A DNA stretch of 64,000 bases from Streptacidiphilus sp. PB12-B1b (GTDB taxonomy: Bacteria > Actinomycetota > Actinomycetes > Streptomycetales > Streptomycetaceae). Under the pieces are notes generated by a model. That model saw only the letters and a list, made by a program, of their open reading frames with translations, was not told the DNA's origin and searched no databases. This document shows positions 1-64,000 of the stretch, piece after piece. The translations under genes were made by a program, and so were the position numbers. Numbering within the stretch: the first letter of the stretch is position 1; each line of letters opens with the position of its first letter. The DNA lies in the NCBI RefSeq assembly GCF_014084125.1, contig NZ_CP048405.1, forward strand, positions 2,046,001-2,110,000, read 5' to 3'.

Positions 1-1317
1 GTCTCCATAGCCCTGCCCGGCATCCAGCGCACCCTGCACTTCTCCACCGCCGGGCTCTCCTGGGTGCAGAACAGCTACCTGCTGGCCTTCGGCGGCCTGC
101 TGCTGCTCGGCGGCCGGTCCGGGGACATCCTCGGCCGCCGCCGGCTGCTCACCGCCGGGATCGCGCTGTTCACCCTCGCCTCGCTGCTCGGCGGCCTGGC
201 CCAGAACCCGGCCGAGCTGCTCGCCGCCCGGGCCGTCCAGGGCATCGGCGCGGCGACCGCCGCCCCCAGCACCCTGGCGCTGATCGTCAGCACCTACCGG
301 GAGCTCGACCAGCGGGCCCGCGCCATCGGCCTGTTCTCCAGCATGTCGGCCGGGGGAGCCGCCGTCGGCATGATCCTCGGCGGGGTGCTCACCTCGTACT
401 TCTCCTGGCGTTCGGTGATGTTCATCAACGTGCCCTTCGGGCTGGCGGTGGTGCTGCTGGCGCCCCGGGTGATCGTCGAGCCCGAGCGGCACCGCAGCCG
501 GCTGGACGTCACCGGCGCGCTCACCGCCACCCTCGGCACCGGCGCCCTGGTCTACGCCTTCATCCGGGCGGCCACCTCCGGCTGGGGGTCACCGGCCACC
601 CTCGGCTGCTTCGCCGCCGCCGTCGTCCTGCTGGCGCTGTTCCTGCTGGTCGAGGCCCGCTCACCGCAGCCGCTGCTGCCGCTGCACATCATCGCCCAGC
701 GGGTGCGCGGCGGCGGCTACCTGGCCATGCTGCTGACGGCGGCCGCCATGTTCGGGATGTTCTTCTTCGTCACCCAGTACCTGCAGCTGGTCCTCGGCTA
801 CAGCCCGCTGCGGACCGGCTTCGCCTTCCTGCCGCTGGCCGTGCTGATCTTCACCGGCGCCCGGCTGGCGCCGCGCCTGGTGCCGCGCTTCGGCGTGCGC
901 TACTTCCTGGTCGGCGGCCCGCTGAGCGTACTGACCGGCCTGCTGCTGCTCACCCGGATCGGCCCGGACACCACGTACGCGCCGGGCGTGCTGGTGCCCA
1001 TGCTGCTGTTCGGGCTGGGCGCCGGGTGCACCATGGTCCCGCTCAGCCTGACCATCCTGGCCGGCGTCCGGCCGGAGGAGTCCGGCGCGGCCTCCGGCGC
1101 CCTGCAGACCATGCAGCAGGTCGGCGGGGCCCTGGGCACCGCGGTGCTGCTCACCGTGTTCTCCTCGGCCACCCGGCACCCCGCCGCCGGGGAGAGCGCC
1201 CACGCGCTGTTCGCGCACGGCGTCTCCACCGCCATGGAGGCGGGCGCGGTGCTGATCGCCACCGCGCTGGCGATCATCGTCGGGCTGGTCCGCCCGCCCG
1301 GCCGCACCCGGCGCTGA
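1..1317 (+). CDS. MFS transporter, DHA2 drug/H+ antiporter type (5' truncated)
   Basis: The reading frame is open from the first base of the window, so the N-terminus (first membrane segment and true start) lies outside; a GTG at 64 is internal. The 438 visible residues carry many hydrophobic segments and the MFS loop motif GGRSGDILGRRR between early helices, followed by a motif-C-like glycine-rich stretch (SAGGAAVGMILGG) typical of antiporters. The family exports drugs or other small molecules in exchange for protons across the cytoplasmic membrane. Substrate cannot be predicted. It ends convergently to the MocR-type gene about 510 bp downstream. Confidence 0.88.
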   Translation, partial: VSIALPGIQRTLHFSTAGLSWVQNSYLLAFGGLLLLGGRSGDILGRRRLLTAGIALFTLASLLGGLAQNPAELLAARAVQGIGAATAAPSTLALIVSTYRELDQRARAIGLFSSMSAGGAAVGMILGGVLTSYFSWRSVMFINVPFGLAVVLLAPRVIVEPERHRSRLDVTGALTATLGTGALVYAFIRAATSGWGSPATLGCFAAAVVLLALFLLVEARSPQPLLPLHIIAQRVRGGGYLAMLLTAAAMFGMFFFVTQYLQLVLGYSPLRTGFAFLPLAVLIFTGARLAPRLVPRFGVRYFLVGGPLSVLTGLLLLTRIGPDTTYAPGVLVPMLLFGLGAGCTMVPLSLTILAGVRPEESGAASGALQTMQQVGGALGTAVLLTVFSSATRHPAAGESAHALFAHGVSTAMEAGAVLIATALAIIVGLVRPPGRTRR

Positions 1318-1827
1318 CCGCCCGCACCCCGGCCCGCGGGGGCGTGCGCGTCCATCCGCCGCCCGGCGCATCCGGGCCCGGCTCCCTGAGTAGAAGTACC
1401 TAGGACTACCCATCCGAGTGGATGAGTAGCCGTACGGATATGCCCTCGCCCGCCGGACGGGCAGAGTGGTGCCCACCGGGAAGGGCCCGGGGCCGCGAGG
1501 CCCCCCGAGCCCGCCAACCGGGCAGGCCGCGGTCGTCGGTCGCGGACGCACACGGGGGGCTCCACACCAGGGGCGACGGTGCGTCCGACGGGGGTCGGCG
1601 AACGCGGGTCCGCGCGACTGGCCCGGCACTGCACCGCCGACACGGGGCGGCGGAGCAGCAGCCCGGCCGGGGAGCGCACGGGGGATCACCGCGGCCGGGG
1701 GGAAACGGGGGGACGGGGGAGGAGCGGCGGTTGCGCGCCGGCGGAGGACTCTCCGCTGGGACGCGACCGCCGCTCCTGCACGCCCGCCCGCCGGGCCCGG
1801 TCGGTCGGCCCGCAGTCGCAGTCGGCG
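1318..1827. other. 510-bp gene-free region between convergent genes
   Basis: No reading frame here has a plausible protein; frames on both strands are low-complexity Arg/Gly/Pro shadows of GC-rich DNA. The only distinct structure is an AT-richer patch at about 1386-1442 with a 24-bp interrupted palindrome, listed separately. Several GC-rich hairpins occur around 1448-1530 and could terminate transcription or belong to a small RNA, but nothing is certain. Confidence 0.6.
1386..1442. promoter_or_regulatory. Orphan palindrome in AT-richer patch
   Basis: Arms CTACCCATCC (1406-1415) and GGATGAGTAG (1420-1429) pair at 9 of 10 positions around the loop GAGT. A GTAG copy (about 1390-1393), a CCTAGG palindrome and a CCGTACGG palindrome flank it. 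Composition is clearly lower in GC than its surroundings. It lies between two converging genes, so it serves neither as an obvious promoter; an operator or promoter for an unannotated transcript, or an RNA hairpin, are both possible. Confidence 0.4.
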
Positions 1828-3282
1828 TCAGAGAAGGCTGAACTCGCCGGGGACGCTCGCCGACGGGCCGCCCGCGGCCGCCGCCGCCAGCCGCCGGACC
1901 GCCTCCCGGGAGACCTCCGGGGGCTGCGCGTAGGGCAGCCGGACGAAGCGCTCCAGCACCCCGTCCACGCCGAAGCGCGGGCCCGAGCCGATCCAGACGC
2001 CGAACCGCTCCGCCGCCGTGGCCAGCGCGCTGCCGCCGGGGCCGGCGTCGTCGGTGCGCACCCACAGCGAGAGTCCGCCGCCCGGCACCCGGAACGTCCA
2101 GCCGGGGAGCTCTTGCCGCACCGCGGCCACCAGCGCGTCCCGCTGCTCCCGCACCCGCCGCCGCTGGAAGGCCAGCAGCTCGGGCAGGGCCTCGGCCAGC
2201 AGGTGCCGCACCGCCAGCTGCTCCACCACCGGGGAGCAGACGTCCATGCTGGAGCGGTCCGCCGCCAGCCGCCGGATCAGCTCAGGCCGGGCCCGGATCC
2301 AGCCGATCCGCAGGCCGCCCCAGAAGGTCTTTCCGGCCGAGCCGATGGTGATCACGCTGCCGGTCCGGTCGAAGGCCGCCAGCGGGCGCGGCGCCGGCGG
2401 CCCGTCCGGCTCCAGCGACAGCTCGGCCATGGTCTCGTCGACGATCAGCTGGGTGCCGGTGGCCCGGGCCAGCGCCACCAGCTCCTGCCGCTGCTGCTCG
2501 GGCATCAGCAGTCCGGTCGGGTTCTGGAAGTCCGGGATGACGTAGGCCAGCGCGGGCGCGGCCTCGCGCAGGGTCCGGCTCCAGGCGTCCAGCTGCCAGC
2601 CGTCCTCGGCCAGCGGCACCGGCACCGCCCGCGCCCCGCCGAAGCGGATGGCCTGCAGCGCGTTGGCGTAGCTGGGCGACTCCACCGCGATCCGCTCCGC
2701 CGGGCCGGACAGCCGCAGCAGCAGGGACAGCGCCCCGGCCGCCCCGGCGGTCACCATCACCTGCTCCGGCCCGGTCGGCAGCCCGCGCCGGGTGAAGCGG
2801 TCGGCCACCGCCTGCCGCAGCACCTGCAGCCCGAACGGGAAGTCGCCGTGGGTGCGGGTGTAGCTGGGCAGCTCGGCCACGGCCGCCGCCATGGCCTCGG
2901 AGATCCACGGCTCCGGCGCGGACAAGGCGGCCACGCCCAGGTCGATCACCCCGCCGCCGTCGGTCGGGAACGGCGAGAGCCCGGCCACCGGCATCGGCCG
3001 CCCGGCGGGCAGCGCCGTCCAGCTGCCCGCGCCCCGGCGGCTGGCCAGGAACCCCTCCGCCCGCAGCAGCTCGTACGCGGCAGCGACGGTGGTCCGGCTC
3101 ACCCCCAGCGCCGCCGCCAGCTCGCGCTCGGACGGCAGCCGGGTCTGCACCGGCACCCGCCCGTCCAGGACCAGCGTGCGCAGCGCCCCGCCGAGCGAGC
3201 GGTAGGCGCTCTCCCGGCCCTGCTGCCAGTCGCCCAGCGCCCGGTCGAGCTGCGCCGCGCCGATCGACGACCGTGCGGTCAT
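1828..3282 (-). CDS. MocR-type GntR-family regulator with aminotransferase-like domain
   Basis: A 484-residue protein with an N-terminal GntR winged helix (around residues 25-85, with SERELAAALGVSRTTV as the recognition-helix region) and a fold-type I PLP aminotransferase-like domain. The PLP-binding lysine is seen in ITIGSAGKTFWGGLRIGW. Members such as GabR and PdxR bind PLP and regulate vitamin B6 or amino-acid genes, often those next door. The ATG at 3282 is chosen because GGAAGGTGGA lies just upstream and the GntR domain begins soon after; the open frame continues further upstream but that stretch is the shadow of the divergent gene. It is divergent from the YczE-like gene, its likely target. 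Confidence 0.9.
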   Translation of the reverse strand: MTARSSIGAAQLDRALGDWQQGRESAYRSLGGALRTLVLDGRVPVQTRLPSERELAAALGVSRTTVAAAYELLRAEGFLASRRGAGSWTALPAGRPMPVAGLSPFPTDGGGVIDLGVAALSAPEPWISEAMAAAVAELPSYTRTHGDFPFGLQVLRQAVADRFTRRGLPTGPEQVMVTAGAAGALSLLLRLSGPAERIAVESPSYANALQAIRFGGARAVPVPLAEDGWQLDAWSRTLREAAPALAYVIPDFQNPTGLLMPEQQRQELVALARATGTQLIVDETMAELSLEPDGPPAPRPLAAFDRTGSVITIGSAGKTFWGGLRIGWIRARPELIRRLAADRSSMDVCSPVVEQLAVRHLLAEALPELLAFQRRRVREQRDALVAAVRQELPGWTFRVPGGGLSLWVRTDDAGPGGSALATAAERFGVWIGSGPRFGVDGVLERFVRLPYAQPPEVSREAVRRLAAAAAGGPSASVPGEFSLL

Positions 3283-3375
3283 CAGCAGTCCACCTTCCAC
3301 GGATTGGCTATGGAGTACCGGTCCAATGCCGCCCAGGATGGCAGCAGAACCAAGCCAAAGCCAAGGGGGGACCCC
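3283..3375. promoter_or_regulatory. Divergent promoter/operator region of the MocR and YczE-like genes
   Basis: The 93-bp gap holds an inverted repeat ATTGG (3303-3307) / CCAAT (3323-3327) enclosing GGTAC-type bases; read on the minus strand it starts TTGGACCGGTACT. MocR-family operators in actinobacteria often contain ATTGG/CCAAT or GGTAC-like half-sites, so this is the probable autoregulatory site. A ribosome-binding site AAGGGGGG sits before the plus-strand gene. Confidence 0.45.
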
Positions 3376-4026
3376 GTGATCCGCCGCCTCACCCAGCTCT
3401 ACACCGGCCTGGTGCTGTACGGGGCCAGCATGGCCCTGCAGATCAGGGCCGCCCTCGGACTCGACCCCTGGGACGTCTTCCACCAGGGCCTGACCCGCCA
3501 CCTCGGGCTGTCCTTCGGCGTGGTCACGATGATCGTCGGCGCGGCCGTGCTGTTGCTGTGGATCCCGCTGCGCCAGTGGCCCGGCCTCGGCACGGTCAGC
3601 AACGTGGTGGTCATCGGGCTGTCGGTGAACGAGGTGCTCGCCCTCGTCCCGGCCCTGCACGGGGTGCTGCTGCGGGCCGTGCTGCTGGCCGCCGCCATCG
3701 TGCTGAACGGCGTGGCGGGCGGCCTGTACATCGGCGCCCGGCTCGGCCCCGGCCCCCGGGACGGCCTGATGACCGGCGTCTGCCGGCGGACCGGGCGCTC
3801 GGTGCGGCAGGTCCGCACCGCCATCGAGGTGACCGTGCTGCTGATCGGGCTGCTGATGGGCGGCAGCGTCGGCGTCGGCACGCTGGCCTACGCGCTGGCC
3901 ATCGGCCCGCTGGTGCAGCTGTTCCTGCCGCTGTTCACCGTCCCCGAGCCGGCCCGGCCCGGGCCCGCTACTCCGCCCCGGACGCTGCCCGCACAGCCGC
4001 CGGTGGAGGCCGCACTACGCCCCTGA
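3376..4026 (+). CDS. YczE/YyaS/YitT-family integral membrane protein
   Basis: A 216-residue protein with about five hydrophobic segments, among them TGLVLYGASMALQIRA near the N-terminus and VSNVVVIGLSVNEVLALV. The segment GLDPWDVFHQGL and the ARLGPGPRDGLMTG loop are characteristic of the YczE/BC_4640 family, whose role is not established; linkage to MocR regulators is frequent and suggests a transporter for a B6-related or amino compound (inference). Start GTG at 3376 follows AAGGGGGGAC. The C-terminus is a Pro/Ala-rich tail. Confidence 0.85.
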   Translation: MIRRLTQLYTGLVLYGASMALQIRAALGLDPWDVFHQGLTRHLGLSFGVVTMIVGAAVLLLWIPLRQWPGLGTVSNVVVIGLSVNEVLALVPALHGVLLRAVLLAAAIVLNGVAGGLYIGARLGPGPRDGLMTGVCRRTGRSVRQVRTAIEVTVLLIGLLMGGSVGVGTLAYALAIGPLVQLFLPLFTVPEPARPGPATPPRTLPAQPPVEAALRP

Positions 4027-4142
4027 GCTGTGGCGGAGCCGCTCCCGGCGGGCATTGTCAGTGGTGGGGTGCAGCATGTCGGTGAGGGCCTGACGGCCCC
4101 GTCGACTGCTGGACTGTCATCGCACGGGAGGGCTGAACGACC

Positions 4143-4733
4143 ATGGGCGAGAAGGCGAACTCCACAGCGCACGTGCTGCTGCTGCCGTTGCAGACCACCA
4201 CCGGCACGGGCAGCGGATCCGGCACCGCGAGCGCGGCCCGGCCCTACCGCCCGGCCGAGGACGTCCACCCGGTGCTGCGGCGGGCCGGGGCCCCGCCCGC
4301 CGCGCTGGACCTGCTCGCCCAGGCCAACCGGGGCCTGGCCGAGGCCCGCACGCTCGAAGGGCCGCTGGAGCGCTACGCCACCGCGCACCTCGCGGCGCTG
4401 CGGGCCTCCGCCGCCGTGCTCGCCGTGCGCGCCCGCCCGGAGGAGGGCCCGCGCAAACGCAAGCGCATCCGCAGCGCCTGGGAGGTCCTGCCCGAGGTCG
4501 CCCCGGAGCTGGCCGAGTGGGCGGTCTACTACGCCGCCGGGGCCGGCAAGCGGGCCGCCGCCGACGCCGGGATCGCCTCCGCCGCGTCCGCGCGCGAGGC
4601 CGACGACCTGATCCGCAACACCGCGCTGTTCATCCGCATGGTGCAACGGCTGCTGGCGCTGGAGCCGGGGCGCCGTCCGGCCGACCGGACCGCCCCGGGG
4701 GCGGACCGGTCCCGGATGCCCCGCACCGGCTGA
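4143..4733 (+). CDS. SAV_6107-family HEPN domain protein
   Basis: A 196-residue, mostly alpha-helical soluble protein. The region from about residue 40 to 170 resembles the SAV_6107-type HEPN domain found in streptomycetes. HEPN proteins are often RNases with an RX4-6H motif; here R77-YATA-H82 fits RX4H, although I cannot confirm it sits in the catalytic helix. The first 33 residues are Gly/Ser/Thr-rich and probably disordered. A basic patch RKRKRIR follows at about residue 111. The ATG at 4143 has a GAGGG upstream. It is followed after 61 bp by a methyltransferase in the same direction. Confidence 0.75.
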   Translation: MGEKANSTAHVLLLPLQTTTGTGSGSGTASAARPYRPAEDVHPVLRRAGAPPAALDLLAQANRGLAEARTLEGPLERYATAHLAALRASAAVLAVRARPEEGPRKRKRIRSAWEVLPEVAPELAEWAVYYAAGAGKRAAADAGIASAASAREADDLIRNTALFIRMVQRLLALEPGRRPADRTAPGADRSRMPRTG

Positions 4734-4794
4734 TCCGACCCCGGCAACCCGTACAGTGGGGGCCACCCGCCGCCCCAGCCGAGGAGCAGATCCC

Positions 4795-5547
4795 GTGTAC
4801 CCGACGCGTCCCCGCAGCTCCCTCCGGACCGCCGTCGTCTGGGAGGTGCTGCGCGCGGCCCTGTCCCGCCGCGCCGAGGAGCTGGGCCGACCCGTGCTCG
4901 ACGTGCTGGACACCGGCGGCGGCACCGGCAACTTCGCCGTGCCGGTGGCCCGGCTGGGCCACCGGGTGACCGTGGTCGACCCCAGCCCGGACGCGCTGTT
5001 CGCGCTGGAGCGCCGGGCCGCCGAGGCCGGCGTCACCGACCTGGTCCGCGCCCTTCAGGGGGACACCCAGACCCTGCCCGACCTGGTCGAGCCGGCCGGG
5101 GTGGACGCGGTGCTCTGCCACGGCGTGCTGGAGGTCGTGGACGACCCGGCCGAGGCCCTGGGCCAGCTGACCGCCACCCTGCGCAAGGGCGGCCTGGTCA
5201 GCCTGCTCGCGGCCAACCGCAACGGCGTGGTGCTCGCCCGCGCCATCGCCGGGCACTTCGCCGAGGCCCGCAACGCCCTCGGCGACCCGGACGGCCGCTG
5301 GGGCGACAGCGACCCGATGCCGCGCCGCTTCACCGTCGAGGAGCTGCGCGGCCTGGCCGACGCGGCCGGTCTGCAGACCACCTCGGTGCACGGCGTGCGG
5401 ATCTTCGCGGACCTCGTCCCCGGCGTTCTGGTGGACACCGAGCCGGGCGCGCTGGAGGCCCTGCTCGCGCTGGAGCAGGCCGCCGCCGAACAGCCCGCCT
5501 TCCACGCCGTCGCCACCCAGGTGCACCTGCTCGCCGAGCTGCGCTGA
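4795..5547 (+). CDS. Class I SAM-dependent methyltransferase
   Basis: A 250-residue Rossmann-fold methyltransferase. Motif I is visible as LDTGGGTGNFAVPVARLG followed by the acidic end of beta-2 (VTVVDPSPDAL); motif IV-like HGVLEVVDDPAEAL follows. Proteins of this shape include tRNA-modifying CmoM/SmtA relatives, but the substrate cannot be assigned. The GTG at 4795 is chosen for the preceding GAGGAG with good spacing; an in-frame upstream codon at 4756 would add an unsupported leader. A TACAGT hexamer at 4752-4757 could be its -10 box. Confidence 0.85.
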   Translation: MYPTRPRSSLRTAVVWEVLRAALSRRAEELGRPVLDVLDTGGGTGNFAVPVARLGHRVTVVDPSPDALFALERRAAEAGVTDLVRALQGDTQTLPDLVEPAGVDAVLCHGVLEVVDDPAEALGQLTATLRKGGLVSLLAANRNGVVLARAIAGHFAEARNALGDPDGRWGDSDPMPRRFTVEELRGLADAAGLQTTSVHGVRIFADLVPGVLVDTEPGALEALLALEQAAAEQPAFHAVATQVHLLAELR

Positions 5548-5821
5548 GCGGCCGTCCGACCCTCCGAAAACCCCCGGTCGGAACGTATGATTCGGGTGAA
5601 GCCGGCAACGCATGACCGCCCCGCGCCTGGGGCATACGGAACACAGCGGGATCCGCAGGGTCGCGCGGTTCGTTGACTCGACGAGTGTGTTCCCGGTCCT
5701 GGCCGCGGCGGTGTGCAGTGGGGTGGGTATCCCGGAGGTGACTCCGCGCCTATCCTGAGGAGACCGTCCGTCCTGACGGGGACGGCGGTGGTCGCCACGG
5801 CGACCAGAGGAGGAGGACGAC

Positions 5822-6208
5822 GTGCCGCTCTCGGAGCACGAGCAGCGTCTGCTCGAGCAGATGGAGCGGGCGCTGTACGCCGAGGACCCCAAGTTCGCTA
5901 CAGCGCTCGAAGGTACGGGCCTGCGGGCCCGCACCCGCCGGACGGTCTACTGCGCCGCCGCCGGTTTCGTCGTCGGTGTCGCCCTGCTGGTGGGCGGAGC
6001 GGTCACCAAGCACGACTGGATCAGCCTGGTCGGCCTGCTGGTCATGCTGGGCAGCGCCGCACTGGCCGTCGTCGGCTGGCGCCGGGCCCCGCGCCTGGGC
6101 GTGGCCGACCCCCGCACCGGGGCGCCGCTGCGCCGCCGCAAGCCCAGCCGGACCACCGTGGTCGACCGGATGGAGCAGCGCTGGCAGCGCCGTCAGCACG
6201 ACCAGTAG
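5822..6208 (+). CDS. DUF3040 membrane protein
   Basis: A 128-residue protein opening with PLSEHEQRLLEQMERAL, the hallmark of DUF3040, followed by two hydrophobic helices (about residues 43-60 and 66-85) and a basic tail. The function is unknown; members are common small actinobacterial membrane proteins. The GTG at 5822 follows the strong ribosome-binding site GAGGAGGAGG. A TATGAT hexamer at 5586-5591 in the 274-bp upstream gap is the best -10 candidate but lacks a clear -35. Confidence 0.88.
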   Translation: MPLSEHEQRLLEQMERALYAEDPKFATALEGTGLRARTRRTVYCAAAGFVVGVALLVGGAVTKHDWISLVGLLVMLGSAALAVVGWRRAPRLGVADPRTGAPLRRRKPSRTTVVDRMEQRWQRRQHDQ

Positions 6209-6278
6209 CAGCCGCGACCGGGCGCAGCGGCGGGCGCACAGTCCGCTTCGCGCCCGCCCCCGCCCGATGAACCGCCCC

Positions 6279-6306
6279 GAGCCCCGACCGCCTCCGGCCG
6301 GGGCTC
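6279..6306. terminator. Hairpin between convergent DUF3040 and transglutaminase genes
   Basis: GAGCCCCGACCG (6279-6290) and CGGCCGGGGCTC (6295-6306) pair at 11 of 12 positions around a CCTC loop. It overlaps the stop codon of the minus-strand transglutaminase gene and follows the plus-strand DUF3040 gene, so it can serve both directions. There is no T-run, as is usual in such GC-rich genomes. Confidence 0.5.
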
Positions 6307-8755
6307 AGCCGTGTCCGCCCGCGCCGCCGTTCCGATCCGCACCGCTGCTCCCGCCCGTACCGCCGCGCCGCAGCAGTCGGCGCGCCCCCGCCCGGGCCGA
6401 GGCCCCGGCGGCGCGCAGCGGGTCGCGCACCGCCCGCCGGAGCGCCCCCCGGGCCCCGGCCCGGACGCGCTGGTTGAGCCGGGCCCCGGAGGGCGGCAGC
6501 AGCACCGCCCGGGCCCGGGTGCGCCGGTCGGCGGAGGCGCGCAGCCCGGAGCGCACGGTGCGGACGTCCTGCTGCAGGCTGGGCGGGGTGGACGCGTCCG
6601 GCGCGTAGAGCACCTGCTCGGTGGCGAGGGCCACCCGGCCCACGGCGGCCCGCTGGTCCTGGCCCAGCGCGCCCAGTTCGGCGATCCGGGCGGCGGCGCG
6701 GCGCGGGGTGTCCGCGCCGTCCGGCGGGATGCCCAGGTCCCAGGCGGAGTCCACCATCTCCTGCCAGGCGGCCAGCACCTGGGCCTCGGTGAGCCGGTCC
6801 GGCTGCGGCCGCAGCCGGGCCCGGCGGGTGCCCAGCCGCCAGACCATCGGGACCAGCAGCAGGAGCAGCACCAGCCCGGCCGCTGCGACCAGTGCCAGTT
6901 CCAGCGGGTCCGGCCCGGAGTCGGTGCCGGTGCCGGCGGTGGCCGACGGTGCCCTGGTGACGCTGCACTCGCCCGCGCGGGCCTGGTGCGGCGGGCAGAT
7001 CGCGGACCCGGTCGGCTTGGCGGCGGGGGCGGTGTCGTTCACGGCCGGGCTGGTGGCGGAGCCGCTGCCGGTCGCTCCGGCGGTGTCGACCGTGTAGTCC
7101 GGGGCCACGCCGATGGTGGGGGTGGGCTCGAAGCGCAGCCAGCCCACGCCGGAGAAGTACAGCTCCGGCCAGGCGTGGGCGTTCTTGGTGCCGACGATCC
7201 AGGTGCCGTCGGGCTGCTGGGCGCCGGGGGTGAAGCCGATGGCCACCCGCGCCGGGATGCCCAGCGAGCGGGCCATCGCCGCCATGGTGGCGGCGAAGTG
7301 GACGCAGAAGCCCTGCTTGTTCTTCAGGAACTCGGCCATGGCGTCGGCCCCGGTGTCCCCGGTGACCTGCGTGTTGTAGGTGAACCCGCCGGTGGTGGTG
7401 AACCAGTCCTGCAGGTCCACCGCCTTGGCGTAGGCGCTGGTGGCGCCCTGGGTCACGGCCAGCGCGTCGGTGCGGACGATGGCGGGCAGGTCCTTGGGCA
7501 GCGCGGTGTAGGTCTTCAGCACCGACGCGGGCGGCGCCGGGGCGTCCGCCAGCTCCTGGCCGGTGGGCCGCAGCACCAGGCTGGTGACGGTGTAGTGCAG
7601 GTCGGCGGCGGTGGTGCCGGTGTCGCCGCCGACCAGGGTGCGGCCCTCCGGCTCGTACTTCCAGTCCCCGGCCACCTGGACGCCGGTGGCCGGGTACGGC
7701 ATCGGCAGCCACTGCTGGGAGTAGCCCGGCTGGGTGGTGATGCCGGTGCTCATGGTGCCCTGCGGGACGCCGGGGGCCAGGCCGTCCGGGGCGGGCAGCG
7801 GCGAGGGCGGGTTCTCCACCTGGTGGGTGCTGGTGGTCCAGGCGACGCCGTTGAACTCGTCCAGGTCCACGATCCGCAGGTACTGGTCGCTGGGGGTGTC
7901 GGAGTTGGTGGTGTAGGTCAGCACCGTCTGGTTGGTGGGCTGGTTCAGCGTCTGCGCGATCGAGGCCAGCGGGTTGACGGCGGTGACGATGGAGCCGCCG
8001 AGCCCGGAGCCGTTGTGGCCGATCCCGCCGATCAGCCCGCCGCCCAGCGGCGGCAGGCCCAGCGGCAGCAGCAGGCCGACCGCCAGCGCCAGCGAGGCGA
8101 TGCGGTAGCCGGTGGCGCTGAACGGGTTGCCGCCGGTGGTCCCGGCCAGGGTGGCCGGGGTGCCGTGGAAGACCCGGCCCCAGCGCGAGAGCCGGTCCCG
8201 GCCCTCGGCCATCAGCAGCGACAGGTAGCCGAACGCCGCCAGTAGGAACCACAGCCAGATCGGGCCGGTGCTGTGCAGCCCGGTGCCGACCGAGTACAGC
8301 GCCAGCAGCGGCAGCCCGGTCAGCGCGACCCGCTGGTAGGTCACCGCCAGGGTGTCCACCACCAGCCCGATCAGGGTGACCGCGCCGACCAGGATCAGGG
8401 TCAGCCCGGCATGGGCGGGCGCGGGCGCGGCGTACTCGCCCATGTCGTGGAAGCCGCCGCTGAGCAGGTCGCCCAGCCGGGTGAAGGCGCCCGGCCCGGG
8501 CAGGAAGCCGAGGAACGCCTGCCCCCGGACGAAGGTCACGGTGAGCAGCAGGATGACGACCACCAGCTGCAGCACCGGCGTCAGCGGCCGGGGCGCGCCC
8601 AGCCGCCGCAGGCCCAGGCCGGCGCCGGTGGCGGCGGCGACCATCAGCGCGGCCTGCAGCAGCCAGCCGGCCGGGCTGACCAGCGGCCACAGGCAGAACG
8701 AGGTCAGGACCGTCGCGGCGGCCGCGTGGACCGCGATACGGGTGCGGCCGTTCAC
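6305..8755 (-). CDS. TgpA-like membrane transglutaminase-domain protein
   Basis: An 816-residue protein: about six N-terminal membrane helices (residues roughly 10-210), an extracytoplasmic region, then a transglutaminase/cysteine-protease core. The catalytic triad region is seen as NKQGFCVHFAATMAAMARS (Cys) and NAHAWPELYF (His). A further membrane helix (LVLLLLLVPMVWRL) precedes a cytoplasmic DUF4129-like tail. The GTG start at 8755 overlaps the DUF58 stop in a GTGA, so translation is coupled. With MoxR and DUF58 this is a conserved operon thought to act on envelope proteins; the substrate is unknown. Confidence 0.9.
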   Translation of the reverse strand: MNGRTRIAVHAAAATVLTSFCLWPLVSPAGWLLQAALMVAAATGAGLGLRRLGAPRPLTPVLQLVVVILLLTVTFVRGQAFLGFLPGPGAFTRLGDLLSGGFHDMGEYAAPAPAHAGLTLILVGAVTLIGLVVDTLAVTYQRVALTGLPLLALYSVGTGLHSTGPIWLWFLLAAFGYLSLLMAEGRDRLSRWGRVFHGTPATLAGTTGGNPFSATGYRIASLALAVGLLLPLGLPPLGGGLIGGIGHNGSGLGGSIVTAVNPLASIAQTLNQPTNQTVLTYTTNSDTPSDQYLRIVDLDEFNGVAWTTSTHQVENPPSPLPAPDGLAPGVPQGTMSTGITTQPGYSQQWLPMPYPATGVQVAGDWKYEPEGRTLVGGDTGTTAADLHYTVTSLVLRPTGQELADAPAPPASVLKTYTALPKDLPAIVRTDALAVTQGATSAYAKAVDLQDWFTTTGGFTYNTQVTGDTGADAMAEFLKNKQGFCVHFAATMAAMARSLGIPARVAIGFTPGAQQPDGTWIVGTKNAHAWPELYFSGVGWLRFEPTPTIGVAPDYTVDTAGATGSGSATSPAVNDTAPAAKPTGSAICPPHQARAGECSVTRAPSATAGTGTDSGPDPLELALVAAAGLVLLLLLVPMVWRLGTRRARLRPQPDRLTEAQVLAAWQEMVDSAWDLGIPPDGADTPRRAAARIAELGALGQDQRAAVGRVALATEQVLYAPDASTPPSLQQDVRTVRSGLRASADRRTRARAVLLPPSGARLNQRVRAGARGALRRAVRDPLRAAGASARAGARRLLRRGGTGGSSGADRNGGAGGHG

Positions 8756-10161
8756 GCCTGTTCCCTTTCCGTCCAGTACGCGTCGGCCCCGGAGTGGGCC
8801 CCGGGGGCGGAGGCCCGGTCGGCCTGCCGCCACAGGTCCGGGAGCGCGTCCCCGGAGCGGGCGCTGAGCACCGACCAGCCGGACTCGCGCAGCAGCCGCT
8901 GCTGCCGCTGGTGGCCGTCCTCGCGGCTGTCGCCCCGGACGGAGCCCGGCCCGCCGGGCCCGCCGTGCGAGCCGCCCGGAATGCCCGGCCCGGCCGCGCC
9001 GGTGTGGCCCAGCCCGCGCAGCAGTGTCCAGCTGTCGCTGTCCAGCAGCACGGCGATGGCCGCCGAGGCGCGGCGGCGCAGCCGGGCCAGCTCGGCGACC
9101 TGCTCGTCCTCCAGGTGCCCGAGCAGCGCCACCACCAGGCCCTCGCCGCCCAGCCGCAGCACCTCCTCGGCGGGCGCGAGCCCCTGCCCCGGGGAGGCGT
9201 CGACCAGGGCCAGGCAGTCCAGCAGCACCCCGGCGGCCTCGGCGGAGGCGCCGCCGAGGCTGCCGGCGCTGGAGCCGGTGACGGCGTCGCCGTCGTCGGT
9301 GAGCAGCCGGACGGTGTAGCCGCGCTCCAGCAGGTGCAGGCCGATCGAGGCGGCGGCGCTGACCGCCCACTCGAAGGAGGAGGCCGGGCCGCTGCCCCGG
9401 TGCCCGGCGGCGCGGGTGTCCAGCAGCACGGTGGCGCGGCTGCGCAGCGGCGCCTCCTCGCGGCGGACCATCAGCTCGCCGTACTTGGCGGTGGAGCGCC
9501 AGTGGATCCGCCGCAGGTCGTCGCCGTGCCGGTACTCGCGCGGCACCGCGTCGTCCTCCCCGGCCAGGGCGACGGCGCGGGAGTGGCTGTCGCCGTAGCC
9601 GGTCCACTCGCCGCTGAGCCGGATCGCCGGGAGCGGCTGGACCTGCGGGACGACGGTCAGGGTGTCCGAGGCGCTGAAGGAGCGGGTGAGCTCGCACATC
9701 CCGAAGGCGTCGCCGAGGCGCAGTTGCAGCGGCCCCAGCGGGTAGCGTCCGCGCAGGTCGGAGCGGACCCGGTAGGAGACCTCGCGGTGGCCGTGCGGCT
9801 CCACCCGGTCCAGCACGAAGCGCGGGCGCGGGCCCAGCACGTAGGGGACTCGGTCCTCCAGCATCAGCAGCCCGGTGGGCACCCGGGAGACGTTGTCCAC
9901 CCGCAGGTGCACCCGGGCCTCCTGCCCGGCCGGGGTGCGGCTGGGCGAGAGCCGGCGTCCGCTGGCGACCCGGTACCGGGTGCGCATCAGCAGCAGGGCG
10001 CTGACCAGCGGCAGCGCGGTGGTCAGCAGGCCGATGCTGAGCAGCGCCTGCTGTCCGAGCAGGTAGGCGCAGAGCACCGCGGTGATCCCGGCGGCCAGGA
10101 AGGACCGCCCGCGGGTGGTCAGACCGTGCAGGGCCGTCCGCCAGGCGGGGGTGGCCGCCAT
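8752..10161 (-). CDS. DUF58 domain protein
   Basis: A 469-residue protein with two N-terminal hydrophobic helices (FLAAGITAVLCAYLLG and LLSIGLLTTALPLVSALLL) and the DUF58 signature REYRHGDDLRRIHWRSTAK near residue 205, followed by a von Willebrand-A-like fold. DUF58 proteins usually partner a MoxR ATPase. The ATG at 10161 lies one base from the MoxR stop, and its own stop overlaps the transglutaminase start. The C-terminal 60 residues are Gly/Ser-rich and probably unstructured. Confidence 0.9.
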   Translation of the reverse strand: MAATPAWRTALHGLTTRGRSFLAAGITAVLCAYLLGQQALLSIGLLTTALPLVSALLLMRTRYRVASGRRLSPSRTPAGQEARVHLRVDNVSRVPTGLLMLEDRVPYVLGPRPRFVLDRVEPHGHREVSYRVRSDLRGRYPLGPLQLRLGDAFGMCELTRSFSASDTLTVVPQVQPLPAIRLSGEWTGYGDSHSRAVALAGEDDAVPREYRHGDDLRRIHWRSTAKYGELMVRREEAPLRSRATVLLDTRAAGHRGSGPASSFEWAVSAAASIGLHLLERGYTVRLLTDDGDAVTGSSAGSLGGASAEAAGVLLDCLALVDASPGQGLAPAEEVLRLGGEGLVVALLGHLEDEQVAELARLRRRASAAIAVLLDSDSWTLLRGLGHTGAAGPGIPGGSHGGPGGPGSVRGDSREDGHQRQQRLLRESGWSVLSARSGDALPDLWRQADRASAPGAHSGADAYWTEREQA

Positions 10162-10162
10162 G

Positions 10163-11158
<996 letters not shown>

Positions 11159-11339
11159 CCGGTTGCTCCTCGGCCCGATTACGGGGCCGTCACCTTGTCC
11201 CCGGTTCGGGCCCACCCGTGAGCGCATTGTTCCCTGTACAGGGGGTTCCCGTCACTCGACCGGGCTATCCGGGTCCGTTCGGGCAGAGGAGCCGGTTGCG
11301 TTTGGTCCGCTATGCGGCCATACGTCTGACGGTACCGCG

Positions 11340-11900
11340 TCAGGCCGTGGGCTCGACCTCGCGCAGCAGCCCGGTGCGGACGTCGAAGACGAATCCGCGG
11401 ATGTCCTCGCGGTGCAGCAGGAACGGCGAGGTCCGCACCCGGGCCATGGACTGGCGGACGTCCTGGTCCAGGTCGGTGAAGGACTCCAGCGCCCAGGACG
11501 GCCGGATGCCCACCTCCTCCTCCAGCTCCCGGCGGAAGTCCTCGGTGAGGCTGAGCAGGCCGCAGCCGGTGTGGTGGATCAGCGCTATCGACCGGGTGCC
11601 GAGGGCCCGCTGGCTGACCGTGAGCGAGCGGATGGTGTCGTCGGTGACCACGCCGCCGGCGTTGCGGATGACGTGGCAGTCGCCGAGGCTCAGCCCGAGC
11701 GCGGCGTGGACGTCGAGCCGGGCGTCCATGCAGGCGACCACCGCCACCTTCTGGACCGGGCGGGCGTCCATGCCGCCGTCGCGGTAGGCGGCGGCGTAGA
11801 CGCGGTTGCGGGCGACGAAGCTGTCGATGATGGACGCAGGCTCGGCGGTGTCGTCGCCGACGGAGCCGGTGGCGGGGGACAGAGGAGGAGTCGCAGTCAT
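11340..11900 (-). CDS. Beta-class carbonic anhydrase
   Basis: A 186-residue enzyme that hydrates CO2 to bicarbonate in the cytoplasm. The zinc ligands of the beta class are visible: C57 in ACMDAR with its D59/R61 dyad, and H110/C113 in HHTGCG. The length is normal for the short actinobacterial type. On the minus strand TACGGT (11908-11913) lies 7 nt before the ATG, so the message may be leaderless. It is divergent from the dcw cluster, bicarbonate supply being only loosely linked to cell-wall synthesis. Confidence 0.93.
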   Translation of the reverse strand: MTATPPLSPATGSVGDDTAEPASIIDSFVARNRVYAAAYRDGGMDARPVQKVAVVACMDARLDVHAALGLSLGDCHVIRNAGGVVTDDTIRSLTVSQRALGTRSIALIHHTGCGLLSLTEDFRRELEEEVGIRPSWALESFTDLDQDVRQSMARVRTSPFLLHREDIRGFVFDVRTGLLREVEPTA

Positions 11901-12248
11901 ACCCCTGACCGTAGTGGGAACGGCAGTCCCGCGGTGAGTCGGCGGGCGGGCGTGGCGGGGCGCTGTGACGCACTCCATAGGCGCGGCCCGGCGGCGGCAC
12001 CCCGGCCGGCCCGCGGTGCCGCGGCCTGCGGGCCGTCCGCGCGGCGGCTGCTCCATTGGCGTGACGCCGCCCCGGACGCCGCCCGGACGACCCCGGACGC
12101 CGCTCCGGCACCCCCCGGCACCCCGCGCGTCCGGAGGCGGCGCGGGCGGCGCGCCGAGCAGCGCCGCGCGCCCCCACAGCTTCGGAAAACCGGCTGCGAC
12201 CTGCGCTTTTCCCGGGCCGCGCCGGGGGGCGTGCGCCGTCGCATCCGG
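11901..12248. other. Gene-free spacer upstream of the dcw promoter
   Basis: This is the upstream part of the 736-bp gap between the carbonic anhydrase and rsmH. No credible coding frame is seen on either strand. It contains a 13-nt direct repeat CCCCGGACGCCGC (12070-12082 and 12091-12103, 21-bp period) and many GC-rich inverted repeats. No mraZ gene is present here. Confidence 0.6.
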
Positions 12249-12276
12249 TTGACCCGGGGGAGGCGTGGAGTAAAGT
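12249..12276 (+). promoter_or_regulatory. dcw cluster promoter, sigma-70 (HrdB-like)
   Basis: TTGACC (12249-12254) and TAAAGT (12271-12276) are separated by 16 bp, a good match to the principal streptomycete sigma-factor consensus. Transcription would begin near 12283, giving a leader of about 350 nt before rsmH. This is the best promoter seen ahead of the division/peptidoglycan cluster. Confidence 0.6.
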
Positions 12277-12286
12277 GACGCACCAT

Positions 12287-12327
12287 CGAGCGAGTGTCCT
12301 CCCGTGGCCCACGGGAGCCGCCGCTCG
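12287..12327 (+). ncRNA. Structured 5' leader of rsmH, candidate mraW RNA motif
   Basis: An outer stem CGAGCG (12287-12292) / CGCTCG (12322-12327) encloses a perfect 8-bp hairpin CTCCCGTG (12299-12306) / CACGGGAG (12310-12317) with loop GCC. It sits at the predicted 5' end of the dcw transcript. A conserved mraW RNA motif is known in the 5' UTRs of actinobacterial mraW (rsmH) operons; this is a candidate by position and fold, not by alignment. The rest of the leader to 12636 has no gene. Confidence 0.45.
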
Positions 12328-12636
12328 CCCCGGCGTGGTCCGCCCCGGGCGCTGCCCGTACGCACCGTCCCGGCCTCCACCCGCTCCTTGCCCGCTGACG
12401 CCCCTTCCCCGGCGCCAGAAGGCCCTTCCCCAAGGTGAGCGGGCGGGGACCAGGCAGTGCGTGCCGGCGCCCGGCCGCGGTCCGCCGACGCGGAGCGCGG
12501 CCCGGCGCTGCTGTACAGTTCCGTAGCCACCGGGCGGGCCGTGACGCGCCGGCCCCCGTGCCGGGGCGGACGCCGCCGGAGCGGATCCCCGCCCAGGCCG
12601 AGCAGTCCCCCGCAGACGCAGTCCAGAGAGGCGATC

Positions 12637-13614
12637 ATGAGCACCGGCCACCAGGCCCCCGAGGCCAAGCACGTGCCGGTGATGCTCCAGCGCTGCCTGG
12701 ACGTCCTGGCCCCGGCCCTGGCCGACCGCCCCGGTGCGGTCGTCGTCGACGCCACGCTGGGCCTCGGCGGCCACAGCGAGGCGCTGCTGCGCACCTTCCC
12801 CCAGGCCAGGCTGGTCGCGGTGGACCGCGACCCGCAGGCGCTGCGGCTGGCCGCCGAGCGGCTGGCGCCGTTCGGCGAGCGGGCCACCCTGGTGCACGCC
12901 GTGTACGACGAGATCCCCCGGGTGCTGGCCGACCTCGGCATCCCGGAGGTCCACGGCGTCCTGTTCGACCTGGGCGTCTCCTCGATGCAGCTGGACGAGG
13001 CCGACCGGGGCTTCGCCTACGCCCAGGACGCCCCGCTGGACATGCGGATGGACCAGACGACCGGGATGAGCGCGGCCGAGGTCCTGAACACCTACTCGCA
13101 CGGCGACCTGGCCCGGATCCTCAAGGTCTACGGCGAGGAGCGGTTCGCCGGGAAGATCGCCTCGGTGATCCTGCGCGAGCGCGAGCGGGAACCGTTCAGC
13201 ACCAGCGCGCGTCTGGTCGAACTGGTACGCAATGCCATCCCCGCCGCCACCCGGCGTACCGGCGGCAACCCGGCCAAGCGCACCTTCCAGGCGCTGCGGA
13301 TCGAGGTCAACGGTGAGCTCGCGGTGCTGGAGCGGGCCGTACCCGGCGCCCTGGACGTGCTCGCGGTCGGCGGCCGGATCGCCGTCCTGTCCTACCACTC
13401 GCTGGAGGACCGGCTGGTCAAGCAGTTCCTCGCGGCGGGTGCGGCGGTCACCGCCCCGCCCGGCCTGCCGGTCGTGCTGGAGGAGCACCAGCCCCGCTTC
13501 AAGCTGCTGACCCGGGGTGCGGAGACGGCGACCGAGCAAGAGATTGCCGAGAACCGTCGCGCCACCCCGGCTCGGCTGCGTGCAGCAGAGAGAATCAGGC
13601 TGACAGAGAAGTAG
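12637..13614 (+). CDS. rsmH: 16S rRNA (cytosine(1402)-N(4))-methyltransferase RsmH
   Basis: A 325-residue SAM-dependent enzyme (formerly MraW) that methylates C1402 in the ribosomal P site. The start [13 protein letters not shown] and SAM motif [14 protein letters not shown] are diagnostic, as are [19 protein letters not shown] near residue 110 and the C-terminal [13 protein letters not shown] [14 protein letters not shown]. The ATG at 12637 follows GAGAGGCG. It is the first gene of the dcw cluster; ftsL begins 25 bp after its stop. Confidence 0.96.
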
Positions 13615-13639
13615 TCCGGACGGGCAGGAGGGGACTGCG

Positions 13640-14077
13640 GTGGCTGTGGGAAGAGTCGCGGGCGAGGCGGTCCCGGCCCGGTCGCGCCCCTCGGCGGCGG
13701 GCCGGACCGGCAGGTGGCCGGGGCGGGCGGCCCGGCGGCCGGGCCGCCGCCCGGGCGGACGCGGCCCCTTCGCCGCGCTGGTGGCGCTGCTGCTGTCGGG
13801 CGGCCTGGTCGGGCTGCTGCTGCTGAACACCGCCCTGAACCAGGGCTCGTTCCAGCTGAGCCGGCTGCAGCAGACCACCACCCGGCTGACCGACGAGCAG
13901 CAGGGCCTGCAGCAGCAGATCGCCGACTGGTCCGCGCCGGACGCCCTGTCCGCCCGCGCCCGCCAGCTCGGCATGGTCCCCGGCGGCGTCCCGGCGTTCC
14001 TGCGCGACGACGGCTCGGTGCAGGGCAGTCCGCAGCCGCTCAGCCCGCAGCCGTCGGCCCCGGGCGGCAACGGATGA
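13640..14077 (+). CDS. ftsL: FtsL-like septum formation protein
   Basis: A 145-residue bitopic membrane protein: a basic Arg/Gly/Pro-rich cytoplasmic N-terminus, one membrane helix (about residues 44-62, LVALLLSGGLVGLLLLN) and an extracytoplasmic coiled coil rich in Gln/Leu, then a Pro/Ser tail. Together with DivIC and FtsQ, FtsL recruits the FtsW/FtsI septal synthase. Assignment rests on topology and position between rsmH and ftsI, as FtsL sequences are poorly conserved. The stop overlaps the ftsI start (ATGA). Confidence 0.82.
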   Translation: MAVGRVAGEAVPARSRPSAAGRTGRWPGRAARRPGRRPGGRGPFAALVALLLSGGLVGLLLLNTALNQGSFQLSRLQQTTTRLTDEQQGLQQQIADWSAPDALSARARQLGMVPGGVPAFLRDDGSVQGSPQPLSPQPSAPGGNG

Positions 14078-16050
14078 GCACCCCGCGCCGGCCCCAGCCG
14101 CCCCGCCGCCCCTCCGCCCGGGCGGGCGCCCGCCCCTCCGCCGGGGCCCGCGGCCGCCCGGCCCCGCCGCCCCCGGCGGCGCTGCGGCTGGGCTCGCCCA
14201 AGCGCCGGCTGCGGGCGGCGACCTTCGCCCTCGGCGCCGCCTTCGCGCTGTTCGCCGGCCGGCTGGTGCAGCTGCAGCTGGTGGACTCCTCCGCGCTGGC
14301 CGCCGAGGCCAATGTGAACCTCTACCAGACGGTCACCCTTCCGGCGCAGCGCGGCACCATCACCGACGACTCCGGGGTGGTCCTGGCCACCACCGTCGAC
14401 GCCTACGACGTCACCGCCGACCCGTACATGTTCACGCCGGGGCAGGCGCACATCCCGGACGCCCCGGCCCGCGCCGCCGACCTGCTCGCCCCGATGCTCG
14501 GGGTGGACGTGGCCACGCTGACCCGCGACCTGACCTACACCGGCGCCGGCGACCGGTACACGCTGCTGGCCAAGCAGCAGTCCCCGCAGACCTGGAACCA
14601 GATCACCGCGATGGAGAACCGGCTGGTCGCCGAGGCGTGGAGCGGCGCCTGCCTGACCCAGAACAACCTGGCGCTGAAGGCGGGCGCGGCCGGCCGGGTG
14701 GACGAGGACTGCGCCAACGTCCTGAACGGCGTCTTCCACCAGAAGGACACCCGGCGGGTGTACCCGGACGGCGGCCTGGCCGCCAACGTCCTCGGCTTCG
14801 TCAACGCCGACGGCCGGGGCGCGGGCGGCCTGGAGGAGCAGTACAACGCCCTGCTGGCGGGCAGGAACGGCAAGACCACCTACGCCCAGTCCGGCGGGCA
14901 GGAGGTGCCCACGGCGGGCGACTCCGAGACCGCGCCCGTCCCCGGCGCCGACATCCGGCTCACCCTCGACCGCGACATCCAGTGGGAGGCCCAGCAGGCC
15001 ATCACCGCCGAGGTGAAGGCGGCCAAGGCGGAGAAGGGCTACGTCATCGTCCAGGACGTCACCAACGGCAGGATCCTGGCCATGGCGACCGCTCCCGGCT
15101 TTGACCCCAACGACCTGGACCGGGCCGATCCGGCCGACCTGGGCAACCCGGCGCTCCAGGACGCCTACGAGCCCGGCAGCGTCAGCAAGCTGATGACCAT
15201 GGCGGCGGTGCTGCAGCAGAACGTGGCCACCCCGACCACCCGGGTCACCGTGCCCGGCACACTGCTGCGGGCCGGGACGGTCTTCCACGACGACGTCGCC
15301 CACGGCACCGAGCACCTCACCCTGAGCGGGGTGCTGGCCCAGTCCTCGAACATCGGCACCATACTGGCCGCCGAGCAGCTCGGGCCGACCGAGGCCCAGG
15401 CCGACCGGGTGCTCTACAGCTACCTGACCAAGTTCGGCATCGGGCAGCCCTCCGGACTGGGCTTCCCCGGCGAGACCCAGGGCATCCTGGCGCCGCCCGC
15501 CCAGTGGTCCGGCTCGCAGCAGTACACCATCCCGTTCGGGCAGGGGCTCTCGGTGAACGCGCTGCAGACCACCTCGGTGTACTCGACCATCGCCGACGGC
15601 GGGGTGCGGATCGCGCCCACCCTGGTGGCCGGGGTCACCGGCCCGGACGGGCGGTTCGTGCCCTCGCCCGCGCCCGCGCGGACCCGGGTGGTCAGCGAGC
15701 AGACCGCGAAGACCCTGGCCGGAATGCTGCAGTCGGTGGTGGCCAGCCAGGAGGGAACCGGCATCATGGCGCAGATCCCCGGCTACCTGGTCGCGGGCAA
15801 GACCGGCACCGCGAACCGGGTCGATCCGCAGACCGGCCGCTACAGCGGCTACACCTCGTCCTTCATCGGCTTCGCCCCCGCGGACCGGCCCCGGATCACC
15901 GTCTCCTGCGTGGTGCAGGACCCAGTGGACGGGCACTTCGGCGGGGAACTGTGCGGGCCGGTGTTCAAACAGGTCATGGAGTTCGCTCTGAAGAGCCTCC
16001 AGGTGCCGCCGACCGGCGGCGCCCCGGCGAACCTGCCGGTCAACTGGTGA
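14074..16050 (+). CDS. ftsI: Septal penicillin-binding protein FtsI (PBP3, class B)
   Basis: A 658-residue peptidoglycan DD-transpeptidase of the divisome. After a Pro/Arg-rich cytoplasmic tail and one membrane anchor (residues about 50-72) come the PBP dimerisation domain and the transpeptidase. Catalytic motifs are S369-V-S-K372, S424-S-N426 and K576-T-G. The cytoplasmic tail is unusually basic and proline-rich. The ATG start overlaps the ftsL stop. FtsW, encoded five genes downstream, is its expected glycosyltransferase partner. Confidence 0.95.
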   Translation: MSTPRRPQPPRRPSARAGARPSAGARGRPAPPPPAALRLGSPKRRLRAATFALGAAFALFAGRLVQLQLVDSSALAAEANVNLYQTVTLPAQRGTITDDSGVVLATTVDAYDVTADPYMFTPGQAHIPDAPARAADLLAPMLGVDVATLTRDLTYTGAGDRYTLLAKQQSPQTWNQITAMENRLVAEAWSGACLTQNNLALKAGAAGRVDEDCANVLNGVFHQKDTRRVYPDGGLAANVLGFVNADGRGAGGLEEQYNALLAGRNGKTTYAQSGGQEVPTAGDSETAPVPGADIRLTLDRDIQWEAQQAITAEVKAAKAEKGYVIVQDVTNGRILAMATAPGFDPNDLDRADPADLGNPALQDAYEPGSVSKLMTMAAVLQQNVATPTTRVTVPGTLLRAGTVFHDDVAHGTEHLTLSGVLAQSSNIGTILAAEQLGPTEAQADRVLYSYLTKFGIGQPSGLGFPGETQGILAPPAQWSGSQQYTIPFGQGLSVNALQTTSVYSTIADGGVRIAPTLVAGVTGPDGRFVPSPAPARTRVVSEQTAKTLAGMLQSVVASQEGTGIMAQIPGYLVAGKTGTANRVDPQTGRYSGYTSSFIGFAPADRPRITVSCVVQDPVDGHFGGELCGPVFKQVMEFALKSLQVPPTGGAPANLPVNW

Positions 16051-16065
16051 GTGGAGGGTACTGGT

Positions 16066-17811
16066 ATGAACTCCGTCACACCGTCCGAGGGCGGACGGTC
16101 CGGCGAGGAGCCGGGCCGGGTGGCCGGATCGGCCCCGGGGGGCCCCTCGCTTGGCCCCGGGCAGGTCGGTACGGGTAACCTCACCGCCGTGCCCTCACGT
16201 GATCAGGAGCCCCTCCCCAGCACGGCTGCGGCGGAGAGCCGTTCCAGCTCCCCGCCCCGCCCGGCCGACCCGCGCCCGGTCCCGCTCGCCGAGGTGGCGG
16301 CGCTGCTCGGGCTCCCCGAGGCGGCGGAGCGGGCCTCCTCCCCGGCGGTGACCGGCATCACCCACGACTCCCGCGCGGTGCGCCCCGGCGACCTGTACGC
16401 GGCCCTGCCGGGCGCGCACGCGCACGGCGCGGACTTCGCCGCCCAGGCCGCCGGGCGCGGCGCGGTGGCGCTGCTGACCGACGCCGAGGGCGCCCGCCGG
16501 GCGGCCGGCTGCGGACTGCCGCTGCTGGTGGTGGAAGAGCCGCGGGCCCGGGTGGGCGCCCTGGCCGCCGCCCTGTACGGCAGCCCCGCCGAGGAGCTGC
16601 TGTCCATCGGGGTCACCGGCACCAACGGCAAGACCACCACCGCCTACCTGGTGGAGGGCGGCCTGCGGGCGGCGGGCCGGTTCCCCGGCCTGCTCGGCAC
16701 GGTGGAGATGCGCGTCGGCGACCGGCGCATCAAGAGCGAGCGCACCACCCCCGAGGCCACCGACCTGCACGCGGTGCTCGCGGTGATGCGCGAACAGGGC
16801 GCGGACGCCCTGGTGATGGAGGTCTCCAGCCACGCCCTGGTGTTCGGCCGGGTCGACGGCGTGGTCTACGACGTCGCGGTGTTCAACAACCTGACGCCGG
16901 AGCACCTGGACTTCCACCCCGACATGGAGGACTACTACCGGGCCAAGGCGGGCCTGTTCGAGCCCCGCCGCTCGCGCCTGGGCGTGGTCAACCTGGACGA
17001 CCCCTACGGCCGCCGGCTGGCCGGCGAGGCGGGCGTCCCGGTCGTCGGCTACTCGGCCACCGGAGATCCGGCCGCCGACTGGCGGGCCGAGGACGTCCAG
17101 CTCGGACCGGCCGGATCGACCTTCCGGGTGGCCGGGCCTGACGGCGCGTCCGCCGACGCCTCGGTCGCCCTGCCCGGGCCCTTCAACGTCGCCAACGCGC
17201 TGGCCGCGATCACCGCCCTGGTCTGCGCCGGGCTGCCGTTGGAGGCGGCCGCCGCGGGCGTCGCCGGGGTGGTCGGGGTGCCCGGGCGGATGGAGCGGGT
17301 GGACGTCGGGCAGCCGTACGTCGCCGTGGTCGACTACGCGCACAAGCCCGACGCGCTGGAGGCCGCGCTGCGCTCGCTGCGCGAGGTGACCAAGGGCCAC
17401 GTGCACGTGGTCATCGGCTGCGGCGGGGACCGCGACCCGTTCAAGCGCGGCCCGATGGGCGCCATCGCCGCCCGCTACGCCGACACCGCCGTCCTCACCA
17501 GCGACAACCCCCGCTCGGAGGATCCGCTGGCGATCCTGGCCGCCATGTTCGAGGGCGTGGTCGAGGTGCCCGAGGCGGAGCGCGGCGCGGTCCTGGTCGA
17601 GCCGGACCGGGCCCGGGCGGTCGCCGCCGCCATCGCCCTGGCCCACGCCGGGGACTGCGTGCTGGTGGCGGGCAAGGGCCATGAACTCGGCCAGTACGTG
17701 CGCGACGAGATCCGACCCTTCGACGACCGTGCGGTGCTGCGCGAGGCGATGCTGAGGTCGGGCCCGACCATTGACGCCGTGCTCCCGCTGCACGGCGACG
17801 CCAAGGAGTAG
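16066..17811 (+). CDS. murE: UDP-MurNAc-tripeptide synthetase MurE
   Basis: ATP-dependent ligase adding the third stem residue to UDP-MurNAc-L-Ala-D-Glu. The ATP loop [11 protein letters not shown] and the DAP-selective DNPR motif (in LTSDNPRSEDP) are visible, so the substrate is a diaminopimelic acid. From the ATG at 16066 (preceded by GGAGGG) the protein has 581 residues with an odd, Gly/Ser/Pro-rich 75-residue leader. An in-frame GTG at 16189 lies 7 nt after TAACCT and could be a leaderless internal start giving 540 residues, nearer the family length. A GTG directly after the ftsI stop (16051) is less likely. Confidence 0.93.
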   Translation: MNSVTPSEGGRSGEEPGRVAGSAPGGPSLGPGQVGTGNLTAVPSRDQEPLPSTAAAESRSSSPPRPADPRPVPLAEVAALLGLPEAAERASSPAVTGITHDSRAVRPGDLYAALPGAHAHGADFAAQAAGRGAVALLTDAEGARRAAGCGLPLLVVEEPRARVGALAAALYGSPAEELLSIGVTGTNGKTTTAYLVEGGLRAAGRFPGLLGTVEMRVGDRRIKSERTTPEATDLHAVLAVMREQGADALVMEVSSHALVFGRVDGVVYDVAVFNNLTPEHLDFHPDMEDYYRAKAGLFEPRRSRLGVVNLDDPYGRRLAGEAGVPVVGYSATGDPAADWRAEDVQLGPAGSTFRVAGPDGASADASVALPGPFNVANALAAITALVCAGLPLEAAAAGVAGVVGVPGRMERVDVGQPYVAVVDYAHKPDALEAALRSLREVTKGHVHVVIGCGGDRDPFKRGPMGAIAARYADTAVLTSDNPRSEDPLAILAAMFEGVVEVPEAERGAVLVEPDRARAVAAAIALAHAGDCVLVAGKGHELGQYVRDEIRPFDDRAVLREAMLRSGPTIDAVLPLHGDAKE

Positions 17812-17818
17812 AGCCAAC

Positions 17819-19243
17819 GTGATCCCGCTGACCCTCGCCGAGGTGGCCCAGGCCACCGGCGGGACCCTGTACGACACGCCCGACCCGCAGGCACCGGTCA
17901 CCGGCCCGGTGGTGCACGACTCCCGCACGGTGGAGCCGGGTTCGCTCTACGTCGCCGTCGTCGGCGAGCGCGTGGACGGCCACGACTACGCGGCCTCGGC
18001 GGTCGCCGACGGCGCGGTGGCGGTCCTGGCCTCCCGCCCGGTCGGCGTGCCCGCCGTGGTCGTCGAGGACGTCCTGGACGCCCTCGCCCGGCTGGCCCGC
18101 GCGGTCACCGCGCGCGCCACCGGCACCACCGTGATCGGCCTGACCGGCTCGGCCGGGAAGACCAGCACCAAGGACCTGATCGCGCAGCTGCTCGGCCGGG
18201 TGGGCTCCACGGTCTTCACCCAGGGCTCCTTCAACAACGAGATCGGCTTCCCGATCACCGCGCTGCGGGTGGAGCCCTCCACCCGCTTCCTGGTGCTGGA
18301 GATGGGCGCCCGGGGCAAGGGCCACATCGCCGAGCTGACCGCGATCACCCCGCCCCGGATCGGCCTGGTGCTCAACGTCGGCACTGCCCACATCGGCGAG
18401 TTCGGCGGCCGCGAGGCCATCGCCGAGGCCAAGGGCGAGCTGGTGGAGTCGCTCACCGCCGAGGGCGTCGCGGTGCTGAACGCGGACGACCCGCTGGTGC
18501 GGGCGATGGCCTCGCGCACCAAGGCCCGGGTGGTCTGGTTCGGCGAGTCCGAGCAGGCGCACGTGCGCGCCCAGGACGTCCGATTGGACGCATCCGGACG
18601 CGCCCGCTTCACCCTGGTCGCACCGGGCGGTTCCGCGCCGGTCGCCCTGCGGCTCTACGGTGAGCACCATGTCTCCAACGCGCTTGGCGCCGCCGCCGTG
18701 GCCCTGGAGTGCGGGCTGGGCGTCGCCGAGACGGCCGCCGCGCTCGGCGAGGCCGGGAGCCTGTCCCGGTGGCGGATGGAGCTGACGGAGCGTCCGGACG
18801 GCGTCACGGTCATCAACGACGCCTACAACGCCAACCCCGACTCGATGCGGGCCGCCCTGCGGGCGCTCGCGGCGATCGGAGGCAGGGGGCCCGGGGCCCG
18901 CCGTACCTGGGCGGTCCTGGGGGAGATGCGGGAACTCGGCGAGGACTCCCTCGACGAGCACGACGCGGTGGGCCGGCTGGCGGTGCGGCTGAACATCACC
19001 ACGCTGGTGGCGGTGGGCGGCAGGGAAGCAGCCTGCATGGAGCTGGGCGCGAGGAACGAAGGTTCGTGGGGTGAGGAGTCGGTGCTGGTGTCCAACGCGG
19101 ATGCGGCGATCGGGTTGTTGCGTGAGCAAGTCGGGCCGGGGGACGTGGTGCTGGTGAAGGCATCGCGTTCGGTCGGTCTGGAACGGGTCGCCGAGGCGCT
19201 GCTCGCCGACGTGCCCGGTGCGGTGGACGGAGCCTCCTCGTGA
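17819..19243 (+). CDS. murF: UDP-MurNAc-tripeptide:D-Ala-D-Ala ligase MurF
   Basis: A 474-residue Mur ligase that attaches D-Ala-D-Ala to the UDP-MurNAc-tripeptide, completing the pentapeptide. The ATP loop is [14 protein letters not shown]; the central [12 protein letters not shown] and the [15 protein letters not shown] segment are typical of MurF. The GTG at 17819 follows AAGGAG just after murE's stop. The stop codon overlaps the GTG of mraY (GTGA), indicating translational coupling. Confidence 0.95.
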
Positions 19244-20367
19244 GTCACGTCCTTGCGGGGCCCGGCCCCGCGATGGTCGAACTGGCGTCCTCCAGCAGTT
19301 CGCCGATGCGGCAGATCCTCTTCGCCGCGGCCTTCGCCCTGGTGCTGTCGCTGGTCGGCACCCCGGTGCTGATCCGGATCCTGGCCAAGCACGGCTACGG
19401 CCAGATGATCCGCGACGACGGCCCCAAGGCGCACCACAGCAAGCGCGGCACCCCCACCATGGGCGGCATCGCGTTCATCCTGGCCACCCTGGTGGCCTAC
19501 GGGATGACCAAGGCCATCGTCGGCTCCATGCCCTCGGCCTCGGCGCTGCTGGTGCTGTTCCTGTTCACCGGCATGGGCCTGGTGGGCTTCCTGGACGACT
19601 ACATCAAGATCGTCAAGCAGCGCTCGCTGGGCCTGCGGGCCAAGGCCAAGATGGCCGGGCAGCTGATCGTCGGCATCGTCTTCGCGGTCGGCTCGCTGAA
19701 CTTCGCCGACTCCCAGGGCACCACCCCGGCCTCGACCGACCTCTCCTTCGTCCGCGACTTCGCCTGGTCGCTCGGCCCGGTGCTGTTCGTGCTGTGGGCC
19801 ATCTTCATGATCCTGGCCATGTCCAACGGGGTGAACCTGACGGACGGTCTGGACGGCCTGGCCACCGGCGCGTCGGTGATGGTGTTCGGCGCCTACGTCT
19901 TCATCGGCATCTGGGAGTACGGCGAGACCTGCAGCTCGGCCACGACCGCCGGAGCCAACTGCTACCAGGTCAGCAGCCCGCTGGACCTGGCCGTGGTCGC
20001 CGCCGCGCTGATGGGCGCCTGCTTCGGCTTCCTGTGGTGGAACACCTCGCCCGCCAAGATCTTCATGGGCGACACCGGCTCGCTGGCCCTCGGCGGCGCC
20101 CTGGCCGGGCTCGCCATCTGCTCGCACACCGAGATGCTGCTGGCCATCCTGGGCGGCCTGTTCGTGCTGATCACCCTCTCGGTGATCATCCAGGTCGGCT
20201 CCTTCCGGATGACCGGCAAGCGGGTCTTCAAGATGGCCCCGCTCCAGCATCACTTCGAGCTCAAGGGCTGGTCCGAGGTGCTGATCGTGGTCCGCTTCTG
20301 GATCATCCAGGGCCTGTGCGTCGCCGTCGGCCTGGGCATCTTCTACGCCGGATGGGTGGCCTCGTGA
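19240..20367 (+). CDS. mraY: Phospho-MurNAc-pentapeptide transferase MraY
   Basis: A polytopic membrane enzyme that transfers phospho-MurNAc-pentapeptide to undecaprenyl phosphate, making lipid I. Ten or so helices and the signature blocks [32 protein letters not shown] and [12 protein letters not shown] are present. The GTG at 19240 overlaps the murF stop and gives 375 residues; the ATG at 19306 (MRQILFAA) matches the usual N-terminus of homologues and is an alternative start. The stop overlaps the murD GTG. Confidence 0.95.
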
Positions 20368-21818
20368 CGACCGGTCACCGGCCGGAGTGGCCGCAGGCGG
20401 ACGACTGGAAGGACCTCCCGGTCACCGTCGCCGGCCTGGGCATCTCCGGCGTGCCCGCCGCCAGGGTCCTGGCCGGGCTCGGCGCCCGGGTCACCGTGGT
20501 GGACGGCGGCGACGGCCCCCGGCAGCAGGCGCACGCCGCCGAGCTGCGGGCGCTCGGCGTCACCGTCCGGCTCGGCGACGGCGCGAGCCTGCCCGAGGGT
20601 GTCCGACTGGTCGTCACCACCCCCGGCTGGCCGCCCAGCAGCCCGCTGTTCCTGGCCGCCGAGGCGGCCGGGGTGCCGGTCTGGGGCGACGTCGAGCTGG
20701 CCTGGCGGCTGCGCCGGCCGCTGGAGTCCACCGGCGAGCCCGCCCCCTGGCTGGCCGTCACCGGCACCAACGGCAAGACCACCACCGTGCGGATGCTGGC
20801 CTCCATCCTCGGCGCGGCCGGGAAGCGCACCGCCGCCGTCGGCAACGTCGGCGTCTCGGTGCTGGACGCGGTCCTGGCCGAGGAGCCGTACGACGTCCTC
20901 GCCGTGGAGCTGTCCAGCTTCCAGCTGCACTGGGCGCCCTCGCTGCGCCCGCACTCGGCGGTGGTGCTCAACCTCGCCGCGGACCACCTCGACTGGCACG
21001 GCTCGATGCAGGCGTACGCCGCCGACAAGGGCCGGATCTACGAGGGCAACACGGTCGCCTGCGTCTACAACACCGCCGACCCGGCCACCGAGGAGCTGGT
21101 CCGCGCGGCCGACGTGGTGGAGGGCTGCCGGGCGGTCGGCTTCACCCTCGGCGCGCCCGGCCCCGGCCAGTTCGGCGTCGTCGACGGCCTGCTGGTCGAC
21201 CGCGCCTTCGCGCCCGACTACCACCGCAACGCCGCCGAGCTGGCCTCGGTGGACGACGTCCGGCCCGCGGCGCCGCACAACATCGCCGACGCCCTGGCCG
21301 CCGCCGCCCTGGCCCGGGCGTACGGCGTCGAGCCCCGCGCCGTCCGCGACGGCCTGCGCGCCTTCCGGCCGGACGCCCACCGGATCGCGCAGGTCGCCGA
21401 GGTCGACGGGGTCGTCTGGGTGGACGACTCCAAGGCCACCAACCCGCACGCCGCCGCCGCCTCGCTGGCCGCCTACCGGCCGGTGGTCTGGATCGCCGGG
21501 GGCCTGGCCAAGGGCGCCGACATGGACGAGCTGGTGGCCGGCGCCGCCGACCGGCTGCGCGGCGCGGTGCTGATCGGCGCCGACCGCTCGCTCATCCGCG
21601 CGGCGCTGGCGCGACACGCCCCCGAGGTCCCGGTCATCGAGCTGCCCGACGGACAGACTGGTGCACCGGCGATGGCCGCCGCCGTCCACGCGGCGGCCGG
21701 GCTCGCCCAGCCCGGCGACACCGTGCTGCTCGCCCCGGCCTGCGCCTCGATGGACATGTTCGCCGACTACGGCGAGCGCGGCGACCTCTTCGCCGCCGCC
21801 GCCCGCGCGCTGGCCTAG
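20364..21818 (+). CDS. murD: UDP-MurNAc-L-alanine:D-glutamate ligase MurD
   Basis: A 484-residue cytoplasmic ligase adding D-Glu to UDP-MurNAc-L-Ala. The N-terminal Rossmann-like [19 protein letters not shown], the ATP loop [23 protein letters not shown] and [12 protein letters not shown] are all characteristic. The GTG at 20364 overlaps the mraY stop; an in-frame ATG at 20352 is also possible. FtsW begins 64 bp downstream after a short spacer with a 14-nt direct repeat. Confidence 0.94.
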
Positions 21819-21881
21819 GGGCGACCGGCCCGGACCGCACGTACCAGCCCGAACCGCACGTACCAGGGGAGAGGGGACGCC

Positions 21882-23327
21882 GTGCCAGGGACCGGCGACG
21901 GCCGAGCCAGGGTCCGCCCGGCGGACCGCCCCGCCGCCGGGCGCGCCGGAGCCGCCCGGCCCGGGCGCCGCGGCGGCGCGCAGCCGGGCGCCCGGCCCGC
22001 CGCCGGTCGCCCGGCCCGGGCCGCCCTCCCGCAGCAGACCAGCGTCGCGGTGTTCCGCTCCCGCAGCGGCCTCGGCCGCCCGGGAGCCGCCTGGGCCCGC
22101 TTCCAGCGCGGCTTGGCCCGCCCGCTGACGCCGTACTACCTGCTGCTGGGCTCCTCCGCGATGATCCTCAGCCTCGGCCTGGTGATGGTGTTCTCCGCCT
22201 CCCAGATCGAGGCCCGCAACGACGGCCTGCCGTTCGCGTACTTCTTCGAGAAGCAGCTCACCTCGGTGCTCATCGGCAGCGGCCTGATGTACGTCGCCGC
22301 CCGGATGCCGGTGCGGCTGCACCGCGCGCTGGCCTACCCGCTGCTGCTGGCGGTGATCGCGCTGCTGGTGCTGGTCGCCCTGCCGGGCGTCGGCACCTCC
22401 GTCAACGGCAACCGCAACTGGATCCGGCTGGGCGGCCCGGTCCAGATCCAGCCCTCCGAGTTCGCCAAGCTCGCCCTGGTGCTGTGGGGCGCCGACCTGC
22501 TGGCCCGCAAGCAGCAGCACAAGATGCTGGACCAGTGGAAGCACCTGCTCGTCCCGCTGGCGCCGATGGCGGTGCTGCTGCTCACCCTGGTGCTGGCCGG
22601 CGGCGACATGGGCACCGCGATGATCATCTGCGCGCTGCTGTTCGGGCTGCTGTGGATCTCCGGCGCCCCGCTGCGGCTGTTCGGCGCGGCTACCGCCGTC
22701 GCCCTCGGCTTCAGCGCCGCGCTGATCGTGCTGGTGCCGCACCGGCTCGGACGGCTCAACTGCATCGGCGCCACCCACATGCCCGCCGACGGCTCCTGTT
22801 GGCAGGCTGTTCACGGAGTGTACGCCCTGGCCACCGGCAGGCTGTTCGGCACCGGACTGGGCGCCAGCATCGAGAAATGGGGCCAACTCCCGGAGCCGCA
22901 CACCGACTTCATCTTCGCGGTCACCGGCGAGGAGCTGGGCCTGGCGGGCACGCTGTCGGTGCTCGCCCTGTTCGCGGCACTAGGGTATGCGGGTATCCGC
23001 GTGGCGGAACGCACGAAGGACCCCTTCACCAGGTACGCAGCGGGAGCCGCCACCACCTGGATCATGGCCCAGGCCGTGATCAACATCGGTGCGGTGCTGG
23101 GACTTCTGCCCATTGCGGGCGTCCCGCTCCCGATGTTCTCCTACGGGGGTTCGGCGCTGCTCCCGGCCATGTTCGCGGTCGGTATGCTGCTCTGCTTCGC
23201 ACGCAGTGAACCGGCCGCGAAGGCGGCCCTGGCCGCACGGAACAGAAGAGCTCGGGGCAGTCTCCTCGGTCTGCCCCAACGGACCATCGCGCGGTTCGGG
23301 AAGGCCCGGCAGCGCAGGGAGCGGTGA
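21882..23327 (+). CDS. ftsW: SEDS glycosyltransferase FtsW
   Basis: A 481-residue polytopic protein of the SEDS family, the septal peptidoglycan polymerase that works with FtsI. After a long basic Ala/Arg/Pro cytoplasmic N-terminus (about 80 residues) there are about ten helices. SEDS landmarks include [41 protein letters not shown] and FSYGGSALL. The GTG at 21882 has GGGGAGAGGGG upstream. The last bases overlap the murG GTG. Confidence 0.95.
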
Positions 23328-24427
23328 CTCAGGTGCATGTCGTACTCGCCGGCGGGGGGACCGCCGGCCACATCGAGCCGGCGCTGGCCCTCGCGGACGC
23401 ACTGCGCAGGGCCGATCCCTCGGTCGGCATCACGGCGCTCGGCACGGAGAGCGGGCTGGAGACCCGGCTGGTACCGGAACGCGGCTACGACCTCGCACTG
23501 ATCCCCAAGGTCGCGCTGCCCCGCAAGGCCACCCCCGAGCTGATCACCCTGCCCGGGCGGCTGCGCGGCGCGGTCAAGGCCGTCCAGGACGTCCTGGAGC
23601 GCACCCGGGCCGACGCCGTCGTCGGCTTCGGCGGATATGTCGCCATGTCGGCCTATTACGCCGCCAAGCGCTCCGGGGTGCCGATCGTGGTGCACGAGGC
23701 CAACGCCCGGCCCGGGGTGGCCAACCGGTACGGCGTCCGCTGCACCGACTTCGTCGCGGTCAGCACCCCCGACAGCAAGCTCCAGCACTCCCGCTACATC
23801 GGCATCCCGCTCCGCCGCACCATCGCCACCCTGGACCGCAACGCCGCCCGGCCCGAGGCCCGCGCCTACTTCGGCCTGGACCAGCGGCTGCCCACGCTGC
23901 TGGTCTCCGGCGGCTCCCAGGGCGCGCGCCGGCTCAACGAGACCGTCCAGGCCATCGCCCCGCGGCTGCAGCAGTACGGCGTGCAGATCCTGCACGCGGT
24001 CGGGCCCAAGAACGAGATCCCGCGGATCGACGACATCCCCGGCATGCCGCCCTACCGGGTGCTGCCGTACGTCGACCGGATGGACCTGGCCTACGCCGCC
24101 GCCGACATGATGCTCTGCCGGGCCGGGGCGATGACCGTCGCCGAGTTGGCCGCCGTGGGGCTGCCCGGCGCCTTCGTGCCGCTGCCCATCGGCAACGGCG
24201 AGCAGCGGCTGAACGCCCAGCCGGTGGTCCGGGCCGGGGGCGGACTGCTGGTCGAGGACGCCGAACTGACGCCCGAGTGGGTGCTGGGGCACCTGCTGCC
24301 GGTGCTCACCGATCCGCAGCGGCTCTGGGAGATGAGCCGGGCCGCCGCCGAGTTCGGCCGCCGCGACGCCGACGACCTGCTGGTCGGCATGGTGTACGAG
24401 GCGATCGCCGCCCGCCGCCGTGCCTGA
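23324..24427 (+). CDS. murG: UDP-GlcNAc:lipid I GlcNAc-transferase MurG
   Basis: A 367-residue GT28 glycosyltransferase at the inner membrane face converting lipid I to lipid II. It shows the glycine-rich [29 protein letters not shown], and the donor-site block [12 protein letters not shown], with [11 protein letters not shown] in the C-terminal domain. The GTG at 23324 overlaps the ftsW stop; another GTG at 23334 would drop three residues. Its 3' end overlaps ftsQ by 8 nt. Confidence 0.95.
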
Positions 24428-25226
24428 CCGCACCCGTCCGGCCCGATCCGCGCCGGTCTCCGCCGACCGCCCCGCCGACCGCCCCGCCGCGCGCGACGCG
24501 GCGGGGCCGGGCGGGCGGCTGCGGCTCTCCCGGCGCGGCTTCGCCGTCCTCGGGGCGCTGGTGGCGGGCCTGCTCGGCACGGTCTGCTGGCTGGTGTACT
24601 TCTCCTCGGTGCTGGACGTGCGGACGGTGCTGGTCAGTGGCACCCGGGTGCTGACCCGGGCTCAGGTGCTGGCGGCGGCCGAGGTCCCGCTGGGCGGCCC
24701 GCTGGAGCGGCTGGACACCGGGGCGGTGCAGGCCCGGGTGGTCAGCCGGCTGCCCCGGGCGGCCCGGGTGCAGGTCAGCACCTCGCTGCCGCACACCGTC
24801 CGGGTGCGGATCACCGAGCGGGTGGCGGTGGCGGCGGTCAGGGGCGCCGACGGCCGCTACACCCTGGTGGACCTCGCCGGGGTGCGCTTCGCCACCGGGC
24901 CGACACCGCCGCCGGGCGTGCCGGTGGTCGAACTCTCGCTCTCCCCGGCCGGGAGGGCCGCCCTGGCGGACTTCCCGGAGAGCGAGCTGGTGGACTCCGC
25001 AGTGCAGATCGCCAAGGCGCTGCCGCCCTCGGTCGCCCGGGCCACCAGTGCCGTCGTCGTCCATTCGTACGACGACATGGAATTGCAACTCGCAGGCGGC
25101 GCAACGGTTCTGTGGGGAAGTCCGGAAAGGGACGCACGCAAGGCGGTGGTGCTGGCCGCGCTGCTCAAGCAGAAGGCGGGCGGCTACGACGTCTCCGCGC
25201 CGGACGATCCGGCGCTGCGGGGCTGA
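24420..25226 (+). CDS. ftsQ: Cell division protein FtsQ/DivIB
   Basis: A 268-residue bitopic protein: basic, Ala/Pro-rich cytoplasmic tail, one helix (about residues 40-61, [19 protein letters not shown]), then a POTRA-like domain beginning around [20 protein letters not shown] and the FtsQ beta domain. It links early and late divisome components. The GTG start lies inside the murG end. A 275-bp promoter-rich gap separates it from ftsZ. Confidence 0.92.
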
Positions 25227-25277
25227 CGTCCGCCGGCCCGGATCGGCCGACCCGGCAATCCGGCAGGCCACCCCGGT

Positions 25278-25307
25278 TTCAACTACGGACGATTGATCAC
25301 ATAGGCT
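25278..25307 (+). promoter_or_regulatory. Possible upstream ftsZ promoter
   Basis: TTCAAC (25278-25283) and TAGGCT (25302-25307) are 18 bp apart in the ftsQ-ftsZ gap. The -35 match is weak. In Streptomyces coelicolor ftsZ is known to have several promoters in this gap, which makes more than one plausible here. Confidence 0.3.
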
Positions 25308-25339
25308 CACAAGAAAAATCGACAGGCTCGGCGTGTCCG

Positions 25340-25368
25340 TTGAATGGATTCGCCTGGAGACCTAGTGT
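25340..25368 (+). promoter_or_regulatory. Candidate main ftsZ promoter
   Basis: TTGAAT (25340-25345) and TAGTGT (25363-25368) are separated by exactly 17 bp, a good sigma-70-type promoter. It lies in a locally AT-richer stretch about 135 bp before the ftsZ start. ftsZ in sporulating streptomycetes must be strongly upregulated in aerial hyphae, and this gap is where that control is exerted. Confidence 0.5.
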
Positions 25369-25405
25369 CCTGTGACAGTAGATGATGGAAGAGTGACAGA
25401 GCATT

Positions 25406-25430
25406 AACCCTAAACCTCACGGTCAGGGTT
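25406..25430. promoter_or_regulatory. Inverted repeat in the ftsZ leader region
   Basis: AACCCT (25406-25411) is inverted as AGGGTT (25425-25430) with a 13-bp spacer, just downstream of the likely -10 box and about 70 bp ahead of ftsZ. It may be an operator or part of another promoter. No regulator can be named. Confidence 0.3.
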
Positions 25431-25501
25431 CGGGTCCGGACCTCACGAGCAAGAGTTCCCGCCCCTTCGGCACCGTACATCCGAGGCGAGAGGCCTTCGA
25501 C

Positions 25502-26716
25502 GTGGCAGCACCCCAGAACTACCTCGCAGTCATCAAAGTCGTCGGCATCGGCGGCGGTGGCGTCAACGCCATCAACCGGATGATCGAGGTCGGGCTCAAG
25601 GGCGTCGAGTTCATCGCGATCAACACCGATGCGCAGGCCCTGCTGATGAGCGACGCGGACGTCAAGCTCGACGTCGGCCGCGAGCTCACCCGGGGCCTCG
25701 GCGCCGGGGCCAACCCCGATGTCGGCGCCAAGGCGGCCGAGGACCACCGCGAGGAGATCGAGGAGGTCCTCAAGGGGGCCGACATGGTCTTCGTCACCGC
25801 CGGCGAGGGCGGCGGCACCGGCACCGGCGGTGCGCCCGTCGTGGCCAACATCGCCCGCTCGCTGGGCGCGCTCACCATCGGCGTCGTGACCCGCCCGTTC
25901 ACCTTCGAGGGGCGCCGCCGCGCCAACCAGGCCGAGGACGGCATCGCGCAGCTGCGCGAAGAGGTCGACACGCTGATCGTGATCCCCAACGACCGGCTGC
26001 TGTCGATCTCCGACCGCCAGGTCTCGGTGCTGGACGCGTTCCGCTCCGCCGACCAGGTGCTGCTCTCCGGCGTCCAGGGCATCACCGACCTGATCACCAC
26101 TCCGGGCCTGATCAACCTGGACTTCGCCGACGTCAAGTCGGTCATGTCGGACGCCGGTTCGGCGCTGATGGGGATCGGCTCCGCCCGGGGCGAGGACCGG
26201 GCCAAGGCCGCGGCCATCATGGCGATCTCCTCCCCGCTGCTGGAGGCCTCCATCGACGGCGCGCGCGGCGTGCTGCTCTCCATCTCCGGCGGCTCCGACC
26301 TCGGCCTGTTCGAGATCAACGAGTCCGCGCAGCTGGTGGCCGAGGCGGCGCACCCCGAGGCGAACATCATCTTCGGCGCGGTCATCGACGACGCGCTCGG
26401 CGACGAGGTCCGGGTGACCGTCATCGCGGCCGGGTTCGACGGCGGCCAGCCGCCGACCATCGTCCGCGAGCCGGTGGTCCGCTCCAGCCCGGCGCAGACC
26501 CCGGCGCCCGAGCGGCCGAGCGAGTTCAACCGCTCCGGTTCGACCGCGGCCGGGCGCAGCGTGCACACCATCGGCAGCGTGCCGCGCGCCGAGGAGCAGC
26601 CCCCGGCGCCGCCGCGGCACACCGAGCCCCAGGTGGTGCCGCACGTTCCGCAGACCCGCCCGCCGTACGTGGACTCGCCGGCCGAGGAGCTGGACGTCCC
26701 GGACTTCCTGAAGTAG
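25502..26716 (+). CDS. ftsZ: Cell division GTPase FtsZ
   Basis: A 404-residue tubulin homologue forming the cytokinetic ring and, in aerial hyphae, the sporulation-septum ladders. The GTP-binding signature GGGTGTGG spans residues 103-110, with [16 protein letters not shown] at the N-terminus and the T7 loop INLDFADVK in the C-terminal domain. A variable Pro-rich linker ends in the conserved tail DVPDFLK, the docking peptide for SepF. GTG start at 25502 with GAGGCGAGAGG upstream. Confidence 0.98.
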
Positions 26717-26739
26717 CGGCAGCCAGTAGGCTGATCTGC

Positions 26740-27480
26740 ATGATCGGCCAGCACAGCAGTAGCGACCGTGCTCACTTCGCCTTCACCGACCGGTGGGGCG
26801 GGGTGAGCACGTCGCCGTTCCAGGAGCTGAACCTCGGCGGCGCGGTGGGGGACGACCCGGCCGCCGTCCGGGAGAACCGCCGGTCGGCGGCGGCGGCGCT
26901 CGGGCTGGACCCGCAGGACGTGGTCTGGATGAACCAGGTGCACGGGCGGGAGGTCGCGGTGGTGACCGGGCGTCAGCCGGAGGGCTCGGCTCCGCGGGTG
27001 GACGCGCTGGTCACGGCGGTTCCGGGGCTGGCGCTGGCGGTGCTGACCGCCGATTGCGTGCCGGTGCTGCTGGCCGATCCGGTGGCCGGGGTGGTCGCGG
27101 CGGCGCACGCCGGGCGGCCCGGACTGGCCGCGGGCGTGGTGCCGGCGGCGGTGGCGGCCATGGTGGAGGCGGGCGCGGAGCCCGGGCGGATCACCGCCGC
27201 GATCGGTGCTTCCGTCTGCGGGCGGTGCTACGAAGTGCCTACGGCGCTCCACGACGAGATCAGTGCTCTCGAACCCGACACCCGCTCGCAGACCAGCTGG
27301 GGCACCCCGGCGCTGGACCTCCCGGCCGGGGTCCGCGCCCAACTCGCCCGCCTCGGCGTGAGCGTGCGGCCCGAGCCGCACATCTGCACGCTGGAGTCGG
27401 CGGACCACTTCTCCTACCGACGCGAGCAGCGCACCGGCCGTCTCGCCGGCTACGTCTGGCTGGAAGGCGACCGTTCATGA
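26740..27480 (+). CDS. pgeF: Peptidoglycan editing factor PgeF (YlmD, laccase-like fold)
   Basis: A 246-residue protein of the multicopper-polyphenol-oxidase-like DUF152 family. It shows MNQVHGREVAVV, TADCVPVLLADP, AAHAGRPGLAAGVV and the zinc-site Cys/His pattern (SVCGRCYEVP). The E. coli homologue removes wrongly incorporated L-Ser from the peptide stem, and the ftsZ-sepF location fits a wall role. TAGGCT (26727-26732) lies 7 nt before the ATG, so a leaderless transcript is possible. The stop overlaps the next gene (ATGA). Confidence 0.9.
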   Translation: MIGQHSSSDRAHFAFTDRWGGVSTSPFQELNLGGAVGDDPAAVRENRRSAAAALGLDPQDVVWMNQVHGREVAVVTGRQPEGSAPRVDALVTAVPGLALAVLTADCVPVLLADPVAGVVAAAHAGRPGLAAGVVPAAVAAMVEAGAEPGRITAAIGASVCGRCYEVPTALHDEISALEPDTRSQTSWGTPALDLPAGVRAQLARLGVSVRPEPHICTLESADHFSYRREQRTGRLAGYVWLEGDRS

Positions 27481-28262
27481 CCGACGGCCAGAACGGCTCC
27501 GGCGCCGACGAGTCGGCGCGCCGGGAGCAACTCCGCGCCAACCTCGCCTCCGTGGAGCAGCGCATCGCCGCCGCGTGCGCCGCCGCCGGGCGCTCGCGCG
27601 ACGAGGTCACCCTGGTGGTGGTCACCAAGACCTACCCGGCCTCGGACGTCAAGCTGCTCTCCGGCCTCGGAGTTGAGGATGTCGCCGAGAACCGCGATCA
27701 GGATGCGGCACCAAAGGCCGAGGAATGCAGCGGACTCAATCTCAGCTGGCATTTTGTCGGCCAATTGCAGACAAATAAGGTCCGCTCCGTTCTCAGGTAC
27801 GCCGACCGAGTGCATTCGGTGGACCGGCTGAGACTGATCGAAGCCCTCTCCGCCGGAGTCCTGAAAGCGGAACGGGAACCATTGGGCTGCCTCATCCAGG
27901 TCGATCTCGGCGGCGAATCCGGGGGCAGTGGTTCCGGTGCCCCGGAATCCGCTTCCGGCCCCGGCCGCGGCGGCGCCCGCCCGGCCGACGTCCCGGACCT
28001 GGCCGCGGCCCTGGCTTCCGCGCCAGGCCTGCGACTTGACGGTGTGATGGCGGTGGCCCCGCTGCGCGGCCCGATGGCCGGCCGCCCGGACCTCGCTTTC
28101 GCCCGGCTCGCGGAAATCTCATCCCGTGTACGGGAGGTGCATCCTGCTGCCACGATGGTCTCCGCAGGGATGAGCGGGGACCTGGAACAGGCCATCGCGG
28201 CCGGAGCGACACATGTGCGCGTCGGAACGGCGGTACTGGGTGCGCGGCCACCCCTCGGGTAA
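27477..28262 (+). CDS. PLP homeostasis protein, YggS/PLPBP family (YlmE)
   Basis: A 261-residue PLP-binding TIM-barrel protein without known catalytic activity, controlling PLP and amino-acid balance. The PLP lysine is K51 in LVVVTKTYPASD; WHFVGQLQTNKV and SAGMSGDLEQAIAAGATHV are family landmarks. A Gly/Ser-rich insert of about 25 residues follows IQVDLGGESGG. The 3' half has lower GC and uses codons ending in A/T much more than neighbouring genes. The start overlaps pgeF's stop. Confidence 0.9.
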   Translation: MTDGQNGSGADESARREQLRANLASVEQRIAAACAAAGRSRDEVTLVVVTKTYPASDVKLLSGLGVEDVAENRDQDAAPKAEECSGLNLSWHFVGQLQTNKVRSVLRYADRVHSVDRLRLIEALSAGVLKAEREPLGCLIQVDLGGESGGSGSGAPESASGPGRGGARPADVPDLAAALASAPGLRLDGVMAVAPLRGPMAGRPDLAFARLAEISSRVREVHPAATMVSAGMSGDLEQAIAAGATHVRVGTAVLGARPPLG

Positions 28263-28315
28263 CGTCACCGGGTAGAAGATCAGATCGCAGAACAAATCAG
28301 GACAAGTAGGAATCT

Positions 28316-28332
28316 CCCCTTCATCAAAGGGG
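28316..28332. promoter_or_regulatory. Short hairpin upstream of sepF
   Basis: CCCCTT (28316-28321) and AAGGGG (28327-28332) form a 6-bp stem in the AT-richer 170-bp gap between yggS and sepF. It could be a weak terminator or an operator for sepF. No clear promoter was identified beside it. Confidence 0.25.
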
Positions 28333-28432
28333 CAGACCGTGGATCGTGGAACCACTCCGCCGCACTGAGCGACATCCGACGGGGCGCGTACCGGTGACAG
28401 AGTCGATCCACCACAGAGCGGAGGACAGGAGT

Positions 28433-29008
28433 ATGGCCGGCGCTGTGCGCAAGATGGCGATCTACCTCGGCCTCTTGGAGGACGATGGCTACGACGTCCA
28501 GAGTTACGACCCGGACGACGAGGACTACGGCCCCGAGCCCGAGCCGCTGCGGACCGGACGCACCGAGGAGGTGCCCCGACCCGTCCCCGCGCCCACCGCG
28601 CCGGCCGCTTTCGTGGCGCCCATGCGCTCCGAACCGAGGATGGCTCCAGTGTCGTCCATCACACCAGAACGTCGACATGTCGAGAAGAGCGCCCCGGTGA
28701 TCATGTCCAAGGCCGCGTCCGAGCGCGAGCCCTACCGCATCACGACACTGCACCCAAGGACCTACAACGAGGCCCGTACCATCGGGGAACACTTCCGCGA
28801 AAGTACCCCCGTGATCATGAATCTCACGGAGATGGACGACACGGATGCCAAACGCCTCGTAGACTTCGCGGCTGGACTGGTCTTCGGCCTCCATGGAAGC
28901 ATCGAGCGCGTGACACAGAAAGTGTTCCTGCTCTCTCCTGCTAACGTCGATGTCACGGCGGAGGACAAGGCCAGGATTGCCGAGGGTGGGTTCTTCAACC
29001 AGAGCTGA
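28433..29008 (+). CDS. sepF: Cell division protein SepF
   Basis: A 191-residue protein with an N-terminal amphipathic membrane-targeting helix ([17 protein letters not shown]), an acidic/Pro linker and the globular SepF domain from about residue 95 ([40 protein letters not shown]). SepF anchors FtsZ to the membrane in bacteria lacking FtsA. The ATG at 28433 follows GGAGGACAGGAG and matches the conserved N-terminus; a frame extension to 28346 is not needed. Confidence 0.96.
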
Positions 29009-29115
29009 CCCGAGCAGGACGACACGTGTGGATCACGTGACGCCGGGTAGCGATCAACTTGCTCCCGGCGGGCGGGCGGAGGACCGGATGGATCGAGCGG
29101 ACGAGGGGAGCGGCG

Positions 29116-29400
29116 GTGAACGTCGTATGGCAGGTGCTGTACATCGTGCTGTACTGCTTCCTCGGCGTTCTGCTCGCCCGTCTGGTGATGGACTGGGTGC
29201 GCCAGCTGGCCCGCGACTGGCAGCCCGGCCGCGCGATGATCGTGGTGCTGGAGTGCATCTACACCGTCACCGATCCGCCACTCAAGTTCCTGCGGCGGCA
29301 CATCCCGCCGCTGCGGCTTGGGAGCGTGGCGCTCGACCTGTCCTTCCTCGTACTGATGATCACTGTGTTTTTCCTGATCGCCGTCGTGGAGGTTCTGTGA
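29116..29400 (+). CDS. sepG: YggT-family membrane protein (SepG/YlmG)
   Basis: A 94-residue protein with two hydrophobic helices (VLYIVLYCFLGVLLARLV and ALDLSFLVLMITVFFLIAVV) around the conserved loop TDPPLKFLRRHIPPLRLG. In Streptomyces coelicolor the orthologue at this position, SepG, positions SsgB and so FtsZ at sporulation septa and affects nucleoid shape. Start GTG 29116 follows GAGGGGAG. It sits between sepF and divIVA as in other actinobacteria. Confidence 0.88.
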   Translation: MNVVWQVLYIVLYCFLGVLLARLVMDWVRQLARDWQPGRAMIVVLECIYTVTDPPLKFLRRHIPPLRLGSVALDLSFLVLMITVFFLIAVVEVL

Positions 29401-29447
29401 ACCACGCAGACGTCCGGCAGTCCGAACGATCACGTTGAGGTGAAGAG

Positions 29448-30698
29448 ATGCCATTGACCCCCGAGGACGTGCGGAACAAGCAGTTCACGACCGTCCGCCT
29501 CCGCGAAGGCTATGACGAGGACGAGGTCGATGCCTTCCTCGACGAGGTCGAAGGAGAGCTGACGCGACTGCTCCGCGAGAACGAGGACCTGCGCGCGAAG
29601 CTCGCCGCGGCCACTCGCGCGGCCGCCCAGAACCAGCAGAACCTGCGCAAGGAACAGGACCAGCACCAGCGGTCCGGCCCGCCGGTCCCGGCCGCCATAT
29701 CCGGCCCGCCGGTCCCGCAGCAGGGCATGCCGCCGCAGATGCAGCAGCAGGGCCAGATGCAGCAGGGACAGCAGCAGATGGGCCAGCAGCAGCAGATGGG
29801 CCACCCCGGCCCGCCGCAGCTGCCGAGCGCCCCGCAGCTCCCCGGCGCCCCGCAGCTCCAGGGCCCGCCGCAGCTCCAGGGCGGCACCATGGGCGGCCAG
29901 CAGGGCTTCGTCGGCCAGATGGGCCAGCCGCAGCAGATGGGCGGTCAGCTCCAGCCGATGCAGCAGCAGATGCCGCCGCAGATGCAGCAGATGCAGCAGC
30001 CGCCGTTCCCGCAGCAGCAGAGCCCCGGTGGCGACAGCGCCGCGCGCGTCCTGGGCCTGGCCCAGCAGACCGCCGACCAGGCGATCGCCGAGGCCCGCTC
30101 CGAGGCCAACAAGATCGTCGGCGAGGCCCGCAGCCGCGCCGAGGGCCTGGAGCGCGACGCCCGTGCCAAGGCGGACGCCCTGGAGCGGGACGCCCAGGAG
30201 AAGCACCGCGTCGCCATGGGCTCGCTGGAGTCGGCCCGCGCCACGCTGGAGCGCAAGGTCGAGGACCTGCGTGCCTTCGAGCGTGAGTACCGGACGCGCC
30301 TGAAGTCCTACCTGGAGACCCAGCTGCGCCAGCTGGAGTCGCAGGCGGACGACTCGCTCGCCCCCTCGCGCCAGCCCGCGACGGCCTCGCTTCCCCCGGC
30401 GTCGATCCCGCAGCCCGCGATGACCCCGGTCGGCGCCTCGCCCATGGGCGGCGGCCAGACCTTCGGCGGCCAGCAGGGCGGCTTCGGCGGCGGTGGCGGT
30501 CAGACCTTCGGCGGCCAGCCGAGCTTCGGCGGCAACAACTTCAACGCCGGCGGCCAGCAGCACCAGAGCGCCGGCGGCCAGCAGCAGATGGCTCCGGCGA
30601 TGACCCAGCCGATGGCCGCGGTCCGTCCGCAGCCCCCGCTGCAGCAGGCCCCGCAGCCCATGCGCGGCTTCCTGATCGACCAGGACGACGAGGGCTGA
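29448..30698 (+). CDS. divIVA: Polar growth protein DivIVA (Wag31)
   Basis: A 416-residue coiled-coil protein that marks hyphal tips and branch sites. The N-terminal lipid-binding DivIVA domain is seen as MPLTPEDVRNKQFTTVRLRE, followed by a coiled coil to about residue 70. A long Gln/Pro/Met/Gly-rich segment (about residues 75-195, many CAGCAG codons) splits it from the second coiled coil (about 200-300). A Gly/Gln-rich tail ends in RGFLIDQDDEG. The insertion is longer and more repetitive than in Wag31 of mycobacteria. Confidence 0.95.
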   Translation: MPLTPEDVRNKQFTTVRLREGYDEDEVDAFLDEVEGELTRLLRENEDLRAKLAAATRAAAQNQQNLRKEQDQHQRSGPPVPAAISGPPVPQQGMPPQMQQQGQMQQGQQQMGQQQQMGHPGPPQLPSAPQLPGAPQLQGPPQLQGGTMGGQQGFVGQMGQPQQMGGQLQPMQQQMPPQMQQMQQPPFPQQQSPGGDSAARVLGLAQQTADQAIAEARSEANKIVGEARSRAEGLERDARAKADALERDAQEKHRVAMGSLESARATLERKVEDLRAFEREYRTRLKSYLETQLRQLESQADDSLAPSRQPATASLPPASIPQPAMTPVGASPMGGGQTFGGQQGGFGGGGGQTFGGQPSFGGNNFNAGGQQHQSAGGQQQMAPAMTQPMAAVRPQPPLQQAPQPMRGFLIDQDDEG

Positions 30699-30786
30699 CC
30701 TGCACCCGCAGGCGCTGACCCCGCTCGGGACCAGGGCTGACCGCTTCCCAGCCGGCCAGCCCCGCCGATCCTGACGCCCTGACCCG

Positions 30787-30822
30787 CTCGCCCCCTGCCG
30801 GAACGTTCCGGCAGGGGGCGAG
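30787..30822. terminator. Strong terminator after divIVA
   Basis: A perfect 17-bp stem starting CTCGCCCCC, with a two-base CG centre, ends at 30822. It lies 89 bp past the divIVA stop and in front of the convergent ileS end, closing the dcw transcription unit. No T-run. Confidence 0.75.
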
Positions 30823-30898
30823 GGCGTTCCCGGCCCGAAAAGCTCCGCAAGCCGCAGGCCGCAAGCCGCAAGCAGCGGGCGCGCAGGCGCCGAGGGCG

Positions 30899-30928
30899 GC
30901 GGGCCGGTGGAGGGTTCCACCGGCCCGC
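30899..30928. terminator. Terminator of ileS
   Basis: GCGGGCCGGTGGA (30899-30911) and TCCACCGGCCCGC (30916-30928) form a perfect 13-bp stem with a 4-nt loop. It lies 36 bp beyond the minus-strand ileS stop, forming with the divIVA terminator a double barrier between convergent transcription units. Confidence 0.65.
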
Positions 30929-30963
30929 CGCCGTCGGGCACGGCCGCCGGACCCGGCCCGGCG

Positions 30964-33900
30964 TCAGACCTTGCGCAGCCAGAAGGTCAGCCCGAGCGCC
31001 TCGTCGGTGAAGGCCGCCGGCTCGGCCCAGTCCGGGCCGCCCTCGGCGAAGTCCGTGGCCAGCACCTCGTCGGCGATCAGTCCGGCGTGCGCGGCCAGGG
31101 CCTCGACCGTGGCGGCCTCGGTGCCGGTGTAGCGCAGCACGATCCGGTCGGCGACGTCCAGGCCGCTGTTCTTGCGGGCCTCCTGGACCTGCCGGATGGC
31201 GTCCCGGGCGAGCCCGGCCAGCCGCAGCTCCGGGGTGATGTGCAGGTCCAGCGCCACCGTCGCGCCGGACTCGTTGGCCACCGCCCAGCCCTCGCGCGGG
31301 GTCTCGGTGATGATCACCTCGTCCGGCGTCAGCTCCACCGGCGCGCCGTCCAGCTGGACGGTGGCGCTGCCGGTCGCGCGCAGGGCGGCGGCCAGCTCGG
31401 CGGCGTCGGCGGCGGCGACCGCCTTGGCCACCTCCTGCACGCCCTTGCCGAAGCGCCGGCCGAGCGCCCGGAAGTTGGCCTTCGCGGTGGTGTCCACCAG
31501 CGAGCCCTCGCCCGGCTCCGCCGAGGAGTCCCCGCTGACGGCCGACAGCGGCTCCAGCGCGGTGACGTTCAGCTCCTCGGCGATCTGCGCCAGCAGCTCG
31601 GCGGGCAGCTCCTCGTAGCCCTGGGCGGCGATCAGCGCCCGCGACAGCGGCTGCCGGGTCTTCACGCCGGAGTCGGCGCGGGTGGCCCGGCCGAGTTCCA
31701 CCAGTCGGCGGACCAGCGCCATGTGCCGGGAGAGCCCGGTGTCGATCAGGGCCTCGTCGGCCACCGGGAAGTCGGCCAGGTGGACCGAGGCCGGGGCGGC
31801 CGGCTCCACCGGGACGACCAGGTCCTGCCAGACCCGCTCGGTGATGAAGGGGGTGAGCGGGGCCATCAGCCGGGTCACCGTCTCCAGCGCCTCGTGCAGC
31901 GTCCGCAGGGCCGCCGGCTCGCCCTGCCAGAAGCGGCGGCGTCCGCGCCGGACGTACCAGTTGGAGAGGTCGTCGACGAAGGCCGAGAGCAGCTTGCCGG
32001 CGCGCTGGGTGTCGAAGGCGTCCAGCGCCGCGTCCACCTCGCGGACCAGGATGTTCAGCTCGGACAGCAGCCAGCGGTCCAGCAGCGGCCGCTCGGCCGG
32101 GAGCGGGTCCTGCGCGGAGGGGGCCCAGCCGGCGGTGCGGGCGTACAGGGCCTGGAAGGCGACCGTGTTCCAGTAGGTCAGCAGGGTCTTGCGGACCACC
32201 TCCTGGATGGTGTTGTGGCCGACCCGGCGCGCCGACCAGGGCGAGCCGCCGGCCGCCATGAACCAGCGCACCGCGTCCGCGCCGTGCTGGTCCATCAGCG
32301 AGATGGGCTCCAGGATGTTGCCCAGGTGCTTGGACATCTTCCGGCCGTCCTCGGCCAGGATGTGGCCCAGGCAGACGACGTTCTCGTACGAGGACTTGTC
32401 GAAGACCAGGGTGCCGACCGCCATCAGCGTGTAGAACCAGCCGCGGGTCTGGTCGATGGCCTCGGAGATGAACTGCGCCGGGTAGCGCTTCTCGAACAGG
32501 TCGGCGTTCTTCAGCGGGTAGCCGTACTGCGCGAACGGCATGGAGCCCGAGTCGTACCAGGCGTCGATGACCTCGGGCACCCGGACCGCCGGGGCCGAGC
32601 AGGTGGTGCAGGGGAAGGTGACCTCGTCGATGTACGGGCGGTGCGGGTCCAGGTCGGACAGGTCGCGGCCGGTCAGCTCGGACAGCTCGGCCAGCGAGCC
32701 GACGCAGGTGAGGTGGGACTCCTCGCAGCGCCAGATCGGCAGCGGGGTGCCCCAGTAGCGGTTCCGCGACAGCGCCCAGTCGATGTTGTTGTTCAGCCAG
32801 TCGCCGAAGCGGCCGTACTTGACCGTCTCCGGGAACCAGTTGGTGCCCTCGTTCTCCCGCAGCAGCGCGTCCTTGACGGCGGTGGTGCGGACGTACCAGG
32901 AGGGCTGCGCGTAGTAGAGCAGTGCGGTGTGGCAGCGCCAGCAGTGCGGGTAGCTGTGCTCGTAGGGCACGTGCCGGAACAGCCGGCCGCGCGCCTGCAG
33001 GTCGGCGACCAGGGTCTCGTCGGCCTTCTTGAAGAACTGCCCGCCGACCAGCGGCAGGTCGGGCTCGAAGGTGCCGTCGGCCAGCACCGGGTTGACCATG
33101 GGCAGGCCGTAGGCGCGGCAGGTGGCGAGGTCGTCCGCGCCGAAGGCCGGGGCCTGGTGCACCAGGCCGGAGCCGTCCTCGGTGGTGACGTACTCGGCGT
33201 TGACGACGTAGTGCGCGCCGTCGACCGGGACCAGCTCGAACGGCCGCTCGTAGCTCCAGCGCTCCATCTCGGCGCCGGTGAAGCGCTCGCCGGTGGCCTC
33301 CCAGCCCTCGCCCAGCACCTTGCCCAGCAGCGGTTCGGCCACCACCAGCCGCTCGGTGCCGTCGGTGGCGACGACGTAGTCCACCCCGGGGTGGGCGGCG
33401 ACGGCCACGTTGGAGACCAGCGTCCACGGCGTGGTCGTCCACACCAGCAGCGAGGCGCCGGGCCCGCCGTCGCCGCCGGCCAGCGGGCCGGAGGTGAGCG
33501 GGAAGCGGACGAAGACGGACGGGTCCACCACGGTCTCGTAGCCCTGGGCCAGCTCGTGGTCGGACAGGCCGGTGCCGCAGCGCGGGCACCAGGGCGCCAC
33601 CCGGAAGTCCTGGACCAGCAGCCCCTTGTCGAAGATCTGCTTCAGCGACCACCACACCGACTGGATGTAGTCCGGGTCCATGGTGCGGTAGGCGTCGTCC
33701 AGGTCGACCCAGTAGCCCATCCGGTCGGTCAGCGCGGCGAAGGCGTCGGTGTGCCGGGTCACCGACTCGCGGCACCTGGCGTTGAACTCGGCGACGCCGT
33801 ACGCCTCGATGTCCTGCTTGCCGGAGAAGCCCAGCTCCTTCTCGACGGCCAGCTCCACCGGCAGCCCGTGGCAGTCCCAACCGGCCTTGCGGGCGACGTG

Positions 33901-34137
33901 GTGGCCCTTCATGGTCTTGTAGCGGGGGAAGACGTCCTTGAAGACCCGGGCCTCGATGTGGTGCGCGCCGGGCATGCCGTTGGCGGTCGGCGGGCCCTCG
34001 TAGAAGACCCACTCGGGTCGGCCCTCGGACTGCTCCAGGCTGCGCTGGAAGACCTTGTTCTCCTGCCAGAAGGAGAGGATGCCGTGTTCCAGCGCGGGCA
34101 GGTCCACCTGGGCGGGTACGGGGCGATACTGGGTCAT
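30964..34137 (-). CDS. ileS: Isoleucyl-tRNA synthetase, type 2 (IleRS2-like)
   Basis: A 1057-residue class I synthetase charging tRNA-Ile. The HIGH motif is replaced by G57-A-H-H60 (in NGMPGAHHIEARVF), the GXHH signature of type 2 IleRS; KMSKS appears as K600-MSKH604. Editing domain (CP1), anticodon-binding domain and WNTVAFQALYARTAGW block follow in order. GXHH enzymes of this type are known to be strongly mupirocin-insensitive, so natural resistance is predicted. The ATG at 34137 has GGAGGACGA upstream, inside a T-box-controlled sequestering structure. Confidence 0.96.
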   Translation of the reverse strand: MTQYRPVPAQVDLPALEHGILSFWQENKVFQRSLEQSEGRPEWVFYEGPPTANGMPGAHHIEARVFKDVFPRYKTMKGHHVARKAGWDCHGLPVELAVEKELGFSGKQDIEAYGVAEFNARCRESVTRHTDAFAALTDRMGYWVDLDDAYRTMDPDYIQSVWWSLKQIFDKGLLVQDFRVAPWCPRCGTGLSDHELAQGYETVVDPSVFVRFPLTSGPLAGGDGGPGASLLVWTTTPWTLVSNVAVAAHPGVDYVVATDGTERLVVAEPLLGKVLGEGWEATGERFTGAEMERWSYERPFELVPVDGAHYVVNAEYVTTEDGSGLVHQAPAFGADDLATCRAYGLPMVNPVLADGTFEPDLPLVGGQFFKKADETLVADLQARGRLFRHVPYEHSYPHCWRCHTALLYYAQPSWYVRTTAVKDALLRENEGTNWFPETVKYGRFGDWLNNNIDWALSRNRYWGTPLPIWRCEESHLTCVGSLAELSELTGRDLSDLDPHRPYIDEVTFPCTTCSAPAVRVPEVIDAWYDSGSMPFAQYGYPLKNADLFEKRYPAQFISEAIDQTRGWFYTLMAVGTLVFDKSSYENVVCLGHILAEDGRKMSKHLGNILEPISLMDQHGADAVRWFMAAGGSPWSARRVGHNTIQEVVRKTLLTYWNTVAFQALYARTAGWAPSAQDPLPAERPLLDRWLLSELNILVREVDAALDAFDTQRAGKLLSAFVDDLSNWYVRRGRRRFWQGEPAALRTLHEALETVTRLMAPLTPFITERVWQDLVVPVEPAAPASVHLADFPVADEALIDTGLSRHMALVRRLVELGRATRADSGVKTRQPLSRALIAAQGYEELPAELLAQIAEELNVTALEPLSAVSGDSSAEPGEGSLVDTTAKANFRALGRRFGKGVQEVAKAVAAADAAELAAALRATGSATVQLDGAPVELTPDEVIITETPREGWAVANESGATVALDLHITPELRLAGLARDAIRQVQEARKNSGLDVADRIVLRYTGTEAATVEALAAHAGLIADEVLATDFAEGGPDWAEPAAFTDEALGLTFWLRKV

Positions 34138-34142
34138 CTGGG

Positions 34143-34417
34143 TCGTCCTCCGGCGGGCGCGTGGGTGCGGCGTTCAGCATTCGCTTCCGACGGAGGGACG
34201 AGGCCGACGGCCCCGCGGTACCACCCTCCTTGGCCGCGCGCGTGCGCACGGCCCCCTCATTAGGGGTGCTGCCGGTTCTACTCGGCCCGGGCGGGGCCTT
34301 TCCTCCGACGGCTCCGGGGTGATCTTCCCGCTGTGCACACCCCCAGGCTTCCACCGGCCCTGGGTCGCTCTCGGCTGCGTACGGCGGTACTCGTCCCCAT
34401 CCACGCCTTGCGCGGCC
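34143..34417 (-). promoter_or_regulatory. T-box riboswitch leader of ileS (translational type)
   Basis: On the minus strand the T-box core GGGTGGTACCGCGG occurs at about 34213-34226. Upstream a hairpin CCCAGG/CCTGGG and the segment GGGAAGATCACCCC (around 34316-34331) offer an AUC isoleucine specifier. Downstream, the sequence complementary to plus-strand GGAGGGACGA (34192-34201) pairs with the ribosome-binding site GGAGGACGA (plus-strand 34143-34151) allowing one bulge. This fits actinobacterial ileS T-boxes, in which uncharged tRNA-Ile frees the Shine-Dalgarno site instead of preventing termination. Confidence 0.85.
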
Positions 34418-34423
34418 AGTCTA
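34418..34423 (-). promoter_or_regulatory. Possible -10 box for the ileS leader
   Basis: Minus-strand TAGACT (within CCTATAGACT) is the best -10 hexamer just upstream of the T-box. No convincing -35 is seen at 17-18 bp, so this is tentative. Confidence 0.35.
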
Positions 34424-34569
34424 TAGGGCCGGGCAAGCCGGTTTCCGCTCCGGCGGCGGCCCCGTGCGCCGGGCGACGCGCCGGTAACGATGACCGGTGG
34501 CGATTATCGGGTGACGTTCTGGGCACACATCCGTGGAGTAAGCCATGGGGTGTGCTGCGGTATGTCTCA

Positions 34570-34598
34570 TTGTGATGACGTTTGTCACGCATTATCTT
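34570..34598 (+). promoter_or_regulatory. Promoter of the DksA/TraR-family gene
   Basis: TTGTGA (34570-34575) and TATCTT (34593-34598) have a 17-bp spacer, and lie 40 bp before the ATG. The spacer holds an inverted repeat TGAC-GTTT-GTCA (34576-34587), which may be an operator. Confidence 0.5.
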
Positions 34599-34637
34599 TC
34601 CGGCACTGAACCGTTGCGGCGTGAAGGGGTCTGAGGC

Positions 34638-35225
34638 ATGGCGGACAAGGCAAGAAGCGGGGCTGCTCGCGCACGCCGGACCGGGGCGTCCGGTACGTCC
34701 GTGGCCGAGCCGGGCGAGTCGGTCGCAGTGCGGCGCAAGACCGGGGCGGCCACCGCCAAGCCGGCCGCGGGCCGGGCCAGGGCGGTCGCGGCGCCGGTGG
34801 CCGTGCCGGTGGCGTCGGCCGACGCCGCGCCCGGCGCGCTGCCGGTGCGCCCGGGGGAGGACCCCTGGACCGACGCCGAGGTGGCCGAGCTGCAGCAGGA
34901 GCTGGACAGCGAGGCGGCCCGGCTGCGGACCGAGATCCAGACCTCCGAGGAGGCCGTCAGCGGGCTGATGCGCGACTCCGGCGACGGCGCGGGCGACGAC
35001 CAGGTGGACGCGGGGACCAAGAACATCTCCCGCGAGCACGAGCTGTCGCTGGCGGCCAACGCCCGGGAGATGCTGGAGCAGACCGAGCGGGCGCTGGCCC
35101 GGCTCGCCGGCACCGGCTTCGGCCTGTGCGAGTCCTGCGGTCAGCCCATCGGCAAGGCCCGGGTGCAGGCGTTCCCCAGGGCGACGCTGTGCGTGCAGTG
35201 CAAGCAGAAGCAGGAGCGCCGGTAG
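34638..35225 (+). CDS. DksA/TraR-type zinc-finger protein
   Basis: A 195-residue protein with a basic, Ala-rich N-terminal 75 residues, an alpha-helical coiled-coil region ([16 protein letters not shown] to [10 protein letters not shown]) and a C-terminal C4 zinc finger CESCGQPIG...CVQCK. DksA/TraR proteins enter the RNA polymerase secondary channel; the E. coli-type acidic tip is not obvious here, so the transcriptional role is inferred. Gene order ileS-traR-lspA-rluD is conserved in streptomycetes. Confidence 0.88.
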
Positions 35226-35416
35226 CGCGGCGGGCCCGGCGGAGGAGCGGCGGAGGAGCGGCGAAGCGGGGAGGCTGAGCGGCGTACGGCGGCGCGGGCC
35301 GCGGCCCCTCCTCCCCTCCCTGGGGCGAGGCTGTGCCGTAGGCTCAAGGACGAAGGTCCACCCGACTCGCTGCAGCGGAGCGCATCATCAGTACCCCAGG
35401 TTTCCAGAAGGCCCCG

Positions 35417-36034
35417 ATGGGCGGGGCCCCGTCGGCCGCCGACGGCGCGGAGTCGGCAGCGGTCGGCGTGCGGCGCAGGCGCAGGGTCGGCGTGCTGCTG
35501 TCGGTGGCGCTGCTCGCGTACCTGCTCGACCTCGGCAGCAAGCTGCTGGTGGTCGCCCGGCTGGAGGACCACAACCCGATCCGCATCGCGGGCACCTGGG
35601 TGATGCTGCAGGCCACCCGCAACCCGGGTGCGGCGTTCGGTATGGGCGCGGCGATGACGATCGTCTTCACCATCATCGCCACCACGGTGGTCGTGGTGAT
35701 CTGCCGGCTGGCCCGCAAGCTCTACAGCCTGCCCTGGGCGATCGCGCTGGGCCTGCTGCTCGGCGGGGCCTTCGGCAACCTCACCGACCGGATCTTCCGC
35801 TCCCCGGCCGTGTTCCGCGGGGCGGTGGTGGACTTCATCTCGGTGAAGCACTTCGCTGTGTTCAACCTGGCCGACTCGGCCATCGTCTGCGGCGGCATCC
35901 TGGTGGTCGTCCTGTCCTTCCTGGGCACCAACCCGGACGGCTCGGTGCAGGGCTCCGCCCAGGCGCCCGCCGACGGTGGCGCGGAGCCCGGGGCCGGGCC
36001 CGGCCCCGGCGGGAGCGCCGAGCGGGACGCCTGA
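35417..36034 (+). CDS. lspA: Lipoprotein signal peptidase II
   Basis: A 205-residue aspartic membrane protease that removes signal peptides from prolipoproteins after diacylglyceryl transfer. Four membrane helices are visible, the asparagine/glycine motif [11 protein letters not shown], and the two catalytic Asp blocks GNLTDRIFR and FNLADSAIV. The N-terminal 35 and C-terminal 35 residues are extra Ala/Gly-rich tails. The ATG at 35417 follows AGAAGG. Confidence 0.94.
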
Positions 36035-36084
36035 CGCCGAGGCTCGTGGCGGGCGTCGCGGCCGCCGTCCGGCATACTCGTCCA

Positions 36085-37023
36085 GTGACCACCGATCCTC
36101 AGCTCCGCAGCCTGCCCGTGCCCGACGGCCTCGAAGGCGAGCGCGTCGACGCCGCCATCGCCCGGATGTTCGGGTTCTCCCGCACCAAGGCCGCCGAACT
36201 GGCGGCCGAGGGCAAGGTGACCGTGGACGGCTCGACGGTGGGCAAGTCGGACCGGGTGATCGCCGGCTCCTGGATGGAGGTCGAGATCCCCGCCCCGCCC
36301 GCCCCGGTGCAGATCGTCGCCGAGCGCATCGACAACATGCCCGTCGTCTACGACGACGAGCACTTCGTGGTGGTGGACAAGCCGGTCGGCGTCGCCGCCC
36401 ACCCCAGCCCCGGTTGGACCGGCCCGACCGTCATCGGCGGCCTGGCCGGCGCGGGCTACCGCATCTCCACCTCCGGCGCGTCCGAGCGCCAGGGCGTGGT
36501 GCACCGGCTGGACGTGGGCACCTCCGGGCTGATGGCGGTCGCTAAGTCCGAGGCGGCCTACACCTCGCTGAAGCAGCAGTTCCGCGACCGGGTGGTGGAG
36601 AAGAAGTACAACGCGCTGGTCCAGGGCCACCCGGACCCGATGTCCGGCACCGTGGACGCGCCGATCGACCGCCACCCCAGCAGCGACTGGAAGTGGGCCG
36701 TGGTCGCCAACGGCAAGCCCTCGGTCACCCACTACGACCTGATCGAGGCGTACCGGGCGGCCTCGCTGCTCGACATCAAGCTGGAGACCGGCCGCACCCA
36801 CCAGATCCGGGTGCACATGTCGGCGCTGCGCCACCCCTGCGTCGGCGACCTGACCTACGGCGCCGACCCGACGCTGGCCAAGCGGCTGGGCCTGACCCGG
36901 CAGTGGCTGCACGCGGTCGAGCTGGGCTTCGAGCACCCGGCCACCGGCGAGTGGGTGCAGTTCCGCAGCGAGTACCCGGAGGACCTGGCCCGCGCGCTGC
37001 GGATCATCAGCGCCGAGAGCTGA
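36085..37023 (+). CDS. RluD-type rRNA pseudouridine synthase
   Basis: A 312-residue enzyme with an N-terminal S4 RNA-binding domain ([20 protein letters not shown]) and the RluA-family catalytic domain, the catalytic Asp lying in [17 protein letters not shown]. By analogy it modifies uridines of 23S rRNA. CATACT (36073-36078) lies 6 nt before the GTG at 36085, supporting a leaderless start there over the in-frame codon at 36046. It follows lspA by 50 bp. Confidence 0.92.
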
Positions 37024-37038
37024 GCGGCTACCTGGACG

Positions 37039-37055
37039 GCGGTACTCCGTACCGC
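37039..37055. terminator. Short hairpin after rluD-type gene
   Basis: GCGGTAC (37039-37045) and GTACCGC (37049-37055) form a perfect 7-bp stem with loop TCC, 16 bp after the stop. It could be a weak terminator or an operator for the antiporter gene that starts at 37123. Confidence 0.3.
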
Positions 37056-37122
37056 ACGATGCCCGTGCCGCTGGCAGGCTGAAGGCGACAGCGGTCCGCT
37101 GGGAGAGGAGCGTCCGGGGGCG

Positions 37123-38715
37123 ATGACGCAGCTCATCCTGCTCTTCTGCGTGCTGCTGGCGGCGATCGTCAGCACCCCGGTGGCCGAGCGGGTCGGGGTG
37201 CCGCAGCCGGTGCTGATGACGCTGATCGGCATCGTGCTGGCGGTCCTGCCCTTCGTGCCCAACGTCACCATCGCGCCGGACCTGATCCTGCCGCTGGTGC
37301 TGCCGCCGCTGATCTACGCCGCCGCGCAGCGCTCCACCACCCGCTACTTCCGTGCCAACTCCCGGGTGATCCTGCTGCTGGCGGTGTTCCTGGTGCTGGT
37401 CACCACCGCCGCGGTGGCGCTGGCCTGCCACTGGATCGTGCCCGCGCTGCCGGTGGGCGCGGCGATCGCGCTGGGGGCGCTGGTCTCCCCGCCGGACCCG
37501 ATCGCGGCGGCGGCCGTGGCCAGCAGCGTCGGGCTGCCGCGCCGGCTGATGGGCATCCTGGAGACCGAGGGCCTGTTCAACGACGTCACCGCGCTGGTGG
37601 TGTACGGGCTGGCGGTGGACGCCGTGGTCAAGGGCAGCTTCTCGACCCTGGAGGCGGTGGAGCGGCTGGTGCTGTCGGCGGTGCTGGCGGTGGTCCTCGG
37701 GGTGGGCCTGGGCTGGCTCAGCGGCAAGGTGATGGGGCTGCTGCACGATCCGACGCTGCAGGTGGCGCTGAGCCTGCTGGTGCCGTTCGCGGCGTACATC
37801 CTGGCCGACGAGCTGCACGGCTCGGGGATGCTGGCGGTGCTGGTCTGCTCGCTGTGGATCAACGACCAGACGGTCGGCGCGGACGACGTCGGCTACCGGC
37901 TGGTCGGCGAGGCGTTCTGGGACGTGGTGGAGCTGCTGATCTCCGGCATGGCCTTCGGGCTGATCGGCCTGGAGCTGGCCAGCGTGCTGTCCACGGTCGG
38001 CCGGCACTGGACCTCGATGATCGGCGACGCGGCCCTGGTGATCGTGGTGGTGGTGGGCGTCCGGCTGCTGTGGCTGCTGCCCGGGGCCTGGGTCACGCAC
38101 AGCTGGGACCGGGCCCGCGGCGTCCGGGAGGAGGCGGCGCCGATCGGCTGGCGGGAGTCGGTGGTGCTGTGGTGGTCCGGGATGCGCGGGGTGGCCTCGG
38201 TGGCGCTGGCGCTGGCGCTGCCGTACACGGTGGACGGCGGCGGGGCCTTCCCGCAGCGCTCCGAGATCGTCTTCGTGGCCTTCTGCGTGGTGCTGTTCAC
38301 CCTGCTGGTGCAGGGGCTGACGCTGCCCGCGGTGGTCCGCAGGCTCGGTCTGAGCCGGGATCAGGACGCCGAGGACGCGGCCGAGCGCCAGCTCTGGTAC
38401 CGGGTCTCCAAGGCCGGGCTGCGCCGGTTGAAGGAGCTGGCCGCGGCCGAGGAGATCCCGGACGACCTGGTGGACCGGCTGAAGCAGCGTCAGACCGACC
38501 GGCTGGCCCGGCACCGGCCGGACATGTACGACGAGGAGCAGCAGCGCGAGCTGCGCGAACGGGTGTCCCGGGTCAAGCAGTTCGCCGAGGTGGAGCAGGC
38601 GATGCTGGCGGCCGGGCGGCAGGAGATGCAGGTGGCCCGGATGGAGCCGGGCGCCGATCCGGAGCTGGTGGACCGGGTGATCCGCAAACTGGACCTGCGC
38701 AGCAATCCGCGGTAG
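37123..38715 (+). CDS. Na+/H+ antiporter (CPA1, NhaP-type)
   Basis: A 530-residue membrane protein with about twelve helices in the first 420 residues. Family motifs are the ion-binding SPPDPIAAAAVASSVG and LETEGLFNDVTALVVYG (Asp-rich pair), plus the late block SGMRGVASVALALALP. A cytoplasmic, charged C-terminal region (about residues 420-530) is probably helical and regulatory. It exchanges external protons for cytoplasmic Na+ (or K+). The ATG at 37123 follows GAGAGGAG. Confidence 0.93.
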   Translation: MTQLILLFCVLLAAIVSTPVAERVGVPQPVLMTLIGIVLAVLPFVPNVTIAPDLILPLVLPPLIYAAAQRSTTRYFRANSRVILLLAVFLVLVTTAAVALACHWIVPALPVGAAIALGALVSPPDPIAAAAVASSVGLPRRLMGILETEGLFNDVTALVVYGLAVDAVVKGSFSTLEAVERLVLSAVLAVVLGVGLGWLSGKVMGLLHDPTLQVALSLLVPFAAYILADELHGSGMLAVLVCSLWINDQTVGADDVGYRLVGEAFWDVVELLISGMAFGLIGLELASVLSTVGRHWTSMIGDAALVIVVVVGVRLLWLLPGAWVTHSWDRARGVREEAAPIGWRESVVLWWSGMRGVASVALALALPYTVDGGGAFPQRSEIVFVAFCVVLFTLLVQGLTLPAVVRRLGLSRDQDAEDAAERQLWYRVSKAGLRRLKELAAAEEIPDDLVDRLKQRQTDRLARHRPDMYDEEQQRELRERVSRVKQFAEVEQAMLAAGRQEMQVARMEPGADPELVDRVIRKLDLRSNPR

Positions 38716-38861
38716 CCGGCCTGCCGCCTGTCCGTTTTGGAGATATTTTGCTTACTATGACTCTTTTGTGGTATAAATAGGACTCTGCCGGAGATCCGCC
38801 ATGCCCGCAGTCGCCGCCGGTGTGTCCGGAGTGTGTCGTGGGTCTCATTTGCGGATTTTCC

Positions 38862-38874
38862 CGACGGTCCGTCA
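38862..38874. promoter_or_regulatory. Operator-like palindrome, copy 1
   Basis: cGACGGTCCGTCa: GACGG and CCGTC arms around a central T. It matches TGACGGNCCGTCA except in the first base. Confidence 0.55.
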
Positions 38875-38882
38875 AAAACAGC

Positions 38883-38895
38883 TGACGGACCGTCA
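38883..38895. promoter_or_regulatory. Operator-like palindrome, copy 2
   Basis: TGACGGACCGTCA, a perfect 13-bp palindrome with one central base. It starts 21 bp after copy 1, two helical turns, so bound dimers would sit on the same face. Confidence 0.6.
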
Positions 38896-38935
38896 AGAGT
38901 GAGCTGCGGCAACGCCCCTATGTGGTGACGGTACG

Positions 38936-38948
38936 TCAGAAAAGCTCT
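38936..38948. promoter_or_regulatory. Operator-like palindrome, copy 3
   Basis: TGACGGTACGTCA, a slightly degenerate third copy 53 bp after copy 2 (about five helical turns). The arms TGACG/CGTCA are exact. Confidence 0.5.
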
Positions 38949-39036
38949 GCTGGGCCGCCGTTGTGAGGCTCCGTCCGATGTCGCCGACGCCGCGCGCGAC
39001 GTAGCATCGATCGGGTCGTTGACGAGATGAGGACCC

Positions 39037-42000
39037 ATGACCACGGCCGTGTACCGCTCCGCAGTTGAGCTGGACGCCGCACCCAGCGGGCTCGCCCTGT
39101 TCTCCGGGGGGCCGACGCCCGCGCCGCGCACCCTGCTCGACATCCTCGACGCCACCACCCGCGACCACCCCCACGAGCCCGCGCTGGACGACGGCCGCAC
39201 CGTGCTGACCTACCGGGCGCTGGCCGCTGAGGTCGACACCCTGCGCGCCGCCCTCGCCGCCGCCGGGGTCGGCGTCGGCGACCGGGTCGGCATCCGCGTC
39301 CCCTCCGGGACCACCGACCTGTACGTCGCCATCCTGGCCGTCCTCGCCGCCGGGGCCGGCTACGTCCCGGTCGACGCCGAGGACCCGGACGAGCGGGCCG
39401 CGCTGGTCTTCGGGGAGGCCCGGGTCTGCGCCGTGGTCGGCGCCGACCGCCGGATCACCCCCGCCGCCCCGGCGCACGGCGCCCCCGGCCGGCCCGGCCC
39501 GGACGACGACGCCTGGATCATCTTCACCTCCGGCTCCACCGGCAAGCCCAAGGGCGTCGCCGTCACCCACCGCAGCGCCGCCGCCTTCGTCGACGCCGAG
39601 TCCGCCCTGTTCCAGCAGGAGGAGCCGCTCGGCCCCGGCGACCGGGTGATGGCCGGGCTGTCCGTGGCCTTCGACGCCTCCTGCGAGGAGATGTGGCTGG
39701 CCTGGCGCTACGGCGCCTGCCTGGTCACCGTCCCCGGGCGCAGGTCCGCAGCGGCGCCGACCTCGGCCCGTGGCTGGTCGAGCAGGAGATCACCGTGGTC
39801 TCCACCGTGCCCACCCTGGCCGCCCTGTGGCCCGCCGACGCCCTCGGCGACGTCCGGCTGCTGATCTTCGGCGGCGAGGCCTGCCCGCCCGAGCTGGCCG
39901 AGCGGCTGGCCACCGAGGGCCGCGAGGTGTGGAACACCTACGGCCCCACCGAGGCCACCGTGGTCGCCTGCGCCGCCCCGCTCACCGGTACGGCCCCGGT
40001 CCGCATCGGCCTGCCGCTGAACGGCTGGGAGCTGGCCGTGGTGGACGCCGAGGGCCAGGTCGTGCCCATGGGCGAGAGCGGCCAGTTGGTCATCGGCGGC
40101 GTCGGCCTGGCCCGCTACCTCGACCCGGAGAAGGACGCCGCCACCTACGCCCCGCTGGAGGCCACCGGCTGGGAGCGCGCCTACCGCAGCGGCGACCTGG
40201 TCCTGGCCCAGCCCGAGGGCCTGGTCTTCCTCGGCCGCGCCGACGAGCAGATCAAGCTCGGCGGCCGGCGCATCGAACTCGGCGAGGTCGACGCCGCCCT
40301 GCAGGCCCTGCCCGGCGTCACCGGCGGCGCCGCCGCCGTCCGCACCGCCCGCGGCGGCAACCAGCTGCTCGTCGGCTACCTGGTCACCGCCGAGGGCTTC
40401 GACCGCGCCGCCGCCGTCGAGCGGCTGCGCGCCGAGCTGCCGTCCACCATGGTGCCGCTGCTCACCCAGGTGGACGAGCTGCCGGTGCGCACCTCCGGCA
40501 AGGTCGACCGCAACGCCCTGCCCTGGCCGCTGCCCGCCCTGGACCAGCCCGGCGACGCCGAGCAGCTCTACGGCACCGAGGCCTGGCTGGCCGAGCAGTG
40601 GACGCAGGTCCTGGGCATGCCCGTGGCCGACGCCGGGGCCGACTTCTTCGCCAGCGGCGGCAGCAGCCTCGGCGCCGCCCAGCTGGTCACGCTGATCCGG
40701 CAGCGCTACGCCCAGGCCGCCGTCAGCGACATCTACCAGCACCCGGTCCTGAGCGACCTGGCCGCCAAGCTCGCCGCCTCCGCCGAGGACACCGGCGCCG
40801 TCCGTGAGATCGCGCCCACCCCGCGCCGCGCCGGGCTGGTCCAGCTGCTGCTGACCGTCCCCCTGCTCACCGTCGTCGGCCTGCGTTGGACCGTCGCCCT
40901 GGCCGCGCTGTGCGCCGTCCTCGGCTGGGCCCCGGCCGCCTCCTGGTGGTGGATCGCCGCCGCGGCCGCCGTGCTGTGGACCCCGGTCGGACGCATCGCC
41001 ATCGCCGCCGGCGGCGCCCGGCTGCTGCTGCGCGGCGTCCGGCCCGGCGAGCACCCCCGCGGCGGCGGCGTCCACCTGCGGCTGTGGGCCGCCGAGCGGC
41101 TCGCCGAGCTGAGCGGCGCCACCGACCTCTCCGGCGCCTGGCTGGTCCGCTACGCCCGCGCCCTGGGCGCCAAGATCGGCGACGACGTCGACCTGCACAC
41201 CCTGCCGCCGGTCACCGGCTGGCTGCGGCTCGGCAAGGGCTGCGCGGTGGAGGCCGACGTCGACCTGGCCGGCTGGTGGCTGGACGGCGACGTCCTGCAC
41301 CTCGGCCCGGTCCGGGTCGGCGCCGGCGCCACCGTCGGCACCCGCAGCATCCTCTTCCCGGGCGCCCGGGTCGGCAAGCGCGCCGAGATCGTCGCCGGCT
41401 CCGCCGTCACCGGGCAGGTCCCCACCGGCCAGCGCTGGGCCGGGGCGCCCGCCGCCAAGACCGGCCGGGCCGCCCACAACTGGCCCGGGCAGCGCCCGCC
41501 CCGCAAGACCCGCTGGGCGATGATGTACGGCGCCAGCGGCCTCGGCCTGACCCTCCTGCCGCTGGCGGCAGCCGCCGCCGGGATCGCCGTGCTGGCCGCG
41601 CTGTGGTCCGCCTCGGTCTGGCAGGTCGCCCTGGTCGCCGTGCCGGTCGCCACCGTCACCGGCGCGCTCGCCTACGCCGGGCTGGTCCTGGCCGCCGTTC
41701 GGCTGCTCGGCATCGGGCTGCGCACCGGCCACCACGCCCTGCACAGCCGCAACGCCTGGCAGGCGTGGACCGTGATCCAGCTGATGGACCTCGCCCGGGG
41801 CAGCCTCTTCCCGCTGTACGCCAGCACCCTCACCCCGTTCTGGCTGCGCGCGCTGGGCATGAAGGTCGGCCGCGGCGTCGAGGCGTCCACCGTGCTCGCC
41901 CTGCCCAGCATGACCACCGTCGGCGACGGCGCCTTCCTCGCCGACGACACCCTGATCGCCCCCTACGAGCTGGGCGGCGGCTGGCTGCGCATCGACGCCG

Positions 42001-42881
42001 CCGAGATCGGCGAACGCGCCTTCCTCGGCAACTCCGGGATGACCGCGCCCGGACGCAGCGTGCCCGACCGGGGCCTGGTGGGCGTGCTGTCCGCCACCCC
42101 CAAGAAGGCCAAGAAGGGCAGCTCCTACCTGGGCATGCCGCCGATGAAGCTGCCGCGCCGCGCCGACAAGGCCGACCAGGGCCTCACCTACGCCCCCTCC
42201 GCCCGGCTGCGCTGGAGCCGCGCCGCCGTCGAGGTGCTGCGGATCGTCCCGGTGATGCTCTCGGTCGGGCTGGCGCTGGGCGTGCTGGTCACGCTCCGGG
42301 CCCTCGCCGGGGCCGAGGGCTACGCTGTCGCCGCCCTGGCCTCCGGCGCGGTGCTGCTGGCCGCCGGGCTGCTCGCCTGCCTGGTCTCGCTGGCCGCCAA
42401 GTGGCTGCTGGTCGGCCGTTTCACCGCCGTCGAGCACCCGCTCTGGAGCGGGCACGTCTGGCGCAACGAGCTGGCCGACACCTTCACCGAGGTGCTGGCC
42501 GCGCCCTGGCTGCTGGGCGCGGTGCCCGGCAGCCCGCTGATGAACCTGTGGCTGCGCGGCCTCGGCGCGCACATCGGCACCGGCGTCTGGTGCGAGAGCT
42601 ACTGGCTGCCCGAGGCCGACCTGGTCACCCTCGGCGACGGCGTCAGCGTCAACCGCGGCTGCGTGGTGCAGACCCACCTGTTCCACGACCGGATCATGCG
42701 GATGGACTCGGTCACCCTCCAGGAGGGTGCGACCCTGGGCCCGCACGGTATCGTCCTGCCCGGGACCACCATCGGGGCCCGCACCACCCTCGGCCCGGCG
42801 TCGCTGGTGATGCGCGGCGAGTCCGTGCCCGCGGACAGCCGCTGGCTGGGCAACCCCATCGCGGCCTGGCCACGCACCTGA
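39037..42881 (+). pseudogene. Pls/PosA-type membrane NRPS (A-T-TM/LbH), apparent frameshift
   Basis: Two frames overlap: 39037-39864 (start of the adenylation domain) and 39693-42881 (the rest). Restoring one C in the CCCC run at 39732-39735 joins them into about 1281 residues. Order: adenylation domain with FTSGSTGKPKG, FDASCEEMW, NTYGPTEATV and TSGKVDR; carrier domain FFASGGSSLG (pantetheine Ser about residue 544); then three pairs of membrane helices each followed by a left-handed beta-helix hexapeptide-repeat domain. This is the layout of epsilon-poly-L-lysine synthetase, which makes isopeptide homopolymers. Specificity residues read D-A-E-S-I-G-T-V-V-K, near a lysine code. It may be a real mutation or a sequencing error. 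Confidence 0.82.
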
Positions 42882-42934
42882 CCCGCGGCAGCACCGGCCG
42901 CGGAACCCCTGAACCACGTCGGAGCCGATCAGCG

Positions 42935-44422
42935 TTGAGCAGTCCCAAGCAGTCGCCGCGCCTGCCCGCCGACCCCTACTTCCCCGGCCACGGCGACCCC
43001 CGCTACCACGTCCACCGCTACGAACTGGCCCTGGACTACCGCCCCGGGCCCAACCGGCTCTCCGGCAGCGCCCGGCTGACCTGCCTCGCCGGGAGCGAGG
43101 CGCTCACCGAACTCGCGCTGGACTTCGCCGAGTTCCGGATCAACCGGGTGCTGCTCGACGGGCGGCCCGCGCGCTGGACGCTGCGCGCGGGCAAGCTGCG
43201 GCTGCGCCCGGCCCGGGCGCTGCGCGCCGGAGCGGCGTTCACCGTGGAGGTCAGCTACAGCGGCAACCCGCGCCCGGTCCGCAGCGAGTGGGGCGGGCTC
43301 GGCTGGGAGGAGCTGGAGGACGGCTCGCTGGTCGCCAGCCAGCCCATCGGCGCGCCCTCCTGGTACCCGTGCAACGACCGCCCGGCCGACAAGGCCGCCT
43401 ACCAGGTCTCGATCACCGCGCCCAGCCCGTACACCGTCGTCGCCAACGGCCGGCTGCTCACCCGCACCGCCCGGGCCGGCGCCACCACCTGGGTGTACGA
43501 GCAGCCCGCGCCCTCGGCCAGCTACCTGGCGACGGTGCAGATCGGCCGGTACGAGCAGCTGGCCCTGGCCGGCGGCCCGGTGCCGCAGACCGTCTACGCC
43601 CCGGCCCGGCTGGTCGCCGCCTGCGGGATCGACCTGGCCCGCCAGCCGCAGATGATGGGGCTGTTCACCGAGCTGTTCGGGCCCTACCCGTTCGGCGAGT
43701 ACGCGGTGGTGGTCACCGACGAGGAGCTGGACGTCCCGGTCGAGGCCCAGGGGCTGTCCACCTTCGGCTCCAACCACGTGGACGGCGCCCGGGGCTCGGA
43801 GCGGCTGGTCGCGCACGAGCTGGCGCACCAGTGGTTCGGCAACAGCGTCACGGTCGCCGACTGGCGGCACATCTGGCTGAACGAGGGCTTCGCCAAGTAC
43901 GCCGAGTGGCTGTGGTCCGAGCGCTCCGGCGGCCGCAGCGCCGCCCAGCACGCCGCCGAGTCCCACGCCCGGCTCTCCGGCCTGCCGCAGGACCTGGTGC
44001 TGGCCGATCCCGGCCGCAAGCTGATGTTCGACGACCGGCTGTACCGGCGCGGCGGGCTGACCGTGCACGCGCTGCGGGTGGTCCTCGGCGACCCGGCCTT
44101 CTTCGCGCTGCTGAAGGAGTGGGCCACCGAGCACCGGGGCGGCGTGGTGACCACCGCCGACTTCACCGCCCGCGCCCAGAGCCACACCGCCGAGCCGCTG
44201 CACGCCTTCTTCAACGCCTGGCTGTACGCGCCGGAGCTGCCCCCGCTGCCACGGTCCGCGCCGCCCGCCCCGCAGCCCCCGGCCGGGCCCGGGTCGCAGC
44301 CGCAGTCCGGCCCGGTGCCTGCGGTCGAGCCGGTCGGCCCGGAGGCGGCCGCCGCCCTACCGTCCGAGCGGCGGCGCTGGGCGCGCTGGACGCCCGACCC
44401 CCGCCGGGGCCGGACGACCTGA
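42935..44422 (+). CDS. M1-family zinc aminopeptidase
   Basis: A 495-residue protein with an N-terminal beta-sandwich domain and a thermolysin-like catalytic domain. The zinc motif is HELAHQWFGNSV with the third ligand Glu in WLNEGFAKYAEWL. The usual GxMEN exopeptidase motif appears as EAQGLSTFGSN, as in a subgroup of actinobacterial M1 proteins. The C-terminal 60 residues are Pro/Gln-rich, and the usual ERAP1-like helical domain is absent, so it is shorter than PepN. Start assigned to TTG 42935 (GGAG 11 nt upstream), weakly supported. It lies 53 bp after the Pls-like gene and may be co-transcribed. Confidence 0.85.
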   Translation: MSSPKQSPRLPADPYFPGHGDPRYHVHRYELALDYRPGPNRLSGSARLTCLAGSEALTELALDFAEFRINRVLLDGRPARWTLRAGKLRLRPARALRAGAAFTVEVSYSGNPRPVRSEWGGLGWEELEDGSLVASQPIGAPSWYPCNDRPADKAAYQVSITAPSPYTVVANGRLLTRTARAGATTWVYEQPAPSASYLATVQIGRYEQLALAGGPVPQTVYAPARLVAACGIDLARQPQMMGLFTELFGPYPFGEYAVVVTDEELDVPVEAQGLSTFGSNHVDGARGSERLVAHELAHQWFGNSVTVADWRHIWLNEGFAKYAEWLWSERSGGRSAAQHAAESHARLSGLPQDLVLADPGRKLMFDDRLYRRGGLTVHALRVVLGDPAFFALLKEWATEHRGGVVTTADFTARAQSHTAEPLHAFFNAWLYAPELPPLPRSAPPAPQPPAGPGSQPQSGPVPAVEPVGPEAAAALPSERRRWARWTPDPRRGRTT

Positions 44423-44447
44423 CCGGCCGGACGGCCCGGTGCCCCGG

Positions 44448-45221
44448 CTACTTGGTGCCGAGGGCGGAGTCCACCAGCGCCGTGTACTGGGCGGGCGTCA
44501 CCGGCCCGTTGTTGCCGATGACGGCCAGCTGCTGCCCGTTCAGCTTGAAGGTCGGGGTGGCGTTCACCCCGCTGTTGTTGAAGGCGTCGGTGACCTTGGC
44601 CACCCAGGGCCCGTAGGTGTCGTCCTGCACGGCCTTGGTGAACGCCGGGGTCACCAGGCCGGGGACCTTCGCGGCCAGCTTCAGCATCTCGGCGCTGCTG
44701 TTGAAGCCGTCGGTGGTCTCCGGCGGCTGGTTGGCGTACAGCACGTCGTGGAACGCCTTGAACTTGGCGGTGCTCTCGTTGAGCGCCGCCGCCGCGGCGT
44801 TCAGCGCCACCGCCGAGCCATTGCCGCCCAGGTTGCCGTCCAGGAAGGTGGCCATGTGGTACTCGATCTTGTACGTGCCGTTGTCGGCCAGCGCCTGGAT
44901 GGTCGGACCGGCCGACTTCTCCAGCCCGTCGCAGACCGGGCAGCGGAAGTCCTCGTAGACCTGGAGCGTGTTCTTGGCGTTCGGGTTGCCGTAGACGATG
45001 GTGGTGCCGTCCGCGTGGGCCGGGGCCACGTACGGCGCGTGCGAGGTGGTCCGGGAGTCCTGGACGGCGATGCCGATGCCGGTGCCGGCCACGATCACGG
45101 CGACCGCGGTCGCGCCGACGATCAGGCCCTTGCGGCGCCTGAGCCGCAGTTCCTCGGCGGCGCGGGCCTCGGCGATACGGGCGCGGGCGGCGCTCTTGGC
45201 GGAGTCGTTCTTGGTGCTCAT
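44448..45221 (-). CDS. Membrane-anchored DsbA-like thioredoxin-fold protein
   Basis: A 257-residue protein with a charged N-terminus, one membrane anchor (about residues 33-53, LIVGATAVAVIVAGTGIGIAV) and an extracytoplasmic thioredoxin fold with active site C94-P-V-C97 and a cis-Pro block NATPTFKLNG. It probably oxidises, reduces or isomerises disulfides of exported proteins. It is in the same direction as, and 126 bp downstream of, a small membrane protein that ends in Cys-Cys. ATG at 45221 with GGACACC upstream. Confidence 0.9.
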   Translation of the reverse strand: MSTKNDSAKSAARARIAEARAAEELRLRRRKGLIVGATAVAVIVAGTGIGIAVQDSRTTSHAPYVAPAHADGTTIVYGNPNAKNTLQVYEDFRCPVCDGLEKSAGPTIQALADNGTYKIEYHMATFLDGNLGGNGSAVALNAAAAALNESTAKFKAFHDVLYANQPPETTDGFNSSAEMLKLAAKVPGLVTPAFTKAVQDDTYGPWVAKVTDAFNNSGVNATPTFKLNGQQLAVIGNNGPVTPAQYTALVDSALGTK

Positions 45222-45346
45222 GGAGGTGTCCTGTCAGCTCGCGTGCCGGGGGAGGGGTGCTCGGCGGGCACGGCGTACTGCGGGACGCGGCCGTAGACGT
45301 GCGGCCCCGGGCGTCCGGGACCGGTCGGCGGACCGGGTCGGTGGTG

Positions 45347-46021
45347 TCAGCAGCAGGCCGCGCGCGGGAGCGGCGGCGGCCCGCGGCGGGCCAGGGTGTG
45401 CCGCAGTCGCGGCCGGGCCGGAGCGGCGGTGCGCTCCGGACGGCGGCGGCCCGGCCCGGGCTGTGGTTCCGGCGCGAGCAGCGCGGCGACGGCCAGCCGC
45501 AGCGCCCGGCGCAGCGGGGCGGCGAACAGCCCGGCCGCCGCGCCGACGGCCCGGGCCAGCCGGAACGCCGCCGTCTCGCCCTGGCTCAGCCACCAGGCCG
45601 CGAGCAGCCCGACCAGCAGGTGCGCGGCCAGGACCAGCCAGGGGGAGAGGCCCCCGCCCGCGGCGTGCAGCACCGGGGTGGGGCCGCCGCTGCCGCAGAT
45701 CAGGGTGTTCACCGAGTGCCAGGGGCCGATCAGCGGCCCGCCGCCAGTGGCCTGGTAGCACTGCGCCTGGCCGTCGGTGAACAGGGTGTCCAGGGCCAGT
45801 TCCAGCGGGACCAGCAGCGCGGCGATGGCGGCGTACGAGCGTTCCCGCCGCCCGAGCAGCAGGGCCAGCAGCAGGCTGCCCGCCGCGGCGGCCAGCACCG
45901 TCGGCCAGGGCAGCGGCTCGCTGGTCATCAGCACGTGCGAGCCGCTCGACAGGACGACCGTGAGCAGCGTGAACACCAGCGCGCGCACCAGCGCGAGCAG
46001 GGGTGTCGCACGGGTGGTCAC
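45347..46021 (-). CDS. Uncharacterised membrane protein with C-terminal Cys-Cys
   Basis: A 224-residue protein that I do not recognise. It has about five hydrophobic segments (LLALVRALVFTLLTVVL, VLAAAAGSLLLALLLG, YAAIAALLVPLELAL, WLVLAAHLLVGLLAAWWL, VGAAAGLFAAPL). A loop between helices holds two cysteines in GQAQCYQATGG and VNTLICGSGG. The tail is very basic and Pro/Arg-rich and ends in RAACC. GTG 46021 is chosen for GAGGAG upstream. Position ahead of the thioredoxin gene and the paired cysteines suggest a redox or metal link (inference). Confidence 0.7.
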   Translation of the reverse strand: MTTRATPLLALVRALVFTLLTVVLSSGSHVLMTSEPLPWPTVLAAAAGSLLLALLLGRRERSYAAIAALLVPLELALDTLFTDGQAQCYQATGGGPLIGPWHSVNTLICGSGGPTPVLHAAGGGLSPWLVLAAHLLVGLLAAWWLSQGETAAFRLARAVGAAAGLFAAPLRRALRLAVAALLAPEPQPGPGRRRPERTAAPARPRLRHTLARRGPPPLPRAACC

Positions 46022-46128
46022 AGATCTGCTCCTCGGGTTCGCCGACCGGTCCATCCTCCCACGCACGGGCGGGCGGGCGGACCGGGGATTCCTGAAGAGC
46101 GGATGAGGATGTGGTGAGGGACGCCTGT

Positions 46129-46154
46129 GCGGGGCCCGGCGGACCGGGCCCCGC
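46129..46154 (-). terminator. Terminator after the SPW-repeat gene
   Basis: GCGGGGCCCGG (46129-46139) and CCGGGCCCCGC (46144-46154) form a perfect 11-bp stem with loop CGGA. It lies 19 bp past the stop of the minus-strand SPW-repeat gene. Confidence 0.6.
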
Positions 46155-46172
46155 CGGGCGCGGGCGGCGCGG

Positions 46173-46706
46173 TCAGGTGCTGGGGTGGGCGCTGCTCATG
46201 GTGCTGGTGCGCCTGGCCGCCCTGCCGGTGGCCATCCGGATGGCGCCGACGGCGCAGCCGAGCAGCACGATCACCGCGCCGACGACGACGTTGTTCCAGA
46301 TCATGCCGGTGGTCGGGTGGTGGCCGACGGTGGCCACCCAGGGCGCGATGACCAGCCAGACGCCGGCGGCGGCGCAGGCCCAGCCGAGGCGGCTCATCCG
46401 CTCCGGCGCCAGGGTCAGCCCCAGGCCGAAGGCGGCCACGGCCAGGCCGATGATCAGGTTGTTCATCCGCAGTTCCGGGTTGGACCCGCTGAAGTGCACG
46501 ATCCAGGGCGAGACGGCGGCGTACAGACCGGCCAGCAGGACCGCCCCGTCGAGCGCGCTGTCCTCGCGGCCGCGCAGCAGCCGCTCGTACCGCTCGCGCA
46601 TCTCGGGGACGTCCGGGTGCCGGTCGATGTCGTGCATGGAGGTGGGGCTGGAGCTGGACATGGGGCTTGAGCTGGCGTTGGAGGGGCGCTGAGAGATGTC
46701 GGACAT
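46173..46706 (-). CDS. SPW-repeat integral membrane protein
   Basis: A 177-residue protein with a Ser/Pro-rich soluble N-terminus and four hydrophobic helices. Two SPW-type repeats are visible as AAVSPWIVHFSG and LVIAPWVATVGHH, each followed by an Asn-containing helix start (ELRMNNLIIG, MIWNNVVVGA). The family's function is unknown. The ATG at 46706 has GGGAGGAAG upstream; an earlier in-frame codon at 46736 is less likely. Confidence 0.85.
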   Translation of the reverse strand: MSDISQRPSNASSSPMSSSSPTSMHDIDRHPDVPEMRERYERLLRGREDSALDGAVLLAGLYAAVSPWIVHFSGSNPELRMNNLIIGLAVAAFGLGLTLAPERMSRLGWACAAAGVWLVIAPWVATVGHHPTTGMIWNNVVVGAVIVLLGCAVGAIRMATGRAARRTSTMSSAHPST

Positions 46707-46842
46707 GGTGGTCGCTTCCTCCCTATAAGGGGACAATCCGTCATCTGTCTCAGGCTGTACCCCTCCATGGTTGACTCACACACACATCCGACGCCGTGAC
46801 CATATCGTTATGCGGATCTTATGTTTGGTGCGTCTGTGCAGG

Positions 46843-49800
46843 TCAGGCCGTGGTCGCCCAGACCCCCGGGCCGAGCAGGCTCTTGATGTCGCTGGCGAAG
46901 CCGCTCTCCGGATCGACCAGGAAGCCCAGCTCGAACAGCACGTTCCGGCTGTGTCCGGACATCAGCAGCCGGACCGGCACATCCCCCGGATGGGCGCGCA
47001 TGGTCCGCTTCAGCTCGGCCACCAGCCTGGGGTTGATCTTGCGCTCCGGGATGTTCAGCTGGATCGGCGGCTTGCCGCCGTGCTCGGCCGAGGAGATGTC
47101 CACCGGCTGCATCTCCTCGCCGAAGATGCTGATCGCGCCGTCGCGCTCGTTCAGCCGCCCGCGCACCGAGATGACGTTGTCCTCGATCAGCTCGTGCGCG
47201 ACCAGTTGGTACGCCTTGGGGAAGTAGAGCACCTCCACCGAGCCGTCGCGGTCGGCGATGGTGATGATCGCCCAGGGGTTGCCGGCCTTGTTGATCCGCC
47301 GGTCGACCGAGGTGATCAGCCCGCACAGCTTGACGTAGCCCTCGGTGCGGCCCGAGCCCAGCAGGTCCGCGATGGAGGTGTCCCGGTTGCGGGAGAGGAT
47401 GTGCTCGGCGCCGTCCAGCGGGTGGCTGGAGACGTACAGGCCGAGCATCTCGCGCTCCAGGCTGAGCAGGTGCTTGCGCGGCCACTCGCGCTCGTCGAGG
47501 GTGAAGTCCAGCCCGATCGAGGGCGCGTCCCCGACCCCGGTGTCCATCGAGCCGAACAGGTCGTCCTGGCCGATCGCCTGCTGCTTCTTCAGGCTGGTCA
47601 CCGAGTCGATCGCGGTCTCGCAGACGGCGACCAGGCTCTGCCGGGTGTGCCCGAGCGAGTCGAACGCCCCGGCCTTGATCAGCGAGTCGACGGTGCGCTT
47701 GTTGCACACCACCAGCTCCACCTTGTCCAGGAAGTCCGCGAAGGAGGTGTACTTGCCCTTCTCCGAGCGGGTCTTGACGAGGGATTCGATGACCGGGATG
47801 CCGACGTTGCGGACCGCCTTCAGGCCGAAGCGCACCGAGTCGCCGACGGCGGTGAAGTCGACCACCGACTCGTTGACGTCCGGGGACAGGATCTTGATGC
47901 CCAGTCGGCGGCACTCGGCCAGGTAGACCGCCATCTTGTCCTTGTCGTCGGACACCGAGGTGAGCAGCGCGGCCATGTACTCGGCCGGGTAGTTGGCCTT
48001 GAGGAAGGCGGTCCAGTAGGAGACCAGGCCGTACGCGGCGGAGTGCGACTTGTTGAAGGCGTAGCCGGCGAAGGGGACCAGGACGTCCCAGACCGCCTGG
48101 ATGGCCTCGTCGGAGTAGCCGCGCTCCTGGCAGCCCGCGTGGAAGGGCACGAACTCCTTCTCCAGCACCTCCTTCTTCTTCTTGCCCATGGCCCGGCGGA
48201 GCAGGTCGGCCTGGCCCAGGCTGTAGCCGGCCAGCACCTGCGCGGCGCGCTGCACCTGCTCCTGGTAGACGATCAGGCCGTAGGTCGGGCCGAGGACCTC
48301 CTTGAGCGGCTCCTCCAGCTCCGGGTGGATCGGCGTGATCTCCTGCATGGCGTTCTTGCGGAGCGCGTAGTTGGTGTGCGAGTTCATGCCCATCGGGCCG
48401 GGCCGGTAGAGCGCCGAGACGGCGGAGATGTCGGCGAACTCGGTCGGCTTCATCAGCTTCAGCAGCGCCCGCATGGGCCCGCCGTCCAGCTGGAACACGC
48501 CCAGGGTGTCGCCGCGGGCCAGCAGCTCGTACGTGGTGGGGTCGTCGATCGGGATCTTCTCGGTGTCGACCTCGACGCCCCGGTTGGCCTGGATGATCTT
48601 GATGGCATGGTCGATGATCCCCAGGTTCCGCAGACCCAGGAAGTCCATCTTGATCAGGCCCATCTCCTCGCACTGCGGGTACGAGAAGCCGGTGATGATC
48701 ACCCCGTCCTTGTCCCGCTTGTGCAGCGGGATCAGGTCCAGCAGCGGGGCGGAGGAGAGGATCACCGCGGCGGCGTGCACGCCGGTGCCCCGGGTCAGGC
48801 CCTCGATGCCCTTGCCGGTGTCGATGATCTTCCGGACGTCCGGCTCGTTCTCGTACATCGCCCGGATCTCGCCGCCCTCGGAGTACCGCGGGTGCGACTC
48901 GTCGAACAGCGCGTACAGCGGGACGCCCTTGCCCATGACGTCCGGCGGCATCGCCTTGGTGATCCGGTCGCCCATGGAGAAGGGGTAGCCGAGGATGCGG
49001 TTGGCGTCCTTGACGGCGGCCTTGGCCTTGATCGTGCCGAAGGTGTTGACCTGCGCGGTGTACGCCTCGCCGTACTTCTCGGTGACGTAGCGCACCATCT
49101 GGTCGCGCTGGCGGTCGTCGAAGTCGATGTCGACGTCGGGCGGGTTGATCCGCTCCGGGTTGAGGAAGCGCTCGAACAGCAGGTCGTGCTCGAGCGGGTC
49201 CAGCTCGGTGATCCGGGTCAGGTAGGCCACGATCGAGCCGGCCGCCGAGCCTCGGCCCGGGCCCACCGGGATGCCGTTGTCGCGGGCGTACTGGCAGATG
49301 TCCGCGACCACGAGGAAGTAGGCGTCGAAGCCCATCGGCGAGATGACGCCCATCTCCAGCTCGATCCGGTCCAGCACCTCCTGGCTCGGGTTGTCGCCGT
49401 AGCGCCGGGGCAGCCCCTCCGCGATCTTGTGCCGCAGCCAGGACGCCTGGGTCTCGCCCTCCGGCACGTCGAACTGCGGCATCCGGTCGACGTAGGTGAA
49501 CACCTCGTCGTACGGCTGGATGCGCTCGCCGATGGCCAGGGTGTTGTCGCAGGCCTCCGGCAGCTCCCGGAACAGCTCGCGCATCTCCTCCGGGGTCTTG
49601 ATGTAGTAGCCGGAGCCGTTGAACTTGAAGCGGTTCGGGTCGTCCTTGTTCTTGCCCACGCCCACGCACAGCAGGTTGTCGTGCGCGTCGGCCTGGTCCT
49701 CGGTGACGTAGTGCGAGTCGTTGGTCGCCAGGAGCGGGATGTTCAGCTGCTTCGCCAGCCGCAGCAGGTCCTCGCGGACGCTGCGCTCGATGTCCAGGCC

Positions 49801-50400
49801 GTGGTCCATCAGCTCCAGGAAGTAGTTCTCCTTCCCGAAGATCTGCTGGTACGCGTCGGCGGCCTTCACCGCCTCGTCGTACTGGCCCAGCCGCAGCCGG
49901 GTCTGCACCTCGCCCGAGGGGCAGCCGGTGGTGGCGATGATGCCCTTGGCGTGCTGTGAGATCAGCTCGCGGTCCATCCGGGGCTTCATGTAGTAGCCCT
50001 CCATGGACGCCAGCGAGGAGAGCCGGAACAGGTTCCGCAAGCCGTCGGCGTTCTCCGCCCACATGGTCATGTGGGTGTAGCGCCCGCCGCCGGAGACGTC
50101 CTTGCCGCCCTCGCCGTCCGCGCTGGCGACCCGCTGCCCGCCCGGGGCCCAGAACACCTGCTTCTTGTGGAACCGGGACTCCGGCGCGACGTACGCCTCG
50201 ATCCCGATGATCGGCTTGACGGCGGTCTTCTTGGCGATCTGCTGGAACTCGTACGCCCCGAACATGTTGCCGTGGTCGCTCATCGCCACCGCGGGCATGC
50301 CCTGCCGCTCGACCTCGGCGATGAGCTTGCCGTTCTTGGCGGCCCCGTCCAGCATCGAGTACTCGGTGTGTACATGCAGGTGAACGAAGCTGTCGGCCAC
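46843..50400 (-). CDS. dnaE: DNA polymerase III alpha subunit DnaE
   Basis: A 1185-residue replicative polymerase. The N-terminal PHP domain begins VHLHVHTEYSMLDGAAK; the polymerase core shows GPGRGSAAGSIVAYL and the catalytic aspartates in PDVDIDFDDRQRD; later come the helix-hairpin-helix and OB-fold domains (VKLCGLITSVDRR, AIITIADRDGSVEVLYFP). Size and domain set match DnaE1, the essential actinobacterial replicase, rather than the shorter ImuC/DnaE2. GTG start at 50400 with GGAG upstream. Confidence 0.97.
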   Translation of the reverse strand: MADSFVHLHVHTEYSMLDGAAKNGKLIAEVERQGMPAVAMSDHGNMFGAYEFQQIAKKTAVKPIIGIEAYVAPESRFHKKQVFWAPGGQRVASADGEGGKDVSGGGRYTHMTMWAENADGLRNLFRLSSLASMEGYYMKPRMDRELISQHAKGIIATTGCPSGEVQTRLRLGQYDEAVKAADAYQQIFGKENYFLELMDHGLDIERSVREDLLRLAKQLNIPLLATNDSHYVTEDQADAHDNLLCVGVGKNKDDPNRFKFNGSGYYIKTPEEMRELFRELPEACDNTLAIGERIQPYDEVFTYVDRMPQFDVPEGETQASWLRHKIAEGLPRRYGDNPSQEVLDRIELEMGVISPMGFDAYFLVVADICQYARDNGIPVGPGRGSAAGSIVAYLTRITELDPLEHDLLFERFLNPERINPPDVDIDFDDRQRDQMVRYVTEKYGEAYTAQVNTFGTIKAKAAVKDANRILGYPFSMGDRITKAMPPDVMGKGVPLYALFDESHPRYSEGGEIRAMYENEPDVRKIIDTGKGIEGLTRGTGVHAAAVILSSAPLLDLIPLHKRDKDGVIITGFSYPQCEEMGLIKMDFLGLRNLGIIDHAIKIIQANRGVEVDTEKIPIDDPTTYELLARGDTLGVFQLDGGPMRALLKLMKPTEFADISAVSALYRPGPMGMNSHTNYALRKNAMQEITPIHPELEEPLKEVLGPTYGLIVYQEQVQRAAQVLAGYSLGQADLLRRAMGKKKKEVLEKEFVPFHAGCQERGYSDEAIQAVWDVLVPFAGYAFNKSHSAAYGLVSYWTAFLKANYPAEYMAALLTSVSDDKDKMAVYLAECRRLGIKILSPDVNESVVDFTAVGDSVRFGLKAVRNVGIPVIESLVKTRSEKGKYTSFADFLDKVELVVCNKRTVDSLIKAGAFDSLGHTRQSLVAVCETAIDSVTSLKKQQAIGQDDLFGSMDTGVGDAPSIGLDFTLDEREWPRKHLLSLEREMLGLYVSSHPLDGAEHILSRNRDTSIADLLGSGRTEGYVKLCGLITSVDRRINKAGNPWAIITIADRDGSVEVLYFPKAYQLVAHELIEDNVISVRGRLNERDGAISIFGEEMQPVDISSAEHGGKPPIQLNIPERKINPRLVAELKRTMRAHPGDVPVRLLMSGHSRNVLFELGFLVDPESGFASDIKSLLGPGVWATTA

Positions 50401-50458
50401 GGTACGGGCACTCCTTGGGCTGAGTCCGAAGCGGGGAAGCCTCTACCCTAGCGCGGCC

Positions 50459-51151
50459 CTACGGCGTCTCGCGGCGCTCCGGGCGGGGCTCCTCGCGCAG
50501 CTGCGGACGGTCCGGGTGCGGATCCGCGGGCAGCTCCGGGAACGGCTCCGCGGCCGGCTCCCCGTCGTCCTCCCGGTACTCCGGGAGCGCCGCGGGCTTG
50601 GGGGTGAACAGGCCGGTCAGCGCCACCAGCGCCAGCAGCGAGGCGGCCGGCCAGGCCAGCAGGACGCCCTTGGCGGTCAGCGCCAGCGGGCCGTAGAAGG
50701 TCCGGCCCAGCGGCACCGACTTGGCGGTGGCGACGATGTTGCCGCTCGGGCCCAGCGCCACGCCGAGCTTCCAGGCGACGTACCCGCCCGCCAGGCCGCC
50801 CAGGGCCAGCCCGACCGCCACCGCGATCCCGCCCTGCCGGGCGCGCGAGCGCCAGTACGCCAGGCCGCCGGTGAGCAGGCCGCAGACCAGGCCGATGCCG
50901 GCGAAGTACAGGTCGGCCGAGATCGACTGCTCGCCCTCCGGGTCCAGCAGGTAGATGTCGCTGCTGTCCGCGTACAGCGGCACCTTCGGCGCCACCCAGT
51001 GCCACACCAGGCCCATCACCAGGCCCAGCAGGGCGGATCCGGCCACCAGCGCCAGGCCGACGAGCAGCTCGGTCCGCAGGGCGCGGGCGGATGGCCGGGC
51101 CCGGCGGGGGGCCTCGGTCTCGGTCTCGGGGTCCGTGTTCGGTGCGGTCAC
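50459..51151 (-). CDS. DUF2567-like membrane protein
   Basis: A 230-residue protein with four hydrophobic helices (LLVGLALVAGSALLGLVMG, LYFAGIGLVCGLLTGGLAY, IAVAVGLALGGLAGGYVAW, LLAWPAASLLALVALTG) and an acidic Pro/Glu tail. The periplasmic stretch WVAPKVPLYADSS followed by ISADLYF is reminiscent of DUF2567 proteins near dnaE in streptomycetes. Function unknown. It starts 22 bp from the ABC permease stop and probably shares its transcript. Confidence 0.65.
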   Translation of the reverse strand: MTAPNTDPETETEAPRRARPSARALRTELLVGLALVAGSALLGLVMGLVWHWVAPKVPLYADSSDIYLLDPEGEQSISADLYFAGIGLVCGLLTGGLAYWRSRARQGGIAVAVGLALGGLAGGYVAWKLGVALGPSGNIVATAKSVPLGRTFYGPLALTAKGVLLAWPAASLLALVALTGLFTPKPAALPEYREDDGEPAAEPFPELPADPHPDRPQLREEPRPERRETP

Positions 51152-51172
51152 GGCGTCATCGTCCCACGGACC

Positions 51173-51970
51173 TCAGGCCCTGGTCGCGGCGCGTCGGTAG
51201 GCCCAGGTGGCCAGCGCCAGCGAGGCCGCCCCGACCACCGCGCAGACGGTCAGGTCGGCGCCGACCGCCGCCCAGTCCGGACGCGCGGCGAAGGTCCGGG
51301 CCAGCGCGTCCACGCCGTAGGTCGAGGGCAGCAGGTCGCGCAGCCAGCGGATCGGCTCGGGCATGTGGCTCGGCGGCAGCACGCCCAGCAGCAGCGCCGC
51401 CGACATCCCCAGCTGGCCCAGCAGGGTGGCGATCTCCTGCCGGTCGGCCAGCAGCCCGCAGGCCGCGCCGACCCCGGACAGCGCCGCCCCGGACAGCGGC
51501 ACCACCAGCAGCAGCACCCACAGGTGCAGCCAGGACAGCTGGAACAGGACGCAGCCCGCCGCCGCCGTCAGCAGCGTCCCCGGCACGGTGAACGAGGCGT
51601 ACGCCCCGGCCGTCCCCAGCACCACCGCGGCGGCCGGGACCGGCAGCGTCGCGTAGTGGTCCAGCCCGCCGGAGGCCTGCAGCCGGCCGAAGTACTGGGC
51701 CAGCAGGTTCAGCGCCACGAACGCCACCACCAGCACGCTGGAGCCGGCCACCACGTCCCGGGCCGCGCCGGTGTCGGCCGGACCGGTGCCGACGACGCCG
51801 CGCATCATCACCATGATCCCCAGCGACTGGAAGGTGGCCACGAACAGCAGCGGGATCCGGGACACCCGGGCGCGGGACAGCTGCGCCCGGTAGACCGCGC
51901 CGAGCGCGGGCAGCAGCGCCGCCCGGGGGGCCAGCTCGACGGTTCTGGCCGGGATTGCCGTGGTCGTCAT
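51173..51970 (-). CDS. ABC-2 type transporter permease
   Basis: A 265-residue membrane protein with six hydrophobic segments, among them IPLLFVATFQSLGIMVMM, VVAGSSVLVVAFVALNLLAQ and LHLWVLLLVVPLSGAALSG, and the ABC-2 late motif LRDLLPSTYGVDALART. It would form the channel of an exporter with the ATPase encoded just upstream, whose stop overlaps this ATG (ATGA). Substrate unknown; multidrug or antibiotic export is typical for the class. Confidence 0.9.
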   Translation of the reverse strand: MTTTAIPARTVELAPRAALLPALGAVYRAQLSRARVSRIPLLFVATFQSLGIMVMMRGVVGTGPADTGAARDVVAGSSVLVVAFVALNLLAQYFGRLQASGGLDHYATLPVPAAAVVLGTAGAYASFTVPGTLLTAAAGCVLFQLSWLHLWVLLLVVPLSGAALSGVGAACGLLADRQEIATLLGQLGMSAALLLGVLPPSHMPEPIRWLRDLLPSTYGVDALARTFAARPDWAAVGADLTVCAVVGAASLALATWAYRRAATRA

Positions 51971-52959
51971 TTCACGAGTCCTTCGTGGCGTCCGCCGAGC
52001 AGCAGGTACACGTCCTCCAGGCCGGGCGTGCTGAGTGAGAAGTCGTCCAGGGCGGCGAAGGCCGGGCCGGTGGTGACCCGGGCGACCAGCTCGCGGGCCT
52101 CCTCGGGGTCGGCGCGGACGGTCCACCGCCGCCCCGAGCGTACGGCGCGCCCGGCCAGCGCGGCCACCAGCGGCAGCCCCATCGGCGGCTCCTCGCGCCA
52201 GACCAGGTCCAGCCGGACGTCGCCGTCCACCAGCGCCTTGAGGCCGCCGGGCGTGTCGCAGGCGATGATCCGGCCCTCGTCGACCACCGCGACCCGGTCC
52301 AGCACCGTCTCCGCCTCGATCACGTTGTGGGTGACCAGGATCACGGTGGTGCCGCTGCTCTCCCGGCGGCGCTCCACCGCCGACCACACCGCGCGCCGGG
52401 CCACCGGGTCCATGCCGGTGGTCGGCTCGTCCAGGACCAGCAGCCGCCGCTCGCCGACCAGCGCGGTGGCGAAGCAGGCCAGTCGGCGCTGGCCGCCGGA
52501 GAGCCTGCCCAGGGTGCGCTGCGCGATCGGCTCCAGCGCCAGCTCGTCCAGGACCGCGTCGCGCGCGGCCCGGGCCTGCGGCGTGCCCAGGCCGCGCAGC
52601 CGGGCGGTGGTCTCCACGGCCAGGGACACGGTCAGCTCGTCCAGCGCGGTGGACTCCTGGCCGAGGTAGGCCAGCAGCCGGGAGGCGCGCTCGGGGTGGC
52701 GCACGATGTCGTGGCCGAGGAGGTCGATGCTGCCGCTGTCGGGCCGCAGCAGCCCGGTGAGCTGGCGCACCAGGGTGGACTTGCCCGCGCCGTTCGGCCC
52801 GAGCAGCCCGAAGACCTCGCCGCGCCGCACGTCCAGCGAGATCCCGGCGTTGGCGCGGACCTTCTGCGCCTTGGCGCCGCGCCCGCTGCGGTAGGTCTTG
52901 ACGAGGTCCCGGACGCGGCAGCAGCTGTCGTCCGTCTCCACGTTCTCCCTGCGCATCAC
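51967..52959 (-). CDS. ABC transporter ATP-binding protein
   Basis: A 330-residue DrrA-like ATPase: Walker A GLLGPNGAGKSTLVRQL, signature LSGGQRRLACFATALVG, Walker B LLVLDEPTTGMDP, H-loop LVTHNVIE, and a C-terminal regulatory extension of about 100 residues. With the permease it forms an exporter. Start GTG 52959 or the next codon ATG 52956; TATCGT lies 8 nt before the GTG on the minus strand, suggesting a leaderless message. Confidence 0.93.
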   Translation of the reverse strand: MMRRENVETDDSCCRVRDLVKTYRSGRGAKAQKVRANAGISLDVRRGEVFGLLGPNGAGKSTLVRQLTGLLRPDSGSIDLLGHDIVRHPERASRLLAYLGQESTALDELTVSLAVETTARLRGLGTPQARAARDAVLDELALEPIAQRTLGRLSGGQRRLACFATALVGERRLLVLDEPTTGMDPVARRAVWSAVERRRESSGTTVILVTHNVIEAETVLDRVAVVDEGRIIACDTPGGLKALVDGDVRLDLVWREEPPMGLPLVAALAGRAVRSGRRWTVRADPEEARELVARVTTGPAFAALDDFSLSTPGLEDVYLLLGGRHEGLVK

Positions 52960-52984
52960 AGGCGACGACGATACAGCGCAGCCG

Positions 52985-54190
52985 TCAGTGCTCCGCTCCC
53001 ACGCCCTCGCCGCCGGGGACGCGCGCGGCGATCTCCCGCCAGAAGCCGGCCCGGATGGCGTACCGGTCGTGCTCGTCGATCTGGTCGTCCTTGTGCGCGA
53101 GCAGGCCGAAGCGGGCGGCGTAGCGCAGCAGCTCGCCGTCGACCCGGTGCGGGATGCGCGGGTAGTCGGTCCACAGCGCGGAGAGCCGGGCGGTGTCGCC
53201 GAGCCGCTCGGTCCAGCGGTGCGCGAAGACCTGACCGACCTCGGTGGGGTCGCCGCCGATGGCGGTGATGTCCTCCTCGCGGTCGGCCCACTTCTGCTCG
53301 GCGGTGGTCAGCTGGGTCAGCGTGGGCAGGCCGTCGGCGGCGCCGCCGCTCTCCGAGGCGCGGTCAACCCAGCCGCGGTCGGAGGACCAGCGCAGGGTGG
53401 ACGGCGCGGCCGGCTGCGGCGCGGGGGCGGCGGGCAGGGCGCGCCCGAGGCCGTCGGCGATCTCCTTGGGGGTGGGCACCCGGTGCGGCGCGGGCTTGGC
53501 GTCGTCCTCGGCCAGGGCGTCCAGCTCGCCCAGCTCCGCCAGCTGGGCGGGGGTGTCCGAGACCGGTTCGACCGGGCGCGGCGCGGAGAGGATCTTGGCG
53601 ATGTCCGGGCGCGGGTCGGCCGGCGGGCAGGGCGGGGCGAGCTCCCGCACCGCCACCGAGCGGGTGATCCACTCCCGGTCCAGCACCCGGCGCTCGTCGG
53701 CCTCGGCGACCAGGTCCTCGGACTGGTTGAAGTCGCCGTCGGCGGCCTGGACCGCCCACAGGTGCACCGCCACGCCGTAGTCCTTGGCGGCGGTCATCCC
53801 CGGCAGCAGGTCGCCGTCGCCGGTGACCAGCACCACGTCGGCGCAGGCCCGGTTGCGGGCCAGCTCGGACAGCTCGGCGTGCATCGCGGCGTCCACGCCC
53901 TTCTGTACCCAGCGGCCGTCGGCGCGGGTCAGCGCGCCCAGCCGGACGGTGACCCGGGGCATCACCCGCAGCCGCCGGTGCTCCGGCATCGGTCTTCGGT
54001 CGGGGGCGGCGTCGAACCAGTAGATCCGCAGCAGCGGCAGCCCGGTCTCGGCCTCGGCCCGCTCCCGCAGCAGGCCGATCAGCTCGGCGTGGTCCACCGA
54101 GATCCGCGACCGCGAGCTCTCCCCGGCGAGCAGGCTCGCCGCGGCCCCGAGCAGGTAGCCGGCATCCACCAGGACGACGCAGCGGTCCAC
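52985..54190 (-). CDS. NYN-domain (PIN-like) putative RNase
   Basis: A 401-residue protein. The N-terminal NYN domain shows the acidic residues of a PIN-like nuclease: VVLVDAGYLLGAAASLL at the start and ADVVLVTGDGDLLPGM around residue 120. The middle is Pro/Ala-rich and acidic; the C-terminal 120 residues are helical with a winged-helix-like region. NYN proteins act in RNA processing. GTG 54190 is preferred over 54199 because GGAAGAGG is 8 nt upstream; the longer open frame is not supported. Confidence 0.85.
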   Translation of the reverse strand: MDRCVVLVDAGYLLGAAASLLAGESSRSRISVDHAELIGLLRERAEAETGLPLLRIYWFDAAPDRRPMPEHRRLRVMPRVTVRLGALTRADGRWVQKGVDAAMHAELSELARNRACADVVLVTGDGDLLPGMTAAKDYGVAVHLWAVQAADGDFNQSEDLVAEADERRVLDREWITRSVAVRELAPPCPPADPRPDIAKILSAPRPVEPVSDTPAQLAELGELDALAEDDAKPAPHRVPTPKEIADGLGRALPAAPAPQPAAPSTLRWSSDRGWVDRASESGGAADGLPTLTQLTTAEQKWADREEDITAIGGDPTEVGQVFAHRWTERLGDTARLSALWTDYPRIPHRVDGELLRYAARFGLLAHKDDQIDEHDRYAIRAGFWREIAARVPGGEGVGAEH

Positions 54191-54354
54191 GTCCAACACC
54201 TCTTCCGTTCGGCCCGGCCCAGGAGCGCGGCGATCACCTGCCGGGCTGTTCCGATGCCCATACCCAGCCCGGTGACCGCATATCCGACTCGTACGGGGGA
54301 CAATGGCGGCCGTCCGGCGGAACAGCCGCCGGAGGAGACGGGTGCTCGGAGACC

Positions 54355-55116
54355 ATGCGTAGACGATCAGCGGCACTTCTGGTGTCGGGGGTGCTGGCGG
54401 TGGGCGGAATCCTGCTGCCGTCCATCCAGCAGCAGTCCTCCCACGGCGACACCCGCATCGTCAGGGTCGTGGTCAACGGCGGCCGGTCGATCGTGCTGGG
54501 GCCCACCGGCACCTCGCCGATCAGCTTCAGCATCACCGCCGAGGACAAGTCGGGCATCAGGTCGGTCGACGGCATCGGCCTGTGGAGCGCCAACTACGGC
54601 ATCCTGGTGCCGTCCAAGGCGAGCTGCACGGCGGTGTCGCACACCGAGTCGGTGTGCACCGGGACGTCCTCGGTGAGCGTGCCCGAGCACCAGATCTTCG
54701 ACAACATGGCGGGCTCCTGGTACGTCCAGGCGACCGCGCACGCCAACGACGGCGACAAGCGGACCGAGGACAAGGCCGGCCGGTTCAAGATCCTCAAGCA
54801 GGTGACGGCGACCATCTTCGGGGTGACCGCGCCGGTCGCCAAGGGCGAGCCGTTCACCGTCGGCGGCCAGGTGCTCAAGCCGGACTGGCGCTCGCAGCAG
54901 CTGGTGGCCAACCCGGGGGAGCGGGTCCGGCTGGAGTTCTGCGCCGGCAGCTGCACCCGGCCGACGGTGGTGGCCACCGCCAAGTCGGACACCGCGGGCG
55001 ACCTCACCGCCACCGTCCGGGCGAGCCAGACCGGCACCTACACCTGGGTCGCCCCGGCGACCTTCTGGTCCGCCGAGGCGACCTCCCAGCCGGTGCAGGT
55101 CGAGGTGACCGGCTAG
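54355..55116 (+). CDS. Secreted beta-rich protein of unknown function
   Basis: A 253-residue protein not assigned to a named family. It begins with a signal peptide (MRRRSAALLVSGVLAVGGILLPS) and then two predicted beta-sandwich modules, residues about 35-145 (TSPISFSITAEDKSG, DNMAGSWYVQATAH) and about 150-250 (KGEPFTVGGQVL). Each module has one cysteine pair (SCTAVSHTESVC; FCAGSC), probably disulfides. Homologous-looking proteins with such modules occur widely in streptomycetes. GGAGGAG lies 26 nt before the ATG, too far to be its usual ribosome-binding site. Confidence 0.75.
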   Translation: MRRRSAALLVSGVLAVGGILLPSIQQQSSHGDTRIVRVVVNGGRSIVLGPTGTSPISFSITAEDKSGIRSVDGIGLWSANYGILVPSKASCTAVSHTESVCTGTSSVSVPEHQIFDNMAGSWYVQATAHANDGDKRTEDKAGRFKILKQVTATIFGVTAPVAKGEPFTVGGQVLKPDWRSQQLVANPGERVRLEFCAGSCTRPTVVATAKSDTAGDLTATVRASQTGTYTWVAPATFWSAEATSQPVQVEVTG

Positions 55117-55141
55117 GGCCAGGTCGGTCGGGGGTGCCCGC

Positions 55142-55852
55142 TCAGTTGGGGTTGAAGGTCTGCCGGGCCAGCTCCACCGCGGGCAGCGAGGGCAGCTTGG
55201 CCAGCACCGCGGTCTCCCGGCGCAGCAGCTCCAGCTCGGCGGCCAGCCGGGTCGAGGCGGTGTCGGCGGCGAGCAGCCGCTGCTTGTCCCCGATCGCCAG
55301 CACCGAGGCGGCGGCCACCAGGTACGACAGCACCATGGGATCGTCCGGCAGCTCCTGCACCCCGGCGACGCTGGCCTCCCGGGCCCCGGCCAGTCGCCGT
55401 TGGTAGGCGCGGAAGGTCCGCTCCACGCCCTGCGCGAGCGCCCCCGCTTCCGCTCCCGGCTCCTCGCTGAGGCGCTCGACCTCGGCGGTCAGATAGGGGC
55501 CGGTGGAGTCGTAGGACAGCGTCCGGAACCGGGTGGTGCCGGTCACCAGCAGGTCGTAGCCGCCGTCCGCGCGGGATTCCACCGAGGCGATCTCGGCGAC
55601 GCAGCCCACGTCGAACAGCGAGCGCGCCGGGTCGCCGCCCAGGCCGGCCAGGGCGGGGTTGCCGCCCTCCACGCCGGTGGGCGCGGTCTCCTGGCCGTCG
55701 CGGATCGCCACCACACCGAACCGGTGCGGCTCGGCGCCTTCCAGCAGGTCCGCGACCAGGCGGCGGAAGCGCTCCTCGAAGACCGACAGGGGCAGCACCA
55801 GGCCCGGGTAGAGCACGGTGCCGAGGGGGAAGAGGGGGAGCCGTTCCGTCAC
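55142..55852 (-). CDS. LON peptidase substrate-binding-domain protein
   Basis: A 236-residue stand-alone LON N-domain protein: [19 protein letters not shown] at the start, [22 protein letters not shown] and [13 protein letters not shown]. No AAA+ or protease domain is present. Such proteins are thought to bind unfolded protein or to act in other adaptors' place, but the role is not known. On the minus strand TACTCT lies 7 nt before the GTG (leaderless configuration). It is divergent from hisD, a conserved arrangement. Confidence 0.88.
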
Positions 55853-55978
55853 GGGCGTAAGAGTACGGCCACTTCGCCCCCCGACGGCTCGCCGGGCGCG
55901 TCCGGCCGGTGCCGCGGCCCCCGTGCCCGGTGGTGTCCCAGAGAGTGGTCAGCACGGACGGGGCCTCCGGGCGCTCCG

Positions 55979-55984
55979 TACACT
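55979..55984 (+). promoter_or_regulatory. -10 box of the his operon
   Basis: TACACT ends 7 nt before the hisD GTG at 55992, so the hisD transcript is probably leaderless. No close -35 match is seen. A leaderless start excludes a classical his leader-peptide attenuator. Confidence 0.5.
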
Positions 55985-55991
55985 GGGGCCT

Positions 55992-57311
55992 GTGATCTCG
56001 AGAATCGACCTCAGGGGCTCCACCGACGACCCGCGCGGGTTCCTGCCACGCGCCGAACTGGACGTCGAGGCCGCACTGGAGAAGGTGCGGCCGATCTGCG
56101 AGGACGTCCGCCATCGCGGCGTCGAGGCGCTCGTCGAGATCACCGAGCGCTTCGACGGGGTGCGGCTGGACGACATCCGGGTGCCGAAGGAGGCCGTCGA
56201 CACCGCGCTGAAGGAGCTGGACCCGAAGGTCCGCGCCGCGCTGGAGGAGTCCATCCGCCGCGCCCGGCTGGTCCACCACGAGCAGCGCCGCACCGACCAC
56301 ACCACCCGGGTGGTGCCCGGCGGCACGGTCACCGAGCGCTGGGTGCCGGTCGAGCGGGTCGGCCTGTACGTGCCCGGCGGCCTGGCCGTCTACCCGTCCT
56401 CCGTGGTGATGAACGTGGTCCCGGCGCAGGAGGCCGGTGTCGCCTCGCTGGCGGTGACCTCCCCGCCGCAGCGCGCGTTCGGCGGCCTGCCGCACCCCTC
56501 GATCCTGGCCGCCTGCGCGCTGCTCGGCGTGGACGAGGTGTACGCCGTCGGCGGCGCCCAGGCCGTGGCGATGTTCGCCTACGGCGCGGGCGAGGGTGAC
56601 AGCCGCTGCCGCCCGGTCAACCTGGTCACCGGCCCCGGCAACATCTGGGTCGCCGCCGCCAAGCGCCTGCTCAAGGGCGTCATCGGGATCGACGCCGAGG
56701 CCGGTCCGACCGAGATCGCCATCCTGGCCGACGCCACCGCCGACCCGGTCCACGTCGCCGCCGACCTGATCAGCCAGGCCGAGCACGACCCGCTGGCCGC
56801 CGCAGTGCTGGTCACCGACTCGGTGGAGCTGGCCGAGGCGGTGGAGCGGGAGCTGCCCCGGCAGACCGCCGCGACCAGGCACAGCGAGCGGATCACCGTC
56901 TCGCTGGGCGGGCGGCAGTCCGGGATCGTCCTGGTCGACTCGGTCGAGCAGGGCCTGGACGTGGTCAACGCCTACGCCGCCGAGCACCTGGAGATCCAGA
57001 CCGCCGACGCCGCCGCCGTCGCCGCCCGGGTCCGCAACGCCGGGGCGGTCTTCGTCGGCCCCTGGGCGCCGGTGTCGCTGGGCGACTACGCGGCCGGCTC
57101 CAACCACGTGCTGCCCACCGGCGGCTGCGCCTGCCACTCCTCCGGGCTGAGCGTGCAGTCGTTCCTGCGCGGCATCCACGTCGTGGAGTACACCCGCCAG
57201 GCGCTGGCCGACGTCGCCGCGCACGTGGTGACCCTGGCCGACGCCGAAGACCTGCCCGGCCACGGCGACGCCGTGCGCGCGCGATTCGACTGGACGGTTC
57301 CCCAGGCATGA
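55992..57311 (+). CDS. hisD: Histidinol dehydrogenase
   Basis: A 439-residue zinc enzyme performing the last two steps of histidine synthesis (histidinol to histidine, NAD-dependent). Landmarks are [24 protein letters not shown] segment, [31 protein letters not shown] and the zinc/catalytic AEHLEIQT and [13 protein letters not shown] regions. The first gene of the his operon; its stop overlaps the hisC ATG. Confidence 0.96.
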
Positions 57312-58414
57312 AGATCGACGACCTGCCCATCCGCGACGAGCTGAGGGGCAAGACCCCGTACGGCGCACCGCAGCTGGACGTCCCGGTCCTGCTGAACACC
57401 AACGAGAACCCGTACCCGCTGCCCGAGGCGCTGGTCGCCCGGATCGCCGAGCGGGTCGCCGAGGCCGCCCGCACCCTCAACCGCTACCCGGACCGGGACG
57501 CGCTCGAGCTGCGCGAGGCCCTGGCCGGGTACCTCAGCCGGAGCACTGGGCACCCGGTCGGCCGGGCCAACGTCTGGGCCGCCAACGGCTCCAACGAGGT
57601 GCTGCAGCAGCTGCTGCAGACCTTCGGCGGCCCCGGCCGCAGCGCGCTGGGCTTCGCCCCCACCTACCAGATGCACGACCTGATCTCCCGCGGCACCGGC
57701 ACCCGCTGGCTGCAGGGCGCCCGCGGCGAGGACTTCACCATCGACCTGGGCGCGGCTCTGGCCGAGATCGCCGAGCACCGCCCGGACGTGCTGTTCGTCT
57801 GCTCGCCCAACAACCCCACCGGCACCGCCGTCGCCCAGGAGACCGTGCTCGCGCTGTACGACGCCGCGCAGGCGGTCAAGCCGACGCTGGTGGTCGTGGA
57901 CGAGGCGTACGGCGAGTTCTCGCACCAGCCCTCGGCGCTGCCGCTGCTCGACGGCCGGCCGCTGCTGGTGGTCACCCGGACCATGTCCAAGGCGTTCGGC
58001 GCGGCCGGGCTGCGGCTCGGCTACCTGGCCGCCGACCCGGCCGTGGTGGACGCCGTCCAGCTGGTCCGGCTGCCCTACCACCTGTCCTCGGTCACCCAGG
58101 CCGCCGCGCTGGCCGCGCTGGAGTTCACCGACACCCTGCTCGGCTACGTGGACCGGCTGAAGTCCGAGCGGGACCGGCTGGTCGCCGAGCTGCGGGCGAT
58201 GGGCCTGGAGGTCACCGACTCCGACGCCAACTTCGTCCAGTTCGGCCGCTTCGACTCGGTCCACGGCGTCTGGCAGGCGCTGCTCGACCAGGGCGTGCTC
58301 GTCCGCGACAACGGCATCCCCGGCCGGCTCCGGGTCACCACCGGGACACCCGCCGAGAACGACGCCTTCCTGAACGCCCTCCGCACCACGCTCAAGGAGT
58401 CCCAGCCCTCATGA
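57308..58414 (+). CDS. hisC: Histidinol-phosphate aminotransferase
   Basis: A 368-residue fold-type I PLP enzyme converting imidazole-acetol phosphate to histidinol phosphate. The PLP lysine is in [28 protein letters not shown] carries the pyridine-interacting Asp, and [10 protein letters not shown] is the N-terminal substrate block. ATGA overlaps join it to hisD upstream and hisB downstream. Confidence 0.96.
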
Positions 58415-59004
58415 CCCGCGTCGGGCGCGTCGAGCGCACCACCAAGGAGACCTCCGTCAAGGTCGAGATCGACCTCGACGGGCAGGGGCGGACGGACATC
58501 AGCACCGGCGTCGGCTTCTACGACCACATGCTGGACCAGCTCGGCCGCCACGGCCTGTTCGACCTCACCGTCAAGACCGACGGCGACCTGCACATCGACA
58601 CCCACCACACCATCGAGGACACCGCCCTGGCCCTGGGCGCCGCCTTCCGGCAGGCGCTCGGCGACAAGGTCGGCATCTACCGCTTCGGCAACTGCACCGT
58701 CCCGCTGGACGAGTCGCTCGCCCAGGTCACCGTCGACCTCTCCGGCCGCCCCTACCTGGTGCACACCGAGCCCGAGGGCATGGCGCCGATGATCGGCAGC
58801 TACGACACCACCATGACCCGGCACATACTGGAGTCGTTCGTAGCCCAGGCGCAGATCGCCGTGCACGTCCACGTACCGTATGGACGCAATGCCCACCACA
58901 TTGTCGAGTGCCAGTTCAAGGCGCTCGCCCGGGCGCTGCGGTACGCCAGCGAGCTGGACCCGCGAGCGGCCGGGATCCTCCCGTCGACCAAGGGCGCCCT
59001 GTAA
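58411..59004 (+). CDS. hisB: Imidazoleglycerol-phosphate dehydratase
   Basis: A 197-residue Mn-dependent dehydratase, single-domain (no HisB phosphatase fusion). Metal-binding histidine motifs are [28 protein letters not shown] and the C-terminal [22 protein letters not shown] overlaps the hisC stop. Confidence 0.97.
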
Positions 59005-59008
59005 AGCC

Positions 59009-59173
59009 ATGAGCCACATGAACGGCTTCGTCTACATACTGATCTTCGCCGGCCTCTTCCTGATGGGCGGCGCGTACTCGTTCTGGAAGCAGAAGCTCTC
59101 CATGAGCATGGTCGTGCTGCTGGCCCTGGCCGGCCTGATGTGCTTCGCCACCGGGGTCCTGAAGCTCACCTGA
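59009..59173 (+). CDS. Small membrane protein (54 aa) within the his operon
   Basis: A 54-residue protein with two hydrophobic helices ([18 protein letters not shown] and [20 protein letters not shown]) and a short basic turn WKQKL. It starts 4 bp after hisB (ATG 59009; ATG 59018 is an alternative) and lies 41 bp before hisH. No signal or enzyme motif is seen. Its retention in the operon suggests a real, conserved gene of unknown role. Confidence 0.75.
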
Positions 59174-59214
59174 ACCGCCGTCCACGACCCCCCTTCACCC
59201 CCTAAGGACCCGCC

Positions 59215-59847
59215 ATGACGAAGCACGTGGTCGTCCTCGACTACGGCTCCGGCAACCTCCGCTCCGCCCAGCGGGCGCTGGAACGGGTCGGCGCCGACGT
59301 CGAGGTGACCTCCGACTTCCGCACCGCGCTGGACGCCGACGGCCTGCTGGTGCCCGGCGTCGGCGCGTTCGCCGCCTGCATGGAGGGCCTGCGCGCGGTC
59401 CGCGGCGACCGGGTCATCGGCCGCCGGCTCTCCGGCGGCCGCCCGGTGCTCGGCATCTGCGTCGGCATGCAGATCCTGTTCGCCCGCGGCGTCGAGCACG
59501 GCGTCGAGACCGAGGGCTGCGACGAGTGGCCCGGCACGGTCGAGCCGCTGCAGGCCCCGATCGTTCCGCACATGGGCTGGAACACCGTCCGGGCCGCCGA
59601 CGGCAGCGCCCTGTTCGCCGGCCTGGACGACGACGCCCGCTTCTACTTCGTCCACTCCTACGCCGTCCGGCACTGGGAGCTTCCGCCGATCGAGCAGCTC
59701 CGGCCGCCGCGGGTGACCTGGGCCGAGCACGGCGAACCCTTCGTGGCCGCGGTCGAGAACGGCCCGCTGTCCGCGACGCAGTTCCACCCCGAGAAGTCCG
59801 GCGACGCCGGCGCGACCCTGCTGAAGAACTGGATCTCCACGCTGTGA
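59215..59847 (+). CDS. hisH: Imidazole glycerol phosphate synthase, glutaminase subunit
   Basis: A 210-residue class I glutamine amidotransferase that feeds ammonia to HisF. The nucleophile Cys is in [12 protein letters not shown] and the His-Glu pair in [24 protein letters not shown] marks the N-terminus. The stop overlaps the GTG of priA. Confidence 0.96.
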
Positions 59848-60587
59848 GCACGCACCCCGCGGGCACCGACCGCCTCGTCCTGCTGCCCGCCGTCGACGTC
59901 CGCGACGGCCAGGCCGTCCGCCTGGTCAAGGGCGCCTCCGGCTCCGAGACCTCGTACGGCGAGCCGCTCGCCGCCGCCCTGGCCTGGCAGAGCGCCGGGG
60001 CCGAGTGGATCCACCTGGTCGACCTCGACGCCGCCTTCGGCACCGGCGACAACCGGGCCCTGCTGGCCGAGGTCACCGGCCGGCTCGACGTCAAGGTGGA
60101 GCTCTCCGGCGGCATCCGCGACGACGACTCGCTGCGGGCCGCCCTGGCCACCGGCTGCGCCCGGGTCAACCTCGGCACCGCCGCGCTGGAGTCCCCGGAG
60201 TGGGTCGCCCAGGCCATCGCCGAGTACGGCGACCGGATCGCGGTCGGCCTCGACGTCGTCGGCACCACCCTGCGCGGACGCGGCTGGACCAGCGAGGGCG
60301 GCGACCTGTACGAGGCCCTGGCCCGGCTGGACGCCGAGGGCTGCGCCCGCTACGTGGTCACCGACGTCGACAAGGACGGCACCCTGGCCGGCCCCAACCT
60401 GGAGCTGCTGCGCAACGTCTGCGCCGCCACCGACCGGGCGGTCGTCGCCAGCGGCGGCGTGTCCTCGCTCCAGGACCTGCGGGACATCGCCACCCTGGTC
60501 CCGCAGGGTGTCGACGGCGCGATCGTGGGCAAGGCCCTGTACGCACAGGCTTTCACCCTCGAAGAGGCGCTGGCAGCAGTGTCCTGA
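59844..60587 (+). CDS. priA: Bifunctional HisA/TrpF isomerase PriA
   Basis: A 247-residue TIM-barrel isomerase. N-terminal catalytic [31 protein letters not shown] and the second catalytic Asp in [18 protein letters not shown] are visible. In streptomycetes the enzyme isomerises both ProFAR (histidine) and PRA (tryptophan), replacing trpF; none is seen in this window. GTG at 59844 overlaps the hisH stop. Confidence 0.93.
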
Positions 60588-60603
60588 AGGAGATGAACCC
60601 GGC

Positions 60604-61041
60604 ATGACCGACCGTCGAGCGACAGAGCGTCAGGACGCCTCCCTGGTAAGGGTCAACGGGCAGAGTCCGTGGGAGGAGCAGTTCGGGTTCTCCCGTGCCG
60701 TCGCCGTCGGGGACTTCGTGTTCGTCTCCGGCTGCACCGCCTGGGACGACGGGCGGATCCTCTTCGAGGGCTCCCCGCACGACCAGGCCCGCACCGCCTT
60801 CGGCGTGGCCCTGGACGCCCTGGCCGGCTTCGGCCTGACCGCCGCCGACGTGGTCCGCACCCGGATGTACGTCACGCACGCCCGGGACGTCGACGACGTC
60901 GGCCGGGTCCACAAGGAGCTGTTCGGCGCGGTGCGGCCCGCCGCCACCATGGTCGTCGTCAGTGCCCTGCTCGACTCCCGGATGGCCGTGGAGGTCGAGG
61001 TCGAGGCGTACCGCAAGGCCGCGAGCGCGGCCGCAGACTAG
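60604..61041 (+). CDS. RidA-family (YjgF) deaminase-like protein
   Basis: A 145-residue protein of the RidA/Rid superfamily, with [31 protein letters not shown] and [16 protein letters not shown]. RidA enzymes hydrolyse reactive enamine/imine intermediates. The canonical RidA C-terminal catalytic arginine segment differs ([11 protein letters not shown]), so it could be another Rid subgroup. It has GAAGGAG before its ATG and sits between priA and hisF, suggesting a role in clearing a by-product of this pathway. Confidence 0.88.
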
Positions 61042-61054
61042 GAGCAACCCCCGC

Positions 61055-61825
61055 ATGACGCTGGCCGTTCGTGTCATCCCCTGCCTGGACGTCGACGCCG
61101 GGCGCGTCGTCAAGGGCGTCAACTTCGAGAACCTCCGCGACGCCGGCGACCCGGTCGAGATGGCCCGGCTCTACGACGCCGAGGGCGCCGACGAGCTGAC
61201 CTTCCTGGACATCACCGCCTCCTCCGGCGACCGGGAGACCACGTACGACGTGGTGCGCCGCACCGCCGAGCAGGTCTTCATCCCGCTGACCGTCGGCGGC
61301 GGCATCCGCGAGGTGGAGGACGTCGACCGGCTGCTGCGGGCCGGGGCGGACAAGGTCGGCGTCAACACCGCCGCCGTCACCCGCCCGGAGCTGGTCCGGG
61401 AGATCGCCGAGCGCTTCGGCCGCCAGGTGCTGGTGCTGTCCATCGACGCCCGCCGCACCAGGGACGGCGCCGCCACCGCCTCCGGCTTCGAGGTCACCAC
61501 CCACGGCGGCCGCCGCGGCACCGGCCTGGATGCGGTCGAGTGGGCCGAGCGGGCGGCCGCGTTGGGCGCCGGGGAGATCCTGCTGAACTCCATGGACGCC
61601 GACGGCACCAAGGACGGCTACGACCTGGAGCTGCTGCGCGCGGTCCGGGCCCGGGTGGCGGTGCCGGTGATCGCCAGCGGCGGGGCGGGCCGGCTGGCCG
61701 ACTTCGCCCCGGCCGTCGCGGCGGGAGCCGACGCGGTGCTGGCCGCCAGCGTCTTCCACTTCGGCGAGCTGCGCATCGGCGAGGTCAAGCAGGCGCTGCG
61801 GGAGGCCGGGCACCCGGTCCGCTGA
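61055..61825 (+). CDS. hisF: Imidazole glycerol phosphate synthase, cyclase subunit
   Basis: A 256-residue TIM barrel forming IGP and AICAR from PRFAR and ammonia. The catalytic Asp residues lie in [15 protein letters not shown] (Asp 11 region) and [29 protein letters not shown] and [17 protein letters not shown] are phosphate-site blocks. ATG at 61055 with GGAGCAA upstream. Last gene of the main his run before an opposed gene. Confidence 0.97.
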
Positions 61826-61877
61826 CGGCCGCCCGGCCGCGCAGGCCGCCGCAGACGCGGGCCCCGGCCGCCGGGCG

Positions 61878-62510
61878 TCACATGCCCAGCTCCGCCTTCT
61901 GCACCTGGGCCACCGCCTCCGGATCGCCCTCCACCTGCACCAGCGCGTGCGCCTGCCGCCCCGTGGCGAACAGCAGCAGCTCGCCCGGCTCGCCGGTGAC
62001 CGTCACCACCGGCGCGCCCTTGCGGGCCACTGCGGTCTGCCCGTCCGGGCGGCGCAGCACCAGGCCGGCCGGGGAGCGGCGGCCGGACAGCGGCGCCATC
62101 CGGGCCAGCCGCTTCCACAGCAGCTCGGCGAAGTCCGGGTCGAGCACCCGCGGCTGGGCGTCCTCCTGGGCGCGGCGGACGTCCTCGCCGTGCACGTAGT
62201 ACTCCACGGTGTTGGCTGCCTCGTCCGCGCCGGGGATGCCGAACAGCGACACCTTCGGCGGGCCGCTGCGGAACAGCTCCAGCAGCTCCGGGTAGGGCTT
62301 GGCGGCGTACTCGTCGTGGACCCTGGCCAGCCGCCCGGCCAGCGCCTTGATGAACACGCCCCCGGCCGCGTCCGGGCGGCGCTCGCGCAGTACCAGGTGC
62401 GCGGCCAGGTCCCTGGTCCTCCACCCGGTGCACAGGGTGGGCGCGTCGGGGCCGACGGCCTCCAACAGATCGACGAGCAGCAGGCGTTCGCGTCGCGCGT
62501 AGTTCGACAT
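61878..62510 (-). CDS. TIGR03085-family metal-binding protein (MDMPI/DinB-like)
   Basis: A 210-residue protein of the mycothiol-dependent maleylpyruvate isomerase/DinB-like family. The N-terminal helical bundle has [19 protein letters not shown] and [19 protein letters not shown], with metal-type His residues in DLAAHL and [15 protein letters not shown]. Possible thiol-dependent enzyme; substrate unknown. It lies on the opposite strand between hisF and hisI and overlaps neither. Confidence 0.85.
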
Positions 62511-62599
62511 GGAGCCAGCGTACGACTCGGCGCGGGCCCGGCGGCCGGTCCTGCGCCGCGTCGTGCGCCCGGTGTCGGACGGCTTGGCACAATGGGGGC

Positions 62600-62995
62600 A
62601 TGCCCGCAGCCCCCGCCCTTCCCGCAGCCCCCGGCAGCACCGCGCTCGACCCGGCCGTCGCCGCCCGCCTCAAGCGCGACGCCCACGGCCTGGTGCCCGC
62701 CATCGCGCAGCAGTACGACACCGGGGAGGTGCTGATGATGGGCTGGATGGATGACGAGGCCCTGCACCGCACGCTCACCACCGGCCGCTGCACCTACTGG
62801 TCCCGCAGCCGCAGCGAGTACTGGGTCAAGGGCGACACCTCCGGCCACCTGCAACTGGTCAAGTCGGTCGCGCTGGACTGCGACGCGGACACCGTGCTGG
62901 TCAAGGTGGACCAGGTCGGCGCGGCCTGCCACACCGGCGACCGGACCTGCTTCGACGCGGGCGCGCTGCCGCTGTCCGGCAGCGCCGCCGAATAG
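62600..62995 (+). CDS. hisI: Phosphoribosyl-AMP cyclohydrolase
   Basis: A 131-residue enzyme opening the purine ring of PR-AMP. Metal-binding motifs [15 protein letters not shown] and the cysteines of [11 protein letters not shown] are typical. No PR-ATP pyrophosphohydrolase (HisE) domain is fused. CACAAT (62588-62593) lies 6 nt before the ATG, consistent with its own leaderless transcript, separate from the main his operon. Confidence 0.96.
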
Positions 62996-63021
62996 CCCCC
63001 ACCAGCCGCGGGTCCGCCGTC

Positions 63022-63027
63022 TAGACT
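63022..63027 (+). promoter_or_regulatory. -10 box of trpE
   Basis: TAGACT ends 8 nt before the trpE ATG at 63036, so trpE is likely leaderless or nearly so. No room remains for a Trp-rich leader peptide, so classical transcriptional attenuation at this start is unlikely. Confidence 0.45.
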
Positions 63028-63035
63028 CCAGGACC

Positions 63036-64000
63036 ATGACCACCGGCATGATCACCCCCGACCTTGAGACCTTCCGCAAGCTCGCCGTCGACCGCCGGGT
63101 CATCCCGGTCACCCGGCGACTGCTGGCGGACGGCGACACCCCCGTGGCGCTGTACCGCAAGCTGGCCGCCGGGCGCCCCAACACCTTCCTGCTGGAGTCC
63201 GCCGAGCAGGGCCGCTCCTGGTCGCGCTACTCCTTCGTCGGGGTCCGCAGCGCCGCCGTGCTCACCGCCGACGCCGAGGGCGGCGCCCGCTGGCTCGGCA
63301 AGCCGCCGGTCGGCATCCCCGTCGACGGCGACCCGCTGCAGGTGCTCCGGGCCACCGTCGAGGCCCTGCACACCCCCCGCGACCTGCACGGCAGTTCGCA
63401 CCTGCCGCCGTTCACCGGCGGCATGGTCGGCTACCTGGGCTACGACGTGGTCCGCCGGCTGGAGAAGCTCCCGCAGCTCGCCCCGGACGACCTGGGCCTG
63501 CCCGAGCTGACCATGCTGCTCGCCACCGACCTGGCGGTGCTCGACCACACCGACGCCACGGTGCTGCTGATCGCCAACGCGGTCAACCAGGACGACCGGC
63601 CCACCGGCGTGGACGCCGCCTACGCCGACGCCGTCGCCCGGCTCGACGCCATGACCGCCGACCTGGCCCGCCCGGTGGACGCCGGGGCCGCCGCTTTCAC
63701 CCCGGTCGCCTCGGTGGAGGCGGTCTCGCCCTTCGGCGGAGCGCCCTACCGGGCCGCGGTGGAGACGGTCAAGGAGCGCATCCGGGCCGGTGAGGCGTTC
63801 CAGGTGGTGCCCTCGCAGCGGTTCCAGGCCCCCTGCCCGGCCGACGCCCTGGACGTCTACCGGGTGCTGCGCGCCACCAACCCCAGCCCGTACATGTACC
63901 TGCTGCGGTTCGAGGACTTCGACGTGGTCGGCTCCAGCCCGGAGGCCCTGGTCAAGGTCGAGGACGGCCGGGCCATGGTGCACCCCATCGCCGGCACCCG
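63036..64000 (+). CDS. trpE: Anthranilate synthase component I (3' truncated)
   Basis: The 321 visible residues comprise the N-terminal regulatory domain (FLLESAEQGRSWSRYSFVG, with the Leu-Leu-Glu-Ser tryptophan-binding element) and the beginning of the chorismate-binding domain (YRAAVETVKERIRAGEAFQV, NPSPYMYLLRFEDFDVVGSS, HPIAGT). The window ends inside the catalytic domain. Converts chorismate and glutamine (with TrpG) to anthranilate. Placement after hisI is conserved in streptomycetes and ties tryptophan and histidine synthesis, together with PriA. Confidence 0.94.
   Translation, partial: MTTGMITPDLETFRKLAVDRRVIPVTRRLLADGDTPVALYRKLAAGRPNTFLLESAEQGRSWSRYSFVGVRSAAVLTADAEGGARWLGKPPVGIPVDGDPLQVLRATVEALHTPRDLHGSSHLPPFTGGMVGYLGYDVVRRLEKLPQLAPDDLGLPELTMLLATDLAVLDHTDATVLLIANAVNQDDRPTGVDAAYADAVARLDAMTADLARPVDAGAAAFTPVASVEAVSPFGGAPYRAAVETVKERIRAGEAFQVVPSQRFQAPCPADALDVYRVLRATNPSPYMYLLRFEDFDVVGSSPEALVKVEDGRAMVHPIAGT

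Follow-up and report, generated by a model that had tools for sequence, protein, structure and literature searches.

A frame-split gene for a Pls-type peptide synthetase and its M1 peptidase neighbour in Streptacidiphilus sp. PB12-B1b: a probable epsilon-poly-L-lysine locus

Does the membrane peptide synthetase gene found in a 64,000-nucleotide stretch of the Streptacidiphilus sp. PB12-B1b genome (referred to as the window) encode a polymer-forming enzyme, which amino acid would such an enzyme use, and can the gene function as sequenced? The initial annotation, made from the sequence alone, proposed a synthetase with an adenylation (A) domain, a carrier domain and three pairs of membrane helices alternating with three left-handed beta-helices, with which the organism might make a cationic poly-amino acid or an aminoacyl modification of its envelope. 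The list of open reading frames (ORFs) contains two overlapping ORFs for this synthetase, both on the plus strand and in differing frames. The first (39037..39864, frame 1), recognized by an AMP-binding match, encodes the N-terminal half of the adenylation core, ends just beyond the FDASCEEMW motif and aligns to residues 16-236 of 7WEW, the A domain of the S. albulus epsilon-poly-L-lysine synthase (Pls). The second (39693..42881, frame 3) encodes the remaining part of the A domain, the carrier and the terminal domain. 7WEW is the nearest solved relative of both pieces (E-values of 1.5e-87 and 1e-104, respectively), and among the best 60 of the 114 solved sequences matching the second piece none aligns best within the terminal domain.

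The domain order is that of the Pls/PosA family (TIGR02353). The A domain is followed by a carrier (thiolation) domain (40584..40766, plus strand; PF00550) with a GGSSL motif, whose pantetheine serine (about position 40665) is present in 98% of 56 aligned rows, and then by the terminal polymerisation domain (40839..42860, plus strand), which matches the TIGR02353 profile with 760.3 bits, i.e., above the curated cut-off of 423.1. Six paired membrane helices and three soluble segments were predicted in this part of the protein, all encoded on the plus strand: helix pair 1 (40824..41027, terminal-domain residues 9-76), beta-helix 1 (41154..41477), helix pair 2 (41508..41711, residues 237-304), beta-helix 2 (41862..42152), helix pair 3 (42201..42410, residues 468-537) and beta-helix 3 (42567..42866), where the limits of the beta-helices are approximate and those of the second and third follow the secondary structure of the model. 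In the structure model of the terminal domain (pLDDT 90.4), three helix pairs alternate with coils of short strands, and the first coil matches left-handed beta-helix acyltransferases. The TIGR02353 and Pfam matches, the predicted helices and the model together bear out the architecture originally read by eye. Beta-helix 3 carries a QTHLFHD motif (42669..42689, plus strand), whose His (42675-42677; terminal-domain residue 626) and Asp (42687-42689; residue 630) are invariant in 56/56 rows, including three synthetases with other pocket codes and one relative devoid of the A domain. This conservation makes the two residues a candidate catalytic pair and a likely condensation site; in the open-licence literature nothing was found on catalytic residues.

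As regards the substrate, the alignment with 7WEW located the pocket residues D (39673), A (39676) and E (39685) in frame 1 (39673..39687) and S (39801), I (39864), G (39870), T (39936), V (39960) and V (39963) in frame 3 (39801..39965), all on the plus strand. The ten specificity positions read DAESIGTVVK in the window and, identically, in 7WEW. The letters of the code read by eye were therefore right and its lysine-like character stands, yet the nearest reference is Pls itself and not the bacitracin synthetase code named in the initial annotation; nor did the structure-based comparison give a non-basic pocket, which would have spoken against the original proposal. The same code was found in all 108 rows read (106 loci, the window and 7WEW), five loci (L001, L027, L097, L109 and L110) having been removed beforehand and two of the loci (L002 and L113) being one gene. 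Stachelhaus codes are degenerate, and PosA takes ornithine with the pocket DMEHNGTVSK (PMC10522769), which could be read in favour of another diamino acid (ornithine, diaminobutyrate or beta-lysine) as the substrate. We regard this as highly improbable. According to the same source, Asp and Glu at pocket positions 1 and 3 are well conserved, whereas position 2 is Ala in lysine enzymes, as in the window, Met in PosA and Phe in the PDAP/PDAB synthetases (PMC10522769). Moreover, the relatives compared from outside the lysine-code clade have different pockets (DFEYLGTVTK, DFECLSAVTK and DLEDIGTVVK), and the one with DFECLSAVTK adjoins genes for diaminobutyrate transaminase and aspartate kinase, while no dat/ask or aminomutase gene was apparent among the neighbours of the synthetase in the window, most of which were named by eye.

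The two ORFs result from a frame slip, i.e., one base fewer than in the relatives, placed by the aligner in a short C/G run (39732..39739, plus strand) that has pocket residues of the lysine code on either side. The synthetase is consequently read in two frames and not in the one continuous frame expected of a Pls/PosA gene, although its homology is not in doubt: frame 1 yields a 275-residue fragment, and the protein database entry for the second frame (P0001; 1028 residues) lacks the N-terminal half of the A core. Because the ORF is split in this way, this copy of the synthetase is inactive as sequenced. The slip was missing from all eight distinct relatives compared (nine loci aligned). Of 111 loci (L002 and L113 being one gene), 109 were judgeable, and 107 of these have the halves of the A domain in the same frame; on this ground programmed frameshifting was rejected. 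The halves lie in different frames in the window (L001) and in L027, a draft locus of S. violaceus.

Is the slip real? Among 59 adenylation-type matches in the single-contig genome, the domain of the window is the only one that consists of two adjacent halves in different frames, and several other matches are partial, yet in a single frame. The assembly thus seems not to be generally error-prone, and poor assembly overall was judged an unlikely cause. Nor are there signs of decay in the gene: third-position GC stays at 0.96-0.98, and the dN/dS values between the window and three congeners (0.32-0.45) are not higher than the congeners' own (0.41-0.47). Taken together, the lack of signs of decay and the single split domain point either to an isolated error in the sequence or to a mutation of recent origin. 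We give roughly even chances to a sequencing or assembly error, with a gene that is intact in the living strain, a reading compatible with the production of epsilon-poly-L-lysine; the position in a short C/G run, the maintained GC and dN/dS values and the absence of the slip from the relatives speak for it, but a young real mutation would look identical and no other adenylation-type match is split between frames in this way. With the gene broken as sequenced, any polymer would require either an error in the sequence or the activity of an intact paralogue. Such a paralogue exists: a second, intact Pls/PosA synthetase gene with the same pocket (L113:9264-13289; about 6773264-6777289 of G000:C1, matched at 6773294-6775387), adjoining a gene for a PdtaS-type histidine kinase, which could still act if the slip in the window is real. 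In the group of this paralogue no M1 peptidase neighbour was found (0/14 loci), nor did one appear when longer flanks were taken for seven loci, six of which repeat genes of the first set.

Directly downstream of the synthetase in the window lies a gene for an M1 metallopeptidase (about 42935..44422, plus strand; probable TTG start at 42935), which in a Pfam search begun at 42938 matched PF01433 (95 bits) and PF17900. An M1 gene directly follows the synthetase in 80/80 relative loci from named genomes and is also present in 12 congener loci (L085-L096) and in 7/7 further loci (L166-L172), whose species may overlap those 80. The HExxH-18-E zinc site was found in 106/107 partner proteins (some genes being counted twice). 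The synthetase and its M1 partner diverge together (r = 0.96 for 35 loci and 0.90 for 26 loci of the window's clade), a value that vertical descent alone would raise too. In nine loci with an A domain 76-93% like 7WEW, as well as in a record annotated pls, the M1 start codon lies 4 nt inside the synthetase end, and S. albulus pls is described as overlapping by 4 nt with pldII (PMC4361855), the gene of an aminopeptidase reported to lie on the external face of the membrane (PMC9223678; PMC9205021). Since the S. albulus-like loci show this pls-pldII overlap, and the M1 protein of the window is 43-48% identical to the M1 proteins of these nine loci and of the pls-annotated record, it appears to be a PldII homologue. 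By adjacency, the arrangement matches the published pls-pldII operon. In contrast to S. albulus, the M1 start codon in the window does not overlap the synthetase end. The pairing is not obligatory, because the paralogue group and a plasmid-borne member of the window's clade in R. opacus are devoid of the M1 gene.

A conserved cluster beyond this pair was also considered and rejected for the wider clade, since the eight other flanking genes of the window were found in 0/80 of the same relative loci, with flanks of at most 6 kb, shorter in a few. These genes were named by eye (IleRS, DksA, LspA, RluD, an antiporter, a DsbA-like, a vitamin-K-reductase-like protein and DnaE), the antiporter alone being run against family libraries. 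All eight are present in the near congeners L152 and L153, six in L155 and none in L154.

The position of the synthetase among its relatives was established in a tree whose root was set by three synthetases with other pocket codes. In this tree, the clade with the lysine code (52 rows; support 100/100) comprised the window's clade (36 rows; 99/99), with members from Streptomycetaceae, Pseudonocardiaceae, Micromonosporaceae, Streptosporangiaceae, Nocardiaceae and Arthrobacter, and a sister clade of S. albulus-type Pls and the paralogues (16 rows; 98/87). The Pls side of this tree was represented by close relatives of S. albulus Pls and the record annotated pls, whereas 7WEW entered the A-domain tree only, as a long branch beside the paralogues. 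The window gene thus belongs to a clade that extends across Actinomycetota and is sister to the one with S. albulus-type Pls, both lying within a single clade with the lysine code. A position far from all polymer-forming synthetases, which would have contradicted the original proposal, was not obtained. Rooting with the A-less relatives alone nested the Pls clade inside the window's clade; as the branch of that outgroup is very long, the closer outgroups were preferred. The root remains uncertain, and the order changes with other roots.

A TIGR02353 gene scoring above the cut-off was found in 14/14 Streptacidiphilus genomes searched and in 8/149 genomes across the phylum (the window's own genome being included in both counts), and a match to the Pls A domain at E <= 1e-120 in 211/394 genomes of the family, both clades taken together. 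In one congener (L154, genome G010), the synthetase-M1 pair groups with Streptomyces/Kitasatospora copies and occupies another chromosomal place, which suggests replacement by transfer. Two TIGR02353 matches, one from the same family and one from the same class (L165 and L175), lie in frames of about 860 residues without an A domain and would need one from elsewhere. The ORF from Arthrobacter (L178) is a 502-residue piece only, in which the pocket is not readable. The matches listed also included plasmids from Mycobacterium avium and M. intracellulare, with a Pls/PosA gene that shares about 59% identity with that of the window across 55% of the terminal domain.

The locus is of a known kind, an epsilon-poly-lysine synthetase gene beside its usual partner peptidase gene. 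We consider it probable that its Pls-type synthetase and PldII-type M1 peptidase together constitute a two-gene epsilon-poly-L-lysine unit, and the family most likely makes this polymer. By analogy with the characterised relatives, the A domain would activate L-lysine and load it onto the carrier-domain pantetheine; the terminal domain, presumably a fused trio of acyltransferase-like beta-helices anchored by a bundle of six membrane helices, would pass the lysyl group from its thioester to the side-chain amine of an acceptor, either lysine or the chain under extension, in repeated rounds, giving an isopeptide-linked polymer. The M1 enzyme would trim this polymer and so shorten the product. Should the slip prove real, the copy in the window would have no activity. 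Of the two products originally proposed, the cationic poly-amino acid is favoured by the Pls-identical pocket, the phylogeny and the conserved M1 partner, whereas the envelope modification gained no support of its own. In the open-licence literature no paper joining Streptacidiphilus with poly-lysine was found.

The enzyme might also activate lysine and yield only short oligomers or a single lysyl transfer, e.g., to an envelope component, and no long polymer. Relatives are indeed widespread in the family, as given above, while a comparatively small share of strains is described as producing the polymer (PMC8506220), and the M1 partner in the window's clade shows no export signal (see below). 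We nevertheless think this unlikely, because the terminal domain is not shortened and has retained the residues that do not vary among the rows compared, and because a coryneform relative from a peptidase operon makes a long product when expressed elsewhere: the Pls of Corynebacterium variabile, 51% like Pls, gave epsilon-poly-lysine of 26-35 residues in S. coelicolor, although no polymer was reported as detectable in C. variabile itself (PMC8117764). The pockets of the coryneform proteins are reported to be identical or highly similar to that of confirmed Pls (PMC8117764), and, judging from the Arthrobacter and Rhodococcus members, the C. variabile enzyme probably belongs to the window's clade.

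Returning to the two-gene epsilon-poly-L-lysine unit, the closest known system is S. albulus Pls/PldII, with the same domain order, ten pocket residues and terminal-domain family and a peptidase gene directly downstream. The A domain of the window is 66% identical to 7WEW and its terminal domain 52-55% identical to the S. albulus-like proteins; unlike S. albulus Pls, the window copy falls in the sister clade and is frameshifted. Acinetobacter baumannii PosA, the delta-poly-L-ornithine synthetase, shares the family, the architecture and the pocket residues Asp (position 1) and Glu (position 3), but differs in its pocket code as a whole (DMEHNGTVSK), the ornithine substrate and its single-gene operon (PMC10522769); among the matches listed, A. 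baumannii records, presumably PosA, showed about 34% identity across the matched 55% of the terminal domain.

A further difference from S. albulus concerns the export of the peptidase. In all ten S. albulus-like loci the N-terminus of the M1 protein carries a twin-arginine-like (Tat-like) stretch and a hydrophobic segment, whereas no export signal was seen in the N-terminal region of the window's M1 protein, and 0/102 M1 proteins of the window's clade (nine duplicate loci, the window's own among them, having been dropped first) passed a simple hydrophobicity test. Two of the 102 match the arginine pattern, apparently by chance and upstream of any likely start. The threshold of 1.5 was chosen after an earlier, looser test had been seen, in which the arginine pattern was matched by 3/98 proteins and the hydrophobic segment by 1/98 (L082, which fails the later threshold); the test is home-made, the start codons were guessed, and other export routes could be missed by it. 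If real, the absence of the signal throughout the clade would make the partner of the window's clade cytoplasmic. More tentatively, and with the odds rather against it, the window's clade may be a separate, Actinomycetota-wide lysine-polymer system, in which a cytoplasmic peptidase would turn the polymer over inside the cell (as a lysine or charge reserve, or for control of chain length), the exported antibiotic system of S. albulus being an offshoot in which a Tat signal was acquired by the peptidase, and the single conserved His-Asp pair of beta-helix 3 serving as the condensation centre family-wide.

The initial annotation was a sound observation of a known kind of enzyme, which has a closer pocket match than was thought there, a known partner gene and a broken frame. 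Epsilon-poly-lysine is an antimicrobial polymer and a commercial preservative, and the comparison gives two testable leads that deserve specialist attention, i.e., the clade-wide difference in the export signal of the degrading enzyme and the fully conserved His-Asp pair, at which condensation probably takes place. Streptacidiphilus is an acid-loving genus, in which every genome searched contains a member of the family. As S. albulus is reported to accumulate epsilon-poly-lysine at acidic pH (PMC9205021), the genus is a sensible place to look for this polymer.

Finally, a CPA1 Na+/H+ antiporter gene (37123-38715) lies a short distance 5' of the synthetase in the window, and a second antiporter gene (L113:2269-4473) is situated about 5 kb from the paralogue and also near the paralogue in the congeners L156 and L157; the proximity of antiporter genes to both synthetases is possibly due to chance.
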